A DNA stretch of 64,000 nucleotides from the NCBI GenBank assembly GCA_016192455.1, contig JACPUC010000001.1:1-64000 (forward strand). Reading direction: 5' to 3'. A program made the position numbers and the translations under genes. The stretch comes from Candidatus Tectimicrobiota bacterium. Its GTDB lineage: Bacteria; JACPUC01. Numbering within the stretch: position 1 is the stretch's first letter; every line of letters starts with the position of its first letter. The notes beneath the pieces are model-generated. The model was given only the letters and a program-made list of their open reading frames with translations, searched no databases and was not told the DNA's origin. Shown here one piece after another: positions 1-64,000 of the stretch.

Positions 1-166
1 AGGGTTGGTCGTGCGGAACTTGCGTGGCATAACACCCCCACCAGCAAACAGCGGAACAGGGCCGGCACCCCGCCGGTTGCGAACACCTCACAGTCTACCA
101 AAAACCAGACGCCTGCGGGGGTTTCTCCGACAGGCTCCTAGCGGCGGCAGGCCCTGCCAAAAAGCT

Positions 167-195
167 TTGACAGCCGCGCCCGCGCAGGCTACCAT
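167..195 (+). promoter_or_regulatory. Promoter of tRNA-Leu(CAG)
   Basis: A perfect -35 box TTGACA (167-172) is followed by a 17-bp spacer and a TACCAT -10 box (190-195). The predicted start, near 202, lies about 35 bases before the tRNA at 237. Seen in sequence; promoter activity is inferred. Confidence 0.6.
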
Positions 196-236
196 AGATG
201 CGGAGAGACAGGCGACCTCACCCCGCCCCATGGTGT

Positions 237-323
237 GCCGAAGTGGCGGAACTGGTAGACGCGTGCGGTTCAGGGCCGTATGCCCGCAAGGGCGTGGGAG
301 TTCGATTCTCCCCTTCGGCACCA
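237..323 (+). tRNA. tRNA-Leu(CAG)
   Basis: An 87-nt class II tRNA. The 7-bp acceptor stem GCCGAAG pairs with CTTCGGC, a long variable arm is present, and the T loop reads TTCGATTC. The anticodon loop TTCAGGG gives anticodon CAG, which reads CUG leucine codons. The CCA end is encoded (321-323). Its last 12 bases form the left part of a 33-bp direct repeat found again at 2834-2866, so it is the likely integration site of the downstream island. Confidence 0.97.
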
Positions 324-344
324 AGTACTTCTTGTAAGTTATTG
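312..344 (+). repeat. attL-like direct repeat (tRNA-Leu 3' end)
   Basis: The 33 bases covering the tRNA 3' end plus 21 bases downstream are repeated without mismatch at 2834-2866. Weaker similarity continues to about 495 in this copy and about 3016 in the other, including a shared GAGTTCAGCTTGAGCAACTC block. This is the classic footprint of site-specific integration into a tRNA 3' end. No integrase gene lies between the copies. Confidence 0.75.
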
Positions 345-669
345 GAATTGCATCAGATATTTGACTTGATGGGTGTGGGAGTTCGTGCCAAAGTCGGTGG
401 GGCTTGAATAGGCACTTAAGCCGCTCTTGCTGCCACGTGCCGCGAGAACGAGCGATCCGTCGTGAGTTCAGCTTGAGCAACTCAACCGATCAGTCACCTG
501 CAGCCTCGACGAAGGCTTCAAGGAGAGACTGAGCCTTCAGCAGCGCTCATTCAAGACGACGCATTGCATTGAGCACGTTCATGTGGTGGAGAAAGAAAGC
601 TACGCTAAGGTCGGTGGCTCGAAGAACTCTAGCAAGAGATGACACTGGAGCGCCGCCTCCGTGGTTGCT
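345..669. other. Island left flank, no gene seen
   Basis: AT-richer DNA without a convincing reading frame. It contains the diverged continuation of the att-like repeat and an extra copy of the T-arm-like string GTGTGGGAGTTCG at 373-385, matching the tRNA variable/T arm at 292-304 with one change. It may be a remnant of an older tRNA-end duplication. Confidence 0.5.
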
Positions 670-2571
670 CTACAGGGTAATTTTGACGTACGCTGATCTC
701 TTTTTGAGTTGAGCTACCTTCCCTTTCATTCCGAGCGTCGTAAGCTTCCGCTTCAGTTCGTTTGCGGCTCTTCTTGGAGTCCCGCCGCTTTTCGTCTCCA
801 GCAGGTAGAGGTATGCCGCGCCTGTTCGTGCTGATAGTTGCAAGATCCCTCCATCAAACTCGTGTTCGATATTCTCCTGAGTCTTGATTAGGCGGATTGA
901 AGCTGTAATTAAGAAATAACGCCGACGCGGACGCGCACTTTGCATCGACCGCGTGCTTTTTTGAAGCTGATTTCGAAGCTGCGCCACTCCGTGTAGCTCG
1001 TGTTGAAGTGATTCGTAGCCCGACTGGACGCGGCGGGGACTGCGTACGATGTGTCGAGTGACACCGTCCTGTAGGTTTGATGCTGACAGCCATATGCAGA
1101 CCTCGTCCGCATCTGTTCCTCGTTCCTGGAACTTTCCAAGACGAGTTAAAGCCCAGGGCTTAAGGTCAACTCTGCATTCGGGCCACGCTATTTTCACAAG
1201 CTGCCCAATGAGGTGCTTGTAAACTTGTTCGAGTTCGGGCTTGGCCATCCAAAAGATATCATCCTGTGGGTCTTCAGGGAAGCTGTCAAGCTTGTCAGTA
1301 ACCCATCGCATAAGGCGTCCTACGTGCTTCGTGAGCGCTTTCCCTAGGACATACACGTCTACGTAAATATGCGCGGGCTCAATGGCGTGTTGAGAATCAA
1401 GTGGTACATATTGAAGCCCTCCGACTGCAAACTCCGCAGTATCACGAGCCCTTGATATCTGAGCCGTTAGTAGCTTCGTCAGCATCTCCTCGGTATCATA
1501 GATGCTTCCAGGCAGGCTCGGGAAGAAACTTCGCAGAGAAATAGAACCGATCAGGCATGAGGTTCGCAGGTCACGCCGTAATAACTTTCCGCGCCGGACT
1601 TTGCTAAGCCGGTGGTCATACATCCAGGAAACGATTGTTCGTTCCGGGTTTTGCTCATTTTTCAGCAAACAAAAAACCCTCCACGCGACCACAGCTGCCA
1701 CCTGACGTGCCTCTGCTCGATGGTAAAAGCGCTCGAAGACCATATGCTCATATGCAACGAGGATCTCTCTGGACTGCATGAGAGCGTCACTTGTCATGCC
1801 TTTGGGATCGACCAGGTTTGAAAGCAAAGGGGAAAGTCCAACCAAGATCGGGGATTCAACAAGTACTGTGTCTTGATTCAGGTACGCTAATCGCCTTACT
1901 AAATTGAAGTACTCGTCGATCTCAGTCCAACGCAGATTCGGTTGACGCAGCTCCTTCAGCACAAACGGCGCGAACAAATCGTGAATCAGCCAGTCAGGCA
2001 CATTTACCCTGACCCGCTTGTGTGCGAAATCCGCTGCCAACTTGATTATGCTCAACAAGCGGCTAAGGATTAGATAGTCACCATCCGCAAGACTTGAATC
2101 AGCTTTATCCATTAGTAGGCTGACCCTGCTGTCATTCACAATATCATCAGAGCCATAGTTCTCCACGAGGAGAGCCATAAGTCTTTCACCGCTTTGTCTC
2201 TGAGAAAGAAGAAATCGGCACACACCCTTTTCGACACTGTATGTTCCCGGTAGGTGCCCAATGTTCGAGATGAGAGCAAGACACTGAAGGGCGGCAGCAG
2301 TAGAGGAAAAATTCGCATTACCGAGAGAGAAGTTGGTGTTTGTAGTCAGACTACGGAGGCGGGTAGCAACGTAAAGCATTGAGACCGTATAGTCCCAGCG
2401 ATTATGCGAGATCCCAGGATAAGCGAATTCCAGAGCCCCGATGTGCGGAAGGCAACGTAAACGGTGTGTTTCTCCTGCCTTTCTAAGGAGGGAATAGACG
2501 GTGTCCGCCGGGGGGTAAAGGGGAATACTGACCGGGCCAACGTTAGGAATGGTGTAGCGAATCGGATCCAT
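670..2571 (-). CDS. Degenerate HD-domain (dGTPase/SAMHD1-like) protein, 633 aa
   Basis: The N-terminal 35-120 region follows the pattern of HD phosphohydrolases of the dGTPase/SAMHD1 type: YPGISHNRW (51-59) resembles the family's yPgatHtRfeH, and ISNIGHLPGTYSVE (101-114) resembles LLHDIGHgPfsH..fE. The metal ligands are gone. The first His is Tyr61 and the HD pair is Ser102-Asn103, so phosphohydrolase activity is unlikely. The remaining ~500 residues are not recognised. The gene is the only one inside the tRNA-Leu island and its base composition is visibly less GC-rich than its neighbours, indicating transfer. The ATG start sits 6 bases after a TATAAT box, suggesting a leaderless message. A role in sensing or defence is only a guess. 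Confidence 0.6.
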   Translation of the reverse strand: MDPIRYTIPNVGPVSIPLYPPADTVYSLLRKAGETHRLRCLPHIGALEFAYPGISHNRWDYTVSMLYVATRLRSLTTNTNFSLGNANFSSTAAALQCLALISNIGHLPGTYSVEKGVCRFLLSQRQSGERLMALLVENYGSDDIVNDSRVSLLMDKADSSLADGDYLILSRLLSIIKLAADFAHKRVRVNVPDWLIHDLFAPFVLKELRQPNLRWTEIDEYFNLVRRLAYLNQDTVLVESPILVGLSPLLSNLVDPKGMTSDALMQSREILVAYEHMVFERFYHRAEARQVAAVVAWRVFCLLKNEQNPERTIVSWMYDHRLSKVRRGKLLRRDLRTSCLIGSISLRSFFPSLPGSIYDTEEMLTKLLTAQISRARDTAEFAVGGLQYVPLDSQHAIEPAHIYVDVYVLGKALTKHVGRLMRWVTDKLDSFPEDPQDDIFWMAKPELEQVYKHLIGQLVKIAWPECRVDLKPWALTRLGKFQERGTDADEVCIWLSASNLQDGVTRHIVRSPRRVQSGYESLQHELHGVAQLRNQLQKSTRSMQSARPRRRYFLITASIRLIKTQENIEHEFDGGILQLSARTGAAYLYLLETKSGGTPRRAANELKRKLTTLGMKGKVAQLKKRSAYVKITL

Positions 2572-2577
2572 GTTCTT

Positions 2578-2583
2578 ATTATA
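2578..2583 (-). promoter_or_regulatory. -10 box, probable leaderless promoter
   Basis: A perfect TATAAT on the minus strand ends 6 bases before the ATG at 2571, so transcription would start at or next to the start codon. No good -35 box and no Shine-Dalgarno sequence is seen. Confidence 0.45.
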
Positions 2584-2833
2584 GCATTAATTACCCAGCC
2601 ACGCTAGCCTCCGCCCTATTTGACGACGCACAAGTTCAGCGAAGGATTTCCATATACCTCAACTTCCCGCGACACCCTTCACATCTTTAGTCCCCCCAGA
2701 AACATGTCTTCCACAACTATCGTAGGAGAGCACCGGGGAGGATTGTCTAACACATTGAAGAACAAGGAGAGACTACGCCACCCGCAGCCTCAATTCCGCC
2801 AACCAACCCCGTCCAAGTGACGTATGTGTCGCA

Positions 2834-2866
2834 CCTTCGGCACCAAGTACTTCTTGTAAGTTATTG
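2834..2866 (+). repeat. attR-like direct repeat
   Basis: Identical over 33 bases to 312-344, that is, the last 12 bases of tRNA-Leu(CAG) plus 21 bases. The interval between the copies is 2.5 kb and holds one gene. Homology continues past the perfect core to about 3016. Confidence 0.75.
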
Positions 2867-3191
2867 TAATTACATGCGATATGAAAGTGTCTAGGCGTGG
2901 GAGTTCGGGCCGAAGGTGCTGGAGTTTCGATTGGGCAGACCAGTCATCCTCCCACCATTTGCTGCGTGAGTACGAGCAATCCTTCCTCAGTTCAGCTTGA
3001 GCAACTCAACCAGTCAGCGCCACTGGTGCGCCGCGGTCCTGCTCGACATCGAGCCGCGCCTGAGGAAAGCATTGCGTGGCCGCGAAACCGGGGGAACTTC
3101 AGGACCGGAAGCGCGAGCGCACCTGGGACTACGTTGACTTCCCCGAGCAGCGCGGCGCCTGGCGCTGCTTCCGCCGCGGCCTTCCCTCACC

Positions 3192-4025
3192 TTATTTCCA
3201 CAGGCTGGCGAGGAGAATCCGCAGCGCCACAAACGCCAGGGCTACGGCAAGCGCGCGGATGATCCAGGAGCCGGAGAGGCGATTGGAAAGCCGCGCGCCC
3301 AGCGGCGCTCCCGCGAGGACACCGGTGGCCAGGGCTAACGTGAGGTAGACCCCGTGGTGGAACGTTCCTGTCGCCACGTGCACGAGCGTTCCGGTAAACG
3401 CCATGATGGCCAGGATGAAATGCGAGGTAGCCGTGGCGATATGCACCGGGAAGTTCAGCACCTGCACGAGCACGGGCACGTGGATGATGCCGCCGCCGAT
3501 GCCCAACAGACTGGAGAAATACCCCACCAGCAGGCTCACCCCGACGCCGGTGGGCAGGTGATACGAGAAGCTGTGGGCCATGCCGTTCGCCTCCACGAGC
3601 GTGCGCGACATGTTCTGACCCCTGGTCGGCTTTGCCGCCCTTTGGGTACGCTGCGGGCGGGCGATGAGATAGGTCGATGCCGCGATCAACAGCAGACCGA
3701 AAATGAGATTGAACGCTCGCCGCGGAATGAAAGAGGTCGAGAATGCCCCCAGAATAGCCCCCGGAATGGTTGCCGCGGAGAAGAAAAGTCCGGACTTGTA
3801 GTCGATTCGCCGCATGCGGCCGTAGGCTACTGATCCAGACAGGGCGTTGAAGAAAACAACCGCCAGGGAAACACTGGTAATCAGCTCCGGGCTCTCGCGC
3901 GGATAGAGCAACAGAAGAACCGGCACGAGGATGAATCCCCCGCCGGCGCCCACCAGCGTTCCGCCGACGCCGACGGCAAACCCCATCGGGATGAACCAGA
4001 GATAAGGCGCCAGCGTCTCCAGCAC
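3192..4025 (-). CDS. Sulfite exporter TauE/SafE family permease
   Basis: Membrane permease of about 277 residues with the family's two-half layout. Glycine-rich helices (GGTLVGAGGGFILVPVL near the N-terminus, LLGIGGGIIHVPVLV in the second half) are the TauE/SafE hallmark. Members export small organic or sulfur anions such as sulfite or sulfoacetate; the substrate here cannot be told. GTG at 4025 was chosen because GGGAGGAGG lies just upstream and the first helix begins right after it; the frame is open 54 codons further but that part is not family-like. A long hydrophilic loop with basic residues joins the halves. It stands alone, facing away from the island. Confidence 0.88.
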   Translation of the reverse strand: MLETLAPYLWFIPMGFAVGVGGTLVGAGGGFILVPVLLLLYPRESPELITSVSLAVVFFNALSGSVAYGRMRRIDYKSGLFFSAATIPGAILGAFSTSFIPRRAFNLIFGLLLIAASTYLIARPQRTQRAAKPTRGQNMSRTLVEANGMAHSFSYHLPTGVGVSLLVGYFSSLLGIGGGIIHVPVLVQVLNFPVHIATATSHFILAIMAFTGTLVHVATGTFHHGVYLTLALATGVLAGAPLGARLSNRLSGSWIIRALAVALAFVALRILLASLWK

Positions 4026-4454
4026 GGAAAGGCCTCCTCCCGAACATCGCGGGTTGCTTTCGTCGGCGTCGGGAAAGAACGACGCGCCGGGTTCCGGCGT
4101 CGCCGGCGGCTGGCGCGTCCCACGCCCCTTGGTTCTGCCTCGCGCCCTTGCGGGCTGATGCGGCGCAGCGCGGCATGCCGGCCGCACGCGGTTCCGGGAT
4201 GCGCCGCATACAGCTCGCTGTCGGCGCTACCCGTCCGGCGTACGCGCTGCGTGGCTTCCTGTCAGGCGTTCGTGTTGAGGGGAGCGAGAAACACCGTGCA
4301 GTCTCGGCCTTCAGCGCCTCCCCTCGTCCCTGGGCTAGCTTCCCTCGCAGGAGTGCGAGGCCCAGCGGCACGACCTTCCAGGGGCCGCGCGAGAAGCGGG
4401 CCCAAGAAGAGCTGATCCGAATCCCTGGGACAATGGGGTAACTACCCGCCGCCC
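4026..4454. other. Intergenic, no gene seen
   Basis: GC-rich spacer between two minus-strand genes. Only overlapping shadow frames are visible. It ends with the ribosome binding site of the TauE gene. Confidence 0.4.
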
Positions 4455-6035
4455 TTACGGCTGGTAGACCGCGTCGGTGCCGTCATCCAGGTGCCAGCCC
4501 GTAATGGAGAAGTCTTTCAGCACCTCGTCGGCTTCGCAGGGGAAGGGACAGAGGGCGCAGGTGCTCAGGAAGGGCTGCTCCGCGGTCATGAGTTCGAATG
4601 CCAAGGGGGCGGTGCGGAAGCCGGTGCGCAGCCGTGCGTTGTCGAACGTGCTGCACATCTCCTCGACGGTCAAGTCAGCATTGCCGCCCATGGCTTCGGC
4701 GGCTAGGTTGCCCATCCGGTAGGCCGCCTGCGAGGACAGGGGGTCGAGACTGCCGTAGGAGGCGTATTCGGCGTAATGCGCCCCCAGGAGTTGGATGGAA
4801 AAGGGCACTTCCAGGAGATTGGAGACAAAGCCGTAGAGGATGTCGTTCGCAATGTGGGCCATGACGCAGGTGCCGCACAGGGTGATCGTGCGTTGACCAT
4901 CGCCCGCCGTGCACGATTCCGTGGGACAGATGGACTCGTCATTGGCATTCCTCTTCGGCCGCACCTGGAAGTCGATGTTTACGCCGTTTCGTTCCAGGAA
5001 CCCGGTGCCGTCGTACCAGCCGATTTCGCTGGCGGGGAGGTTCGCCACGCGCTGTTTGATCCGCCGCAGCGCTTGCAGCAGCACATTGTTGATGTCCGGC
5101 CCGCAATAGCTGGCCTGCGGATCGATCTCTTCCCCAAAGAGCGTGGGCGGCGGGGTATCGCGGGGGTCGTCGCCGTCATCGCCGCCGCTCACCGTGCCGC
5201 CGTTGCTGACGGAGGTGCCGCCGTTGCTGACGGAGGTGCCGCCGACGCCGGTCTCGGTTCCCGTGCCGGTTCCGGTCTCTTGCGCTCCGAGACTGAGTCC
5301 GGTGGTCTCTTCCCAGGCCTGGACCTGGGTGCCGCTGATGGTGAGTTGCATGGGGACGAGACTGCTCACCGTGCCGAAGCCGCAGCGGGTGGGATCGGGA
5401 TCCGCGAGCTGTCCCTGGTCAACGGAGACCGCGAAGCCGGTGATGTGGTAGTGGCTCTCCGGGCAGCGATCCGGGCCGGCGAGCCGGAACTGGGCGACGG
5501 GGAAGTACTGCGCGCCGATGCCGAAGACCATCACCGAGAAGGAGCGTTCGGCATCAGGCGGGACCGGCCCGCCCTCGGCGCAGCTTGCTGCTCCCACCAG
5601 GCAATCCAGGGCCACGCCGACCTCCGGCCAGACCTCCTGAAGTTGAAACAGCACGGGGCCCGCCCCGGGCATGAAGTCCAACCTCACCTCAAACGCTTCT
5701 CCGCCGACGGTGACCATGGGGATGCGGAGTTCTCCGCTGGCCAGCGAGAATGTCGCGGGGTCAGGGTGGACATCGCAGGTAGGTATGGCGTTCTCCAGCT
5801 CAAATTCCGGCAGGGCGGGATCAGGCAGGCGAAGGGTTACCCGGAAACTCCCCGCGTCCGGAATGTAGACGACAGGCAGTTCAAGTTGACCGGTAGCGAA
5901 GGAGAAGGTGAAGGGTTCTACCTCCCCTTGGGCCGCCCCGCTCTCCCCTTCGTCGCACCTCGGCGGCGTCTGCGCGATACCGGCGCCAGCCAAACACAAG
6001 CTGAGTATTAGGGCCAAGCCGGCGATTCTATTCAT
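4455..6035 (-). CDS. Secreted modular protein with beta repeats and a C-terminal domain of unclear type, 526 aa
   Basis: ATG at 6035 follows a GAGGGGGGA site and begins a clear signal peptide (MNRIAGLALILSLCLAGAG, cut after AQ near 22). Two related strands follow (FSFATGQLELPVV and FSLASGELRIPMV), the YxxxTGxLxIPxVxV-type repeat common in secreted proteobacterial proteins. A Cys-containing middle domain with HYHITGF comes next. A low-complexity linker contains GGTSVSN twice, encoded by a 21-bp tandem repeat near 5205-5245, then DDGDD. The C-terminal ~220 residues (from YCGPDINN) have several Cys and a NDILYGFVSN...LLGAHYAEYAS...QAAYRMG stretch that loosely recalls polymorphic toxin type 44 domains. 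That resemblance is weak, and no secretion partner or immunity gene is adjacent. Confidence 0.7.
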   Translation of the reverse strand: MNRIAGLALILSLCLAGAGIAQTPPRCDEGESGAAQGEVEPFTFSFATGQLELPVVYIPDAGSFRVTLRLPDPALPEFELENAIPTCDVHPDPATFSLASGELRIPMVTVGGEAFEVRLDFMPGAGPVLFQLQEVWPEVGVALDCLVGAASCAEGGPVPPDAERSFSVMVFGIGAQYFPVAQFRLAGPDRCPESHYHITGFAVSVDQGQLADPDPTRCGFGTVSSLVPMQLTISGTQVQAWEETTGLSLGAQETGTGTGTETGVGGTSVSNGGTSVSNGGTVSGGDDGDDPRDTPPPTLFGEEIDPQASYCGPDINNVLLQALRRIKQRVANLPASEIGWYDGTGFLERNGVNIDFQVRPKRNANDESICPTESCTAGDGQRTITLCGTCVMAHIANDILYGFVSNLLEVPFSIQLLGAHYAEYASYGSLDPLSSQAAYRMGNLAAEAMGGNADLTVEEMCSTFDNARLRTGFRTAPLAFELMTAEQPFLSTCALCPFPCEADEVLKDFSITGWHLDDGTDAVYQP

Positions 6036-6669
6036 GACGGTGTTCCCCCCCTCGTCTGGACTGATTCGGCGAGAGCCCCAACCGCAGTCGGACTCCTTGC
6101 AGAACCAAACAGATTGAAGCCTCCCGGCCACTACTCTTCCTATCGTTTGAAGATGTCAAGCAACAATGCGACAATTGAAGACGAATACAGAACCAGTGAG
6201 AACACTTGTAGAACATTCACCAAATCAAAGCGGCTCACCCAATCCATTGTCTCGCTGGCCACCGCCTCCTTGCAAGGCCGAGAACCACCACCCCAAGACG
6301 GAGACGGGATTCGGCGTGCCACGATTCAGCGGAGCTCCTGTATTCATTAGGTCGAGTACGTTATCGAACAACCAGGGAATATTTCACTGGCAAAAAACTG
6401 CAGCTCGGCCATGCACGTGCTTGAGAGTGAGGTGCGCACCGTACCCTCGGCGCCAGAGTATCTTGTAAAGTTATTGATTTCAACGAACAATTGGCATTGA
6501 ACCAGGTTGCTTAGTCGTGCCCTCCAGCCTCGACTGATGGTCCAACAAAACCCCCGGGCGGGGGTCTGCTTGGCAATGCCCAGCGCGCGGCTGATCTCAG
6601 CGATCGGGATATTTTCCTCGATCGGTGCCGAGGAACTGGTCCTCTGCTCTGCCGCCAATCGTGAGCAGT
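6036..6669. other. Intergenic with a third degenerate att-like copy
   Basis: About 630 bases without a convincing gene, AT-richer than its surroundings. It contains the degraded tRNA-Leu-end repeat at 6444-6479. Nothing else is recognised. Confidence 0.45.
6444..6479 (+). repeat. Degenerate third copy of the tRNA-Leu 3'-end repeat
   Basis: The string from CCCTCGGCGCCAGAGTAT through CTTGTAAAGTTATTG aligns with the 33-bp att-like repeat at 312-344 with a few substitutions and small gaps. It lies 3.6 kb beyond the intact right copy, so 2834-6479 may be an older, decayed integration next to the same tRNA. Confidence 0.5.
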
Positions 6670-8049
6670 TCATCTTCTCATCTGAACTTGCGCCTCTTCC
6701 CAGAGTTTGGCTGCCCTGACCTTGGTATCAACGGAGAGTTCCAAGCGCTGCGCGTACGGTCCCAGCGGACGGGTCGAATCGATGCCGACCTTTGTGGTAA
6801 CGCCTTGCTCCGTCGTCGAAGGATCCAAAATGACCCCCATGGAGCGCGGCATCACCATGATGCTTCGATCTCCCTGCATTCGAGTAGACATCGCCCAGAG
6901 CACATCTTTTTCATCAAAGACATCCACATCGTCATCGACTACAATCACCAGTTTGCAGCCATGATCAATTCCGAAAGCGGCATAGATAGCCTGTTGAGGC
7001 TGGCCTTCCGCGGTTTTCTTGATGGAGATATAGCAGTGGAAAATTCCACAGCCCGAAATCGGCACATGGACCGCTTTGACATTAGGAACCGTGCGACGCA
7101 CTGCCTCAATAACATCAGTTTCACGAGTAAATCCCATGATCGTGTTGAGGTCTCCAGCAAAACCAGAACAGATACTCTGATAAAGAGGCTTGTCCCGATA
7201 CGATACGGCTTCTACAAGGAAGACATGCCGGGTGCTGCGGTACGAGGCATAGCCTGTAAATTCGCTGAACGGCCCTTCCGGTTCACGCACGCCGGAAAGA
7301 ATCCTGCCTTCCAGGACGATCTCGGACCAGGCTGGAACCATGAGATCAAGCGTCGCGCAGCGCGCCACTTCCATCGGCTCGCCGAAGAGTCCGCCGATCA
7401 GTTGGAACTTACTTTCGTCGTAGGGCAACAGCGCCATGGATGCCAGAGAGTGTATCGGATGCAAGCCGATACAGATGGCCGCCGGCAGGTCCTGCTTCAG
7501 CTCCTCCGCCCGAAGCTGATACTCCCAGACGCGGCGACGGCCGTGCAGACTGATTCCGAGTCTGTTTTTGCACTTGACCATGCAACGGTGATACCCCAAC
7601 GTATCGGTGCCGGTTATGGGATCACGTGTGACCACCATGGCGGCGGTGATGTAGGGAGCGGGATCAACCGGGAAATAGGTAAGAATCGGCAGCTTCGTCA
7701 GGTCAACTTCGCTACCAGTCTGCACGTTGGCGTGAAATGGGGCCTTGCGAATTTCGCTGGGGGCGATTCGGTTCACACTGCGTCGGATATAGGTTTGTGT
7801 TGCCTGCTCCAGCGGCACGCCCAAGGCATCGGCAAAACGTTTCCGATGGGAAAGCACGCCTGTAACCACCGGCAGGTCGGACCCCTTGATACGGTGAAAG
7901 AGAAACAAGGGATAATGACCATGCCGTTCGGCTTCGAGCATGACGCCGGTTACGTCGTACTTGGGATCAACCTCATCCTGTATATGAAGCACTTCATCGG
8001 GTCGGTCGGCTTCCATTTTGGCAATAAAATCGCGTAACTCCTGGGGCAT
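6670..8049 (-). CDS. UbiD family decarboxylase
   Basis: About 459 residues, the usual length of UbiD-type (de)carboxylases, which use prenylated FMN made by UbiX to add or remove CO2 on aromatic or unsaturated acids in the cytoplasm. Family signatures are visible: the GYHRCMVK segment, LGISLHGRRRVWEY, and PEGPFSEFTGY, which carries the catalytic acidic residues of the E-R-E arrangement. ATG at 8049 follows GGAGGGTGAGG. No ubiX is in the window. The substrate is open; other genes here (two aryl-CoA ligases, acyl-CoA dehydrogenase, thiolase) make an aromatic or alpha,beta-unsaturated acid plausible. Confidence 0.93.
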   Translation of the reverse strand: MPQELRDFIAKMEADRPDEVLHIQDEVDPKYDVTGVMLEAERHGHYPLFLFHRIKGSDLPVVTGVLSHRKRFADALGVPLEQATQTYIRRSVNRIAPSEIRKAPFHANVQTGSEVDLTKLPILTYFPVDPAPYITAAMVVTRDPITGTDTLGYHRCMVKCKNRLGISLHGRRRVWEYQLRAEELKQDLPAAICIGLHPIHSLASMALLPYDESKFQLIGGLFGEPMEVARCATLDLMVPAWSEIVLEGRILSGVREPEGPFSEFTGYASYRSTRHVFLVEAVSYRDKPLYQSICSGFAGDLNTIMGFTRETDVIEAVRRTVPNVKAVHVPISGCGIFHCYISIKKTAEGQPQQAIYAAFGIDHGCKLVIVVDDDVDVFDEKDVLWAMSTRMQGDRSIMVMPRSMGVILDPSTTEQGVTTKVGIDSTRPLGPYAQRLELSVDTKVRAAKLWEEAQVQMRR

Positions 8050-8931
8050 GGTCCTCACCCTCCTGCACAAACGAGTACTGCCCTTGGAGGTGACGGCGAC
8101 GGGCCATGGTCCGCGTCTGGACCGCCACCTCGGCCGCGATCCTCGAAAAGATCGCGCGACATTGTAAAACCGAAACCGAGCGAGTCTTCTTTAGGGAAAG
8201 GACTACCCTTTAAGGGTAAATGTTGTACACACAAGCGCTGCAACGCCGCATGGGGCTAACCATGGGCAACCCAAAGGGTGAAGGTTGAGCATGGCACGAA
8301 TCGACGCCCGCCGCAAGGTTGAATCACCACGCCTCGGCGAGGTGCAGATCGCCACGGAGCCCCCGACCGCCAGTGAGGGCGGGAGCCGCTTGGTGCGCCA
8401 CCTGGCCAGCATCGGGCCGGCGCCGTATGTCGAGCGGCTTTCCCAGTGCCTGCGTGTCACCCCTCATCCATTCCTTGCCACCTCATGCAATGATTCCGGA
8501 CAGATGCTGGAGCACTGGGACGAAGAGGCGGGCACGGCGAGCGCTGGCCGGCGCGGCTCCCCACCTTCCACCAGCGCGACGCGCAGGCAGGCCTGCGGGC
8601 CGGCTCAATTCAAGCGGCTGCTGCTTCACCATCCTGAGCCGTTCCGAGCCGCCCAGCTTCAGCTTCAGCTTCGGCGCAAGGCGCAAGCCGGCGCACCGCC
8701 AGCGACGCCTGCCTCACCGCCCCTGACCCGACGGGGACCGCCCCCGCAGGCGCCGCAAGGGCACCTCGCCTCCCCTTTGAAAACCAGCCAGGAAAGCCGT
8801 ACCTTTATAGCCGTCGTTGACAGTGGGGGGATTCGCTGCTCGTTCGCGTTGCCGTTGCAGCTTCTGAACGGCATCCCACCAGGGGACGGTCGAGGACGGG
8901 AGTCTTCTTGGGAGGCTCTCGAGGAGGTGCC
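8050..8931. other. Divergent intergenic region, no supported gene
   Basis: 882 bases between divergent ubiD and acyl-CoA dehydrogenase genes. A plus-strand frame is open from 8285 to 8989, but its translation is low-complexity, rich in Pro/Arg/Ala, shows no family features and overlaps the dehydrogenase start, so I do not call it. A perfect inverted repeat lies at 8204-8218. Confidence 0.4.
8204..8218. promoter_or_regulatory. Operator-like inverted repeat
   Basis: TACCCTT-T-AAGGGTA is a perfect 7-bp inverted repeat with a one-base centre, about 155 bases upstream of the ubiD start in the divergent region. It could bind a dimeric regulator. Function is inferred only. Confidence 0.3.
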
Positions 8932-10086
8932 ATGCGTATCGAGATTTCCGAACTTCCCGAGGAAACCCAGCTTATCGTTGGGGAGCTGAAGAACCTCTTG
9001 AAGAAGCACCTCAACGAGGAGCTGATCGCCGAGCACGAGCAGAAGAAACGCCTGCCGCAGCACGTCCTGGGCGCCCTCTTCGAGCAGGGGTTCATGGGCA
9101 TGTTGACGCCGGAGGAGTACGGCGGCAGCCCCTCGACCATGACCACCCTGGCGGCCGTGGGGGAAGAGATCGCCGCCGCCTGGGCCAGCCTCATGCTCGC
9201 CTGGTCGGTGCAGAACACCCTGGCGCCGACGGCCCTCCTCATCGCCGGCAGCGAGGCCCAGAAGCGCGCCTGGCTGCCGCGCCTGGCCCAGCGCGACCTC
9301 GGCGCCTTTGCCCTGACGGAGCCGGAGTGCGGATCGGACTCCGCCGCCCTGCAGCTCAAGGCCGCCAAGACCGACCACGGCTGGCTGCTGAACGGCAGGA
9401 AGATCTTCATCTCGAACGCCGTCGGCGGCAAGATCGCCACCGTTTACGCCCGCACCGCGCCGCCGAAGCACACCGGCATCAGCGCCTTCATGGTGGATAT
9501 GGAGGCGGCGACGGCGAACGGGGGCTTGAAGATCAACCAGCAGATGGAGCAAAAGCTGGGGGTGAACGCCTCGCCCATCGCCGAGCTCGTCTTCGACAAC
9601 TGCGAGCTGCCGCGCGACGCCCTCGTCGGCGAGGAGGGGCAGGGGTTCATCCTGGCTATGAAGACGCTTGATGTCGGGCGCGTGACCATCGCCGCGCAGG
9701 CCCTCGGCGTCGCCCGCAGCGCCCTCGCCGCCGCCAAGGAGTATATGGGGGAACGCAGCGCCTTCGGCCGCAAGCTCAAGGAGCTCGACAAGCTGCGCGC
9801 CAAGCTGGCGCATATGCAGACGAAGTACGACGCGGCCCGCCTCCTCACCTTCCGCGCCGCCTGGCTGCAGGATGAGGGCAAGGAGTTCACCCGCCTGGCC
9901 TCCGAGGCGAAGCTCTTCGCCACCAAGGCGGCCGAGGAGATCACCAACGACGCCGTGCAGATCCATGGCGGCGTGGGCGTCATCCTGCCGGTGGAGCGCC
10001 TCTACCGCGACGCCAAGGTCTTCTCCATCTATGAAGGCACCAGCGAAATCCAGGAGAACATCATCGCCCGCGAGCTGCTCGATTAA
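8932..10086 (+). CDS. Acyl-CoA dehydrogenase
   Basis: 384 residues, a typical FAD-dependent acyl-CoA dehydrogenase that oxidises acyl-CoA to 2-enoyl-CoA. Visible signatures are FALTEPECGSDSAAL (FAD/substrate loop), ISNAVGG, RSAFGRKLKEL, QIHGGVGVI and the C-terminal IYEGTSEIQ, where Glu368 is at the position of the catalytic base in most family members. ATG at 8932 is preceded by GAGGAGG at 5-base spacing; the frame is open upstream but without a better site. No electron-transfer flavoprotein or hydratase gene adjoins it. Chain-length or branched/aromatic specificity cannot be read from the sequence. Confidence 0.94.
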   Translation: MRIEISELPEETQLIVGELKNLLKKHLNEELIAEHEQKKRLPQHVLGALFEQGFMGMLTPEEYGGSPSTMTTLAAVGEEIAAAWASLMLAWSVQNTLAPTALLIAGSEAQKRAWLPRLAQRDLGAFALTEPECGSDSAALQLKAAKTDHGWLLNGRKIFISNAVGGKIATVYARTAPPKHTGISAFMVDMEAATANGGLKINQQMEQKLGVNASPIAELVFDNCELPRDALVGEEGQGFILAMKTLDVGRVTIAAQALGVARSALAAAKEYMGERSAFGRKLKELDKLRAKLAHMQTKYDAARLLTFRAAWLQDEGKEFTRLASEAKLFATKAAEEITNDAVQIHGGVGVILPVERLYRDAKVFSIYEGTSEIQENIIARELLD

Positions 10087-10365
10087 ACGAGCCGGCTCAC
10101 TGTCATGGCTCAGCCTTGCGCCTCGAAGTGCGAGGTTGTCATTCGGTCGCGGGGCGCTTCAGTGGCGGGGTGTCGGTGCCGCCGAAGGGTTCCGCGCCCA
10201 TCGTGACAGGCGATCGGGGCTCCCGCCTCCTGGCACGGAGCCCTCCGCCGCATCGTCACCGCATTGCCACACGCTCTCTGCAATGCCGCTGCAGTTTCAT
10301 CCGTCTGCGGGTCGCAGATGGGGGGGAATAGATGCACCTGAACTGGAATTGCAGAGGAGCATGCC

Positions 10366-13300
10366 ATGTTCCCGCGGGCCCGGTTACTTGCTGCCTTGCT
10401 GGCTTCTCTCCTCCTTCTCGGCCTCTCCACCACCTCAGCACGGTCGCAGGGGGGGCTCACCCTCACCCTCGAGCCCGCCGCGGTGCGCGCCGGTGAGGTC
10501 CTGCGCCTGTCGGCGGCGGGCCTTCCCGACCTTCCCCTCCTCATCGCCGCCTCCACCGCCAACAGCGGCCTGGGCGAGGTCGGCGGGCAGCCCCTCCTCC
10601 TGGGACCAGACGCCTTCGTGCTCTTCACGGTGCGGACGGACGCTGAGGGCAGATTCAGCGTGACGGTGAGCATCCCTCCCGGCGTCGGCGGCACCTTCTT
10701 CCTCCAGGCAGCTCAGGCACTCGAAGCCGATTTCTCTCGCCTCCTCCTCTCCAACGGCGCGCAGGTGGCCATCACCGGGTTGCCCGCGAACCCGGACACC
10801 GTCTTCATCCCGCACCTCGACGGCGACGGCGACGGCATCCCCAATTTCTTGGAGGGGAGTGGGGACGCCGACGGCGACGGCGTGCCGAACTTCCTCGACC
10901 CCGACAGCGACGGCGACGGCATCCCGGATAGCGCGGCGGCATCCACCTCCGGTGCTTCCTACGTGGATACGGACGGCGACGGCATCCCCGACTTCCTCGA
11001 TCGGGACGATGACGGCGACGGCATCCCGGACAGCGAGGACGATGACCCGCTGACGCCCGTTTCCCCGACCGACTTCCGCAGCGAGGCGCGCCTGGTCGTC
11101 CGCTCACTCGAAACGCGCGTCACCGGCCTGTCGCTGGCGGCGGCGGCGCGCCCCGGCGACCTCATCGACCTGGTGGTGCAGGGGATCAGCGCGAGCCGCG
11201 GCGGCTACGCGGTGCTCTTCAGCACCGGCGCCGAAGACGGCTCGCGGCTGCCCGTGGCGCCCATCGCCGTGCGGCCCGAAGGGGAGGGGAGCGTCGAGCG
11301 CCTGACGGTGCGGGTGCCCGAGACCGCCAGCAGTGGGCCGGTGCAGGTCCGCCAGGGGGCGCTCCTCTCGGACGAGGTGGCGCTTCAGGTGGTGCCGCCG
11401 GCCCTGCCGCTGATCATCAGCCAGCAGGAGGACGACCCCGCCAGCCCCTTGGTGGCCTCCATCGCCGAAGGTGCGCCGCTGACGCTCATCGGCGATGGGT
11501 TCCGCCAAGATGACATGGTCATGTTCGCCACGGCTGAGGGCGCCGAATTTTCCCAGAGACCAACGACGGTCAGCCCCGACGGCAGCGAGCTGTCGGTGGA
11601 ACTCCCCCACCCCGCAGTGCGCCTCGTGTGGATCGAGCGCCAGGGGAGCGAGAGCAACCGCTTGCTGCTGAACGTCACGCGTCAGGTCAGCGGCCGCCTC
11701 GAGCTGCCGCCGGGGATCGCCGTGGCGGAGCTGCGCGTCGAGAGCGGTCTGCTGGCGGAGGCGACACCGGCCGCGGACGGCAGCTTCAGCATCGCGGTGC
11801 GCGCCCAGGCGCGCCCACTGATCGAGGTGGTGGAGGCTTCGACGGGGGTCATCCTCCTCATGGCGTTCGTCGAGTCCACCGCCTCCGACGTGGTGGTGAC
11901 CCCCCTCACCACCGTCACCGCCCAGATCGTCCGCGCTCTCATGCTCGAGGTGAGCCTGGAGGATGCCTCGCTGCCTGAGGCCCTGGCGATCATCGCCGCG
12001 ACGCCGGAGGCGGCGGCCGCGGCGGCGGTGCTGGCGGAACGCCTGCCGCTGGACCGCACCCTGCTTATCGGGCGGGACGAGCGCTACGCCGCTGCTTTCA
12101 CCAGCGCCGTCGAGGCCGCCAACACCGCCTTGCGGGCGGCGCTCGACCAGGGGCGCCTGCGCGCCAAGGCGCAGCGCGCCGGAACGAAGCGCGAGGCGAG
12201 AATCCTGCCGCGGCAAGAGCAGTACGACATCATGCTTGCCGAGAACCCGGCCGATCCGGGGAATTTGCTGATCGAGAACGATACCCAACTGCTGCTCAGC
12301 GTGCAGATGAAAGACAAAGAGAACGGCGACATCCTGCACAGCCACGCACGGACCTTCTTTGACAACAACGTCGTGGGACCTCAAGGAGGCGGCCTGCTCT
12401 TCATCGCCAGCACGAAGTTCTTCAAGCTCCCGCAAAACCGCGACGTCGAGGTCGAGATACTCACCGGCGGCTTGTTCAGCGACGTCACGCCAACACCCTT
12501 GCAGCTCGAGACGAATACGGTCCTTACGGTGCGCTTCTCACTCGAGCGCATCTTGACCCCCGTCATCAACTCCATGCTGGATGCCATCTTCTCGCCGCAG
12601 ATCGGCATCCCGCGCTCCCAGCACCTGTTCATCAGGGTGGTCGCCAACTTCGGCGACGACTTCATGCGCCAGCTCGTGAGCTTCGCCGTCTCAGAAGAAC
12701 ACCACGACATCTATGAGATTGTCGCCTTCGCGGCCCGCCTCCTCTTCGAGGACGCCTGGCAGTTCCCCCCAGGCCCGCTCACCACCCACCTCATCCAAGC
12801 CTTGCTCCTCACGAGAGGGCCCAATGTGGCGGTCGTCCTCGTCGATAAGCTCGCCAAGCGTCTGGCGGGCCAGCTCAACGCCATCTCCAGCGCCCTCCTC
12901 GTGCTGCGCACGGTCACCAACATGGTCGGCGTCTCCAAGGCGGTGGCTGATATCGTGACCGTCCCGGCGATCGTCGAGTTCGAGGCGGACTTCGCGCAGC
13001 CCATCGTCGAATCCATCGATCCCTCCTGCATCTCCTCCCGCCAGACCGAACTGGACGCCGTCGTTGTGGGACGCAACTTCCGCAACTTCGATGACGACCT
13101 CGACGCCGAGCCGAACTTCGCCGTCAGCATCCCCTTCGAGGAGGGCGGCAGCGCGACGCGCCACGAAGTCCTGGTGCGGGCCGGCACGTACGGGCGCGTC
13201 ACCTCCCTGAACGCGCGGGGCACGCGCGCTCTCGTGCGCTTCCAGACGGCCGGCGGCACGTTCGCCGGCGGCGCCGTGCAGGCGCGCTTCGGCGAGACGC

Positions 13301-14775
13301 AGCGTGCCCCGATCACCAGCGCCACTCTGGAGGTGGTGGAGGAGCCGCGCATCAACGCCGTCGAGCCGGCGCGCGCCCGCCGCGGCGAGCTCGTGCGCCT
13401 CTCCGGCTGCGGCTTCGGGTTCGAGCGCGAGGCGAACGAGGTGACCTTCATCGACGTGGACGGTGGCGAAGTCAGCCTGGCGCCGGAGGCTGCCGGCGGG
13501 AATGGCAACTTCCTGCTGGTACGCGTGCCGCAGGAGGTGACGCCGGGTCCGGGCAGCATCCGCGTCACCAGCACCATCGCCGATCAGAGCCTGACCTCGG
13601 AGCGCGCCGACTTCTTCGTCGACGCCGTGCTCTTCGTCGTCAGCCTGCCCCCGACGATCCGCGCCGGCATCCCCTTCAGCATGTCCGTCATTGCCACCGA
13701 TCCAGCGGGACAGGTCCGCGCCGACTTTCGGGAGGCCGTGCCGCTGACGCTCTCTGGCGATCCTGAAAGTCCGCCGCCCTCCGGCCGCCTGGCCATTGCC
13801 GCCATCCCGCCGGACGCCTGGGTAAACGGCGCCTTCAGCACCGACGCTCAAAGCTACAGCGGCGATGAGGACGCCTACCTGCTCACCGTCACCGCCTTCC
13901 GCCCCGTGGATCCGCGCGACATGGGAGTCGGCCACACCGTGGTGAACGGCACGGAGCTCGCCACCAGGGCCGTCGGCTTCTTCCGCTCCACCGACAGCGG
14001 CGCGAGCTATGCGTTTGAGGCGCAATCCAGCATCGGCGGCGCCGGCCTTGACGGCGGCTTGCTCCGCGGCGTCGGCGGCGAGGGCTCCTGCCGCAGCATC
14101 GTCGTCTGCGAGGACCGCCGCGAGGTGACCGGCAGGGCCGTGCAGATCGTGAGCCTCGACCCGGCGAGCCCGAACGGCGTTGGTCCCCTGCCGTCCACCA
14201 TCGACAGCGTCCTCGTCTCAGGCGCCGCCTTGGTGAGTGGGTACTTCAGCTTCAACTTCATACCAGCCGTCGGCGTTGAGGTTGGGGTCATCGGCCTGGA
14301 AGTCGCCATCAATCCGCGCACCTATCTGGCAAGCCTTGCGATGCCTGGCTTGCCGCGCTTCTTCTTCGACGCGCATAGCAGCCGTCCGGCGCAGAGTCCG
14401 CGAGGCCGGCACGTGGCGGCCATCCGGGCCACGCCGTTGCGCATCTACTCGTACGATTCGTTCAGGTCGCGTTCGACGATCCGCAACCTGCGCGAGGCAG
14501 ACTTCGTCCTTCCGGGGCTCGCCCGTGTTCCGCCCGACCTGGAGAAGCAGCCATTCTCCTTCAGCCTGCCCGTCACCGGGCCGGAGGTCTACCTGAGCGC
14601 CTACGGCGATCCTGCGGCAATCGACCTCCTCGAACTGGTCGGGCGTCGGGTGGTGGAGGCGGTCCCTCAGGATCCGCTCAACCCGGTGACGTATGAGGCG
14701 ATAGGGGGCTTCTCAATGAACATGACCTGCGATGGCTGTGGGATGTCCGTGATCGGCTTCCGGCGGCAGCGGTAG
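10366..14775 (+). CDS. Giant secreted protein with thrombospondin type-3-like calcium repeats and IPT-like domains, 1469 aa
   Basis: A signal peptide ([20 protein letters not shown], cut near SARSQ) leads a protein that is probably extracellular or periplasmic. Residues ~150-228 carry repeated [24 protein letters not shown] and [10 protein letters not shown] units, the calcium-binding pattern of thrombospondin type-3 repeats. Later parts look like several beta-sandwich modules; segments such as [21 protein letters not shown] resemble IPT/TIG folds. A central helical stretch (~770-870) separates them. The C-terminus has a CDGCGM motif but no sortase or PEP-CTERM anchor. GAGGAGC precedes the ATG. 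Role unknown: adhesion or surface binding is a guess. Confidence 0.82.
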
Positions 14776-14860
14776 GAGGAGAGAACCGTGGCAAGAGGCG
14801 CCAATCCGACGCTGGGAAGCGAGGCCGGAGTCGGCTGCGAGGCTCGGCGAAGGGTGCGCG

Positions 14861-16366
14861 TCAGCCATGGCTGTCAGGAACCTCGGCGGCGAGATCGGCC
14901 AGAAATTCCTCCGACTCGAGCAGCGTCTTCAGGCTCACGAGGAACTCGATGGCGCCCAGGCGCTCGCCGCTGAGGTTCAGGCCGTCGATCAGCCGATGGT
15001 CGAAGGTGAGGGAGAAGATGGCCGTCTTCAGGGGATCGTCGGGGTCATAGGCGCCGAAGCTGAGGATGGCGGTGGTGGGGTGATCCTCGACCGCCCAGGG
15101 GATGATGGAGGTGCCGGTGAGGTCGGCGTGGGGGCCGGTGCCCGGGCGCGGCTGGTAGCGCCCCGCGGCGTCGAGCTGCAACCTCCGCGGCAGGCCGGTG
15201 TTGTTGATCGTGAAGGTCAGCCCGGTAAGGTCCTCAAAAGGCGGGTTGGGCTGCTGGGCGCGGGCGAGGTGCGCCTGGATCGCCTCCACAAGCTCGCGGA
15301 ACGACTTCGTTTCCGCCTCCTTCACCACCGTCACCAACAGGCCCTCCTCGTAAGGACGCGCCACCGCGAAGCCCAGGCCGACGTGTTCCCGCGCCACGAC
15401 GGAGCGCCCGTCCTCGGTGACGTAGCCGTTGAAGTAGGCGAAGCGCGGGTCCTTCAGGAGGTACGCCGCCGCCGAGGCGATGGCGTGCAGGAACGAGGCC
15501 TGCCGGGCCTTGGTCGCCTCGATGGCCCACTTCAGGGCGATGCGCACCTTGCTGGTGGCCGCCGGGATGGTGACGTGGCTGTGCGCCAGCAGACGGGCCT
15601 CATGGCGCCGCCGGGGCAGCAAGGGGACGGCCCGCGGCGGTTCGGCCGCCGGCGGCGTCGGTTCCGCCACCGGCGCGGCGACGCCCGGCTGCACGGCGCC
15701 ATGCGCCCTCTCCACGTCGGCTGCGGTGATGACCCGGCCGCGCAGGCCTGTCGGCTGCACCTGGGTGAGATCAACCCCAAGTCGGCGGCTCGCGGCGCGG
15801 GCCCGGTCGGTCGCCGGCGGGGCCTGGGGCTCGGCCGCTGCGAGCCGCGCCAGGGCTGCGGCCGCGGCCGAGCCGTCGCCGGCCTCCGCGGGGGCTCGAC
15901 TCACTCCGGGGGATGGCTTCGCAGCGGCGCGCGCGCCGCGCTCGCGGGCGCCCGCCCCACCCCGCCGCCCGTTGGCCGCCGTGCGTTCTGGCGCGGCTGC
16001 CGGTCTTGCTGGCGCAACGGGGCGCTCCTTGCGGCCTCGCTCCTTGCCCTCCCCTGTCCGCACCTGACTCTGCACCCGCCTCGGCTTCGGCGCAGCCTCG
16101 CCTGCCTGCGGCGGCTCGACCGCCGCCGTCTCGATGCGCGCCAGCAGCACACCGCGCGGGCCGCTCTCACCCTCGGCCAGACAATGCTCCAAAAGAACCC
16201 CATCCACCGGCGACTCGAAATCAATCTCCGTCTTCACCACATCGAGGCAGGCCAGCGCCTCTCCCTTTTTGATGGACTCGCCGGGAAACTTGTACCAGCG
16301 GACGACGGTGACCTCCTCGACGGAGTAGTCGATCCCCGCTATGGCGCGTACCTCAAACGGCTGCAT
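14861..16366 (-). CDS. Dihydrolipoamide acyltransferase, E2 of a 2-oxoacid dehydrogenase complex
   Basis: 501 residues with the standard E2 layout. The lipoyl domain (1-80) carries the lipoylated Lys45 in DVVKTEIDF. A long Ala/Pro/Arg-rich linker follows, then the E1/E3-binding domain (~183-218, RRLGVDLTQVQPTGLRGRV), and the acyltransferase core ends with DHRLIDG, whose His457 is the catalytic residue. It transfers the acyl group made by E1 to CoA. The first 14 bases overlap the end of the upstream E1 gene, so the two are translationally coupled. No E3 (dihydrolipoamide dehydrogenase) gene is in the window. The acyl substrate (pyruvate, branched-chain or acetoin) is not decided by sequence. 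Confidence 0.93.
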   Translation of the reverse strand: MQPFEVRAIAGIDYSVEEVTVVRWYKFPGESIKKGEALACLDVVKTEIDFESPVDGVLLEHCLAEGESGPRGVLLARIETAAVEPPQAGEAAPKPRRVQSQVRTGEGKERGRKERPVAPARPAAAPERTAANGRRGGAGARERGARAAAKPSPGVSRAPAEAGDGSAAAAALARLAAAEPQAPPATDRARAASRRLGVDLTQVQPTGLRGRVITAADVERAHGAVQPGVAAPVAEPTPPAAEPPRAVPLLPRRRHEARLLAHSHVTIPAATSKVRIALKWAIEATKARQASFLHAIASAAAYLLKDPRFAYFNGYVTEDGRSVVAREHVGLGFAVARPYEEGLLVTVVKEAETKSFRELVEAIQAHLARAQQPNPPFEDLTGLTFTINNTGLPRRLQLDAAGRYQPRPGTGPHADLTGTSIIPWAVEDHPTTAILSFGAYDPDDPLKTAIFSLTFDHRLIDGLNLSGERLGAIEFLVSLKTLLESEEFLADLAAEVPDSHG

Positions 16367-18521
16367 ACGTGCCGCTCCCGTATTCCATGAGAACCCGGGC
16401 GGCCTCGATGACGGCGTCCTGGCTGGGGAGGCGATACTCCTCGAGGACCAGGCTCCCTGGCACCCCCGTCTCCTTGGCGCCGAGCACCACCAGCGGCGGC
16501 TCCTTGGCGTCGCCCCAGCGCGACCTGGCCCGCGCCTCCGGGCTGCTCAGCAGCCTCGCCACTTCGCCGCCGAAGCCGAACGCCTCCACCGACTCATGCA
16601 GGACGATGGCTCGCCCCGTCTTGGCGTAGCTGGCGAGGATCGCCACGCGGTCCAGCGGCTTGAGGGTGCGCATGTTGAGGACCTCCACCGAGACGCCGTC
16701 GTCGGCCAACTGCCGTGCCGCCTCCTCGGCCCGATGCACCATCAGCGCGCCATAGGTGATGATCGACAGCTCCGTCCCTTCGCGGCGCACTTGGGCCTTG
16801 CCGAGGGGGAGATAGTAGGGCTGCTCCGGCACCGGCGTCGCATATGCCTTGCGGGAATACGCATGAATCTGCTCGAGGAAAATCACCGGGTCGGGGTCCT
16901 TGATCGCCGACAGGAGCAACCCCTTGGCCTCGAAGGCATCGGCGGGGAAGACCACCTTGAGGCCCGGGAAGTTGAGCAGGCTCATCTCCTCCATCAGCGA
17001 GTGGTAGGTGCCGCTCGACGGCACGTAGCCGCCCGGCACGCGGATCACCAGCGGCAGGCTGTGCCCGGTTTGCCAGTAGTGGGTGGCCACGATGTCAACG
17101 AGCTGGCTGAAGCCGCAGGTGAGGAAGGTGAAGAACTGGATTTCGGTGACCGCCCGCACGCCCATGTAAGCCAGGCCGCCGGCGAAGCCGATGAGCCACG
17201 CCTCGCTGAGCGGCGTATTGAAGCAGCGCTCGAGGCCGAAGAGCTCGGTCAGCCCGTGGGTGATGCCGTAGACGCCGCCGCGACCGCCGAGGCGCTCCTC
17301 ATCGCTCTTCACATCCTCGCCAAAGACGACGACGCGCTCATCCTCCTGCATCGCCTGCTTGAGGGCCTCGTTGAGCGCCTGCCCATAGAGGAGCGTGCGG
17401 CTGGTGGGCCGTGGCGGCTGCTCCTCGGCCAGGCGGGCGCTCACCTCGCAGGCCGGATCGGCGAAGGGCGAGCCGAGGTCCTCATCCGTCGGCTGCGGGT
17501 CGGCGGCCTCCTCGGCGCGGTCGAACGCCTCGCTGATCTGCTCCCGCAGCGTCGCCTCGAGCTCCCCCAGCTCCTCATCGCTCTTCAGACCTCGCCGCAG
17601 CACGAGGAACTCGGCGAAGGCGAGCGGGTCGCGTGGGAGGTAGTGCTCCAGCTCCGCCTGGCGGGGCTTGCGGTAGCGCGTCGGCTCGGTGCGGTTGTGT
17701 CCTTCGAAGCGGTACGTCTGCGCCGCCACCAGGGCCGGGCCGAACCCCTGGCGGGCCCGCTCGAGGGCATACTTGACGCGGTAGTAGACCTCCTCGACGT
17801 CCCAGCCGTTGGTGAGCATGATGCCGGGCATGCCGAAGCCGCGGGCGCGATCGGCGAAGCTCGACAGGGGATCGGCGAAGGGATGCGTCTCTTCAGGCAG
17901 CACGGAGATGGCGTGGCGATTCAGGTTGATCAGCCAAACGACGGGGATGTTCAGCACCGTGGCGGCGTTCATCGTTTCCAGGACCGCCCCCTGGTTGGAG
18001 GCGCCCTCGCCGATGCAGATGACGCCCACGACGCGCGTCTCGTCGCTCAGGGCGCCGGCGCGCTGGCGGAGGTAGTTGGCGGCCCAGACGGCGCCGGAGA
18101 GGATGGGGGCGCCGGCGCCCATATGGCTGATGAAGCGCAGCACGCCCTGCTCCGGCAAGTGCAGGTGCCAGTTGAGGTCGCGGCCCCGCGCCGGCCCCTC
18201 GCGCTTGGCGAAGAACTGCAACCCGACGACATAGGGGTCGAGCCCTTTCACGAGGTAGAAGCCGGCGTCGCGGTGCGACGGGAAGACAAGGTCCTGCGCC
18301 TCCAAGGCCCAGGCCATGCCGACGGAAAGGGCCTCCTGGCCCTTGCTGTCGAAGACCGTGCCGGGGATCGGGCTGGGCTCCTTCATCTTGCGGCGGTAGA
18401 GCTCCTCCTCAACGAGGCGCGCCTTCAGGATGCCCTCATACATGCCGAGGAGGTCGTCAGACCGCAGGTAGCCGAACGTGGCGTAGCGCTGCATCGCCTT
18501 TTGCTCATTGATGAGAGTCAC
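16353..18521 (-). CDS. Fused alpha-beta E1 of a 2-oxoacid dehydrogenase complex
   Basis: One 722-residue chain holds both E1 subunits: the alpha half (1-350, thiamine-diphosphate binding) and the beta half (from ~390, with LVIRVPGGYVPSSGTYHS and the C-terminal transketolase domain ETGVPGSLVLEEYRLP). It decarboxylates a 2-oxoacid and reductively acylates E2. Fusion occurs in some branched-chain and related complexes. The usual GDG thiamine motif reads GEG (GEGASNQGAVLETMN), and the later Asn lies in INLNRHAIS instead of ENNxYAIS; both are unusual. GTG at 18521 was chosen for its GGGAGGG site; a further upstream GTG lacks one. It overlaps the E2 gene. Confidence 0.9.
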   Translation of the reverse strand: MTLINEQKAMQRYATFGYLRSDDLLGMYEGILKARLVEEELYRRKMKEPSPIPGTVFDSKGQEALSVGMAWALEAQDLVFPSHRDAGFYLVKGLDPYVVGLQFFAKREGPARGRDLNWHLHLPEQGVLRFISHMGAGAPILSGAVWAANYLRQRAGALSDETRVVGVICIGEGASNQGAVLETMNAATVLNIPVVWLINLNRHAISVLPEETHPFADPLSSFADRARGFGMPGIMLTNGWDVEEVYYRVKYALERARQGFGPALVAAQTYRFEGHNRTEPTRYRKPRQAELEHYLPRDPLAFAEFLVLRRGLKSDEELGELEATLREQISEAFDRAEEAADPQPTDEDLGSPFADPACEVSARLAEEQPPRPTSRTLLYGQALNEALKQAMQEDERVVVFGEDVKSDEERLGGRGGVYGITHGLTELFGLERCFNTPLSEAWLIGFAGGLAYMGVRAVTEIQFFTFLTCGFSQLVDIVATHYWQTGHSLPLVIRVPGGYVPSSGTYHSLMEEMSLLNFPGLKVVFPADAFEAKGLLLSAIKDPDPVIFLEQIHAYSRKAYATPVPEQPYYLPLGKAQVRREGTELSIITYGALMVHRAEEAARQLADDGVSVEVLNMRTLKPLDRVAILASYAKTGRAIVLHESVEAFGFGGEVARLLSSPEARARSRWGDAKEPPLVVLGAKETGVPGSLVLEEYRLPSQDAVIEAARVLMEYGSGTYAAV

Positions 18522-19085
18522 GTTGCCCTCCCTCGGAAGCTCTCCTTCTCCCTGCGCGTAGCGGTGGAGCACACCCCCTCCTAGAAACTCTCGTGGGGAG
18601 GATCATTCCTCCCCGCTTCGTGGGGCCGGCTCGAAGCGAGCGCTCCCGTGCCGCTCGCGAGCCTCCGGCTCACCGCCCCGGCGGGGCGGCGGAGCTTGAA
18701 ACGGCTCCCCCAGCAGCCATGCGCCGGCAGGGACATCTCGTCGAAAACGCAAGGGCGGAGAGGGTACCGTGGTGCGCCCCTCTCTTCTTCGAGTATAGAA
18801 GTGGGGGATGACGGGAGCAAGCCGCCGCGGAGCGACGGCGGCGCGGCTGGAAGGCGTGCCGTGAGTCACCCGGTCCCTCGCGCCGTTGGAGGCACCCGGC
18901 CGCACTCGTGAGCCGCCTTTTTCCCCTGCCGACCGCTCTACCTTCCGCGCTTGCGCCCTCCCGCCAGCGTGCTACCATGGCCGTGACTCCTCGGTGCGCG
19001 TAAGGGTCTCTCCTGGAAGATGTCCGCTGGCGGGTGGCCGCCAGGGGGCTTGGGCCGGACAGGCACGAGAAGAAGGAGGAAGGAT
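18522..19085. other. Divergent promoter region between E1 and the NMT1-type receptor
   Basis: 564 bases without a supported gene. On the plus strand a TTGCGC box (18951-18956), a 16-bp spacer and TACCAT (18973-18978) form a reasonable promoter for the receptor gene; the same TACCAT -10 box serves tRNA-Leu. No riboswitch was recognised. Confidence 0.4.
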
Positions 19086-20111
19086 ATGAAGCGGCTGCGA
19101 GGCATGGGAATACTTGCGAGTTTCCTGATCGGCGCCAGCCTTCTCCTCGGCAGCGCGGCGGTGCGCGGGGAGCCCCTGAAGATCAGGGTGGCGCAGAGCG
19201 TCGCCGCGCCGGTGAACATCATCGGCTTGATCTACATGGAACCGTCGCTCCTGAAGCATTACGGCAAGAGCTACACGGTAGACTATGTTCTCTTCCGCGG
19301 CACCTCGCCGCAGATCCAGGCGTTTGCCGCCAAGGAGCTGGATGTCGGCTACCTCGCCTACGCCAGCCTCCCCTTCGCCATCGTGAAGGGGAACCTCGAC
19401 ATCAAGGTGGTGGCCGATCTCTCCCAGGAACGCGAAGGTTCCCATTCATCGGTCTGGGTGGCCCTGGAGGGCTCCGGGATCAAAAGCCCGAAGGACCTGA
19501 AGGGGAAGCGCATCGGTATCAACCTCCACAATACCGCCGTGTCGATCGCCACGCAGTTGAAGCTGCGGCAGTACGGCTACGAGTGGCCGCGCGACTACCA
19601 GATGGTGGAGGTGAACTTCCCCGCCCAGGAGGCCTTCCTGCGCGAGAAGAAGATCGACGCCGCCTGCCTGGTGGGGCCGTTCCTCTTCAAGGCGCTGAAG
19701 AATGGCGGCCTCGTGCAGCTCTACGATAGCCGGGAGCCGTTCGGCGAGGTGCAGACGCTGATGACCGTGGCGCGGTCGGAGTGGATGCAGAAGAACCGCG
19801 CCGCGGCAGCCGACTTCTTTGAGGACTGGCTGCGCTTCTGGCGCTGGTACCAGAATCCGGCCAACCGCGATGCGGCATTGAAGCTCGTGGCGCGCGCTTT
19901 GAAGCAGCCCGTGAGCAACTTCCAGGACTGGGCCCTGACGAAGAAGGGGGATTACTACCGCGATCCCAACGCCATGCCGAACGTTGCGGCCTTAAAGAAG
20001 AATATCGCCGCCATGCAAGAGGTGGGTATTCTGAAAGAGCCCTTTGACGTTGCAAAGCACGTCGATACCTCCCTGCTGCAGGAGGCGATGAAGCGCCTGG
20101 ACGGCAAGTAA
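19086..20111 (+). CDS. NMT1/THI5-like ABC transporter substrate-binding protein
   Basis: 341 residues with a signal peptide (MKRLRGMGILASFLIGASLL, cut after the ALA-like VRG-E region near 30). The body follows periplasmic receptors of the SsuA/NMT1 group: IRVAQSV..., AFAAKELDVGYLAYASLPFAI, and LKGKRIGINLHNTAVSI before the ligand-binding hinge. Such proteins deliver thiamine precursors, alkanesulfonates, nitrate or aromatic acids to an ABC importer. No permease or ATPase lies next to it, so it is an orphan receptor here. AAGGAGGAAGG precedes the ATG. A stable hairpin follows at 20154-20181. Confidence 0.85.
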   Translation: MKRLRGMGILASFLIGASLLLGSAAVRGEPLKIRVAQSVAAPVNIIGLIYMEPSLLKHYGKSYTVDYVLFRGTSPQIQAFAAKELDVGYLAYASLPFAIVKGNLDIKVVADLSQEREGSHSSVWVALEGSGIKSPKDLKGKRIGINLHNTAVSIATQLKLRQYGYEWPRDYQMVEVNFPAQEAFLREKKIDAACLVGPFLFKALKNGGLVQLYDSREPFGEVQTLMTVARSEWMQKNRAAAADFFEDWLRFWRWYQNPANRDAALKLVARALKQPVSNFQDWALTKKGDYYRDPNAMPNVAALKKNIAAMQEVGILKEPFDVAKHVDTSLLQEAMKRLDGK

Positions 20112-20153
20112 CCGCGGAGAGCGGGCGGGCGCTCCTATGCTCGGAGGGAGAAC

Positions 20154-20181
20154 GGCGAGGGGGGAAACGTCTTCCCTCGCC
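20154..20181 (+). terminator. Hairpin after the NMT1-type gene
   Basis: GGCGAGGG (20154-20161) pairs with CCCTCGCC (20174-20181) 43 bases past the stop codon. There is no T-run, so termination by this hairpin is only possible, not shown. Confidence 0.35.
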
Positions 20182-20381
20182 CCCATCGAGGAGTGATCGT
20201 TTGCTCGCCTGTCTGTTGTGCATTGGCGCGGTGAGGGTGCGAGGCGGGAGGACAGGGCATCCTCTCGCCGACCGGATGCCCTCCTGTCGCCGCGGCGGCG
20301 GGGGTCATCGGGGATGGATGCTAGGCAGCACCGAAAGTCACCTCCCCCTGCGAACCGGCCGGGCGCCTTTGGGGACGAACC

Positions 20382-21455
20382 ATGAAGGACGACGCGTCCA
20401 CACGGCTCTCCTTCCTGGACCGCTACCTGACACTGTGGATTTTTCTCGCCATGGCCATCGGCGTCAGCGGCGGCTACTTCACCCCGGGCCTGGCCCTGGG
20501 TCTCGATCGCCTGCAGGTCGGCACGACAAATATCCCCATCGCCATCGGCTTGATCCTGATGATGTACCCGCCCTTGGCCAAGGTGAGGTACGAGGAGCTT
20601 GGCGATGTGTTCCGCGACGTCAGGGTGCTTGTCCTGTCGTTGGTACAGAATTGGGTGATCGGACCATTCTTGATGTTTGGCCTGGCGGCGGCGTTCTTGC
20701 ACGGCTATCCGGAGTACATGGTCGGCCTGATCATGATCGGCCTGGCACGCTGCATCGCCATGGTCATTGTCTGGAATGATCTCGCCGGGGGAGATGCGGA
20801 GTACGCCGCGGGATTGGTGGCTCTGAACTCAATTTTCCAGGTCTTCCTCTATTCCATCTATGCCTGGGTGTTCATCACCGTGCTGCCGCCTCTCTTCAAC
20901 CTGCAAGGCAGCGCGGTCGACGTTACCATCGGCCAGATCGCCGAGAGCGTCTTTATCTACCTGGGCGTTCCATTCCTGGGGGGAGGAATCGGCAGGTTTG
21001 TGCTCCTGAAGACGAAAGGCAAGCGCTGGTACGAGCAACGCTTCATTCCGACCATCTCTCCTCTGACGCTGGCGGCCCTGCTGTTTACCATCATCGTCAT
21101 GTTTTCGTTGAAGGGCGAGTATATCGTCCACCTGCCGTTTGATGTGCTGCGCATCGCCGTGCCGCTCGGCCTCTACTTCGTCGCCATGTTCCTCCTGTCG
21201 TTCTGGATGGGGCAAAAACTTGGGGCCGATTACGCGAAAACCACCACCATCGCGTTTACGGCCGCGAGCAATAACTTCGAGCTGGCGATCGCCGTGGCCG
21301 TGGCGGTGTTCGGCATCAACTCCGGCGTGGCCTTCGCCGCGGTGGTCGGGCCGCTGGTCGAGGTTCCGGTTCTCATCAGCCTGGTGAACGTGGCCCGGTG
21401 GTTCCAACGGGCTTTCTTCCAGCCCCGGGTCCTGCCGCAAACGCTCTCACCTTGA
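20382..21455 (+). CDS. ACR3-type arsenite efflux permease
   Basis: 357 residues with about ten membrane segments. The family's marker is intact: [19 protein letters not shown] with Cys124, the conserved thiol needed for As(III) transport, and the late [11 protein letters not shown] with Glu327. [20 protein letters not shown] is the conserved late helix. It exports arsenite from the cytoplasm using the proton gradient. There is no arsR, arsC or arsM beside it, which is unusual for this family, so regulation is unclear. The ATG lies at the end of a 270-base spacer, with only a weak ribosome binding site. Confidence 0.92.
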
Positions 21456-21600
21456 TGGCGGCCCTGACCTGGGCGGCTCCCCTGCGCGCTGACCGCTCGG
21501 AGTCTTTCCAGTTCCGCGCGGCGGGTCAGTGTCGCGGCAGCGTCTCCTGGGCGGCACTCCGGTCCGCGGCTTCGCTTCCTCCCGCTCCTTCCGGCACACC

Positions 21601-22284
21601 CTACGACAGGCAGGCCATGCCGACGGCATCGAAATAGGAAGGGATGCTCTCGGTGATCGGGAAACCGTGGCCGGTGGCGATCATGCGGATGCTGAGGCCG
21701 CGCACTTTCTCCAGGAGGGCGACGGCCTTGGCTGGGGATGGCATGCTCATCTTGAACATGCCCACGAGGCTCTCGGTGAACGCCGGGCCTTGCAGCGGCG
21801 TCTCGCCGCGCTGGCTGAAGAAATCGCTGCTGAAGAGAATGCGCCCGCTCTCCTCGTAGACGATGATGCCGTCCCAGAGGTGCATCTCCGCGCCGACGGT
21901 GAGGCAGCGCAGGCGCATCCTGCCAAGCTCCACCACCTCGCCATCCTCAACCACCTTGACGCGGTTGGTGAGGCCGAAGCCGCTGAGCTGGCGGCAGCAG
22001 ACCGCCCCCACGACCGGCTCCACGGCGGGCGCCAGCCCCTGCCAGGTGGTGAGGGCGCCGCACTCGTCGGCCTCGAAGTGCGGCACGACGATGTAACGCA
22101 GCCCCCTGACGTCCGTCACCTCATCGATGCAGCGGCGAATCCCCTCCACCATCTGCACGGAGCCCGCGGAGATGAGCGTCGGCTGCTCATCAAGCAGGAG
22201 GTACTGGTTGAAGGTGATGCCGATGCGCGGGTTATACTCGCTGATGAGATGGACACCCGGAGCGATTTCCTGACGACTCTGCAT
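21601..22284 (-). CDS. Metallo-beta-lactamase fold protein of the flavodiiron (ODP/FprA) type
   Basis: 227 residues resembling the diiron beta-lactamase domain of flavodiiron proteins: HFEADECGAL (69-78) matches the HxExD ligand motif, followed by EMHLWDGIIVYEES and ILFSSDFFS, the ODP-type signature, and a late GHG. The flavodoxin domain of full FprA proteins is missing, as in single-domain oxygen/NO-binding diiron proteins. One ligand position differs: the usual His after the Asp (HxExDH) is Glu74. It may bind or reduce O2, NO or peroxide, which would suit the neighbouring redoxin. The start is placed at the ATG at 22284, with a weak AGGGG site. Confidence 0.8.
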   Translation of the reverse strand: MQSRQEIAPGVHLISEYNPRIGITFNQYLLLDEQPTLISAGSVQMVEGIRRCIDEVTDVRGLRYIVVPHFEADECGALTTWQGLAPAVEPVVGAVCCRQLSGFGLTNRVKVVEDGEVVELGRMRLRCLTVGAEMHLWDGIIVYEESGRILFSSDFFSQRGETPLQGPAFTESLVGMFKMSMPSPAKAVALLEKVRGLSIRMIATGHGFPITESIPSYFDAVGMACLS

Positions 22285-22408
22285 AACCCCTCCCTACGGG
22301 ACGACCTGCTGGCTCTGCCGCAGCGGGTTGCCGTGCGGCAGGTCTGGGAACCCACCCACCTCCGGGCGGCTAACGCCCCCAGGCATCTCCCGGCGCGTCC
22401 TGGAAGGT

Positions 22409-23095
22409 TCACCGCGGCGGCAGGGCGGCGACGGCCTTCTGCAGCGCCTCCGGCGCCGGGCGGTCAGTGGGGTGCTCGCCGATGTGGGCGAAGCGGATGA
22501 TCCCCTTCTGGTCAATGAGGAACGTGGAGGGACGTGGCTGCTCAATGCCATCAATGGTGGTGAGAAGGCCGTACGTCTTCGCCAGCTCCTTGCCGTTCAG
22601 CGCCAGCGGGAAGGGCGGATCATAGGCTTTCCCCGTCTCGAGCTTCTTGCCCAGCAGCAGCTCTTCGAAGAGCTTGGGGTTGTCGGGGAACAACTGATCC
22701 ATGGAGCGGTTGTTCAAGAAGAGGCTGGCCGCCCGCAGGAACTCCCGCGTCTTCTCCTCGCCGTGCGGGCTCACGAAGACCACCTCCACACCTTGCCGCG
22801 CGTAAGCTGCGTAATCGCGAACCAGCTCGCCGAGCTGGCGCTCGCAGTAAGGTCACCAGTAGCCCACCCAGCCGCGGTAGAAGACGAGGAGCACGCTCCG
22901 CTTGCCGCGGAAGGAGGCCAGGCTCACTTCGCCCCCCTTCAGGGTGGGCAGGGCAAAGCCGGGCGCGGGATCGCCCACCTTGGCTTGGGCATGGCCGGGA
23001 GCAGCCCACCCAAGAACCCCCAGAAGTATTCCGAGGCACATCCCAGCGACGAAGATCGGCATGCCGACGCGCGTCCGGACGCGAATCCTCTGCAT
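22409..23095 (-). CDS. Extracytoplasmic redoxin selenoprotein (AhpC/TSA-like) with in-frame UGA as Sec81
   Basis: Read through one TGA (22853-22855), the frame gives 228 residues: a signal peptide or anchor (1-37), VGDPAPGFALPTLKG (40-54), VLLVFYRGW (68-76), then W-TGA-PYC, then QLGELVRDYAAYARQGVEVVFVS. In the peroxiredoxin-like family this place reads WCPYC, so the TGA stands exactly at the peroxidatic or first CxxC cysteine (Sec81, partner Cys84). The frame is preserved on both sides and the C-terminal thioredoxin fold (PSTFLIDQKGIIRFAHIGE) is complete. A hairpin with the placement of a bacterial SECIS follows the TGA, and selA and selB are in this window. Standard gene finding would split it into 80- and 126-aa pieces. 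Probable role: peroxide or disulfide reduction outside the cytoplasm. Confidence 0.85.
22817..22845 (-). promoter_or_regulatory. Bacterial SECIS-like hairpin
   Basis: In the mRNA, 8-36 bases after the UGA: outer GCGA/TCGC and inner CCAGCTC/GAGCTGG stems enclose a GGC apical loop at 22-24 bases after the UGA. Bacterial SECIS elements carry a G in the first apical-loop positions, roughly 16-37 bases after the UGA, and are bound by SelB. Pairing is seen directly; SelB binding is inferred. Confidence 0.7.
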
Positions 23096-23214
23096 GGTGA
23101 CCAGTTCTCCTGCCAGGCAAGGGAGATAGGGAGGGGGTGGTGATCATGATGGAGGCCCCCACCCTGCAGCTCCATGAGATTGCCCGGCGCTTCAGGCTGT
23201 CATTGCTGCGCGGC

Positions 23215-24588
23215 TCAGGCGCCGAAGAGGCGATCCACCGCCGCGGCAAGCTCCGCCAGGGTGCTCACCTTGTGGACGCTGTAGCAGTGCGGGATGTACT
23301 GCTGGATGTCGCTGTCACCCGTGCCCCACAGGTGCGGCGCCTCCGGGTTCATCCACACCAGGCGCCGGGCGCGGCGCTTCATCAGCTCGAAGCAATCGAG
23401 GCGCGGATCATGGTAGTTGTTGCGCCCATCCCCCAGGATGATCACTGTGGTGCGGCGATCAACGGCGTCCAGCTTCGTATGGCAGAACTGCGCCAGGCTT
23501 TGCCCCAGGTCGGTGTTGTAGTGGCCCGCCGGCAGGCGCCGGAGCACGCTCACGATGGCCTCCTGCGGGTGGTGCTCGTTGAAGTCGTCGCTGATCTCTT
23601 CTAGATGGTCGATGAAAGCGAAGCTGCGCGCTTTCGCCACCTGATCCTGCAGCTCGTAGATGAGCCGCAGGAGGAACTCGGCGCAGAAGCGCACCGAGGT
23701 GGAGATATCGCAGATGAGGACGAGCTTGGGTTTGAGGCGGCGGCGCTTGAAGCGCAGGTCGAGGGGCACGCCGGCGTAGCGCTGGTTGGCCCGCACCGTC
23801 GCCTTGGCGTCGAGGCCGCCGCGCCGGCCGCGGCGCTGGCGCAGGGCGGCGCGGCTGCGCAGGCGGGCCGCCAGCCGCCGCACCTCCTGCCGCAAGGCGT
23901 GGGCTTCCGCTTCGCTGAGGTGGCTGAAGGGGCGATCGAGGAGATCGGGGCCGGGGCGCCGCTCCTGCTCCTCGACGTGCTGGCGGGCCGCGGCCTGGCC
24001 GGCGAAGTGGCGGAGCTGCTCCTCGAGGGCCTCGAGGTTGTGCCCGAGGAGGGCGCGCAAGCGCTCCATCCCCTCCTCGCTCATGCCGAGCGCGGCGAGC
24101 TTCTCGAACAGCTCGTTGAGGAGCTCTTCGAGCTCCTTCAGCCCCAGCGCGCGCAGCAACTGGCGCGCCCGCCAGTCGCGGCTGCGCGGCGAGCGGCGGG
24201 GGGGCGGTCCCCCTTGCCGCTGCATCGCCTCAAGCTCTTCTTGGCTGAGGGCGCGTGCGTCGAGGAGACGCCGCAGCAGCTCGTTGAGGCGACCGGCCAG
24301 CTCCTCGAGGGCCTGCCGCAACAGCTCCTCTTCATCCTCGCTCAGGGCGTCCTGAGGGCGCAGCATGGGGGGTTGCCCGTGCCCGAAGTAGAGCGGGAAG
24401 AGATCGTTGAAGGTGGGGAGATCGCGCCGCTCCTTGACGAGGCTGGCGGCCAGGATGTCCCGGAAGACTGTGCGATCCTGCACGCCGACGGCCTCGACGG
24501 CGCGGAAGCAGTCTTCGCTTTCCGCCACGGAGACGCGCACGCCGGCTGCCCGCAACGCCGCGACGAACTCAACGAGGCGTCTCTCCAT
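23215..24588 (-). CDS. VWA domain protein, CoxE-like
   Basis: 457 residues. The N-terminal half is helical and charged (long Glu/Leu/Arg stretches, probable coiled coil 84-200). The C-terminal half is a von Willebrand A domain whose metal-binding motif DISTS (294-298) is intact, with further YNTDLGQSL and IILGDGRNNY. CoxE-type VWA proteins work with MoxR/CoxD ATPases to insert or rebuild metal centres; in CO dehydrogenases they help make the Cu-S-Mo site. It overlaps the MoxR gene upstream by 20 bases, so the two are co-translated. A molybdenum-hydroxylase-type subunit is encoded at 58-61 kb, but the link is only suggestive. Confidence 0.88.
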   Translation of the reverse strand: MERRLVEFVAALRAAGVRVSVAESEDCFRAVEAVGVQDRTVFRDILAASLVKERRDLPTFNDLFPLYFGHGQPPMLRPQDALSEDEEELLRQALEELAGRLNELLRRLLDARALSQEELEAMQRQGGPPPRRSPRSRDWRARQLLRALGLKELEELLNELFEKLAALGMSEEGMERLRALLGHNLEALEEQLRHFAGQAAARQHVEEQERRPGPDLLDRPFSHLSEAEAHALRQEVRRLAARLRSRAALRQRRGRRGGLDAKATVRANQRYAGVPLDLRFKRRRLKPKLVLICDISTSVRFCAEFLLRLIYELQDQVAKARSFAFIDHLEEISDDFNEHHPQEAIVSVLRRLPAGHYNTDLGQSLAQFCHTKLDAVDRRTTVIILGDGRNNYHDPRLDCFELMKRRARRLVWMNPEAPHLWGTGDSDIQQYIPHCYSVHKVSTLAELAAAVDRLFGA

Positions 24589-25507
24589 ACTCCTCCCTGC
24601 CGGCGCCGTTGTCGCTCAGGCGCAGGCGGCGGGCGCGCAGCACATCGCGTTCATGCTTCAGGAGCACCGTGATGGTGCTGCGCAGCGTCGCCTCGTCGAT
24701 GGCCGCGGCGTTCAGCGTCACGAGCGAGCGCGCCCAATCCAGCGTCTCGCTGACGCTTGGCTGCTTGCGCAGGTCGAGCTGGCGCAGGCGCTGCACGAGC
24801 TCGACCGCCTGCCGCGCCAGCTCCGGCCCCAGCTCCGGCACTTTGAGCTGGACGATGCGCAGCTCCTGCTCGATGGAGGGGTAGTCGATGTAGAGGTAGA
24901 GACAGCGGCGTTTCAACGCGTCGCTCAGTTCGCGGGTGTTGTTGCTGGTGAGCACCACGGCGGGATGCACCTTGGCCTTCAGCGTCCCCAGCTCCGGGAC
25001 GCTGACCTGGAAGTCGCTCAGCACCTCCAGGAGGAAGGCTTCGAACTCGGCGTCGGAGCGGTCGATCTCGTCGATGAGCAGGAGGCTCGGCACGTCCGCC
25101 TGGATGGCGCGCAGCAGGGGCCGCTGCAGGAGGAAACGCTCCGAGAAGAAGACATCCTCCTCGCGGGCCAGGCGGTCGGCGGCGTCGGCGAGGCTGGTCG
25201 CCTCGGCCAGCAGGTCGTGCAGCTTCTCGCGCAAAAGCTGCGTGTAGAGCATCTGCTTGGCGTACTCCCACTCGTAGAGCGCCTTCGACTCGTCCAGCCC
25301 TTCGTAGCATTGCAGGCGAAAGAGCCGCCGACCCGTCGCCTGCGACCAGACCTTGGCCAGCTCGGTCTTGCCGACGCCCGCGGGGCCTTCGACGAGAACC
25401 GGCTTGCCGAGCCGTTCAGCCAGGAAGAGGACCGTGGCGATTTCCTCCGAGGGGATGTACTGCTGACCTACGAGAGCATCCGCGACGCCTTGGATGGAAC
25501 TGAACAT
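24569..25507 (-). CDS. MoxR-family AAA ATPase
   Basis: 312 residues from the ATG at 25507, which follows GAAGGACG; the frame is open further upstream without family features. Walker A GPAGVGKT (41-48), Walker B LLLIDEID, sensor region VVLTSNNTREL and the arginine-containing RRCLYLYIDYP segment mark a MoxR/CoxD ATPase. These form rings that remodel metal enzymes together with a VWA partner, here the next gene. The pair is therefore a chaperone module, most like CoxD/CoxE. The client is unknown, because no cox structural genes are adjacent. Confidence 0.92.
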   Translation of the reverse strand: MFSSIQGVADALVGQQYIPSEEIATVLFLAERLGKPVLVEGPAGVGKTELAKVWSQATGRRLFRLQCYEGLDESKALYEWEYAKQMLYTQLLREKLHDLLAEATSLADAADRLAREEDVFFSERFLLQRPLLRAIQADVPSLLLIDEIDRSDAEFEAFLLEVLSDFQVSVPELGTLKAKVHPAVVLTSNNTRELSDALKRRCLYLYIDYPSIEQELRIVQLKVPELGPELARQAVELVQRLRQLDLRKQPSVSETLDWARSLVTLNAAAIDEATLRSTITVLLKHERDVLRARRLRLSDNGAGREEYGETPR

Positions 25508-25673
25508 GGCGCGTCCTTCGCGCTTCACGGCATGGAGGCGAACCCGAACCCCTACCTTACGCGCCATTTGGCGTCTCGGGGGGTCTCGGCGGGATGAGCA
25601 AACGTCGAGGCGCGGATGAACCCAAACCCTGCTGGCGCGCCGCACCTCTTTACCTTCGCCCTGAGTCCGCCAT

Positions 25674-26336
25674 TCAACTTAGCGTCACCGATCCCGGCCG
25701 CCCCATGACCCGCAGGAAACTCTGCAGGTCGGCGAACTGCATCGTCGGGTTCGTGCGCCGCTCGTAGCCGAGGGTGGAGATCGGCACGTCGGCGTAGTTG
25801 TGACCGGGATAGAGCCACGTGGTGTCGTCGAACTTCGCCAGCACGCGCGTCAGCGTCTGGTACATGGTGGCCGCGTCGCCGCCGGGGAAATCGGTGCGCC
25901 CGCATGAGCCGATGAACAACGTATCACCCGAAACCAGCTTGTCGTCAATGGCGAAGCACTGCGAGCCGGGGGTGTGCCCGGGGGTGTGGACGAAGGTGAT
26001 GGTGAGGTCGCCGAGGCGCAGGGTGTCCCCCCCGTCGGTCTTCACCATGTTGCTCCACATGGCCCGGTGGAACTCGGCCTCGGCCTTGTGGAGGTAGACC
26101 TGGGCATCGGTGCGGTGGAGCATCTCCTCCACGCCGTTGATGTGATCCGGATGCGAGTGGGTGATGATGAGGTGCTTGATCCGCATCTCATCCTCAGCCG
26201 CCACCTCAAGAATCTGCCGCACATCCCAGGCGGGATCGACCACGGCCGCCTCATGGGTCCGGCGCGAGCCGATGAGGTAGACGAAGTTCGCCATCGGACC
26301 GAGTTCCATCTGCTTCAAGTAGAGATCGCTGCTCAT
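25674..26336 (-). CDS. Metallo-beta-lactamase fold hydrolase (glyoxalase II / persulfide dioxygenase-like)
   Basis: 220 residues. The zinc motif THSHPDH gives HxHxDH at 60-65; the next ligands lie in HTPGHTPGS, SGDTLFIGSCGRTDFPGGD and YPGHNYAD. The GRTDFPGGD string is typical of ETHE1/GloB-like enzymes, which hydrolyse thioesters such as lactoylglutathione or oxidise persulfides. It has no rhodanese domain. It stands alone between the MoxR/VWA pair and a repeat-containing spacer. Which of the two reactions it performs cannot be decided here. Confidence 0.88.
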   Translation of the reverse strand: MSSDLYLKQMELGPMANFVYLIGSRRTHEAAVVDPAWDVRQILEVAAEDEMRIKHLIITHSHPDHINGVEEMLHRTDAQVYLHKAEAEFHRAMWSNMVKTDGGDTLRLGDLTITFVHTPGHTPGSQCFAIDDKLVSGDTLFIGSCGRTDFPGGDAATMYQTLTRVLAKFDDTTWLYPGHNYADVPISTLGYERRTNPTMQFADLQSFLRVMGRPGSVTLS

Positions 26337-26393
26337 GCGACACCTTCTCTTGCCTCGTGGTAAGATTGCTTCTTATCAACGGGCAGGTTTGGG

Positions 26394-26503
26394 CGAGGGA
26401 GCCGCGCCCCTCTGTCTGCCGATAGGCAGGCGCACCCCGCCTTGTAGGGGCGGTTCGCGAACCGCCCCTACCGGATGGGGGGGTGGGGGAGCAAGGGTCC
26501 CCA
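26394..26503. repeat. Dispersed palindromic repeat, copy A
   Basis: A 28-base perfect palindrome (26444-26471, arms GTAGGGGCGGTTCG) sits inside about 110 bases shared with 53979-54088, including AGGGAGCC and GGGGGAGCAAGGG blocks. Both copies are intergenic. It resembles a REP- or MITE-like element; no transposase is nearby. Confidence 0.7.
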
Positions 26504-26571
26504 CGAAAAACCTGCCTCCTTTTGCCGACGGTGACGCATCCTCCTCGCTAGCGAACGATTGCGAAATACCG

Positions 26572-27234
26572 TCAGGCCACGCTATCAACGAGGCGCTTCA
26601 TGGCGCGGAAGAACTCCAGCTTCGCGGCGCGCGGGAAGCGGCCGTTGCGCGCCGAGGTGGAGGGCATGACGAAGACGCGGCTGGCGCCGAGATCGGCCTG
26701 CGCGCCGAGGGCCGCCCTAGCCTCGCCAAGGCGCGGGCGGACGTGCTCGTAGACCCCCTTGCCGTTGAAACAGATGACCCGCGGCGCGTAGCGCTGCAGC
26801 TTTGCCAGCAGCGCCTCCCGGCCGCGCGCCACCTCCCGCCGGGTGAGGTCGGCGGAGGACGGCGTGCTGCGCCGCACCAGGTCGGTGAGGCCGATGCCGA
26901 ACTCGAGGACGCGGTGGTCCTCCGCGAAATTCAGCGGCACCCGCGTCAGGCCGGCCTCGTAGAGGAGCGGCCAGAAGAGGTTCCCCGGCCCGGCGTAGTA
27001 GTGCCCGAGCCGCGCCGATTTCGTGCCGGGGTTGAAGCCGACCACCACCAGCCGCAGGCCGAAGTCCAGGTAATCCGGCAGCACTCCCTGGGCTGATTGG
27101 CTCACCTCCTGCACCTTGGCCCTCCCCAGCAGCGCTAGAGCAGCGCGGCACAGCTCCGCCGCGACGGCGAGCGGTTCCGCGCCGGCGCCGCCTCGGCGCC
27201 TCACGAATATAGGCAGCGCGCCGCCGGCGTTCAA
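26572..27234 (-). CDS. mug: Mismatch-specific (G:U/T) uracil-DNA glycosylase, Mug/TDG type
   Basis: Family signatures: GFNPGTKSARLGHYYAGPGN, matching the GINPGxxSA..GHHFAxPGN active-site region; RVICFNGKGVYE; and VMPSTSARNGRF, matching the late VMPSTSxRxa loop. It removes uracil or thymine mispaired with guanine. The frame opens at TTG 27234, but the conserved part begins only at LPDYLDFGLRL (~52), so the true start may be a GTG near 27105 or 27084; family members are about 170-190 residues. It stands convergent to nothing obvious and has no operon partner. Confidence 0.88.
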   Translation of the reverse strand: MNAGGALPIFVRRRGGAGAEPLAVAAELCRAALALLGRAKVQEVSQSAQGVLPDYLDFGLRLVVVGFNPGTKSARLGHYYAGPGNLFWPLLYEAGLTRVPLNFAEDHRVLEFGIGLTDLVRRSTPSSADLTRREVARGREALLAKLQRYAPRVICFNGKGVYEHVRPRLGEARAALGAQADLGASRVFVMPSTSARNGRFPRAAKLEFFRAMKRLVDSVA

Positions 27235-27395
27235 TCAGAAAGGGAGCGCGCCCCGGCGGCGCGGCTGCCAGCGTCTTGCCTCCCCCGTGGGGCTTCTGCT
27301 ACAAGAGGGAGGCGCGCGCGGCAGCCGTTCGCGCTTCCCTGCACTGCCCGCCCTTCTTCCCGCCGCTGCATGCCTACGCCTCGGGAGCATCAACC

Positions 27396-28775
27396 ATGCG
27401 CGAGTTTTGGAACCGGCACACGAGAGAGAGCCCCTACTGGAACCCGTACACCGAGACCATGCCGCGGGAGCAGCTCCGGCAGATGCAGTTCAAGCGGGTG
27501 AACCTGCTCCTCGAGTACGCCTACGCGCGCAGCCCGCTCTACCGCCGCGTCTACCGCAACGCCGGCATGGAGCCGGGTGACATCACGAGCTGGGACGACT
27601 TCGTCGAGCGCGTGCCTCTCCTCGATAAGAAAGACCTCCTCGAAGCCCAGGCCGAGCATCCCCCCTTCGGCGCCTGTCAGGCGGCGCCCCTCGAGCACTA
27701 CTTCTACCTCTTCCAGACCTCCGGCTCGACGGGCATGCCGATGATGACGCCCTTCAGCTTCTACGCGGCGGCGCAGAACGGCGACCAGTGGGCGCATGCG
27801 CTCTGGGGCATCGGCATGCGGCAAACGGACTCCGCCTACTTCGCCTTCAACTGGGGAACCTTCTCTGGGTTCTGGGCCGCTTACTGGGGGTGCCGCCGCC
27901 TCGGCGCCACGGTTTACTCCGGCGGCGGGCTGGACACGCGCCAGCGCATCCGGCAAATTCTCGAGCTGCGCCCCACCGTCCTCCTCTCCACGCCGACGTA
28001 CGCCCTCTACATGGCCGAGGTGGCGCGCGACCTGGGGGTGGACCTCGCTGGCTCCAGCATCCGCCTCAGCTTCCACGCCGGCGAGCCCGGCGTGAACATC
28101 CCGGCCACGCGCGAGGCCATTGAAAGCGCCTGGGGGTGTACGGCGCACGAGTGCTACGGCGTCGCCGAAGCGGGGTCCCTGGCGGCCGGCTGCCCCACGC
28201 CGGGCATGATCCACATCGTCGAAGATTTCTCCACCTCGGTGGTGCTTGACGAGAACGGCAGGCAGGTCGGCGACGGCGAGGTGGGGGAGAACATCACCAC
28301 CTGTTTCAACAACTACCTCCATCCGATCATCAAGTACCGCACCCATGACCTTGTGCGGCCGCGCTACGACCGCTGCGCCTGCGGGCGCACCTCGCTGCGG
28401 TTCGAGGGGGGCGTGTTGGGTCGCACCGATCACATGATCATCATCAAGGGGACGAACGTCTACCCGTCGGCCATCGAAGCCCTCATGGGGAAAGTGCCCG
28501 GCCTGACCGAGCACTTCGAAATCCACGTCGATCGCGAGCAGCGCAATGATACCGTGCTCGTCAAGGTGGAGGCGGCGCCGCGGCAACAGGCGGGCGCCTA
28601 CGCCAAGCTGCGGGACTCCTTTGCGCGGCTCCTGCACGAAAGCATCAAGGTGCGCATCGGCGTCGAGGTGCTGCCGCCGCAGTCGCTGCCGCGCTACGAG
28701 TTGAAGGCCAAGCGTCTCTTCGATCACCGCCCCAAAGAGCACCGCTGGCAGGTTGACCAGCAGCGGACGGCCTGA
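27396..28775 (+). CDS. Phenylacetate-CoA ligase-like (PaaK family) adenylate-forming enzyme
   Basis: 459 residues. The AMP-binding loop is QTSGSTGMP, followed by the family's TPTYAL, CYGVAEAG and IIKYRTHDLV motifs; the zinc-like CACGRTSLRFEGGVLGRTDHMI and GTNVYPSAIEALM segments are typical of PaaK and its C-terminal lid. It should activate an aromatic acid to an acyl-AMP and then a CoA thioester. ATG at 27396 follows CGGGAGC. It is a stand-alone gene, not in a paa cluster, so the substrate may not be phenylacetate. Confidence 0.88.
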   Translation: MREFWNRHTRESPYWNPYTETMPREQLRQMQFKRVNLLLEYAYARSPLYRRVYRNAGMEPGDITSWDDFVERVPLLDKKDLLEAQAEHPPFGACQAAPLEHYFYLFQTSGSTGMPMMTPFSFYAAAQNGDQWAHALWGIGMRQTDSAYFAFNWGTFSGFWAAYWGCRRLGATVYSGGGLDTRQRIRQILELRPTVLLSTPTYALYMAEVARDLGVDLAGSSIRLSFHAGEPGVNIPATREAIESAWGCTAHECYGVAEAGSLAAGCPTPGMIHIVEDFSTSVVLDENGRQVGDGEVGENITTCFNNYLHPIIKYRTHDLVRPRYDRCACGRTSLRFEGGVLGRTDHMIIIKGTNVYPSAIEALMGKVPGLTEHFEIHVDREQRNDTVLVKVEAAPRQQAGAYAKLRDSFARLLHESIKVRIGVEVLPPQSLPRYELKAKRLFDHRPKEHRWQVDQQRTA

Positions 28776-28912
28776 GCTCACCCTTCCACCCAGCTCCCCT
28801 CATCGTCAGGGTGCGCATGCGGTGCATCGAACGCCAAGGCCCCCTCATAATTTGGGATCTGCCGGATTGCGGGTGCGTGGCTGCTGAAGCGAAGCTGAAC
28901 TTGCCCCGATGA

Positions 28913-29270
28913 AGCTATCCTAACCCGAAGTTACCCGGCTGGGAGGAGCACGCGGGCGAACTGGAGAAGCGCGGTCATCTCACGGCGCTGGACCAATCGG
29001 CATTCGTCGTGCGTTGGGTGACCTGGGCGAACATCGCGCAGACCGAGGAGGAGCACGCGGCGCGAGGGAGAGGTAAGCGAGGGACCGCGCCGCGTGCTCT
29101 TGCAGCACCCGAGAGTGAGCGCACTCAACAAGGAGCGTCGCCTCTTCGCCGTGTTCGCAAAGGACTTCGGCCTCACCTCCCCCGCGAGCCTGGGGCAACT
29201 GCCGGCGGTGGAGAAGCCCCTGGCTCAGTGCGTGAGTTTCTTTTCGGCCCGCGCCTGGCGCCTCCGGTGA
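28913..29270 (+). pseudogene. Frameshifted phage terminase small subunit (P27 family) remnant
   Basis: Two frames join into one protein. From 28913: PNPKLPGWEEHAGELEKRGH and LTALDQSAFVVRWVTWANIA; after a +1 shift near 29065-29085: VLLQHPRVSALNKERRLFAV and FAKDFGLTSPASLGQL, ending at TGA 29268. The order W..eL...G.Lt..D...l, then HP.v.alnkerr....fakdFGLTP.sr, is that of P27-family small terminases. The start codon is also missing (TGA just upstream). The remnant sits 190 bases from the 3' end of tRNA-Val, a common prophage attachment site. No other phage gene is seen. Confidence 0.7.
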
Positions 29271-29314
29271 GGCCCCCCTCTTGCGCCTGACGCCTCCTGA
29301 GCCAACCGCAGTAA

Positions 29315-29346
29315 GAAGCCCCCTCCAGGTCATCGGAAGGGGCTTC
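29315..29346. terminator. Hairpin between the terminase remnant and tRNA-Val
   Basis: GAAGCCCC (29315-29322) pairs perfectly with GGGGCTTC (29339-29346). It lacks a clear T-run on either side, so its role as a terminator is uncertain. Confidence 0.35.
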
Positions 29347-29457
29347 GTCATCAGCGCCGGGAGGCCGGAAGTTCCTCACCACTCCCGCCAAAATGGTTCC
29401 TTCGTGGTTCCTCTTCTGGACGCCAGAATTTAAGCTCTCCGTAAGCGCTTGCTTTCA

Positions 29458-29532
29458 TGGTGGGCGATGCAGGATTTGAACCTGCGACCTCTGCCGTGTG
29501 AAGGCAGCGCTCCCCCGCTGAGCTAATCGCCC
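29458..29532 (-). tRNA. tRNA-Val(CAC)
   Basis: Acceptor stem GGGCGAT/ATCGCCC, anticodon loop TTCACAC giving CAC (reads GUG), T loop TTCAAAT, encoded CCA at 29458-29460 on the minus strand. The phage terminase remnant lies downstream of its 3' end. Confidence 0.97.
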
Positions 29533-29796
29533 ACCGTGCCTCTGGCTGGCGGCAAGAGTTTCCACGATCGGAAACATTAGGGCATGCTGGGTTACCTATA
29601 GCGCAGTTGCGGCGGCTGCGCAAGCAGGTTTCAGGCGCTGCGCCGGCGGTGGAAGCACGCAACGGGTGAGGCGCGGAGGTCGGGTGGGCAAGGGGGCGAT
29701 CCAGCCGCGGCGCAAGGGGAACGTCCCGAGCGGGGGTTCCCCCTTGCCTGGTGTTACCGCGCCGCGCGGGCAGGGAGCGGTTCCGTGGAGCGCCGC

Positions 29797-30975
29797 TTAT
29801 CTCAAGTTCTCGACGATGGTGGCGATGCCCTGTCCGCCGCCGATGCAGAGGGTGGCGAGACCGTAGCGCAGCCGGCGGCGCTGCATCTCATAGAGGAGCT
29901 TCGTCAGGATGGTGACGCCGGTGGCGGCGATGGGGTGCCCCAGGGCGATTGCGCCGCCGTTGACGTTGAGCTTTTCGAGATCGAGCTTCAGCTCCCGTAT
30001 GACGGCGATGGACTGCGAGGCGAACGCCTCATTGAGCTCGATGAGGTCGATGTCGTCCATCACCAGGCCGGCCTTCGCCAGCGCTTTCTTCGTCGCCGGC
30101 ACCGGGCCGATGCCCATGATCTCCGGGGGGACGCCGGCGGAGGCGTAAGAGACGATGCGCGCCAGCGGCTTGACGCCGAGCTGCGCGGCGCGCTCCGCCG
30201 ACATCACCACGGCCATGCCGGCGCCGTCGTTCATCTTGCTGGAGTTGCCGGCGGTCAGGGTGCCGTTCTCCTTGAACACCGGCTGCAGCTTGGCGAGGGA
30301 CTCCATGGTGGTGCCGAAGCGCGGCGTCTCGTCGCTGTCGAAGAGCCGCGTCTGCCCCTTGCCGGCGGGCACCTCGATGGGCGCCACCTCAGCGCGGAAG
30401 CGACCCGAGCGCACCGCCGCTTCGGCCTTGTGCTCGCTCGCCAGGGCGAAGCGGTCCTGCTCCTCGCGGCTGATCTGGTACTGCTCGGCGAGCTTCTCGC
30501 CCGTCTGTCCCATGGTGCAGCCGGAGAGGGGATCATAGAGGACCAGGGGGTCCAGGAGCTGCCCATGCCCCAGCCGGCCTCCCCAGCGCGCCGCCGGCAC
30601 CATGTAGGCGGCGCGGCTCATGCTCTCCAGGCCGCCGGCGACGATGAGGTCGGCATCGCCCGCCTTGATGATCTGCGCCGCCAGGTTCACGGCGCGCAGG
30701 CTACTGCCGCAGTGCTTGTTCATGGTGAACTCCGGCGTCTCGATCGGCACGCCGGCGCGCACGGCGATGACGCGCGAGATGTTCACCGGCGAGTCGCCGG
30801 TGCGATAACTCTGCGCGATGATCACCTCATCGATCGCCTCGAGCGCGATGTCGGCGCGCTCGACCGCGGCGCTGAACGCGGTGACCCCAAGCTTCCAGTC
30901 CGGCACCTCGCGCAGACTGCCGCCAAACTTCCCCACCGGCAGGCGAGCCGCAGCGGCGATGACGACCTCTCTCAT
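29797..30975 (-). CDS. Thiolase (acetyl-CoA acetyltransferase type)
   Basis: 392 residues. All thiolase active-site elements are present: the nucleophile Cys89 in NKHCGSSLRAVN, His347 in GHPIAATG, and the second Cys377 in CIGGGQG. It condenses two acetyl-CoA units or, in reverse, cleaves 3-ketoacyl-CoA in beta-oxidation. ATG at 30975 is preceded by AAGGAGGAG; the frame stays open upstream without support. It diverges from marR across a 500-base spacer and has no oxidation partners alongside, so biosynthetic and degradative roles remain open. Confidence 0.94.
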   Translation of the reverse strand: MREVVIAAAARLPVGKFGGSLREVPDWKLGVTAFSAAVERADIALEAIDEVIIAQSYRTGDSPVNISRVIAVRAGVPIETPEFTMNKHCGSSLRAVNLAAQIIKAGDADLIVAGGLESMSRAAYMVPAARWGGRLGHGQLLDPLVLYDPLSGCTMGQTGEKLAEQYQISREEQDRFALASEHKAEAAVRSGRFRAEVAPIEVPAGKGQTRLFDSDETPRFGTTMESLAKLQPVFKENGTLTAGNSSKMNDGAGMAVVMSAERAAQLGVKPLARIVSYASAGVPPEIMGIGPVPATKKALAKAGLVMDDIDLIELNEAFASQSIAVIRELKLDLEKLNVNGGAIALGHPIAATGVTILTKLLYEMQRRRLRYGLATLCIGGGQGIATIVENLR

Positions 30976-31395
30976 GCGTCTCCTCCTTGTCTTACCCCGT
31001 TCCTGCCGCGCGAGCCTGAGCAGACTACGGCGCGTTCCAGCCCCCGCGCCGGGTGCCCGCAGGCGACCTTGCGACACCAGGCCCGAGAAGGGGCCGGTCG
31101 GCCCAGGCGCCGTGCCTCTGCGCCCCCCCTGCGGGGAACAGCCTGATGTCGGTCGCTCCTTCCGCAATCATCCCCTGTCGTTGACAGGCTGGGCTGCTCA
31201 CGGCAGGCTGAAAGGTGGCGGTAGCCCGTATGGTTTCGCAGCAGCCCTCCGCTGTCAAGCTGGATCCTCAGACCGGCGGCGCGGCGGCCCGGCGGAGGAC
31301 GCTGCTGTCTGCGGCCCTCTGCCTTGCGGAGCGCAGGGGAGCGGAGGTGGCGGTGCGATCATGCGGTGCAGCAGCCAAGGGCGGCACGAAGGCCG

Positions 31396-31424
31396 TTGAC
31401 ATGCGGAGAGGTCCTCAATATCTT
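31396..31424 (+). promoter_or_regulatory. marR promoter
   Basis: Perfect -35 TTGACA (31396-31401), a 17-bp spacer and -10 TATCTT (31419-31424). It lies about 60 bases upstream of the GTG of marR and would also transcribe the dehalogenase homologue downstream. Confidence 0.65.
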
Positions 31425-31428
31425 TACA

Positions 31429-31442
31429 GTCAACTTGTTGTC
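31429..31442. promoter_or_regulatory. MarR operator-like palindrome
   Basis: GTCAACTTGTTGTC has one mismatched pair and lies just after the -10 box, where a bound dimer would block transcription. MarR proteins typically bind such sites to repress their own operons. Binding here is inferred. Confidence 0.5.
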
Positions 31443-31486
31443 TAGTTTCATCGGGGCAATTCCTGCTCTTCCTGAGGCGCGCGCGA

Positions 31487-31927
31487 GTGAATGATAAACA
31501 GCTCCATGAGAACATTGTGCTGCACATCTTCAAGACCGCCAACCTGTTGCTCAAGGTGGGCAACCGGCTGGCCCGCGAGGTCGGCATCTCATTCCAGCAG
31601 TGGTTCATCCTGCTGCAACTATGGGAAAAAGGAGAGCTCGGCGCCACCCCCACGGAGCTGGGGAGCAGCCTGTTCGTGACGAAGCAGAACATGACGGGGA
31701 TGATCGACCGCATGGAGCGGGATGGGTACGTAGCCCGCGGCAGCGATCCGAACGATCGGCGGGTGTCGCGCATCCTCCTGACCAGCAAGGGGCGCAAGGC
31801 GCTGCAGCAGATCGAGCCGCTGAAGGATCAATGGAACAAGGAGGCCTTCGCGCTGCTGACGCGCGAGGAGAAGGAGGCCCTCTTCAAGCTGCTGGACCGC
31901 TACCTGGCCTTCCTGTCGTCGCACTGA
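31487..31927 (+). CDS. MarR family transcriptional regulator
   Basis: 146 residues, the usual size of MarR dimers. The winged helix spans about 45-115: SFQQWFILLQLWEKG, ATPTELGSSLFVTKQNMTGM (recognition helix) and the wing RGSDPNDRRVSRILLTSKG with the family's DxRxxxIxLTxxG signature. It starts with GTG after a modest GAGG site. It is followed after 66 bases by the reductive-dehalogenase homologue, which it probably controls; MarR-type regulators also accompany rdhA genes in organohalide-respiring bacteria. The promoter and operator-like palindrome upstream suggest autoregulation. Confidence 0.92.
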   Translation: MNDKQLHENIVLHIFKTANLLLKVGNRLAREVGISFQQWFILLQLWEKGELGATPTELGSSLFVTKQNMTGMIDRMERDGYVARGSDPNDRRVSRILLTSKGRKALQQIEPLKDQWNKEAFALLTREEKEALFKLLDRYLAFLSSH

Positions 31928-31993
31928 GTCTGACGCTCCAGCGCGCCCTGGCGGTATCCGCCGCGAACGTTTTTCGTAGGGAGGTGGAGGCTC

Positions 31994-33127
31994 ATGAACT
32001 GGCCCAAGCGACACGTCGATGAGGTGACCACCCGCGTCGTCGGCAAGATGGAGCGCTTCGACCAGCGCGACATCCCGCACACGAAAGCCGCCATCGGCAG
32101 CTACGGCGACAAGGTGCAGGAGCGCTGGACCTCGGAGTCGGTCGATCCCTTCCGGCGCATCTTCTACCCCGAGAAACGTCCCCGCAACTCGCCCATACGC
32201 TCCTGGGTCGGCGTCGCCGACGGTCCGCTGAACCCGGAGCGCGTCGAGGTAGAGAACCCGCGGCGCATGAGCGAGCTGATCAAGGAGGTGGCGCTCTTCC
32301 TGGGGGCGGAGCTGGTCGGCATCTGCGAGCTTGACCAGACCTTCGTTTACACCAAGAAGGGGCTGCGCATCGACTTCCACAAGGGCCGCGACGGCCAGGA
32401 GGTGAAGCTGCCGCACCGCTTCGCCATCTCCTGCGGCCAGCAGATGGGCTACAAGCATTTCCGCTACTCGCCGAGCTTCATCGACAACGCCGAGGTGGGG
32501 CTGGGCTACCTCGAGTCGGGCAAGGTGGCGGTGGCCCTGGCGGCCTACATCCGCGAGCTGGGCTGGCCGGCGAAGGCGCACTTCCACATGGCCGAAGAGG
32601 TCATGCACGTGCCGATCGCCGTGCAGGCGGGGCTGGGCGAACTGGCCCGCAACGGCTCCCTCATCAGCCGCGAGTTCGGCCCCCGCATGCGGCTGTCGAC
32701 CGTCACCACCGACCTGCCGCTTGCCCCCGATAAGCCGGTGGACCTCGGCGTGCAGAAGCTCTGCGCCGAGTGCGACAAGTGCGCCGTCAACTGCCCGGCC
32801 CAGGCGATCCCCTTCGGCGCCAAGGTGGTGACGAACGGCATCGAGCGCTGGCAGGTGGACAATGACAAGTGCATGGTCTACTGGACCGCCAACCGCGCCA
32901 AGTGGAACGATTGCGGCCGCTGCATCGCCGTCTGCCCGTGGAACAAGCCGCCCACCTGGTGGCACCGGGCGGCGAGCTGGGTGGTGCCGCGCTCCCGCCT
33001 GGGACGCAAGCTGCTCCTGCTGCTCGACGACCTGATGAACGGCGTGAAGCCGAAGCCGGCACAGGAGTGGCTCTACTACAAGGTCAACACGCCCGAGAAG
33101 GTCTATGAGCTGAAGGTGGTCAGGTAA
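31994..33127 (+). CDS. Cytoplasmic reductive-dehalogenase-like corrinoid iron-sulfur protein
   Basis: 377 residues. The stretches SELIKEVALFLGAELVGI (93-110) and PIAVQAGLGELARNGSLISR (207-226), followed by GPRMRLSTVTTDLPL, are those of RdhA reductive dehalogenases. Two [4Fe-4S] sites follow: Cys257, 260, 263, 267 (CAECDKCAVNCP) and Cys293, 307, 310, 314 (CGRCIAVCPW). Unlike respiratory RdhA, there is no twin-arginine signal and no rdhB anchor gene, so it should be soluble and cytoplasmic. It is also shorter than most. Related epoxyqueuosine reductases share the fold, but the RdhA-specific TDLPL region argues against QueG. GGGAGGTGGAGG precedes the ATG. A true dehalogenase activity is not proven. 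Confidence 0.82.
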   Translation: MNWPKRHVDEVTTRVVGKMERFDQRDIPHTKAAIGSYGDKVQERWTSESVDPFRRIFYPEKRPRNSPIRSWVGVADGPLNPERVEVENPRRMSELIKEVALFLGAELVGICELDQTFVYTKKGLRIDFHKGRDGQEVKLPHRFAISCGQQMGYKHFRYSPSFIDNAEVGLGYLESGKVAVALAAYIRELGWPAKAHFHMAEEVMHVPIAVQAGLGELARNGSLISREFGPRMRLSTVTTDLPLAPDKPVDLGVQKLCAECDKCAVNCPAQAIPFGAKVVTNGIERWQVDNDKCMVYWTANRAKWNDCGRCIAVCPWNKPPTWWHRAASWVVPRSRLGRKLLLLLDDLMNGVKPKPAQEWLYYKVNTPEKVYELKVVR

Positions 33128-33152
33128 GTCCTTGGTAGGGTAACCAACCCGA

Positions 33153-33350
33153 ATGCCGCGAAAGATCAGAGAACTCATCAGAGACCTCGAGACTGCCGGC
33201 TTTGTGAATCGAGGAGGGAAGGGAGACCATAGGAACTTCGTGCATCCCAAGGTAGCCAAGCCGGTCACTATCGCCGGGAAAGCTGGAGCGGATGCGAAGC
33301 AGTATCAAGAGAAGGCGGTACGATTAGCAATCGAGGAGTCGCGGGGATGA
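33153..33350 (+). CDS. hicA: HicA-type mRNA interferase toxin
   Basis: 65 residues with the double-stranded-RNA-binding-like HicA fold: IRDLETAGFVNRGGKGDHRN with the catalytic His26, then FVHPKVAKPVTIAGKAGADA. It cleaves mRNA in a ribosome-independent way when free. The last four bases overlap the hicB start (ATGA), so toxin and antitoxin are coupled. It follows the dehalogenase gene by 25 bases, possibly on the same transcript. Confidence 0.9.
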   Translation: MPRKIRELIRDLETAGFVNRGGKGDHRNFVHPKVAKPVTIAGKAGADAKQYQEKAVRLAIEESRG

Positions 33351-33586
33351 AAGACAGTGCCCGGTATGTCAAGATCGTCGAGTGGTCTGAAGAGGACCAG
33401 TGCTTTGTGGGAAGCTGCCCAGGATTGTTCTATGGAGGTTGTCACGGCGACGATGAACAAGCCGTTTTCGCGGAGTTGTGCGAAGTCGTGGACGAGACGA
33501 TCGAGCTGTACAAGAAGGATGGGAGGACCTTGCCTCCTCCTACCGCTGGAAAGGACTACGCCAACAAGATGCTTCACGTTGCCTGA
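33347..33586 (+). CDS. hicB: HicB-type antitoxin
   Basis: 79 residues, a HicB-like partial RNase H fold: YVKIVEWSEEDQCFVGSCPGLF, then GCHGDDEQAVFAELCEVVDE, then a Pro-rich tail (LPPPTAGK). It neutralises HicA and usually represses the operon. No C-terminal ribbon-helix-helix or HTH domain is visible in this short form, so DNA binding may be absent. Its start overlaps hicA. Confidence 0.87.
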   Translation: MKDSARYVKIVEWSEEDQCFVGSCPGLFYGGCHGDDEQAVFAELCEVVDETIELYKKDGRTLPPPTAGKDYANKMLHVA

Positions 33587-33847
33587 CAACTACGGAACGA
33601 AGCCTTACGGATAAGAGGGCGGACGTCTCAGCCCCGGCGTTGACCCCTTTCTATTGGAAACAGAAAAAGACTCCTGAGATATTTTTAATCCGGCGGGGAC
33701 TTTTCCGGGGATCAGGCGAACCCTCGGCGTGCTGACCCTACCGCGTTGAACGGCTAATGCTGAGTCGGCGTCCTGGAGGCGGTAGGCGCGATCAGGTGCG
33801 AATCGCGGGCTTCATCGTGGCGTCAGGTCGTGCGCTCTCTGCGCTGC

Positions 33848-35512
33848 ATGGGTGAAGGGATGTTGCGAATCGTTGCAGGGTTGCGGTCCTCGTGTCGGGG
33901 GTTTCGCGTGCCGGTATGGCCGGCGCTCGTCGCCGTGGCCGCACTTGCCCTGCTGTCCGCTCACCTGCTTGGGGTGAGTGCGGCTCAGACAACGCCGCGC
34001 TCCGACTCCGCCGGCGCCGAGATCCCTCGGCGCGGCGGCACCCTCATCTACGGGCGCGGCGGCGATTCGGTGAACCTCGACCCGGCGCACGCCATTGACG
34101 GCGAGTCGCTGAAGATCGCCGATAACGTCTTCGACACGCTGGTGCGCTATCGCCTCGGCACCACCGAGCTCGAGCCGGCCCTGGCGACCTCGTGGGAAGT
34201 CTCCAAGGATGGCCTCGCCTACACCTTTCACCTGCGCCGCGGCGTCACCTTCCACGACGGCACGCCCTTCGATGCCGACGCCGTCATCTTCTCCCTGGCG
34301 CGGCAGCTCGATCCCCGGCACCCTTTCCACAAGGTGGGGGGACGGTACCTCTACTGGGACGCCATGCGCATGGCTGACATCGTCGAGCGCCTTGAGGCGC
34401 TCGATCCCTACCGCGTGCGCATCACCCTGAAGCAGCCCGAAGCCCCCTTCCTGGCTAACCTGGGGATGAACTTCGCCGCCATCGTCAGCCCCGCCGCGGC
34501 GCGCCGGTACGGCGAAACCTTCTCCAGCCACCCGGTGGGGACCGGCCCCTTCATCTTCGAGCGCTGGCGCAAGGACGACCGCATCGAGCTGCGCGCCAAC
34601 CCCTCCTACTGGGAGGGCCGCCCCTACCTCGATCGCCTCATCTTCCGCTCCATCCCCGATAACTCCGTGCGCTACCTCGAGCTGCGCGGCGGGGCCATCC
34701 ACATCATGGAGTTCCCCAACCCCGATGACCTGCCGCTCATCGAGCGCGACCGCAGCCTGCAACTGCTCTCACAGCCGGGGATGAACGTCGGCTACCTGGC
34801 GCTGAACACCCGCCGGCCTCCCTTCGATAACCCCCTCGTGCGGCGCGCCGTGAACCATGCCATCAACAAGGAGGCGCTCGTGCAGGTCGTTTTCGGCGGC
34901 CGCGCCCAGCCGGCGGTCAACCCGCTGCCGCCGGTGATTTGGGGCTACCATGACGGCATCGCGGCGTACGCCTACGATCCCGCCCGCGCCCGCCGGCTTC
35001 TTGCCGAGGCCGGTCTGCCGAACGGCTTCCCGGCCGCGCTCTGGGCCATGACCGTACCGCGCCCCTACATGCCGGATGGACTCAAGGCGGCGGAGGCCAT
35101 CCGCGCCGATCTCAGCCAGGTCGGGGTCACGGCGCGCATCGTCACCTACGAGTGGGGGACCTACCTCGCCAAGACGCGCAACGGCGAACACGACATGGCC
35201 CTCCTCGGCTGGACGGGCGATAACGGCGATCCCGACAACTTCCTCGCCGTGCTCTTCGAGGCCACGAGCAACGCCAACATCGCCTTCTACCAGAACGCCG
35301 AGCTGCAGGATCTCCTGCAGCGCGCCAAGCGGAGCACCGCGCAAACCGTCCGCGAAGGCCTCTACCGCCGCGCCCAGGAGATCATCCACGGCGACGCCCC
35401 CTGGGTGCCCCTCGCGCATGCGGTGCAAGTGCTCCCTATGCGGCGCAACGTCCAGGGCTTCGTCCTCGAGCCGACCGGCAAGCGGCGGCTGCATCGGACC
35501 TGGCTGCGGTGA
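33848..35512 (+). CDS. Peptide/nickel-type ABC transporter substrate-binding protein
   Basis: About 554 residues of the SBP_bac_5 (DppA/OppA/NikA) family, with an N-terminal membrane or signal segment (VWPALVAVAALALLSAHLLGV) before the mature GGTLIYGRGGDSVNLDPAHA. Family landmarks: LATSWEVSKDGLAYTFHLR, FHDGTPFDADAV, PVGTGPFIFERW, NTRRPPFDNPLVRRAVNHAI. The start is uncertain: ATGs at 33848 and 33860 and a GTG at 33830 are possible, none with an ideal site. It begins the transporter operon; two permease genes follow, but the ATPase genes are missing from this window. Confidence 0.9.
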   Translation: MGEGMLRIVAGLRSSCRGFRVPVWPALVAVAALALLSAHLLGVSAAQTTPRSDSAGAEIPRRGGTLIYGRGGDSVNLDPAHAIDGESLKIADNVFDTLVRYRLGTTELEPALATSWEVSKDGLAYTFHLRRGVTFHDGTPFDADAVIFSLARQLDPRHPFHKVGGRYLYWDAMRMADIVERLEALDPYRVRITLKQPEAPFLANLGMNFAAIVSPAAARRYGETFSSHPVGTGPFIFERWRKDDRIELRANPSYWEGRPYLDRLIFRSIPDNSVRYLELRGGAIHIMEFPNPDDLPLIERDRSLQLLSQPGMNVGYLALNTRRPPFDNPLVRRAVNHAINKEALVQVVFGGRAQPAVNPLPPVIWGYHDGIAAYAYDPARARRLLAEAGLPNGFPAALWAMTVPRPYMPDGLKAAEAIRADLSQVGVTARIVTYEWGTYLAKTRNGEHDMALLGWTGDNGDPDNFLAVLFEATSNANIAFYQNAELQDLLQRAKRSTAQTVREGLYRRAQEIIHGDAPWVPLAHAVQVLPMRRNVQGFVLEPTGKRRLHRTWLR

Positions 35513-35554
35513 CGGGCACACCAGGGCGCCGTCCCACAAGTCCGCGGTGAGACC

Positions 35555-36562
35555 ATGCTCCCCCTCGTCCTGCGCCGTTGCCTCAGCATCGTGCCGACGC
35601 TCTTCGTCGTCTCGGTGCTGATGTTCCTGCTGGCGCGGCTGGCGCCGGGCGACCCGGCGGTGCTGCTGCTGGGCGAGCGCGCCACCCCCGAGGCGGTGGC
35701 CGCCCTGCGCCGCGACCTTGGCCTCGACGATCCCCTCCTGGCACAGTACGGGCGCTACGCGCTGAAGGTGCTGCGGGGCGACTTCGGCTTGTCGCTGCGG
35801 ACGCGCGCGCCGGTGGGCGAGGAGCTGTGGGAGCGCTTCCCGGCCACCCTCGAGCTGGCCCTGGTGAGCATGCTCTGGGCCACGGCCGTCGGCATGCTTG
35901 CCGGCGTCCTGGCGGCGCTGCGGCGCGGCGGCTGGTTCGACCTCCTGAGCCGGGCCGCCGCCGTCACCGGCGTTTCCATGCCGGTCTACTGGCTGGGGCT
36001 TCTGCTGCTGCTGATCTTCTCCGTCTGGCTTGGCTGGCTGCCGCTCTCCGGCCGTCTCAGCATCGGCCTCGAGGCGCCGCGCGTCAGCGGGCTGCTCCTC
36101 GTCGATACGCTGCTGGCGGGGGATCGCGGCGCTTTCCTCGATGCGCTGCGCCACCTCATTCTGCCGGCGCTGGCGCTGGGGTCCATCCCGGTGGCGCTGG
36201 TCGCCCGCATGACGCGGGCCAGCGTGCTTGACGTCCTGCATCAGGATTACGTGCGCACGGCCCGCGCCAAGGGGTTGCCGCCGCGGCGGGTGGTGGGGAA
36301 GCATGTCCTAAAGAACGCGCTCATCGCCATCACTACCGTGGTGGGGCTGCAGTTCGGCCTGCTGCTGAGCGGCGCCATCCTGACCGAAACGATCTTCTCC
36401 TGGCCGGGGATGGGGCGCTGGCTCATCCAGGCCGTCTACGAGCGTGATTTCCAGGTGCTGCAATGCGGCGCCCTCGTCGTCGCCACGGCCTTCGTGCTCA
36501 TCAACCTCCTTGTCGATCTCTCCTATCTCGCGGTTGATCCGCGCCTGCGGCAAAGGAGCTGA
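35555..36562 (+). CDS. Dipeptide/oligopeptide ABC transporter permease (DppB-like)
   Basis: 335 residues, six membrane segments. Typical DppB features: FVVSVLMFLLARLAPGDPA at the N-terminus, LGLDDPLLAQYGRYALKVLRGDFGLS and the EAA-loop region DYVRTARAKGLPPRRVVGKH that contacts the ATPase. It follows the binding protein by 42 bases with a GGTGAG site. It partners with the DppC-like permease at 37052; the gene between them is unrelated. Confidence 0.93.
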   Translation: MLPLVLRRCLSIVPTLFVVSVLMFLLARLAPGDPAVLLLGERATPEAVAALRRDLGLDDPLLAQYGRYALKVLRGDFGLSLRTRAPVGEELWERFPATLELALVSMLWATAVGMLAGVLAALRRGGWFDLLSRAAAVTGVSMPVYWLGLLLLLIFSVWLGWLPLSGRLSIGLEAPRVSGLLLVDTLLAGDRGAFLDALRHLILPALALGSIPVALVARMTRASVLDVLHQDYVRTARAKGLPPRRVVGKHVLKNALIAITTVVGLQFGLLLSGAILTETIFSWPGMGRWLIQAVYERDFQVLQCGALVVATAFVLINLLVDLSYLAVDPRLRQRS

Positions 36563-36688
36563 GCAGCTCGCCGCCTCTCGGCGGGCCTGGCGTCGCCACA
36601 CCATCCCGCGCTGCTGCTTGCTCGACGCTGCCGCCATGTGTAGGCTAAGAGGCGTTGGATCGGCGATGCGCCGCCGCGGAAGAGGGCG

Positions 36689-36988
36689 ATGTCTCGCATG
36701 CGCTGCCACAACTGTTCGACGAGCATCGAGGTGCAGCCGGGGGCGCCGCTGGCGCGCAACGCTGAGTGCCCGAGCTGCGCGGCGGAGCTGCACTGCTGCC
36801 TCAACTGCCGCTTCTACGACAGCGCGGCGCCGAACCAGTGTCGCGAGCCGCAGGCCGAGTGGGTGGCGCGCAAAGAGCGGGCGAACTTCTGCGGCTTCTT
36901 CACCCCTCAGGCGGAGGAGGGGAGGCGCCCGCCGAGGACCTCCAAGGAGACGGCGCGCGACCAGTTGAAGCGGTTGTTCAAGAAGTAG
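36689..36988 (+). CDS. Small zinc-ribbon protein between permease genes
   Basis: 99 residues. MRCHNCSTSIEV and CPSCAAELHCCLNCRF form Cys pairs that look like a zinc ribbon; CGFF and more Cys follow (about ten Cys in all), then a charged tail. The family is a conserved hypothetical one in related GC-rich bacteria as far as I recall; no activity is known to me. AGAGGGCG precedes the ATG. It lies inside the peptide-transport operon, 126 bases after dppB and 63 before dppC, so it is likely co-transcribed. Confidence 0.75.
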   Translation: MSRMRCHNCSTSIEVQPGAPLARNAECPSCAAELHCCLNCRFYDSAAPNQCREPQAEWVARKERANFCGFFTPQAEEGRRPPRTSKETARDQLKRLFKK

Positions 36989-37051
36989 CCGCTGCTTCGT
37001 GGCGGGAGAGGCGCGGGCGCTGCGGCATCTGCCCCGGCTTCGTGGTGGAGG

Positions 37052-37894
37052 GTGGGAAGAATCTTGGGCAGGGGGTCGCTGTCGCTCCTCGCGGGGAGCG
37101 CCATCGTTATCGTCATGGTGCTCGCCGCGGCGCTGGCGCCGCTGCTGGCGCCGCACCCGCCCCTGGCCCACGATCTCCCCAACCGCCTGCGGCCCCCCTG
37201 GGGGTTCGCCGCCGGCGACGCCCGCCATCTCCTCGGCACCGATGACTTCGGCCGCGATCTCCTCAGCCGGCTCCTCCACGGGGCGCGCTATTCCCTCCTG
37301 GTGGGTTTCCTCTCCATGGGCATCGCCCTCCTCGGCGGCGGCGTCCTCGGCGCGGCGGCGGGCTTCGCGGGGCGCCTGGCGGATGTCGTCCTCATGCGCG
37401 CCGTCGATGTGATGCTCGCCTTCCCGGCCATCCTCCTGGCCATCATCATCGTGGCGCTCCTGGGGCCGAGCCTCGGTCACGCCATGCTCGCCGTGGGCGT
37501 CGTCGGCATCCCGCACGTGGCCCGCCTGACGCGCGCCACGGTGATGGCGGAGCTGGCGCGCGACTACGTCCTGGCTGCCCGCGCCGCGGGAGCCGGCGCC
37601 CCCCGCGTCCTCCTGCGCGGCATCCTCCCCAACATCGCGGGGCCGCTGGCGGTGCAGGCGAGCCTCACCTTTGCGAGCGCCATTGTCGAGGCGGCGGGAC
37701 TCAGCTTCCTCGGCCTCGGCGCCCAGCCGCCCTTGCCGGAGTGGGGGGCCATGCTCAACGCGGGCCGACCCCTCCTCTTCCGCGCTTGGTGGGTGATCAC
37801 CTTCCCTGGTTTGGCGATCCTCCTGGCGGGTCTGGCGTTCAACCTCCTCGGCGACGGCCTGCGCGACCTCCTCGATCCGGCCGGGCGGCGCTAG
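37052..37894 (+). CDS. Dipeptide/oligopeptide ABC transporter permease (DppC-like)
   Basis: 280 residues with DppC marks: HLLGTDDFGRDLLSRLLHGA, then EAA loop DYVLAARAAGAGAPRVLLRG and LSFLGLGAQPPLPEWGAML. It would pair with the DppB-like subunit to form the channel. The GTG at 37052 has its GGAGG directly adjoining; TTG at 37064 is an alternative with better spacing. The DppD/DppF ATPases expected next are absent; non-transport sequence and a LivK-type gene follow. Confidence 0.9.
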   Translation: MGRILGRGSLSLLAGSAIVIVMVLAAALAPLLAPHPPLAHDLPNRLRPPWGFAAGDARHLLGTDDFGRDLLSRLLHGARYSLLVGFLSMGIALLGGGVLGAAAGFAGRLADVVLMRAVDVMLAFPAILLAIIIVALLGPSLGHAMLAVGVVGIPHVARLTRATVMAELARDYVLAARAAGAGAPRVLLRGILPNIAGPLAVQASLTFASAIVEAAGLSFLGLGAQPPLPEWGAMLNAGRPLLFRAWWVITFPGLAILLAGLAFNLLGDGLRDLLDPAGRR

Positions 37895-38280
37895 GACGCG
37901 CCTTGCAGGCACTCGCCGCGGGGGGGCCCTCGCTCCCGCGGCCACGCCGGCGACGTCGCTCCTCACGGACATGGCGCGTGCCCAGCCCCCCAGTTGCCGG
38001 CTTCGAGCCGCCTGGGTCCGTAGCGTGTTGACGCAAGAGCGGCATTGGGAATATCCTGGTGAACAATCAAGAAAGCTTTCCGCCCGAAAGAGTTGGGGCG
38101 TCGCGGGGCGGCTTTCGGGTGGCTCCGACGTTCCGCCGCGCACGCAGACCGCCCAGAAGGTGGGTGCGAGTTCCTGTAAACCGTTACCGGCCGTCCTGCG
38201 CCGTCGAATTCCGGCTCATTCTCAATGCCGATCGACCGGACACCGTCCCTGCGCGGGATGTATCAAAGGGGGGAATGGCG
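37895..38280. other. Upstream region of the LivK-type gene
   Basis: 386 bases with no supported gene. A TTGACG box (38028-38033) with 17-bp spacing to ATATCC may be a promoter. CCCGAAAG (38093-38100) and CTTTCGGG (38112-38119) form a perfect 8-bp stem in the leader. Confidence 0.35.
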
Positions 38281-39450
38281 ATGCAAGCGAGGATATATCG
38301 AATCGTCGTCGTTGCGGTGGCCCTGCTGTTAGCTCTCGCTATCCTGCCGGCGCCGCGAACTGCTGCTGCTGAGTTGAAGATCGGCGCCATTCTGCCCATC
38401 TCGGGCTACCTGGCGGCCGTGGGCCAGGGACAAAAGGTTGCCATGGACATGGCGGTGGAGGAAATCAACGCCGCCGGCGGCGTCAACGGCAAAAAGATTC
38501 AGGTCATGGTGGTTGACGATAGCGGCAAGATCGAGGAATCGATCACCGCGGCAAAGCGCGTGATCGACCGCGACAAGGTGCTGATGATCTGGGGTCCCTT
38601 CACGAGCGGCCAGTCCGAAAGCACCTTCCCGGTTGCCAATCGCGCCGGCGTGCCGATCGTCTCCTCCTCGTCAGCGAAGCCCGGCGTCGCGGCGGCGAAC
38701 CGGCCCTGGGCGTTTCGGAACTCCGTGACGACCGATAAGCGCTACCGCGATATCGTTCAACTCTGGGTGAAGCGGTTCAACATCAAGCGGGTGGTGATTC
38801 TCTTCGACAGCCAGGAACCGGTGATGAAGGCCACGGCCGAGCAGGACTTTCCGATGCTGGTGAAGAATGCCGGAGCGCAGGTTGTCGATTCGATCACGCA
38901 TGGGACGAAAGACGTTGATCACAGCGCCCAGATCACCCGCTTGAAGTCCGTGAAACCGGATGGCGTGATGGTGAGCGCCGTCCATGGCGGCGCCGCGTTG
39001 ATCGCCAAGGAAATGGTGAAGCAAGGGCTGGGGAAACTCCCCGTCATGGGCGGCATTGCGCATGATTCGCGCTGGGTGGAGCTGGCGGGCAGCGCCGCCG
39101 AGGGCGCCTGGACGACCAACGGCTTCTGGACCGATAGTCCCGATGCCAACATGCAGAAGTTCCTCAAAGCGTTCAAGGAGCGCAGCAAAGGGGGATTCGC
39201 GCCGAACGCGGAAATCGCCGCCCTCTACGACACGGTCCACATCAGCGCGAAGATCATGAAAGAGCAGGCAATTACAGGCGAGCCGGCGAAGCTCCAGGAG
39301 GAGCGCGAGAAAATCCGTCGGGGCTGGGAAGCGGTGAAGGAGTATCCAGGCGTGACCGGCCTCACCACCATGACGCCGAGCGGCGATACCTTCAAGACCA
39401 CGGAGATGCTGGTGGTGCGGGAGGGGCGTTTCCAGCGCATTCCGCAATAG
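38281..39450 (+). CDS. Branched-chain-amino-acid-type (LivK) ABC transporter substrate-binding protein
   Basis: 389 residues with a signal peptide (MQARIYRIVVVAVALLLALA, cut after the TAAA region) and the periplasmic type I fold: LKIGAILPISGYLAAVGQGQ, EINAAGGVNGKKIQVMVVDD, and GPFTSGQSESTFPVANRAGV. These receptors bind amino acids, amides or aromatic acids. ATG at 38281 was preferred over 38275 because AAAGGGGGG then has the right distance. Permeases (LivH/LivM) and ATPases (LivG/LivF) are not adjacent; it is an orphan receptor here. Confidence 0.9.
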   Translation: MQARIYRIVVVAVALLLALAILPAPRTAAAELKIGAILPISGYLAAVGQGQKVAMDMAVEEINAAGGVNGKKIQVMVVDDSGKIEESITAAKRVIDRDKVLMIWGPFTSGQSESTFPVANRAGVPIVSSSSAKPGVAAANRPWAFRNSVTTDKRYRDIVQLWVKRFNIKRVVILFDSQEPVMKATAEQDFPMLVKNAGAQVVDSITHGTKDVDHSAQITRLKSVKPDGVMVSAVHGGAALIAKEMVKQGLGKLPVMGGIAHDSRWVELAGSAAEGAWTTNGFWTDSPDANMQKFLKAFKERSKGGFAPNAEIAALYDTVHISAKIMKEQAITGEPAKLQEEREKIRRGWEAVKEYPGVTGLTTMTPSGDTFKTTEMLVVREGRFQRIPQ

Positions 39451-39629
39451 CGCCAGGAGAACCTGCCAGGCCGCGTTGGAAGCAGGCGGCGGTTGGCGGT
39501 TTTCGCCGCGGGCCGCCGCCGAAGCGCTGTTGCTGCGGCGAGCTCCCCGTCGCGCAGGGGTGGGAGTGATCGGCGGCGGGAGGGGCCGTCCCATTGCTGA
39601 GGCGGCGGCAGAGAGGCAGCCGCGGCAGC

Positions 39630-40541
39630 CTACGTGGCAGCCGCGGCGGCGTCGCGCTGCTCGAGGAGGAAGCGCTGGAAGAGCCTGCAGATAGGGCTCA
39701 TCGTGTGGCCGCGTCGGCTGACGATGTAGAAGCAGCGCCGGAAGTGGACGTCCTTGATCGTCACCACCTGCAGGCGGCCGGCGGCCACGTCGTCGGCGAC
39801 GGCGCGGCGGGAGAGGATCGAGAGGCCCACGCCGGCCTTGATGCCCTGCAGGACGGCGACGTTGCTCCCCATCTCCGCCGCCACGGAGAAGCTGGCGGGG
39901 TCGATGCCGTGCTGCCGGGAGAGATCCTCGAAGATGCGGCGCGACCCGGAGCCGCGCTCGCGTAGAATAAAGGGCTGCCGCTGCACCTCGGCCATGCTGA
40001 CGCGGCCGCGCCCGGCCAGCGGGTGCGAGGTCGGTACGACCAGAACAAGCTCGTCGTGCAAGAACTCTACGTACTCGAGCTTGGCGTTGCCGAGCTTCGC
40101 CCCCACCACGCCAAGCTCGATCTCTCCTTCCTTCACGGCTTCGAGTATACCCTTCGAGTCGTCGATGCGCAGCGTCACGCGCACCTCCGGGTAGTGCCGC
40201 TTGAACTCCCCCAGCATGCCGGGCAGGAGGTACTCCCCCGGGATGGTGCTGCCGCCAACGAGAAGCTCGCCGCGCACGTAGCCGCCAAGCTGGTCGAGTG
40301 CCTGGCGCGCCTCCTGCACGAGGTGCACCAGGCGGCGCGCGTAGTGGTACAGGATGTCGCCCGCCGGCGTGGGGGCGATGCGGTTGCCGAGGCGATCAAA
40401 GAGGCGCGCGCCGAGGTCCTCCTCGAGCTGCTTGATATGACCGCTGACCGTGGGCTGGGTGAGGGCAAGCTCGGACGCCGCGCGCGAGAAGCTGGCATGC
40501 TCGTACACCTTGCTGAACACTTCGAGCTGCCGCAGGTCCAT
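39630..40541 (-). CDS. LysR family transcriptional regulator
   Basis: 303 residues. The winged HTH spans 1-60 (LEVFSKVYEHASFSRAASEL and ALTQPTVSGHIKQLEEDLGA); the effector domain begins near 90 (GELLVGGSTIPGEYLLPGML), the CysB/CbbR-like form. ATG at 40541 follows AGGGAGAGCC. It stands downstream of selB on the same strand, 107 bases away, so it may be read from the sel transcript; its target is not evident. The stretch STIPGEYLLP suggests the CysL/YwfM branch. Confidence 0.92.
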   Translation of the reverse strand: MDLRQLEVFSKVYEHASFSRAASELALTQPTVSGHIKQLEEDLGARLFDRLGNRIAPTPAGDILYHYARRLVHLVQEARQALDQLGGYVRGELLVGGSTIPGEYLLPGMLGEFKRHYPEVRVTLRIDDSKGILEAVKEGEIELGVVGAKLGNAKLEYVEFLHDELVLVVPTSHPLAGRGRVSMAEVQRQPFILRERGSGSRRIFEDLSRQHGIDPASFSVAAEMGSNVAVLQGIKAGVGLSILSRRAVADDVAAGRLQVVTIKDVHFRRCFYIVSRRGHTMSPICRLFQRFLLEQRDAAAAAT

Positions 40542-40648
40542 GGCTCTCCCTGCGCCGGCAGGCCGGCGCGTCGCGCCGGCTCGATCCGGCAGGTTGGTGG
40601 CGACCGTCACGCCCGCGCCGCCGTGCCGGAGCTGGAGGGGACGCCTCC

Positions 40649-42553
40649 CTAGCCGCGCAGCACGCGCTTGTCCCCCACGCGCATCGTGACGCGGGCGTTG
40701 TCGAAGTACTCGAGCAGCGGAATGGCGTGCTTGCGGGAGATGGCGAGGAGGTCGCGGAACTCCGAGGGGGCGATCTCGCCGCTGCGCTCGAGGTGCTCGC
40801 GCAGGAGCTGCTCGGCGTGTTCGAGCTGACGGCGGTGGAAGACGAGGTTATCCTTCAGGCGCACCAGGGTCTGCTGGTCGATGAGGACCTGGATGAGCTC
40901 CCTCGCATTCACCCCGGGGTGGTTGAACTGCGCCGCCACCTCGTCCACCGTGGGCGGCTGCAGACCATACCCCAGGTAGGCCGCTTCGAGGTCATGCCGC
41001 AGGGCTTCCTCTGCCGCGCCGAGCTGCACGCGGTGCGAGCCGAGGCGCACGAGGCTGCCGCTGCTGACCACGGCGCCGCGCTGCTCGAGGCGCTGGAGCA
41101 GGACGCTGAACACCTTGTCGGCGTCGAGATGCGTGCGCGACCGCAGTTCGCCGCGCGCCATCCCCTCCTTCAAAGGCTGCGCGGTATGAAAGGCGCCGAG
41201 CTGTTCGAGCAAGTGCGCTTCCACCTGGCGCGCCACTTCGGGATGGATCACCCAGCGACTCTCGGCGTCGATGAGCCGGAGCTCAGCCGCGGCCAGCAGC
41301 TCGTCCACCACCGCGGTGAGCTGGGCCAAGCTCAGGTGCGTGCGCGGCAGGAGGTCCCTGACGTTGATGCCGTTGTCGCCGGCGCTGCGGACGTGCAGCT
41401 TCACCAGCTCCGCGTCGCTCCCCGTCTCCAGCCCTTTGAAGTACTCCAGCGTCTCGGCGCGGAAGCGCTTCAGGCGGCCCGGTCCGACGTCGAGGATGAC
41501 GCCGCCGCCGATCGTGGACATGGGGGAGTAGCTGCGCGCCACGAAGCGGTCGCGCGGCCGCACCGCCAGCGGGCGCTCGAGGCGCGCCTGCACGGGGGCT
41601 TGCTGGCCCGGCTCCAACAGCTCGCGGTCGAAGAGGTAGAGACGCGCCATCACCTCGCTGGTGCCGGTGTGGAAGCGCACGCGATGGCGGTGCTTGAGGG
41701 GCGCGGGGGCATCGGCGAGGAGCCGAAAGCGGACATTGAGCACCGACGTCGCCAAGAGCTCCCCCGGATGCGCCAGCACGCTGCCGCGGTCAAGCTGGTC
41801 CTTCTCGATGCCTTGCAGGTTCACCGCGGTGCGCTGCCCGGCCACGGCGCGGGAGACCGCGGCGTTGTGGACCTGCAGGCCGCGCACCCGAGCCGCAAGG
41901 CCCTCGGGGTAGACCTCCACCCGATCCTCAACCTCGACGCTGCCCGAGGTGAGGGTTCCCGTCACCACCGTGCCGAAGCCGCGCATGCTGAAGACTCGGT
42001 CGATGGGCAGGCGGAAGGGGCCGTCGCTCTGCTTCGGCGCCGCCCGTGCCAGGACCTCCCGCAGCGCCTGCTTCAGGTCCTCCAGACCCGCAAGGGTCTT
42101 CGAGGAGACCGGCACGATGGGCTTGCCGCCCAAGCATGTCGGGGCGAAGAACTCCTCCACATCGTCGCGCACGAGGTCCAGCCACTCCTCGTCCACCATG
42201 TCGATCTTGGTGAGGGCGATGACGCCGTCCTGAATGGCGAGGAGGTCGCAGATCGCCAGGTGCTCGCGCGTCTGCGGCATCACCCCTTCATCGGCGGCGA
42301 TGACGAAGAGCACCAGGTCGATGCCGCCGACGCCGGCCAGCATGTTCTTCACGAAGCGCTCGTGCCCCGGCACATCGACGATGCCCACGTGGTAGTCGCC
42401 CCCGGGGTCCCAGGAGGCAAACCCCAGGTCGATCGTGATGCCCCGCTCCTTCTCCTCCTTCAGGCGGTCGGTGTCGATGCCGGTCAAGGCCTTCACCAGG
42501 CTGGTCTTGCCGTGGTCGATGTGGCCGGCCGTGCCGATGACGATCTCTTTCAT
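40649..42553 (-). CDS. selB: Selenocysteine-specific elongation factor SelB
   Basis: 634 residues. The GTPase part has G1 GHIDHGKT (10-17), RGITID, G3 DVPGH (60-64) and G4 TKID (115-118); two beta-barrel domains and a C-terminal set of winged helices (from ~380) that bind the SECIS RNA follow. Full SelB length and the C-terminal helices separate it from EF-Tu. It carries Sec-tRNA to UGA codons next to a SECIS hairpin, here that of the redoxin at 22.4-23.1 kb. ATG at 42553; the long upstream frame is not family-like. It lies 147 bases after selA on the same strand. Confidence 0.95.
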
Positions 42554-42699
42554 GCTCAGGCATCCACCATGGGCTGCACTCGGCAAGCGCGGCGGCGGCA
42601 AAAGCCGGCTGCGCGGGCAGCCGCGGCGCGCCTCGCCCCCGGCTGGGCGATGGAAGAGCGCCGGCGCTTGCTGAAAGGATAGCACGCCGCCTCGGTTCG

Positions 42700-44127
42700 T
42701 CAATCTGTCGGCGGCTGCTCCGGCGGCAGGGTGGCCAGGCGCGCCGCCGACCTGACGAGGTCCGACAGATCATCCGGCAGCAGGGTGCGGACGTCGAGCA
42801 GAACGACATCGTGCCGCACCCGCGCGATTACCGGCGGCTCGCCGCCGCGCAGGTGGCGCTCGATGGCGGCGGAGCCGAGGCTGTCGCAGCGCAAGGCGAC
42901 GGCCGTCGTCGGCAGCTCGAGGGTGGGAAGCGAGCCGCCGCCGGGCGCTGAGGTCGTTTCGGCGAGCTCGATCGTGAAGCGGGAGTCCAGCACTTCGCGG
43001 AGCCGCTTCGCCAGTTCCTTGGCCAGCACTGCGAGTTCCTCAGGGGTGAGGGTCAAGAGGCGCAGGGTGGGGACGTGCCGCCGGGCGCGCGCCTCGTCGA
43101 GGTAGAGGCGCAGCGTCGCTTCCAGGGCGGCGAGGGTCAGCTTGTCGACGCGCACCGCGCGGGTGAGGGGATGCCGCTGCAGGCGCCGCAGGAGATCGCG
43201 GGCCCCGACGATGATGCCGGCCTGAGGTCCGCCGAGGAGCTTATCGCCGCTGAAGCAGACGAGGTCGGCGCCGGCGGCGACGACGTCGGGGACGGTTGGC
43301 TCATCGCCCGGCAGGCCGGAGAGGAAGCTGCCGCTGCCCAGGTCCACCATCACCGGCAGGTTGCGCCGTCGGCCGAGCGCCGCGAGTTCAGCCGGCGGAA
43401 CCTCTTCGGCGAACCCAACGACGCGGAAGTTGCTCGGGTGCACCTTCAGAAGTAGGGCGGTGTGCGGCCCGATGGCGCCCTCGTAGTCGGCGAGGCGCGT
43501 CTTGTTCGTCGTCCCCACCTCGCGCAGGAGCGCGCCGCTCAGCGCCATGATCTCCGGGATGCGGAAGGAGCCGCCGATCTCCACCAGCTCGCCGCGCGAC
43601 ACGATGACCTCGCGGCCCTGCGCCAGGGCCTGCAGGGAGAGGAGGACCGCGGCGGCGTTGTTGTTCACCACCAGGGCGTCCTCGGCGCCGGCGAGGCGAC
43701 GCAAGAGCGCCCGCAGGTGCTCGTACCGTTCGCCCCGCTCCCCGGCCTGCAGGTCGTACTCGAGGTTCGTGTAGCTGGCCGCCGTGCGCTGGATGGCCTG
43801 CATGGCCTCTTCGGCCAGCACGGAGCGCCCCAGGTTGGTATGCAAGATGACCCCCGTGGCATTGATGACCCGCCGGAGCTGGGGGTGCCGCACCTGCCGC
43901 AGGCGCGCCACGACCTCGCCGGCCAGCGCCGCGGACTCCCGCTCGCCGGCTTGGTCTGGGGAGACCGCCTGCAGGATGCGCTGCCGGGCGGCCTCGATGG
44001 CCTCGCGCACCGCTGCCACCAACAGCCGATGCGGCAACCCGCCCGCCTGCTCCGCCACGAGCGGATGGCGCAGGATCTCATCGACCGCCGGCAAGCGGCG
44101 CAGGTGCTCGGATTTCCAGGCGCTCAT
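42700..44127 (-). CDS. selA: L-seryl-tRNA(Sec) selenium transferase SelA
   Basis: 475 residues, the normal bacterial SelA length. Signature stretches: RRVINATGVILHTNLGRSVL, NNNAAAVLLSLQALA and CFSGDKLLGGPQAGII with Lys296, the pyridoxal-phosphate-binding residue. It converts Ser-tRNA(Sec) to Sec-tRNA(Sec) with selenophosphate. ATG at 44127 starts MSAWKSEHLRRLP; the upstream frame extends without support. A TTGCAA/TACGTT promoter lies 50-78 bases upstream. selD and the tRNA-Sec gene (selC) are not in the window. Confidence 0.95.
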   Translation of the reverse strand: MSAWKSEHLRRLPAVDEILRHPLVAEQAGGLPHRLLVAAVREAIEAARQRILQAVSPDQAGERESAALAGEVVARLRQVRHPQLRRVINATGVILHTNLGRSVLAEEAMQAIQRTAASYTNLEYDLQAGERGERYEHLRALLRRLAGAEDALVVNNNAAAVLLSLQALAQGREVIVSRGELVEIGGSFRIPEIMALSGALLREVGTTNKTRLADYEGAIGPHTALLLKVHPSNFRVVGFAEEVPPAELAALGRRRNLPVMVDLGSGSFLSGLPGDEPTVPDVVAAGADLVCFSGDKLLGGPQAGIIVGARDLLRRLQRHPLTRAVRVDKLTLAALEATLRLYLDEARARRHVPTLRLLTLTPEELAVLAKELAKRLREVLDSRFTIELAETTSAPGGGSLPTLELPTTAVALRCDSLGSAAIERHLRGGEPPVIARVRHDVVLLDVRTLLPDDLSDLVRSAARLATLPPEQPPTD

Positions 44128-44496
44128 GGGAGATTTCCATGCAAGCGGGCAGGGCCAGTCTAAGTCTTTGAAAATGAACGTATCACACGACTCCTCCGGT
44201 TGCAAGTCAGGGGTGGGGGCGGGGCGGGGGAGCTTCGGCGGGCAGGCGCCGGGCGCGGCCCTCGCGTCCGCCCAGCCGCGCGAGGGAGGCCCAGCTCAAG
44301 CGGCCTGGCAACGTTCGCGCCTCGGCGCGGTGTTCCGTCTTCATCCGCCGAGGGGAGCATGCTATGATACACGAGGAGGTGGGGCGGGGAAGTCCCATCC
44401 GCAGCCCTCGGTGGGGCGAGAGCGATGCGGCCGAGCGCGATGCGGCCGAGCGCGCGGCCGTCTTGACCCTCGCGGGAGGCATGCCGGAGGGCGCTG
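44128..44496. other. Divergent region between selA and scpA
   Basis: 369 bases with no gene. It carries the selA promoter, a TATGAT -10-like box (44363-44368) facing scpA, and a short tandem repeat of GCGATGCGGCCGAGC near 44422-44452. Confidence 0.4.
44177..44205 (-). promoter_or_regulatory. Probable selA promoter
   Basis: On the minus strand TTGCAA (44200-44205), a 17-bp spacer and TACGTT (44177-44182). The predicted start leaves a leader of about 43 bases before selA. Confidence 0.45.
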
Positions 44497-45306
44497 GTGC
44501 GCGCGGCCTCCCTGCAGCAGGTGCGCCACATGGCCTACGAAGTGAAGCTGCCGTTTTTCGAAGGACCCCTCGACCTCCTCATCCATCTCATCCGCGAGAA
44601 CGAACTCGATATCTACGATATTCCGATCGCCACCATCACCGAGCAGTACCTTGCCTACCTCGAGACGATGCGCAGCTTGAACCTCGACGTGGCCGGCGAG
44701 TTCCTGGTGATGGCCGCCACCCTCACCCACATCAAGTCGCAGATGCTCCTGCCCAGGCCGACGCTCGAGGGCCTCGACGACGAGGGGGGGGTTGATCCGC
44801 GGCTGGAGCTCGTTGAGCGCCTCCTCGAGTACCAGCGCTACAAGGCGGCGGCGGTCGAGCTGCGCCAGCGCGAGCTCGAGTGCCTCGACACGTTCGCGAG
44901 AGAGGCCGCGAACGACCTGTCCGCGTCGAGCCGAGAGGAGGGAGGCTTCCTCGAGGTGGGTCTCTTCGACCTGCTCGCCGCGCTCAAGGAGGTGCTGGCG
45001 CGGCTGCCGCAGGAGTCCTTCCACGAGGTTACGCTGGACGCCATCAGCGTCACCGACCGCATCAACTGGCTGATGAGCCGGCTGGCGGAGACGCCGCGCT
45101 GCGTCTTCCAGGAGCTCTTCGCCGATAGCAGCAGCCGCATGGAGATGATCGTCACCTTCCTGGCCCTCCTCGAGGTGGTGCGGCTGCGCCTCGTGCGCCT
45201 CGTGCAGGTGCAGCGCTTCGGGCCGATCCACGTCTCCCTCGCTGTGGAGCCCTCCCTGGAGGAGGCCGCATCCGATGGACCCCCGGCAAGCGAAAGCCAT
45301 CATTGA
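44497..45306 (+). CDS. scpA: Segregation and condensation protein ScpA
   Basis: 269 residues, kleisin subunit of the SMC-ScpAB condensin. The N-terminus VKLPFFEGPLDLLIHLIREN is diagnostic, followed by IYDIPIATITEQYLAYL and VAGEFLVMAATLTHIKSQML; the C-terminal winged helix ends with LLEVVRLRLVRLVQVQRFGP. It bridges SMC heads in chromosome segregation. The GTG at 44497 has a good CGGAGG site; ATG 44530 nearer to the conserved start is the alternative. It overlaps scpB by 32 bases. Confidence 0.94.
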   Translation: MRAASLQQVRHMAYEVKLPFFEGPLDLLIHLIRENELDIYDIPIATITEQYLAYLETMRSLNLDVAGEFLVMAATLTHIKSQMLLPRPTLEGLDDEGGVDPRLELVERLLEYQRYKAAAVELRQRELECLDTFAREAANDLSASSREEGGFLEVGLFDLLAALKEVLARLPQESFHEVTLDAISVTDRINWLMSRLAETPRCVFQELFADSSSRMEMIVTFLALLEVVRLRLVRLVQVQRFGPIHVSLAVEPSLEEAASDGPPASESHH

Positions 45307-46036
45307 ATCGCTGCTCCTCGTCGCCGACCGTCCGCTGAGCGCCTTGGAAATCAGCAAGGTGTTTGACGGCGAAGTGGAGCGGCGGCAAGTCGAGGCGCTG
45401 CTCGAGGAGCTGGTGGCGGACTACGCCGCGCACCCCTTGCAGGTGGTCGCCGTGGCGGGCGGCTACCGCCTCTCCACCCGCGCCGCTTACGCTCCGTGGG
45501 TGCGGCGCTTCCTCCATGATGCCAGACGCGTCAAGCTGTCGCGCGCGGCGCTCGAGACGCTGGCGGTCATCGCCTACAAACAGCCGATGACGAAGCCTGA
45601 GATCGAGTACCTGCGCGGCGGCGTGGATGCGGGCGGCGTCCTCCGCACCCTCCTTGAGCGTCGCCTGATCAAGATTCTCGGCCGCAAGCAGGTTCCCGGC
45701 CGGCCGGCGATGTACGGGACGACGCAGGAGTTCCTCCTCTACTTCGGCCTGCGTGATCTCACCGACCTCCCCACCCTGCAGGAGTTCATCGACCAGGCGG
45801 AGGGCGGGGCCGAGGAGGCCGACGCGGGAGACCTCGGGGAAGAGGAGGGGAAGGAATCGACGGCGTCCCTCGAGGAGGAGTTCGAGCCGTCGCCCCCCCT
45901 GGGCGAGGAAACGCCGGCGCTGCGGCGGTCCTCGCCGGCGGCCGCCGAGGACGCTGCGCAGGCGTCGCACCTCCGCCGCGCCGCGGAGCCGCCCGCGCTG
46001 GACGCGGAGGGAACCGATGAGGTGGCGCCGGCATGA
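45275..46036 (+). CDS. scpB: Segregation and condensation protein ScpB
   Basis: 253 residues. Two winged-helix domains occupy about 1-175: AIIESLLLVADRPLSALEIS, LVADYAAHPLQVVAVAGGYR, LSRAALETLAVIAYKQPMTK and the RGGVDAGGVLRTLLERRLIK stretch typical of ScpB. The last ~75 residues are acidic, low complexity and probably disordered, longer than in many homologues. It dimerises and binds ScpA in condensin. It overlaps scpA at its start and rluB by four bases at its end (ATGA). Confidence 0.95.
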   Translation: MDPRQAKAIIESLLLVADRPLSALEISKVFDGEVERRQVEALLEELVADYAAHPLQVVAVAGGYRLSTRAAYAPWVRRFLHDARRVKLSRAALETLAVIAYKQPMTKPEIEYLRGGVDAGGVLRTLLERRLIKILGRKQVPGRPAMYGTTQEFLLYFGLRDLTDLPTLQEFIDQAEGGAEEADAGDLGEEEGKESTASLEEEFEPSPPLGEETPALRRSSPAAAEDAAQASHLRRAAEPPALDAEGTDEVAPA

Positions 46037-46806
46037 GCGCCTCGGAGCAGCGTCAGGAGGAGGGAGCGCGCGGCGTACGCCTGAACAAATTCATTGCCGC
46101 GGCGGGCATTGCCTCGCGGCGCGGCGCCGAGGCGCTGATCCGCCAGGGCGCCGTCCTGCTGAACGGCCAACCGGTGCGCTCCCTGGCCACCCTCGTGGAC
46201 CCGGCCCGTGATCGCGTGCGCGTGCACGGCAAGCTGATCAAGCAACTCGAGCACAAGGTCTCCCTTGTTCTGAACAAGCCGAAGGGATATATTTGCACCC
46301 GTCGCGATGAGCTGGATCGACCCACGGTCCTTGATCTCGTGCCGTCGAAACCCCGCCTCTTTCCCGTCGGGCGCTTGGACTACGATGCCGGGGGGGTGCT
46401 GATCCTCACCAACGATGGTGATCTGGCGCATACCCTCCTCCACCCGCGCCATGGCGTGCCGCGCGTCTACCTCGTGAAGGTGCGGGGGGAGCCGACCGCC
46501 GCTGAGTTGCTGCGCATGACGACCGGCCTTCCCCTCGCCGACGGCCGGCGGGTCCAAGCCGAGGTGCGCGTCGAGGCAAGGCGCGCCAAGCATGTCTGGT
46601 TGCGGATGAAACTCCACGAGGGACGGCACGGTCAAATCAAGGAGATGTGTCAGCGCATTGGTCATCCGGCGCTGAAGCTGAAGCGCATCAGTTTCGGTCC
46701 CTTCACGGCGGCCGGGCTGGAACCCGGCGCCTGGCGGCGCATCAGCGAGGGAGAGCTCGCGAAGCTGCGGGGGGCGGGCCGGCTTGCGGCGGCGCCGCAG
46801 GCCTGA
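46033..46806 (+). CDS. rluB: rRNA large-subunit pseudouridine synthase B-type (RsuA/RluB/E/F family)
   Basis: 257 residues: an N-terminal S4 RNA-binding domain (VRLNKFIAAAGIASRRGAEA) and a catalytic domain with VGRLDYDAGGVLILTNDG, where Asp116 is the nucleophile, and ending KRISFGPF. scpB-rluB adjacency is a long-conserved housekeeping arrangement and supports the RluB (23S U2605) assignment over RsuA. Start and scpB stop share ATGA. Confidence 0.92.
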   Translation: MSASEQRQEEGARGVRLNKFIAAAGIASRRGAEALIRQGAVLLNGQPVRSLATLVDPARDRVRVHGKLIKQLEHKVSLVLNKPKGYICTRRDELDRPTVLDLVPSKPRLFPVGRLDYDAGGVLILTNDGDLAHTLLHPRHGVPRVYLVKVRGEPTAAELLRMTTGLPLADGRRVQAEVRVEARRAKHVWLRMKLHEGRHGQIKEMCQRIGHPALKLKRISFGPFTAAGLEPGAWRRISEGELAKLRGAGRLAAAPQA

Positions 46807-47006
46807 AGTTGCCGGGTCAGCCGTCGGGGGAGCGCACCGCGTCGTCGTCGGCAGCGGTGGAGGGCGGCCTGCCGCCGGCTGGATGCCCGTCGCCGAGGAA
46901 CAGCGAGGCACGCGGCGTGGCGTGGCCGGGTGGAGGCGGCACCGCAAGGTGGCCTCTCCCTCCGGCGGGCGGCCGGCAGCCAGGAAGGGGCAGGGGAGCG
47001 CGCGCC

Positions 47007-48119
47007 ATGCGACGCATGCTGATCGCGGTTGCCGTCCTGCAGGTGCTGAGCCTCGCTGGCCTCCTGCCTGCTGGAGCCGTCGAGGGCTTGCCGCCGCGCG
47101 TCAAGCTTGCCCTCGACCATGGCCGCCTCGAGGAGGCGCAGCGCCTGCTGAGCGATGAGCTGCGGCGCGCGCCGAGGCGCCTCGAACTCTTGGTCGGCAT
47201 GGCCGAGATCGCCATGGAGCGACGGCGCTTCGAGGAGGCTCGGCAGCTCTACCAGCGTGTGCGCAAGCTCGAGCCGCGCAACGTCGAAGCCCGCATCGGC
47301 CTCGGCAAGCTCCACCTCTTCCAGGGCCGCCCGCGCGAGGCCTTTGAAAACCTTCAGGAGGTTGTGGAGGAGGAGCCTGAGAACTCCGAAGCGCGCCGCT
47401 TCCTGCGCTTCGTCCTGGCCGTGCGCAAGGACCCGCCCCGGTCCCCCTTGTATCTCTCCCTCATCAAGAAAGCCGTGTGCAGCCGCGCCGAGTTCGCCTT
47501 CCTGGCGCATGAAGCGCTGCGCCCCTTCTGGGACCAATCGATGGAGCTGCCCGCGAACATCCGCAGCGACACCCTCGATCACTGGGCTGGCAACAGCCTC
47601 AACCTGCTGGCCAACCATGGCATTCTCGAGGAGTACCCGAACCACACGCTGGAGCCGGATGCGCCACTCAGCTACCACCAGCTAGCCTGGGCCTTCTGGC
47701 GCATTGCTCAGAGGCTCAACGTGGCCGCGCGGCCCGCTGGGGAGGAGGGTGGCGCGAACGGCCGCGCGAGCCTGCCGCCCTCGCCGCCGACAGGGTTCCC
47801 GGCCGGCGTGGCGCCGGCAAGGGGACGGGGAGACGGCGCGGCGCCTGCCGAGCCGGCCGCTGCTGTCCTCGCCGCCAAGGAGGGAGCGCCGGAGGCGTCG
47901 CAGGGAGAAGAGAGCCGCTGGCTGAGGCAGCTCGATCAGCGGGCGCACACCTATCCGGCATGGCGGTTCGTCGTGGCTCACGAGTTCCTCCCGGAGCCGG
48001 CGGAGCCTGGCGCTGTCGCCTCCCAGCCCTCCTGCGAAGAGGTCGAAGCAAGCCTGGCGCGCCTTACCGGCTTCCTCGACGCGCAGGGCGCACTCAGGCG
48101 GGGGGGATCCACACCCTAG
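47007..48119 (+). CDS. Secreted TPR-repeat protein
   Basis: 370 residues with a signal peptide (MRRMLIAVAVLQVLSLAGLL, cut after AGAVE region) and three or so tetratricopeptide repeats at ~30-140 (e.g. ARQLYQRVRKLEPRNVEARI, AFENLQEVVEEEPENSEARR). A second part with HHQ-like LLANHGILEEYPNHTLEPDA and LSYHQLAWAFWRIAQRL resembles an S-layer-homology-like module; a low-complexity Ala/Pro/Gly linker and a final helix follow. TPR proteins bind partners; what this one binds is not known. A GGGGAG site precedes the ATG. It is likely in one operon with rluB and pgsA. Confidence 0.78.
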   Translation: MRRMLIAVAVLQVLSLAGLLPAGAVEGLPPRVKLALDHGRLEEAQRLLSDELRRAPRRLELLVGMAEIAMERRRFEEARQLYQRVRKLEPRNVEARIGLGKLHLFQGRPREAFENLQEVVEEEPENSEARRFLRFVLAVRKDPPRSPLYLSLIKKAVCSRAEFAFLAHEALRPFWDQSMELPANIRSDTLDHWAGNSLNLLANHGILEEYPNHTLEPDAPLSYHQLAWAFWRIAQRLNVAARPAGEEGGANGRASLPPSPPTGFPAGVAPARGRGDGAAPAEPAAAVLAAKEGAPEASQGEESRWLRQLDQRAHTYPAWRFVVAHEFLPEPAEPGAVASQPSCEEVEASLARLTGFLDAQGALRRGGSTP

Positions 48120-48257
48120 GCGCGGCGCCTATCCTGGCCGCCGCTGGTTGTCGGGACTCCGCGGGCCTCCCTCGAGGTCCCGCCGGGCGCCCGGCGGGTG
48201 ACGGCGCGGCCCGAGGCGACAGCCGGCGGTTGGGCCGGTCACTGAGGAGTGGAAGTG

Positions 48258-48911
48258 ATGATTCCCGGCACCCAGTCAGGAGCGCCGCGCCCGGAACCGA
48301 AAGGCACGCCCTCCCCGCCTGAGAACGGCACGAGTGCGCGGACGGAGGCGGCCAGCAACGGCACCCAGGCTGCCGGGGTGCTCAGCTTACCGAACCGGAT
48401 CACCCTCTGTCGCATTGTGGCGGCCCCGATCTTCTTGATCCTCGTCGTCTACGGTTACCACCGCTCGGCGCTCTTCCTCTTCATCCTCTCCTCGCTGACG
48501 GATGCCCTCGACGGCTTCCTGGCCCGGACGTACCACCAGCGCACCCGCCTGGGACGCATCCTCGATCCCCTGGCCGACAAGCTGCTGCTTGCCGCGGCCT
48601 TCATCGTGATGGCGATGAAGGAGATGCTGCCCGCCTGGATCACCATTGTGGTGGTGAGCCGCGATGCCCTCATCGTGCTCGGCGCGCTGCTGCTCTTCCT
48701 GGCCACGGGACAGCTTGCCAATGGTCCGAGCAAGCTGGGCAAGGCGACGACCGCGGCACAGTTCTGCCTGATCATTCTGGTCCTCGCTTTCCCGGTCCCG
48801 GCGAAGCAGCCAGCCTTTGTCGTGCAGCTCGGCTGGCTTACGGCGTTTCTCACCGCAGCCTCGGGCGTCCACTACCTGTACCACGGCATGCGCAGGCTGA
48901 ATGACGCGTAG
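48258..48911 (+). CDS. pgsA: CDP-diacylglycerol-glycerol-3-phosphate 3-phosphatidyltransferase
   Basis: 217 residues with five or so membrane helices. The CDP-alcohol phosphotransferase motif is complete: D82-x2-D85-G-x2-A89-R90-x8-G99-x3-D103-x3-D107. LPNRITLCRIVAAPIFL at the N-terminus is typical of PgsA, which makes phosphatidylglycerol-phosphate. About 40 hydrophilic residues precede this, longer than usual. ATG at 48258 follows GAGGAGTGG; a GTG nine bases earlier is in frame. Confidence 0.92.
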   Translation: MIPGTQSGAPRPEPKGTPSPPENGTSARTEAASNGTQAAGVLSLPNRITLCRIVAAPIFLILVVYGYHRSALFLFILSSLTDALDGFLARTYHQRTRLGRILDPLADKLLLAAAFIVMAMKEMLPAWITIVVVSRDALIVLGALLLFLATGQLANGPSKLGKATTAAQFCLIILVLAFPVPAKQPAFVVQLGWLTAFLTAASGVHYLYHGMRRLNDA

Positions 48912-49116
48912 GTTCATGCCGGCCTCGTGACGCCGAGATCGTCGCGTTTCACTCAAGACGCCTCGAGGAGGCGGCGGGAGCCAGCCGATCTCCTGGAAGA
49001 AATCGCTCCTCATCGCAGCAGCCCTGGCAGCCTTCCTCTACTTCCTCTACGCCTCGCGCCAGGTCCTGACGCCATTCCTGTTCGCGTTCGTCTTTGCCTA
49101 CACCCTCGATCCGCTG

Positions 49117-50067
49117 GTGCGGGTTCTGCAGCGCTGCCGCATTCCCCGCACGCTCGCCATCATCCTGCTCATGCTGCTGGCGAGCTTCCTGCTGCTCCTG
49201 CTGGTGCTGTTGGTGGGCCCCCTCGTGCGCCAGCAGCTTGAGAACCTCGCCTCCAATCTGCCTACCTCCCTCGAACAGACCCGCCGCAAGATCGAGCCGC
49301 TGCTGCAGCGTCTTCCCGACCTGCAGAACTTCGACGCGCAAGAGGTCCTCTCGGAGGTGACGACGCGCTTTGGCGCGCTGCCCGAGCATCTCCTGCGGGC
49401 CATCCCGACGATTCTCAGCACCTCGTTCAGCGGCGTTGTCAGTGTGATCTACGTGGCGCTCAACCTCCTGGTGATTCCGGTTGCCACCTTCTACTTCCTG
49501 CGGGATTTCGCGGCCTTGAAGGAGCAGGCGCTCGCCTACCTGCCGCCGCGCTACCACCAGCCGGTGGTGACCTACCTGCAGGAGATCGACCGCGTGCTCT
49601 CAAACTTCATGCGCGGGCAGCTCATCGTGGCGCTCATCCTGGCTTCCTGTTACAGCCTGGGGCTGGTGCTCGTGGGGACGCCGATGGGCCTCGTGCTTGG
49701 CCTCTTCGCCGGGGTCGTCAGCTTTATCCCCTACCTCGGCCTCATCCTGGGGCTGGGCCCGGCTTTGCTGCTCACGTTCCTGCAATTTCAGGACTGGCAG
49801 CACAGCCTGCTGGTGGTGGGAGTGTTCGCCGCGGCGCAGTTCCTGGAGGGGAACTTTGTCACGCCGCGGGTCGTGGGCGGGAAACTGGGCCTGCATCCGG
49901 TGGCGGTGATGATGGCGGTGCTGCTGGGGGGGAACTTCTTCGGCGTGCTCGGCGTGCTGCTTGCCGTGCCGGCGGCGGCCGTGCTGCGGGTGCTCCTCGA
50001 TGGCTGGCTGCTTGCGCGGCGCCGGACTGCGGACCCCAACACCGGCACGCTTGGCCCGGCGAAATGA
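49117..50067 (+). CDS. AI-2E family transporter (PerM/YdiK type); N-terminus extends upstream of any standard start
   Basis: From the GTG at 49117 there are 316 residues with the AI-2E permease pattern: IPRTLAIILLMLLASFLLLL, a soluble middle region, then FMRGQLIVALILASCYSLGL, GVVSFIPYLGLILGLGPALL and FLEGNFVTPRVVGGKLGLHP. The family's first helix is encoded in the same frame just upstream (LLIAAALAAFLYFLYASRQV, then LTPFLFAFVFAYTLDPL) back to about 48988, but no ATG, GTG or TTG opens that stretch. ISWKK at 48988 would suit a start; the codon there is ATC, with GAGGAGG nearby. Either an unusual start or a base error. Members export small molecules or act as sodium/proton antiporters. Confidence 0.85.
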   Translation: MRVLQRCRIPRTLAIILLMLLASFLLLLLVLLVGPLVRQQLENLASNLPTSLEQTRRKIEPLLQRLPDLQNFDAQEVLSEVTTRFGALPEHLLRAIPTILSTSFSGVVSVIYVALNLLVIPVATFYFLRDFAALKEQALAYLPPRYHQPVVTYLQEIDRVLSNFMRGQLIVALILASCYSLGLVLVGTPMGLVLGLFAGVVSFIPYLGLILGLGPALLLTFLQFQDWQHSLLVVGVFAAAQFLEGNFVTPRVVGGKLGLHPVAVMMAVLLGGNFFGVLGVLLAVPAAAVLRVLLDGWLLARRRTADPNTGTLGPAK

Positions 50068-50090
50068 GGCGCCTGGCCGCGCCGGCGCAC

Positions 50091-50738
50091 CTAGGAAGCG
50101 GCGTGCCGGTTGCGCAGTCCAGGGAGGCTGCTGAGTTTGCGCAGGGCAAGGTTCTGAATCTGCCGCACCCGCTCGCGCGTCAGGTTCAGCTCGGCGCCGA
50201 TGCTCTCCAGGGTCTGCACCGGGGTCTTGCCCAACCCCAGGCGCTTGCCCAGGATGAGGGCCTCGCGGCTACTCAGGCCGTCCAGAACCTTGAGGGGGTC
50301 GCCGCGGCCTTCGCACAGGTAGCTGACGACCTCGGGGTACTGGCTGGGGGGCTGGGGGCCGGCATGCCCAAACTTGGGGCGACGGGGGATTTGGTACTCG
50401 CGCAGCCGCGACAGCACCGTTGATTTGCTGTAACCGTACTGCCCGGCGATCTGCGCCGCGGGGAGCTCCTTCTCGACGTACTGGCGCCGCAACCAGCGCT
50501 CGTCGATGGAGATCTTCCGCAGGTGCCGCTCGGTGTCGAGGTCCAGGTCGCGGAAGAACCTCTCCCCGTTGATATGGAAGGCGTCGATGATCTTGCGCAG
50601 GCTCTCCTCGCTGGGAATCCGCTCGCCATTCTCGAAGTACGAGATGGCGGTAAGGCTTAAGCCGCACGCCGCGGCGAACTTCTTCCGTGACAGACCGAGG
50701 ACGGTGCGGAGCTCCCGAAGCTTGTCGTTGATCTTCAC
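50091..50738 (-). CDS. XRE-type HTH protein fused to a sigma-70 region-4-like domain
   Basis: 215 residues with three helix-turn-helix units. 6-60 is a Cro/CI (XRE) domain (LRTVLGLSRKKFAAACGLSL, TAISYFENGERIPSEESL). 81-120 is a resolvase/HTH_23-like helix pair (WLRRQYVEKELPAAQIAGQY, GYSKSTVLSRL). 153-203 matches the DNA-binding region 4 of RpoD-type sigma factors (LESIGAELNLTRERVRQIQN, LALRKL). The sigma region-2 and -3 parts are absent, so it is not a sigma factor; it probably binds DNA as a regulator. GTG start with GGGAGG. A very unusual domain mix; targets unknown. Confidence 0.8.
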   Translation of the reverse strand: MKINDKLRELRTVLGLSRKKFAAACGLSLTAISYFENGERIPSEESLRKIIDAFHINGERFFRDLDLDTERHLRKISIDERWLRRQYVEKELPAAQIAGQYGYSKSTVLSRLREYQIPRRPKFGHAGPQPPSQYPEVVSYLCEGRGDPLKVLDGLSSREALILGKRLGLGKTPVQTLESIGAELNLTRERVRQIQNLALRKLSSLPGLRNRHAAS

Positions 50739-51517
50739 GCGGACCTCCCACCCCCGGGGCGCCGCTGTGCAGGCGCGCCAGCTTGGCGTTCACCCTCGAG
50801 GCGGCGCCACGCCGGCAGCCGCGGCAAACCCCCAGGCCGTGGCGCCCTCGCCAGCCGCCGCTTGACCTAGGCCCCCCACGACACTCACACCGCAGCGCAC
50901 GGCAAGGGAACTACTCTGGGACGCGTCAGCCCACAGAAGCCCTCTCCGTCTCCAGGTCTGCCTCTTGACAATATAGCCTAGCGATGTTAATGGACGCAAC
51001 CAGATTTTGCCCTTCGTAGCGCCGCAGTTCTTGGCACGTCTCGGAGCGTCGCGGTGCCGCCCGCCACGCCTGGCGTTGGGGGAAACGTGCAATCGGGCGG
51101 GCTGCCGGCGCGCCCCATCGTAGCCCTCTGAATTTGCGTTCGTGCGCGCGGTATGTGGTGGGACTTGGCGTGGAGAGCTGCGCCCCGGCGCGGCGGCGAG
51201 GGGCAGACGACCGGCCGCCAGCCTGGCGGGCGGCGCGGCGCGGCGTAAGAATGCTTTGCGGCAGGGTCTACTTCCTTCTATAATTCAACTCTCCAGGTGG
51301 GAACGGTATTCTCTCTGCGCGGGTTGCTTGGAGAGACCGGCGGCGGGGAGCGGGGCGCCGACGCCTGCCGTGTGCCTGCCGCCGGCGCGCGCCACGAGCT
51401 CAGGCATGCCCGAGATCGCCGCCGAGGCCGGCGCGAGGTGCGCGCCTGGCGAGGGTGTGGAAACCACGCCTCACCGCGGCGGGCTGGCAACGCTGCGGGG
51501 CGATGGACAGGAAGGCC
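50739..51517. other. Intergenic, no supported gene
   Basis: 779 bases. An AT-richer stretch near 50960-51010 contains TTGACA (50966-50971) with a weak TAATGG 17 bases on, facing right, but no gene follows for 500 bases. Several long frames exist but look like shadows of GC-rich DNA. A small RNA is possible but unproven. Confidence 0.35.
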
Positions 51518-51913
51518 ATGGGCGAAGACGTCATCGTACGCGGGACGATCACACTGGGGCTCGGCGAGGCCGTGAAGTTCACCCAGATCGACTGGGTGCA
51601 AGAGCAGTGCGAGGAGAAGTTTGGGTTCCGGCCGTACCCGGGAACCCTCAACCTCAGGGTGCGCGGCGAGCATCTCGAGCGCTGGCGCCGGCTGCGCAAC
51701 GCAGCGGGCGTCCTCGTGGTGCCGCCGAATGCCGAGTTCTGCAACTCGAAGGGCTTCCCGGTGCACATCGGCTCCGTTCGCGGCGCGGTGATCTTCCCCA
51801 TGGTGGCGGGCTACCCCGAGGACGTGATTGAGATCATGGCGCCGGTGCACTTGAAAGAGACGCAGGGATGGAGCGATGGAGAGTGCGTGAGCGTTACCTT
51901 CGTGGGTGAGTAA
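51518..51913 (+). CDS. CTP-dependent riboflavin kinase-like (DUF120) protein
   Basis: 131 residues matching the single-domain archaeal RibK fold (DUF120): VRGTITLGLGEAVKFTQIDW, then FGFRPYPGTLNLRVRGEHLE with the PYPGTLN signature, GFPVHIG and a late VIEIMAPVHLKET...DGECVSVTF. In archaea this enzyme phosphorylates riboflavin with CTP to give FMN. It is less common in bacteria, which normally use RibF. ATG at 51518 with AGGAAGG just before; ATG 51503 is possible. It stands alone before the HAD gene. Confidence 0.75.
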   Translation: MGEDVIVRGTITLGLGEAVKFTQIDWVQEQCEEKFGFRPYPGTLNLRVRGEHLERWRRLRNAAGVLVVPPNAEFCNSKGFPVHIGSVRGAVIFPMVAGYPEDVIEIMAPVHLKETQGWSDGECVSVTFVGE

Positions 51914-52120
51914 CCGCCGTGTCGCCGCGAGGCGCCGCCGAGGGGGGCCCGCCCCTGGCGCTGCATGCGCCGCTGCTCCATACCTTCTCTACGAGAGGGT
52001 CGGCCTCCAGAGGCTCGACGGGTTGGCGCAGAGACAGGGCGAATCCAGAAGAGACTGCGGCGTGGGGCGGCAGCCGTCAGGAGGGAGTCGGCACGGCGCC
52101 AAGGTCGGAAAGGATGCGGC

Positions 52121-52840
52121 GTGCGCTTTCGCGCCATTCTCTTCGATGTGCACCAGACCCTCATCAGGAAGGACTATACGCTGCTCTCCCTGGCGCAGCG
52201 GAATGCCGCGGCGGTTCTTCAGGAAGCCGGCTACGATGTCACCCTGGAGGCGCTCACCTCCGCCTGGGAACAGAATCGACGCCAGGTGGGGGCCCGGCTC
52301 GCGAACGGGCGGCACGACGAGGTGGAGTTCTACACCTGGTACGAGAGCTTGCTGGGCCTAGCCGGGATTCCGCGGGCGCCGGTGGAGCTCATCGACCGCT
52401 TCAATGACGTCTTCGCCTCCTCCTTCGCTGGCGGCATCGCCGCCTTTCCGGGAGCGCCGGAGGCGCTTACCGAGCTGCGGCGGCGCTACACCCTGGGCAT
52501 CATCTCGAACAGCCTCGGCCGCAACACCCGCTTCGACCTGCGCATCGCCGGGCTGTACGATTACTTCACGCACTTCTCCATCTCTTCGGAGATTGGCAAA
52601 CGGAAGCCACACCCCGCCATCTTTCAGTCAGCCCTGGACGGGTTGGGCATGACCGCCGCCGCAGCGGTGATGGTGGGCGACCATCCGGGCGAGGACGTGC
52701 GGGGCGCGCGGCAGGTGGGGATGACGGCCATCCAGGTCGCCGCCCCGGGAACCGAGGCCAGCCCGGAGGCTGATGCGGTCATCCACGACCTGAGCCGGCT
52801 CGTGCTCGTCGTTGAGAGGCTGGAAGACGCGCACTCCTGA
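52121..52840 (+). CDS. HAD superfamily hydrolase (REG-2-like)
   Basis: 239 residues. Motif I is FDVHQTLI: the nucleophile Asp9 is there but the usual second Asp is His11, as in other REG-2-like members that lack it. A helical cap follows, then motif II IISNSLG, Lys in GKRKPHPAIF (motif III) and VMVGDHPGEDVRGAR (motif IV) with its Asp. It should be a phosphatase or related phosphotransferase; the His at motif I may alter the second half-reaction. GTG 52121 follows GGAAAGG at normal spacing. The substrate is not known. Confidence 0.85.
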   Translation: MRFRAILFDVHQTLIRKDYTLLSLAQRNAAAVLQEAGYDVTLEALTSAWEQNRRQVGARLANGRHDEVEFYTWYESLLGLAGIPRAPVELIDRFNDVFASSFAGGIAAFPGAPEALTELRRRYTLGIISNSLGRNTRFDLRIAGLYDYFTHFSISSEIGKRKPHPAIFQSALDGLGMTAAAAVMVGDHPGEDVRGARQVGMTAIQVAAPGTEASPEADAVIHDLSRLVLVVERLEDAHS

Positions 52841-53005
52841 CGCGCGCCGGCATCCCCGAGGCGCCCGGCGAAGGGGCTTCCTGTGCCCATGCCGCGCGAG
52901 GCTTCCGGGTTGTGGGCGCGGCGGGCGTAACTTCGGGCTCCGCCTCAGCGCCTCACGCCGCGGAGGCGGCTGTGGGTGGTGAGAATCGGTAAAGGAGGAG
53001 AGCCC

Positions 53006-53827
53006 ATGCGAGCAGGGAGAGCGGGCACTCTGTGTCTCTGGTTGACGGTGCTGGTTGTCATGGTCTGGCTGGGCGTCGCCCCAGCGCTGCGGGCCGCCGA
53101 GAACGTCGAGATGCGCGTGGCGGGGGTGGCGGAGGACCCCCTCTCGAATAGCCCCATTGTGGTCCTTGAAGACTTGAAGGGAGATGTGGCGTTCCCGATC
53201 TGGGTCGGCCTCACCGAAGCCCAGGCGATCATGTTGGAGCTGGAAGGCGTGCGTGCCCCGCGCCCGCTCACCCACGACCTCGTGAAGCGCATCCTGGAGA
53301 GCGTCAACTCTCGCGTCGCCAAGATCACCGTCACCGACCTGCGCGACAACACCTTCTTTGCTAGGGTCACCCTGGAACGCGGCGGCGAAATGAGCGACAT
53401 TGACAGCCGCCCCAGCGATGCGATCGCCCTCGCCCTGCGCTTCAAGGCGCCCATCTACGTGAACTCGGCCCTCTTCGAGCGCGTCAGCGCCGTGCACCTG
53501 AAGCAGCGCACGTCCCAAGACCTGGTGCGGCGGCGCCTGGGGCTGGCGGTGCAGGACCTCACGCCGCCCTTGGCCGAGGCCTTCGAGATGCCCGGCGCCG
53601 AGGGGGTGCTCATCGCCGGGGTCGGCGGCTCCAGCCCGGCGGCGCGCGATGGCGTGAAGCGCGGCGACGTGATCGTCGAGGTGAACGGCGCGAAGGTGAA
53701 GAATGTCGACGAGCTGGACCGTCTCCTGCGAACGCCGCCGGCCGAGGCCGCCTTGATGATGGTGGTATTGCGCGGCAAGGAGACGCTGCGCCTCACCATC
53801 CATACCACTCCCGCGCCGCCGCGGTAG
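53006..53827 (+). CDS. Secreted bifunctional-nuclease-domain (DUF151) protein fused to a PDZ domain
   Basis: 273 residues. Signal peptide or anchor 1-31 (LCLWLTVLVVMVWLGVAPAL). Residues 34-160 match the bifunctional nuclease family: FPIWVGLTEAQAIMLELEG, RPLTHDLVKRILESV, and DIDSRPSDAIALALRFKAPI. Residues ~175-265 are a PDZ domain (GVLIAGVGGSSPAARDGVKR, GDVIVEVNGAKV). Members in plants and bacteria are reported as nucleases, but most bacterial ones are small and cytoplasmic; export plus PDZ suggests a protein-binding envelope role. AAAGGAGGAG precedes the ATG. Confidence 0.85.
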   Translation: MRAGRAGTLCLWLTVLVVMVWLGVAPALRAAENVEMRVAGVAEDPLSNSPIVVLEDLKGDVAFPIWVGLTEAQAIMLELEGVRAPRPLTHDLVKRILESVNSRVAKITVTDLRDNTFFARVTLERGGEMSDIDSRPSDAIALALRFKAPIYVNSALFERVSAVHLKQRTSQDLVRRRLGLAVQDLTPPLAEAFEMPGAEGVLIAGVGGSSPAARDGVKRGDVIVEVNGAKVKNVDELDRLLRTPPAEAALMMVVLRGKETLRLTIHTTPAPPR

Positions 53828-54133
53828 GCGGACCGTTTCTCGAAGAAGGCGGCGGCCGTCGCCGGGGCCCCGCCGGTTCAGCGCCGGCGCGCGGCCCCCG
53901 GGAAGCTGGATGCACTGCCCATGAGAGCGCCTCCCCGGACAGTTCGTGTGCTGTTTCTCAACTGAGATCGCAGAGATGTGCGAGGGAGCCTCGCCCCCGG
54001 AACAATGTTCCGCGCGCACCCCGGCTTGAAGGGGCGGTTCGCGAACCGCCCCTACGAAATTGGCGGTGTGGGGGAGCAAGGGCCCCTACAACAACTTCCC
54101 CTTACATGGCGCGAAGAAGGCGGCGAATTAAGA
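53828..54133. other. Intergenic carrying palindromic repeat copy B
   Basis: 306 bases without a gene. Most of its right half is the dispersed palindromic repeat (53979-54088), which ends about 45 bases before the aspartic protease start. Confidence 0.5.
53979..54088. repeat. Dispersed palindromic repeat, copy B
   Basis: About 110 bases similar to 26394-26503. The palindrome core lies at 54031-54052 (arms GGGGCGGTTCG) and keeps the flanking GCGAGGGAGCC and GTGGGGGAGCAAGGG blocks. Confidence 0.7.
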
Positions 54134-54781
54134 ATGGAACCTGTGAGACGTAACTCTCGCCGTCTCCCGCGCGCCAGGCCGCTGTTGGCGCTGGGCCTCG
54201 GCCTCCTCCTCGGCGGCCTGGGGGTAACGTCCTCCAGCGCCGAAATTTACAAGTGGGTGGACCCGGACGGCGGCGTTCACTTCTCGAACACGGCTCCACC
54301 CTCCCGCGGGCAGCGCGGCGTCGAGGTGCGCCGCGAGGCCCCCAGCGATCCCGCCGGCAGCGTCCCCGCGCTGCCCGCCCGCCGCTCCGCCGGCAACGTC
54401 ACCCTCAGCTTCGAGCGCGAGGGGGGCGCCATCGTCATTCCCGCCGTCGTCAACGACCGCCACCCCGCCCGCTTCATCATTGACACCGGCGCCACCTACA
54501 CCGTCATCTCCACCGAGTTCGCCCGCCGCCTGCGGCAAGAAACCCCCGGCGAGCCGCGGCGGGTGATCCTACAGACGGCCAGCGGCTCCATCGAGGCGCC
54601 GCTCATTCAGCTCGCCTCCATCCGCATCCGCGACGCCGAGGTGCGCCAGGTGCCAACCGCCGTGCACACCATCAATGCCGGCGGCAACATCACCGGCGTC
54701 CTCGGCCTCAGCTTCCTCAGCGCCTTCCGCGTCACCATCGACCACGAAACCGGCTCCCTCTCCCTCGAACCGAGGCCGTGA
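54134..54781 (+). CDS. Secreted retropepsin-like aspartic protease with DUF4124
   Basis: 215 residues. Signal peptide (RPLLALGLGLLLGGLGVTSS), then a DUF4124 module (EIYKWVDPDGGVHFSNTAP) and a retropepsin-like domain. The active site is FIIDTGATYTVIS with Asp117, and the late GVLGLSFLSAFRVTIDH gives the second conserved hydrophobic-Gly element. Such proteins act as homodimers, each giving one Asp. The stop codon lies at the start of a tandem repeat whose first unit begins inside the gene's last ~25 bases. The ribosome binding site is poor. Confidence 0.85.
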   Translation: MEPVRRNSRRLPRARPLLALGLGLLLGGLGVTSSSAEIYKWVDPDGGVHFSNTAPPSRGQRGVEVRREAPSDPAGSVPALPARRSAGNVTLSFEREGGAIVIPAVVNDRHPARFIIDTGATYTVISTEFARRLRQETPGEPRRVILQTASGSIEAPLIQLASIRIRDAEVRQVPTAVHTINAGGNITGVLGLSFLSAFRVTIDHETGSLSLEPRP

Positions 54782-54958
54782 GCGAAGAAACACAAGAACC
54801 ACTGATAAACACAGATGCACACGGATTAAACGAAGCCGGCCGCGTCTCCCTTGAACCAAGGCGGTGAGGGAAACACGACAAGAACCACTGATGAACACGG
54901 ATGCACACGGATTAAACGAAATCGGCTGCCTTTGCCTTGAACCAAGGCCGTAAGCCAC
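54755..54958 (+). repeat. Tandem repeat of ~85 bp with ACCACTGATNAACAC core
   Basis: About 2.4 copies. Each unit has CGGC.(C/G)...TC..CCTTGAACCRAGG, then CAAGAACCACTGATRAACAC and GATGCACACGGATTAAACG. The first copy starts within the end of the protease gene; the second and partial third are intergenic. The ACCACTGAT-AACACRGATGCACACGGAT type of string occurs as a dispersed intergenic repeat in many environmental genomes, as I recall. Confidence 0.75.
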
Positions 54959-55011
54959 CGTCCCGCCTCTCCCCGCCGTCCCGGTAAACCGTTCAAACCG
55001 GAGCTCCCGCC

Positions 55012-56553
55012 ATGGCGAACGAGGAACACCTCGCCATTCTCAAACAAGGGGTGAAGGTTTGGAATGCGTGGAGGAAGAAGAATCCCAAGGTGCGGCCTGA
55101 TCTCCGCGGGGTGGACCTCAGCGGCGCAGATCTCAGCGAGGCGGACCTCCGCAGGGCGGACCTCAGCGGGGCGGACCTCTTCAGGGCGGACCTCAGCGGG
55201 GCGAAGCTCTCATTTGCGATCCTCAGCAAGGCGGACCTCCTCGAGGCGGACCTCCTCGGGGCGAAGCTCGGCGGGGCGAAGCTCAGCGGGGCGAAGCTCC
55301 TCTGGGCGGACCTCAGCGGGGCGGACCTCAGCGGGGCGAGCCTCGGCGGGGCGAGCCTCTTCCAGGCGAACCTCTTCAGAGCCAACCTCACGAGGGCGAA
55401 GCTCAGCGGGGCATCCCTCAAATTGGCTCTTCTCCTCCAGGCAAACCTCAGTGGGGCGAACCTCACCAATACGGACCTTAGCACCGCCAATTTAATTGGA
55501 GCCGAGATGGACGGTGCTACGCTCACCGGCGTAAAGCTGTGGGAGACGCAGCGAGCAGGCTGGTCGATCAAGGGGGTGATTTGCGAGCGAGCCTCCTGGG
55601 ATAAGGAAGGCAAAGAGTTCACAGAGTATGCCCCCGGCGAGTTCGAGCGGCTCTTCTCGGATAGAACGAAGGTTGTCCTTCATTACGAGGGAAATATTAG
55701 TCCCATCGAGGTCGCAACGCTGCCGGCGGTTCTTGCCAAGCTCGAAGAGGAGCACCCTGGCTGCATCCTTCGCCTGCAATCCATCCAGGGGGCGGCCGGC
55801 GGGGCCACAGTCACCATAGCAATCGACGACCCTGGCGAGCATGACCCAGCCACGCTGCAAGAAGAGCTGAGGGAAGCGGGCAGGCGATATCAAGCTGCAA
55901 TGAGAGGTATGCTGGAAGAGAGGTCGGCCAGACAGCAGATCGAAATGCAGCTTGATCAACTCCAGAAGAAAATCTTCCCGTTGCTCCTGGAAAAGGCCAC
56001 GGCCCAGTCGCGGGATGCAGCGCCAACCAGGAAGTTCCTTACCGTTCTCTTCCTTGACCTTGCCGGGTTCTCTCGGATGCCCGAAGAGGAGCGGCAAAGC
56101 AAGCTGGAGCTGCTTCGTGGCTTTGCCAGCACCCTCTTGGAACAGGGAGAAGGCCGTTATACCAACACCTGGGGTGACGCCATCGTTGCCGGTTTCGAGA
56201 ATTCAAACGATGGCGTGAGTTGCGCCTGTACCTTGATCGAGGTGCTCAAGGCTGCGGGGATCGCCGCCCGCATCGGCATGAGCCGGGGCGAGGCGCTGGT
56301 GCACTACAACCCCCTGACCGACCGCGCGGACATCGACGGCGACAGCATCAACGAAGGCTCCCGCCTGGAACCGATGGCAAAAGCTGGAGAGGTGCTGATC
56401 TCTGAAGAACTGCGCTATCACCCTGAGAGCGACGAGGATCGTTTCATCTTCGAGAAGGTTCTGCGGCCCCTGCACAAGGACGTGGGCGTGAAGAAGGAAG
56501 GCGAGACGATCGAGTGCTACACCGTGCGCCTGAAGCCGAAAGCTGAGCCATGA
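55012..56553 (+). CDS. Pentapeptide-repeat protein with class III nucleotidyl cyclase domain
   Basis: 513 residues. About 30 pentapeptide units (A-D/N-L-x-x) fill 31-178 and should form a right-handed beta-helix. Residues 205-275 match a small alpha/beta domain often seen after pentapeptides (ISPIEVATLPAVLAKLEEEH, GCILRLQSI). A coiled coil (283-325) leads to a class III cyclase domain (340-505) with metal Asp349 and Asp389 (WGDA) and the transition-state pair Asn447/Arg451 (NEGSR). The purine-selecting Lys is Asn385 while its partner Asp440 is kept, so the base used is unsure. No membrane segment. ATGA overlap joins it to the MNT gene, giving a four-gene coupled operon. Confidence 0.88.
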   Translation: MANEEHLAILKQGVKVWNAWRKKNPKVRPDLRGVDLSGADLSEADLRRADLSGADLFRADLSGAKLSFAILSKADLLEADLLGAKLGGAKLSGAKLLWADLSGADLSGASLGGASLFQANLFRANLTRAKLSGASLKLALLLQANLSGANLTNTDLSTANLIGAEMDGATLTGVKLWETQRAGWSIKGVICERASWDKEGKEFTEYAPGEFERLFSDRTKVVLHYEGNISPIEVATLPAVLAKLEEEHPGCILRLQSIQGAAGGATVTIAIDDPGEHDPATLQEELREAGRRYQAAMRGMLEERSARQQIEMQLDQLQKKIFPLLLEKATAQSRDAAPTRKFLTVLFLDLAGFSRMPEEERQSKLELLRGFASTLLEQGEGRYTNTWGDAIVAGFENSNDGVSCACTLIEVLKAAGIAARIGMSRGEALVHYNPLTDRADIDGDSINEGSRLEPMAKAGEVLISEELRYHPESDEDRFIFEKVLRPLHKDVGVKKEGETIECYTVRLKPKAEP

Positions 56554-56882
56554 CCGACCCCCTCCTTACACAGGACCCGACGCTCGCCGAGATCGTCCGG
56601 CGACTGGTGGCGGCGTACCAGCCGGAACGAATTTACCTCTTTGGCTCGGTGGCCCGCGGCGAGGCAGGCCCGGACAGCGATTACGACCTGCTGCTGGTCG
56701 TGCCGGACGATGCGCCGCCGGAACGCCGGGGGAGCAAACCGGCGTATGAAACGCTGTGGGGAAGCGGCGCCGCGGCAGATGTCATCGTTTGGGAGAAATC
56801 GCCATTTGAACGGCGTGCCCGTGTGGTCTGCTCCCTACCGGCTACGGTTCTGCGCGAAGGGAGGCTTCTCTATGCCGCATGA
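56550..56882 (+). CDS. MNT-type nucleotidyltransferase, copy 1
   Basis: 110 residues of the minimal nucleotidyltransferase family: IYLFGSVARGEAGPDSDYDL gives GSx10DxD with Asp44 and Asp46. MNT proteins AMPylate or otherwise modify the HEPN partner encoded next, neutralising it. The start overlaps the cyclase stop by ATGA and its end overlaps the HEPN start by 11 bases. Its first ~150 and last ~60 bases are almost identical to those of copy 2 at 57282, but the middle differs. Confidence 0.88.
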   Translation: MTDPLLTQDPTLAEIVRRLVAAYQPERIYLFGSVARGEAGPDSDYDLLLVVPDDAPPERRGSKPAYETLWGSGAAADVIVWEKSPFERRARVVCSLPATVLREGRLLYAA

Positions 56883-57285
56883 TCCCGAGCTGGTGGCTGA
56901 GACGAGGGCGTGGGTTGCAAGGGCCGAAGACGACCTGCGGGCCGGCGCGATTGTTCTCAGCGCCGAGCCGCCTTTAACTGCGGCCGTGGTATTTCACGCG
57001 CAACAGGCAGCAGAGAAGGCCATGAAGGGTTTCCTCACGTGGCACAGCCGACCGTTCCGCAAGACATACAATCTCACCGAGATTGGTGGCATGTGCGTGG
57101 GACGCGATGCGTCCTTGGAGCCCCTGCTTCGCCGGGCCGCCATGCTCACCGACTACGCCTGGAAGTTTCGTTATCCTGGCGAGCCCGAATATCCCCCGCG
57201 TGAGGAGGCCGAGGAAGCCCTGGACACCGCCCGCGAGGTCTTTGACGCCATTCTCGCCCGTTTGCCGGAGGAGGTGCGGCCATGA
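56872..57285 (+). CDS. HEPN domain protein, probable toxin of an MNT/HEPN pair
   Basis: 137 residues, PF05168-like HEPN: FHAQQAAEKAMKGFLTWHSR, then MLTDYAWKFRYPGEPEYPPR, then EEALDTAREVFDAILAR. HEPN domains of this kind act as RNases or as regulatory partners. In most relatives the conserved motif is kTHdL; here it is KTYNL (Tyr66), so the usual His is lost. Whether the RNase function survives is unclear; a Tyr could instead be a modification site. It is embedded between two MNT genes and overlaps both. Confidence 0.82.
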   Translation: MPHDPELVAETRAWVARAEDDLRAGAIVLSAEPPLTAAVVFHAQQAAEKAMKGFLTWHSRPFRKTYNLTEIGGMCVGRDASLEPLLRRAAMLTDYAWKFRYPGEPEYPPREEAEEALDTAREVFDAILARLPEEVRP

Positions 57286-57614
57286 CCGACCCCCTCCTCA
57301 CGCAGGACCCGACGCTTGCCGAGATCGTCCGGCGACTGGTGGCGGCGTACCAGCCGGAACGAATTTACCTCTTTGGCTCCGTGGCCCGCGGCGAGTCGGG
57401 ACCGGACAGCGATTACGACCTGCTGCTGGTTGTGCCGGACGATGCGCCGCCGGAGCGGCATGACAGTGATCTCGCCTACAAGGTTCTGCGCGGGACTGGG
57501 ATCGGCGCCGACGTTGTGGTATGGACACGCTCGCGATTCGAGCGGCGCAAGCACGTGGTCTGCTCCCTTCCGGCGACGGTTCTGCGCGAAGGGAGGCTGC
57601 TCTATGCCGCATGA
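57282..57614 (+). CDS. MNT-type nucleotidyltransferase, copy 2
   Basis: 110 residues with the same GSx10DxD motif (IYLFGSVARGESGPDSDYDL). Its N-terminal 57 residues are identical to copy 1 apart from one Ala/Ser change, and its last 20 nearly so, while 58-92 differ widely (ERHDSDLAYKVLRGTGIGAD against ERRGSKPAYETLWGSGAAAD). This mosaic indicates tandem duplication with gene conversion or selection on the middle part. Overlaps the HEPN stop by ATGA. Confidence 0.87.
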   Translation: MTDPLLTQDPTLAEIVRRLVAAYQPERIYLFGSVARGESGPDSDYDLLLVVPDDAPPERHDSDLAYKVLRGTGIGADVVVWTRSRFERRKHVVCSLPATVLREGRLLYAA

Positions 57615-57636
57615 CTCCTCGCCAAGACCCAAATGA
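57604..57636 (+). pseudogene. Truncated HEPN start after MNT copy 2
   Basis: ATG-CCG-CAT-GAC (MPHD) repeats the HEPN gene's first codons at the same overlap distance after the MNT copy, then diverges and stops after 10 residues. It marks the end of the duplicated block. Confidence 0.55.
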
Positions 57637-57801
57637 AAAACAGGCTCTTCTCAAACCTCATCGCCCGAACCACGCTGGGCAAGCAACGTGCCCGCAGGGG
57701 CTATGGGCCAAAGCTGAACCTGCAATGCTCCTGCGCGTGGATGTTCGAAGAGAGGGACGGCGAGTTTTGAAACGCCGTGGCGTGCCCGCCTCGTCTCAGG
57801 T

Positions 57802-57853
57802 GTAGGGGCAGGGCTGGCCCTGCCCAGAAGGGCGCAGCAAGCGGCGCCCCTAC
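57802..57853. repeat. GTAGGGGC palindromic repeat, variant
   Basis: GTAGGGGCAGGGC with an inner GGGCTGGCCC stem and a closing GCCCCTAC at 57846-57853. Related in ends, not in core, to the copies at 26444 and 54031. Confidence 0.5.
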
Positions 57854-57993
57854 GAGCCGACCGTACGCCTCATTGCATCAAAGTGGGAATGCCCGCCGCA
57901 AGCTCTTTTCAGGGCTTCAGAATGAGCCGCGGCTCCTCAGTCACGGCCATACCACCCCCCAAAAGCATGCGCAAATTCCTATGAGGCCCCAAT

Positions 57994-58019
57994 AAAAAAG
58001 GGGATACGTTGGTATCCCC
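57994..58019 (-). terminator. Rho-independent terminator of tRNA-Leu(CAA)
   Basis: On the minus strand GGGGATAC pairs with GTATCCCC around a CAAC loop (58000-58019) and is followed by TTTTTTATT. It lies 13 bases past the tRNA 3' end, a textbook terminator. Confidence 0.85.
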
Positions 58020-58031
58020 CGCCGCGTTGCA

Positions 58032-58118
58032 TGGTGCCGGAGGCCGGAATCGAACCGGCACGGGGTTGCCCCCACGGGATTTTGAGTCCCGCGCGTCTAC
58101 CAGTTTCACCACTCCGGC
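58032..58118 (-). tRNA. tRNA-Leu(CAA)
   Basis: 87 nt on the minus strand: acceptor stem GCCGGAG/CTCCGGC, long variable arm, T loop TTCGATTC, anticodon loop CTCAAAA giving CAA (reads UUG), encoded CCA at 58032-58034. Confidence 0.97.
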
Positions 58119-58296
58119 ACGTCGGTCTGGTCGCGCCCGGCCGCGCCGCCGCCCGCCGGCATCCCAGCGCCGCCACGCACCCCTTACTCTAGCGCAGCCA
58201 GCCGCTCCGTTCAAGGGGTGCGGCGATCCTCCCTTGGTTCCTCCCCGCACCCTCCAGCAGCGTTCCAGGCCAGGAGACCGACGCGTCTGCGGGATC

Positions 58297-58320
58297 GGGC
58301 GGGGCAAGCCCCGCCCCTAC
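58297..58320. repeat. GGGCGGGGC palindromic repeat, variant
   Basis: GGGCGGGGC-AA-GCCCCGCCC followed by CTAC, another short intergenic palindrome of the same general type. Confidence 0.4.
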
Positions 58321-58398
58321 GAACCTGCGGCGGCGTTTGCGGCGACGAGACCGAGGCGCCGGCCATTCCCTTCCCGCCGCGCCGCTCCGTCCGCGGCC

Positions 58399-60828
58399 TC
58401 ACGCCGTGGCGGCGGCGGTCGCCTTCAGCAGCTTCCAGACGCGCGACGGGTGCAGGGGGATGTGGGTGATCGACACCCCCAGGGGCGCCAAGGCGTCCTC
58501 GACTGCGTTGGCGACCGCCGGCGGCACGCTGATGGCGCTCCCTTCGCCGCATCCCTTCGTCCCCAGCACGGTGAACGGCGAGGGCGACTCCATGTGCGCC
58601 ATGGTGATCGGCGGCAGGTCCATGACCCCCGGGCAGAGGTAGTCGCTGAACGTGGCCGCGGTCATCTGGCCGTCGGCGTCGTAGCTCATCTCCTCGTAGA
58701 GGGCGCCGCCGATGCCGTGCACGATGGCGCCGAGCAACTGCCCCTCGATGATCAGGGGGTTGAGGATGACGCCGGCGTCGTGCACGGAGTAGAAGTCGCG
58801 CAGCTCCACCTCGCCGGTGGTGATGTCCACCTCGACCACCGCCAGCTCGGCGATGAAGCCGTAGGTGCTGCAGGAGTTGACGCGGTCGCCCGCGTCGGGG
58901 GCCTCGGCGACCGAGATGTTGAAGAGGTGGGTGCACTGCAAGCCCATCTCCATGCCGGCGGGGAGGAGCTGCGGGCTCCAGTGGGCGGTGCCGGCGACGT
59001 GGGCGAAGTCGAGGACGCGCTGGGCGTCGCCGCGCACCTGGAAGCGGCCGTTGCGCAGCTCGATGTCGTCGGTGCGCGCTTCGAGGAGGTGGGCGGCGAT
59101 GTCGATCATCTTCTTGCGGATGGTGCGCGCCGCCATGGCGAAGGCGCTGGCGCCGGTGGAGGCGAAGCGGCTGGCGTAGGTGCCGGTGGTGACGCTCCAG
59201 GGGTGCAGGAAGGTGTCGAGGGCCGTGGTAACGGTGATTTCCTGCGGCGGAATGGTCAGCTCGTGGCCGATGATCTGCGCCACGATGGTCTCATGCCCCT
59301 GCCCTTGGGCGGCGGTGTTGACCACGGCGGTGACCTTGCCGAGGGGATCGACCTTGACGATGCCGGTGGCGCTGGTGCCGGTTTTGGCCAGGTAGGTCGA
59401 CTGAGCGCGCTCTTCAGGGGTGCGCACCAGGCTCCCCCAGGCGAGGTTGGTGGTCGTCGGGTCCGTCACCGTCGCCAGGCCGATGCCCAGGTAGCGCCCC
59501 TGGGCGCGGGCCTGGCGCTGTTCGGCGCGCAGCTTCTCATAGCGGCACATGTCGAGCAGACGCTCCAAGCCCGCGGGGTAATCGCCGCTGTCGTAGAGGC
59601 CGCCGGTGGGGGTGCGGTAGGGGAACTGGTCGGGCTGCAGGAAGTTGCGGCGGCGCAGCTCCGTCGGGTCCATGTCGAGACGGCGGGCGATGCGGTCCAT
59701 CAGCCGCTCGAGGGTGAAGTACCACTGCTGCCCGCCCCAGCCGCGGTTGGGTCCGGTGGGCAGGCGGTTGGTCATCACGGCGGAGCAGGTCAGATCAATG
59801 TGCTGGATGCGGTACGAACCCACCCAGCACCCCGCGGTGCGGAAGAGGCAGCCCGGCTCCGGGGCGCGGATGTAGGCGCCGACGTTATCGAAGAAGTTGA
59901 TGCGCAGGCCGAGGATGGCGCCGTCGTTCTTGACGGCCGCCTCGACGTCGGTGACGCGGTCGGTGTGGCTGGAACTGCCGATCAGGTGCTCGCGGCGATC
60001 CTCGACCCACTTCACCGGGCAGCCCATCTTGCGCGCCGCCAGCGCCATGAGGGTCATGTAGGGGTACATGCTCACCTTGATGCCGAAGCCGCCGCCGACG
60101 TTCCCCGGCACGATGACGCGCAGCTTGTTCTCCGGCAGCCGCAGGGCCCGCGCCATCACCGAGTGCAGGAGAAACGGCCCCTGAAAGTTTGCTTTTATGG
60201 TGACGACGCCGTCGCCGGGCTCATAGTCGGCGATGACCGCGTAGGTCTCCAGGGGGATGGAGCTGTAACGCGGGAAGTGCAGGCGCGCGCTGACGGTGAG
60301 GTCGGCCTCGCGGAAGGCGGCCTCGGGATCGCCGAAGCGCATGGTGCGCTGCACGGCGATGTTGCGCGCGGCGTGCTCGTGGAGCTGCGGCGCGCCGGCG
60401 GTCATTGCCTCCTCCGGATCGACGGCGGCCGGCAGGGGCTCGTACTCGACGACCACGAGGTCGGCGGCGTCCTCCGCCACGTAACGGTCCCGCGCCACCA
60501 CCACGGCAACGGGCTCGCCCACGTAGCGCACCCGGTCGATGGCGCAGCAGAAGTAATCGACGCGCGTGGTGGTGCCGATGGGGAAGGGGCGGGACATGGC
60601 CTTGACGTCGGCCCCGGTGAGGACCCCCACCACCCCGGGGAGCCGCTCCGCGGCGCGCGTGTCGATACGGAGGATGGTTGCATGAGGGTGAGGGCTGCGC
60701 ACCAGGGCGGCGTGGTGGAGACCGGCCACCAGCAGGTCATCCATGAACTGCCCGCGGCCGCGCAGCAGCCGGCCGTCCTCGAACCTGGCCACCCGCTTGC
60801 CGATCCACCCCTCCTCCGCCTGAGTCAT
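58399..60828 (-). CDS. Xanthine dehydrogenase family molybdopterin-binding subunit
   Basis: 809 residues, the large (molybdenum) subunit of the XDH/CoxL/aldehyde oxidase family: N-terminal GKRVARFEDGRLLRGRGQFM, PVKWVEDRREHLIGSSSHTD, GNVGGGFGIK, and GTKGCGEGSAISVPPAVANA with Glu762 as the catalytic base. The family's active-site loop, AYRGAGRPE in most relatives and AYxCSFR in true CO dehydrogenases, here reads NRGWGGQQ, so it is not CoxL and the substrate is unknown. The FeS and FAD subunits are not adjacent. ATG 60828 follows GGAGGGAAGACC. It precedes the CoA ligase on the same strand order. Confidence 0.88.
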   Translation of the reverse strand: MTQAEEGWIGKRVARFEDGRLLRGRGQFMDDLLVAGLHHAALVRSPHPHATILRIDTRAAERLPGVVGVLTGADVKAMSRPFPIGTTTRVDYFCCAIDRVRYVGEPVAVVVARDRYVAEDAADLVVVEYEPLPAAVDPEEAMTAGAPQLHEHAARNIAVQRTMRFGDPEAAFREADLTVSARLHFPRYSSIPLETYAVIADYEPGDGVVTIKANFQGPFLLHSVMARALRLPENKLRVIVPGNVGGGFGIKVSMYPYMTLMALAARKMGCPVKWVEDRREHLIGSSSHTDRVTDVEAAVKNDGAILGLRINFFDNVGAYIRAPEPGCLFRTAGCWVGSYRIQHIDLTCSAVMTNRLPTGPNRGWGGQQWYFTLERLMDRIARRLDMDPTELRRRNFLQPDQFPYRTPTGGLYDSGDYPAGLERLLDMCRYEKLRAEQRQARAQGRYLGIGLATVTDPTTTNLAWGSLVRTPEERAQSTYLAKTGTSATGIVKVDPLGKVTAVVNTAAQGQGHETIVAQIIGHELTIPPQEITVTTALDTFLHPWSVTTGTYASRFASTGASAFAMAARTIRKKMIDIAAHLLEARTDDIELRNGRFQVRGDAQRVLDFAHVAGTAHWSPQLLPAGMEMGLQCTHLFNISVAEAPDAGDRVNSCSTYGFIAELAVVEVDITTGEVELRDFYSVHDAGVILNPLIIEGQLLGAIVHGIGGALYEEMSYDADGQMTAATFSDYLCPGVMDLPPITMAHMESPSPFTVLGTKGCGEGSAISVPPAVANAVEDALAPLGVSITHIPLHPSRVWKLLKATAAATA

Positions 60829-61015
60829 GGTCTTCCCTCCTCGAGCTGGGGGCTTGCGATCCCCGCGGCTTGTCGTCGTGCTGCCTGGCTGTCCAGGGTG
60901 CCGCCTACGTGTCGGCAGCCGCGGCCTGCCGGGGCGCCAGGGTCCGTCCTGCATGCTGATGAGCGCCGGCCGAGGCCGGCCGGCTTGGCGGCGTTGCCCG
61001 GAGGCGCGGGCGGCC

Positions 61016-62581
61016 TCAGGCGGCGCTGATCTCGCGCAGCTTGTAGCGCTGGATTTTGCCCGTTGCCGTCTTCGGCAGGTCCTTCACGAACTCGTACGAG
61101 CGTGGGTACTTGTAAGGAGCGAGGCGTTCGCGCAGGTGCTCGGTATACTGCTTGCCGGCGTCCGGCTGCGGCTGGAAGCCCTCCTTCAGGACCACGTAGG
61201 CTTTCGGCTTGATCAGCTTGTTGTCGTCTTCCTGCCCGATGACGGCGCATTCCAGCACCGAGGGGTGCTCGAGCAGGGCGTTCTCGATCTCGATGGGCGA
61301 CACCCAGATGCCGCCGACCTTCAACATATCGTCGGAGCGGCCGCAGAAGACGAAGTAGCCCTCTTCGTCGAGGTAGTACTTATCTCCCGTGATGATCCAT
61401 TCGCCGATCATCGTCGTCTTCGTCTTCTCGTGACGGTTCCAGTAGTAGGGCGCGGTGCTGTCGCCGCAAATCCAGAGGTTTCCGACCTCGCCGCGGGGCG
61501 CCTCGTTCCCCTGATCGTCGGCGATGCGGGCCCGATAGCCGGGGACGAGCTTGCCGCTGGCGCCGAGCTTGACGCTCCCCGGCTGGTTCGAGATGAAGAG
61601 GTGCAGCGCCTCGGTGGAGCCGATGCCGTCGACGATCTCCAGGCCGAAGCGCTCCTTCCAGCGCCGGTAGAGTTCCGGCGGCAGCGCCTCGCCGGCCGAG
61701 AAGCAGGTGCGCAGGGAGCCCAGGTCGTACTGCGCGGCATCCTTCACCTGCAGCATCATGGCGTACATCGTGGGCACGCTGAAGAAGACCGTCGGCTTGT
61801 AGCGGTCGATGACCTTGAACATGTCCTGCGGCAGGGGTCGGGCCGGCCAGAACACCGACGCGCCACCGATGCTGAAGGGATGGAAGAGGGCGTTTCCAAG
61901 TCCGTAGGCAAAGAAGAGCTTGGGGACGGAGAAGACGATGTCGTCCGCCCGGATGTCGTAGAGGAGTCGGCCGGCGGTGACGCAGCAGTGGTGCATGTCG
62001 TGCTGCAGGTGCACGACGCCCTTGGGAAACCCCGTGCTGCCGGAACTGTAGAGCCAGAACGCCATGTCGTCGCGGTGCGTCGGCGCCGGCTGAAGCTCGT
62101 CCGACTCGTTCTCGATCAGAGCCTGGAAGGAGAGGTGGCCGTCCGGCGCATCGCCGATGACGATGACATGCTTCAGGAAGGGAGAGCGGGCGAGCACCGG
62201 CTTCACTTCGGGGTAGACCTCGCGGCTGACGATGAGCGCCTGGGCGCGGCTGTCCGTGAGGAAGTACTCGTAGTCCTGCGAGCGCATGATGGTGTTGGCG
62301 GGGATGGGGATCGCCCCAATCTTGATGGCTCCCAGGAAGCTGGCAACGAACTCCGGGCAATCCAGCACCAGCATCAGGACGCGCTGCTCCATCACCAGCC
62401 CAAGCCTGCGCAGAGCGTTGCCGGTGCGGTTTGCGAGCCGCTGCAGGTCGCGATAGGTATAGGTTGCGTCCTGGTAGTAGACGGCGACCCTGTCACCACG
62501 TCCCTGGGCAACATGCTCATCCAGCAGTGGGACCGCCGCATTGAACTGCTCGGGGAGTTCCAACGATGTGTTCGTATCCAT
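61016..62581 (-). CDS. Benzoate-CoA ligase family protein
   Basis: 521 residues, adenylate-forming ligase of the benzoate/4-hydroxybenzoate-CoA ligase group. Motifs: YSSGSTGFPKGVVH (AMP loop), FSVPKLFFAYGLGN and GIGSTEALHLFISN, both typical of this group; GRSDDMLKVGGIWVSPIEIE, and the final catalytic Lys in KTATGKIQRYKLR. It makes aryl-CoA from an aromatic acid, ATP and CoA. ATG at 62581 follows GAGGTGAGCC. Together with UbiD and the molybdenum subunit it suggests anaerobic-type aromatic degradation. Confidence 0.93.
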   Translation of the reverse strand: MDTNTSLELPEQFNAAVPLLDEHVAQGRGDRVAVYYQDATYTYRDLQRLANRTGNALRRLGLVMEQRVLMLVLDCPEFVASFLGAIKIGAIPIPANTIMRSQDYEYFLTDSRAQALIVSREVYPEVKPVLARSPFLKHVIVIGDAPDGHLSFQALIENESDELQPAPTHRDDMAFWLYSSGSTGFPKGVVHLQHDMHHCCVTAGRLLYDIRADDIVFSVPKLFFAYGLGNALFHPFSIGGASVFWPARPLPQDMFKVIDRYKPTVFFSVPTMYAMMLQVKDAAQYDLGSLRTCFSAGEALPPELYRRWKERFGLEIVDGIGSTEALHLFISNQPGSVKLGASGKLVPGYRARIADDQGNEAPRGEVGNLWICGDSTAPYYWNRHEKTKTTMIGEWIITGDKYYLDEEGYFVFCGRSDDMLKVGGIWVSPIEIENALLEHPSVLECAVIGQEDDNKLIKPKAYVVLKEGFQPQPDAGKQYTEHLRERLAPYKYPRSYEFVKDLPKTATGKIQRYKLREISAA

Positions 62582-62999
62582 GGCTCACCTCGTCCTCATC
62601 GCGCGGCTGTCGCCTGGTCCAGCGGCAGCGCGCCGCGCCCGGCCCGCCTGGGCGTCGCAAGCAAACAGGCCGGCACAGGCAGGCACTGGCGCGAGCCGCC
62701 GAGCCTCCGCTCCCTCCGCAGCCGGCCAGGCGGCAGGGCTGAAGCGGGAGCAGGAGATCGAGCCGGCTCGGCAGGCGCGCGGTCCTCAGTCCTCCGCCGG
62801 GCATGCCGCCACCGCGCGCCGCTTGCGGGGATGCGCGCCCCGCGGCCACCCTGCCCGCCGGTTCCACCTTGTTGCGGCATGGCGCTGCTTTCACCTTCCT
62901 CGCCACGGCGCCGAGGCCCCGAGACACAGGCGACCGGCACTCCGCGCCGGGCTTGCCCGCGCGCTGGGCTCCCTCCAGCGGCCGCCCCTGCCGCCCGCC
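62582..62999. other. Intergenic, no gene seen
   Basis: 418 GC-rich bases with only shadow frames. It separates the CoA ligase from the Rid gene; no promoter was identified. Confidence 0.35.
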
Positions 63000-63395
63000 T
63001 CAGTCGATTGCGGCCACCGCCTCGATCTCGACGAGGAAATCGGGGTGGGCGAGCTGGCTGATCTCGACCAGGGTGCTCGTGGGGTAGTCGCGGGGAAAGT
63101 ACGCCTTGCGAAGGTCGCCGGTGTGTTGGCGAAAGGCGGGGAGGTCGGTGGTGAAGATGGTGAGCTTCGCAATGTCCCGCAGCGAGCCGCCGGCTCCCTC
63201 GACCGCGGTCTTGAGGTTCTCCATCACCTGGCGGGTCTGCGCGGCGATGTCTCCCTTGCCCACGAGCTTGCCCTGCGCATCGACGGCGGTTTGGCCGGCG
63301 ATAAAGACGAGCTTGCCGCTCGACACCTCGATGACCTGGGAGTAGTTGGCGATCGGCTTCGCCAAAGCATCAGGTTGACGGAACGTCAGCGCCAT
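63000..63395 (-). CDS. Rid family (RidA/YjgF-like) protein
   Basis: 131 residues with the YjgF fold signature: FIAGQTAVDAQGKLVGKGDI, then AQTRQVMENLKTAVEGAGGS and the final DFLVEIEAVAAID. True RidA enamine/imine deaminases have Arg before STV (R105); here the site is YPTSTLVEIS, with Thr, so it probably belongs to another Rid subgroup without that activity. ATG at 63395 follows AAGGAGCCCCC. Members often accompany catabolic pathways, which would suit the adjacent CoA ligase. Confidence 0.88.
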   Translation of the reverse strand: MALTFRQPDALAKPIANYSQVIEVSSGKLVFIAGQTAVDAQGKLVGKGDIAAQTRQVMENLKTAVEGAGGSLRDIAKLTIFTTDLPAFRQHTGDLRKAYFPRDYPTSTLVEISQLAHPDFLVEIEAVAAID

Positions 63396-63966
63396 GGGGG
63401 CTCCTTCGCGAGTTGAGAATTGACTCCACCTCTCCTCAGAGGCTGGCGCCGCGAAGGAGGAGAGGCGTTTCTCGCACGCTCTCCTCCGGCGACGGAAGGA
63501 CGGCCCAGCCGGAGGCGGGACCGAGGAACGAACGAGGTGAAACACAGGCCAATCCCGAAGCTCTCCTGCTCGGTTGCTCCAATGATGGCCTGCGGTGGTG
63601 TGTAGCGAAGGGCGGCGCTGTCGCTCCATCAGCGGAACTTCGTCGCCTCTCGAGGGGGGCGCTCCGGCGCGAGCCCCCCGGAGGCGAACGTCGTTTGGCG
63701 TTGCGATGGATGCTTGCCGTTCAACGTGGCGGACTCATTGCGCTGCCGTTCCATCCCTCTCTCAGGTTCGGTATCGAGGCTGGGGTTGCTTCGCCTCTCC
63801 TCCAACGCCGCACCGCGCGGCGCGGCTCCCGGCGCTGGTCTCACGGCGCGCTGCCGCCCTCAGCCGAGCGCAATCCTCTTCTGAGTCCATCCTGATGGTT
63901 GCGCGTACCATAGTTCAATGCGCTGGTTGTGTCAACCGAGCGGGCAGGATCACGGAGGAAGCGCAG
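63396..63966. other. Intergenic region, no supported gene
   Basis: 571 bases without a convincing gene. Near 63905-63925 the TACCAT string seen in other promoters here occurs again, facing the gene that starts at 63967. Confidence 0.35.
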
Positions 63967-64000
63967 TGATTGCGCCGCCGCGCCTGCGAGAGGCCGGCTG
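63967..64000 (+). CDS. Possible start of a gene cut by the window end
   Basis: GGAGGAAGCGCA is followed by GTG ATT GCG CCG CCG CGC (MIAPPRLREAG) running to the end of the window. The ribosome binding site is good, but only 11 codons are visible, so the product is unknown. Confidence 0.35.

Follow-up and report, generated by a model that had tools for sequence, protein, structure and literature searches.

To our knowledge, the HD proteins known to take part in antiviral defence act by destroying dNTPs. The family described here would resemble such dGTPase-type systems in placing an HD-type protein that binds dNTPs in a defence context, but depletion of the dNTP pool needs catalysis, which the metal-less site of the family should not support. 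The HD dNTPases SAMHD1, EF1143 and BT4208 share with the family the N-terminal homology and the nucleotide-contact residues; the family differs from them in the replacement of the general acid and of all four metal ligands, in an extra nuclease-like domain at the C-terminus, and in its defence neighbourhoods, theirs being housekeeping ones. In SAMHD1 the HD metal is held by His167, His206, Asp207 and Asp311, the dNTP phosphates are bound by Arg164, His210, Lys312 and Arg366, and the 3'-OH is bound by residue 319 together with Gln149, His215 being the general acid, whose replacement alone (H215A) abolishes activity (PMC7311409). The structures of SAMHD1 have largely been solved with the metal-disrupting mutant H206R/D207N, in which the metal site is empty and the dNTP is bound (PMC7311409). 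In respect to the C-terminal half, HamA is the D-E(X)K nuclease of the Hachiman phage defence (PMC12278908), and its motif resembles that of the effector nuclease predicted in the family, which however goes without a HamB-type helicase partner and carries its own SAMHD1-like half. A further comparison is offered by the nuclease partners of YprA-type helicases (DISARM, Druantia, ARMADA; PMC12458937), as one relative follows a methyltransferase (MTase) and a DruE/YprA-type helicase, whereas elsewhere the family occurs without YprA; neither SAMHD1 nor an HD domain came up in a search of the text of that paper.

The window, that is the whole stretch of 64,000 nucleotides analysed here (contig JACPUC010000001.1), carries the gene of interest as an intact ORF of 633 codons with zero internal stops, 346 bp downstream of a tRNA-Leu(CAG) gene (Table 1); the plus strand has 29 stops over the same interval. 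A phmmer search with the single protein retrieved the BT4208 phosphohydrolase (2q14, E=3.2e-5) and, weakly, SAMHD1, and with a family profile the matches were 2q14 (E=2.6e-7), 2o6i (1.9e-5), 9mr6 (3.1e-5) and SAMHD1 (6e-4), while hhalign of the family profile against ordinary HD proteins gave P of about 1e-10. The full-length protein gave a weak model (mean pLDDT of 59); when this model was submitted to Foldseek, the first 20 places were all taken by SAMHD1, EF1143 and BT4208 chains, with E values from 1.4e-3. As the alignments to this group of chains span 340–490 columns, the SAMHD1-like region probably reaches well past residue 124. These comparisons of sequence establish the N-terminus as homologous to SAMHD1-type HD dNTPases, well above chance, as the earlier note on this DNA had proposed, and no other fold fits better.

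Table 1. Features of the pseudo-HD gene and of the tRNA-linked element that carries it (positions in the window).
Feature	Position	Strand	Remarks
Pseudo-HD / predicted nuclease gene	670..2571	minus	ATG start, 633 aa
HD domain of the SAMHD1 type that lacks the HD residues, residues 1-124	2200..2571	minus	sequence and profile homology
Residues 125-450, largely helical low-confidence continuation of the SAMHD1-like region	1222..2199	minus	full-length model and Foldseek
C-terminal domain, predicted PD-(D/E)XK-type nuclease, residues 451-633	673..1221	minus	AF2 and alignment
R-W-D-Y, residues 58-61: R58 = SAMHD1 Arg164, kept; Y61 = metal ligand His167, lost	2389..2400	minus	
S-N-I-G-H, residues 102-106: His206-Asp207 replaced by S-N; H106 = His210, kept	2254..2268	minus	
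RRLAYLNQD, residues 226-234, counterpart of the DxDRxDYxxRD motif: Asp311 replaced by R226; sugar contact Asp319 = D234, kept	1870..1896	minus	
D573, invariant	853..855	minus	alignment
E592-T-K594, E and K invariant	790..798	minus	alignment
tRNA-Leu(CAG), integration target	237..323	plus	
Left end of the element, beginning inside the tRNA 3' end	307..493	plus	
Right end of the element; 78% identity with that of the sibling on contig C4	2669..2830	plus	
Repeat of the tRNA 3' end together with left-end sequence; either attR or what is left of a second, tandem element	2834..3017	plus	

We have analyzed the former active site in an alignment of 14 members, of which three (G259, L023 and L024) are near-identical, one is partial and one is an IS66-interrupted gene that was joined for the alignment only. 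Twelve columns in all are invariant: G45, R58, N103, G105, H106, T110, R226, D234, Y283, D573, E592 and K594. All four metal ligands are replaced throughout the family, His167 by Tyr (once by Phe) at position 61, His206 by Ser, Trp, Tyr or Ala at 102, Asp207 by Asn at 103 and Asp311 by Arg at 226; in all members that include this region, S/W/Y/A and then N stand in place of the HD pair, followed by x-G-H. The replacements at Tyr61 and Ser102-Asn103 pointed out earlier are thus borne out, and R226 in place of the late Asp is added to them as a fourth. The position of the general acid His215 is occupied by Tyr, Phe or Leu (residue 111). On the other hand, the phosphate contacts Arg164 and His210 correspond to the invariant R58 and H106, and the 3'-OH contact at residue 319 to the invariant D234. 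The register of R226 and D234 derives from hhalign of residues 1–450, which places RRLAYLNQD on DxDRxDYxxRD at the right spacing; it is moderately supported, as the piece alone gives P=0.25 and the support comes from colinearity and spacing. A late-Asp motif at residues 155–170, considered as an alternative register, found no support in hhalign.

As far as can be judged from the aligned residues, a site from which the metal is gone and in which the nucleotide contacts are kept fits the pattern of a binding site without catalysis. The situation is similar to that of the H206R/D207N mutant of SAMHD1, in which the HD pair is also replaced, N103 being the same Asp-to-Asn change; the differences are that here the replacement is natural and family-wide and that the late Asp has also become Arg. 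The family may hence be regarded as the natural counterpart of that mutant.

Residues 451–633, the C-terminal domain, gave a confident AF2 model with pLDDT of 88.3 and pTM of 0.87, in which a long helix is followed by strands 1–3, a helix and strands 4–5, with D573 on strand 2 and E592-x-K594 ending strand 3. In an alignment of 12 C-terminal sequences the sole invariant columns are the D, E and K of D-x18-ExK. The domain thus displays both features by which PD-(D/E)XK nucleases are recognized, namely the D...(D/E)XK triad and the alpha-beta-beta-beta-alpha-beta order with the D on strand 2 and the ExK on strand 3. Foldseek comparison of the model with the PDB and with BFVD yielded no significant match (best E of 0.089 and 0.069, respectively), and neither did searches of Pfam, NCBIfam and the PDB sequences, so that the nuclease fold is assigned from the motif and the topology. 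We predict on these grounds that the domain is a nuclease of the PD-(D/E)XK type. Membership in the HamA family was considered and rejected, the best match to Pfam HamA (DUF1837) being non-significant (E=0.054, C-terminus of one relative) and the loci examined showing no HamB. On a Priestia plasmid (L004:7001-7516) the C-terminal nuclease-like half is found alone, adjoining a DUF6602 protein, which itself shows a D...ExK-like motif.

These results modify the earlier description of the protein. The extension of 500 residues, the fold of which had been called unknown, does not form one uncharacterised block: it first carries on the helical region of the SAMHD1-like part, and the nuclease-like domain makes up its end. 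The designation of the whole protein as an inactive version is unsupported in view of the invariant D...ExK motif of the C-terminal domain, and a role as decoy is disfavoured by the same predicted-nuclease triad. The suggestion of a sensor survives, as do the SAMHD1-like assignment and the loss of the metal site.

We have found the family in about 12 lineages, including Clostridia, Bacilli, Synergistota-like bacteria and Hebobacteria, with identities down to around 17–20%. Scans of genome contigs and of viral contigs with the single protein, as well as tblastn against phages, returned no relatives; the family was reached via a weak plasmid match in Peribacillus and then by profile searches, which recovered members in a Clostridia MAG (G115/L019), the Synergistota-like genome G259 (a placement that we base on its genes), a Bacillota MAG (L021), UBA4845, Rummeliibacillus and one viral contig. 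A later scan of viral contigs with A7 gave no matches. The member from Ca. Hebobacteria (L020) is 51% identical to the protein of the window, and a Bacillota-type sample of 398 genomes contributed six or seven further members or fragments, G867 in that sample being L021 again. An intact HD was seen in none of the homologues that share the architecture of the family, and nothing comparable to the C-terminal motif was seen in long HD proteins whose HD motifs are intact (L066, L068, L069 and L070). The loss of the HD in every member, together with the lack of the C-terminal motif in intact-HD proteins, indicates that this is a conserved pseudoenzyme family and not a decaying HD gene. A Deinococcus match (H7, E=7) was discarded as due to chance, since it lies on the strand opposite to an annotated gene, and matches in Bacteroides, Paenibacillus, G012, G281, G416 and others were set aside as ordinary HD enzymes without the C-terminal motif. 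No model of Pfam, NCBIfam or PADLOC 2.0 matches the family, and searches of the open literature, incomplete in coverage, turned up neither a description of the family nor any case of phage defence by an HD pseudoenzyme or by a nuclease that senses dNTPs. The family is thus an undescribed one, and it is associated with defence, as detailed below.

The neighbourhoods of the relatives are rich in defence genes. In L022, L023, L024 and G259 the pseudo-HD gene is the fourth gene of an HsdM-S-R operon, around 30 bp behind HsdR, and this operon occurs in four near-identical copies, which are spread over Synergistota-like genomes, Bacilli and a viral contig. In L021 the gene is preceded by an Eco57I/IIG-like MTase and by a DruE/YprA-type helicase of 1801 aa, and in G115 it is adjoined by an OLD/GajA-like ATPase, a TerB_N protein and a pair of MTase and MutH-type restriction endonuclease. 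On the Peribacillus plasmid the gene stands opposite PDC-M01A/B (Septu-like ATPase and HNH), with a tyrosine integrase nearby; L063 has an MTase and HsdS on one side and a tyrosine integrase on the other; in L064 the gene is flanked by SIR2-HerA and, on its other side, by Dcm, Vsr and a pair of HATPase and helicase; and in L065 a fragment of the gene adjoins a resolvase and AbiE. In L060 the gene lies behind serine recombinases at the end of a prophage, and on the Priestia plasmid the C-terminal fragment adjoins DUF6602, a helicase and a PbeC/DndD-like ATPase. Recombinases adjoin the gene in L060, L063, L065 and L003. No defence neighbour was seen for the copies of the window, L020 and L062, and L059 and L061 lie at contig ends. 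As a control, we have inspected the neighbours of ordinary HD genes, where 3 of 10 gave PADLOC hits, which were weaker (38–90 bits) and partly to housekeeping paralogues; since PADLOC is therefore not fully specific, enrichment was judged from the identity of the operons and not from hit counts. On this basis, and with an imperfect control, the family is repeatedly co-located with defence genes in unrelated genomes, as genes of defence islands are, so that the survey of homologues named in the earlier note as a check has a positive outcome.

Some observations on these loci stand apart. The near-identical operon of L022, L023, L024 and L013 (Synergistota-like, UBA4845, Rummeliibacillus and the viral contig) has a variable HsdS and points to recent transfer across phyla. 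The locus L021:79-7877 may represent a variant of Druantia/ARMADA that brings along a nuclease gene of its own. At L012:5235-6170 a TerB_N protein with a weak match to SngA adjoins an OLD/GajA-like ATPase and the pseudo-HD gene, and at L064:8147-12533 the homologue is split by an IS66-like insertion (transposase at 8903-10441).

Taking these data together, we consider it moderately probable that the protein is a stand-alone defence effector in which a non-hydrolysing nucleotide sensor gates a DNase. The SAMHD1-like half, devoid of the catalytic metal, would bind but not hydrolyse a nucleotide, which is most likely a dNTP, and the C-terminal half would be a metal-dependent PD-(D/E)XK DNase, held in check until infection. 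A phage infection, or the arrival of some other element, would alter the nucleotide pool or supply a DNA or nucleotide ligand; binding or loss of the ligand in the SAMHD1-like half would then release or assemble the nuclease, which would cut the DNA of the invader or all DNA. The data show the family itself, its motifs and its genomic setting; that its members bind nucleotides, cut DNA, couple the one to the other and protect against phages is what we infer. More tentatively, and with less confidence than doubt, one may envisage a class of immune proteins in which a catalytically dead SAMHD1, with an invariant Arg at a former metal-ligand position, serves as dNTP sensor fused to a DNase, a phage-driven change of the dNTP pool being read in the old active site and turned into DNA cutting. 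Both halves come from known superfamilies and the combination of sensor and effector nuclease is of a known kind, the idea of the sensor being new if confirmed. If true, it would represent a new way of sensing infection in bacteria, in which the signal is the nucleotide pool and a single polypeptide unites sensor and effector. The interest of the case lies in an enzyme site that is dead across a whole, widely transferred family in which the ligand contacts and the attached predicted nuclease are kept; whatever the mechanism, an undescribed defence-associated family gains a domain assignment and an active site that can be tested.

Other explanations have to be weighed against that of a gated nuclease. 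SAMHD1 proteins are known to work in tetrameric form and to bind single-stranded DNA or RNA, and several relatives lie directly behind restriction-modification (RM) or helicase genes, whose products are possible partners; the SAMHD1-like half could thus be a scaffold for tetramer assembly, or a docking surface for DNA or partners, that senses no small ligand and serves the same nuclease. We regard this as unlikely, as a mere scaffold need not keep R58, H106, D234 or an invariant Arg at the metal-ligand position, and the partners differ at every locus, the copies of the window and L020 having none nearby. That the protein is an accessory of RM systems, either a DNA-binding regulator or an extra restriction subunit which moves with RM operons and senses no infection, would agree with its place as fourth gene of the HsdM-S-R operon in the four near-identical copies and with the MTase and HsdS of L063, but has a low probability, given that the solo copies (window, L020 and L062) and those found with OLD, PDC-M01, AbiE and SIR2-HerA share no RM partner. 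Improbable as well is a stand-alone nuclease that serves the mobile element itself, by excluding competitors or by stabilisation, and not the defence of the host: the recombinases next to the gene in L060, L063, L065 and L003 and its position as the only cargo of a small element in the window speak in its favour, whereas many copies lie inside clusters of several defence systems, although these two readings are in principle hard to separate. Finally, hydrolysis of a nucleotide by other chemistry in the SAMHD1-like half, with defence by nucleotide depletion, is very improbable despite the invariance of H106 (His210) and R58, because none of the four metal ligands has been retained and the position of His215, the residue whose change to Ala by itself kills SAMHD1 activity (PMC7311409), is Y/F/L111.

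The gene of the window lies in an element of about 2.5 kb with low GC content (51% between the repeat copies and 67% outside). The element is bounded by a direct repeat of around 185 bp, made of the tRNA 3' end and some 170 bp beyond it, with 75% identity between the copies and a local score of 180, as compared to a maximum of 47 in 200 shuffles. The pseudo-HD gene is the only convincing gene inside and there is no integrase between tRNA-Leu and the repeated tRNA 3' end, in agreement with the previous view of the protein as sole cargo of an island; five integrase genes are present elsewhere in the genome. Its repeated tRNA 3' end and shifted GC are those of a tRNA-targeted integrative element, but it has no integrase of its own. 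As left-end-like sequence continues past the repeated tRNA end, the second copy may be the remnant of another, tandem element. An integron attC was considered for the right end and dropped, as no palindromic structure was seen, and the end sequence of the element was not found in viral contigs.

A search of the genome matched the left end on contigs C4 (10096-10270) and C2 (68694-68787), and the right end on C4 (13934-14094) and, more weakly, on C2, from which it follows that C4 carries an element of 4.0 kb and C2 one of roughly 2.5 kb with the same ends. These siblings (G000 C4:10076-14094, L033, and C2:68673-71221, L034:10674-13222) have ends of around 190 bp on the left and 160 bp on the right; their GC is below that of the host, and their cargo is different and without Pfam matches. 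No integrase was seen in either, and the simplest reading is that these two and the element of the window belong to one family of elements that carry cargo and are mobilized in trans. The sibling on C4 begins in a fragment that resembles a tRNA 3' end.
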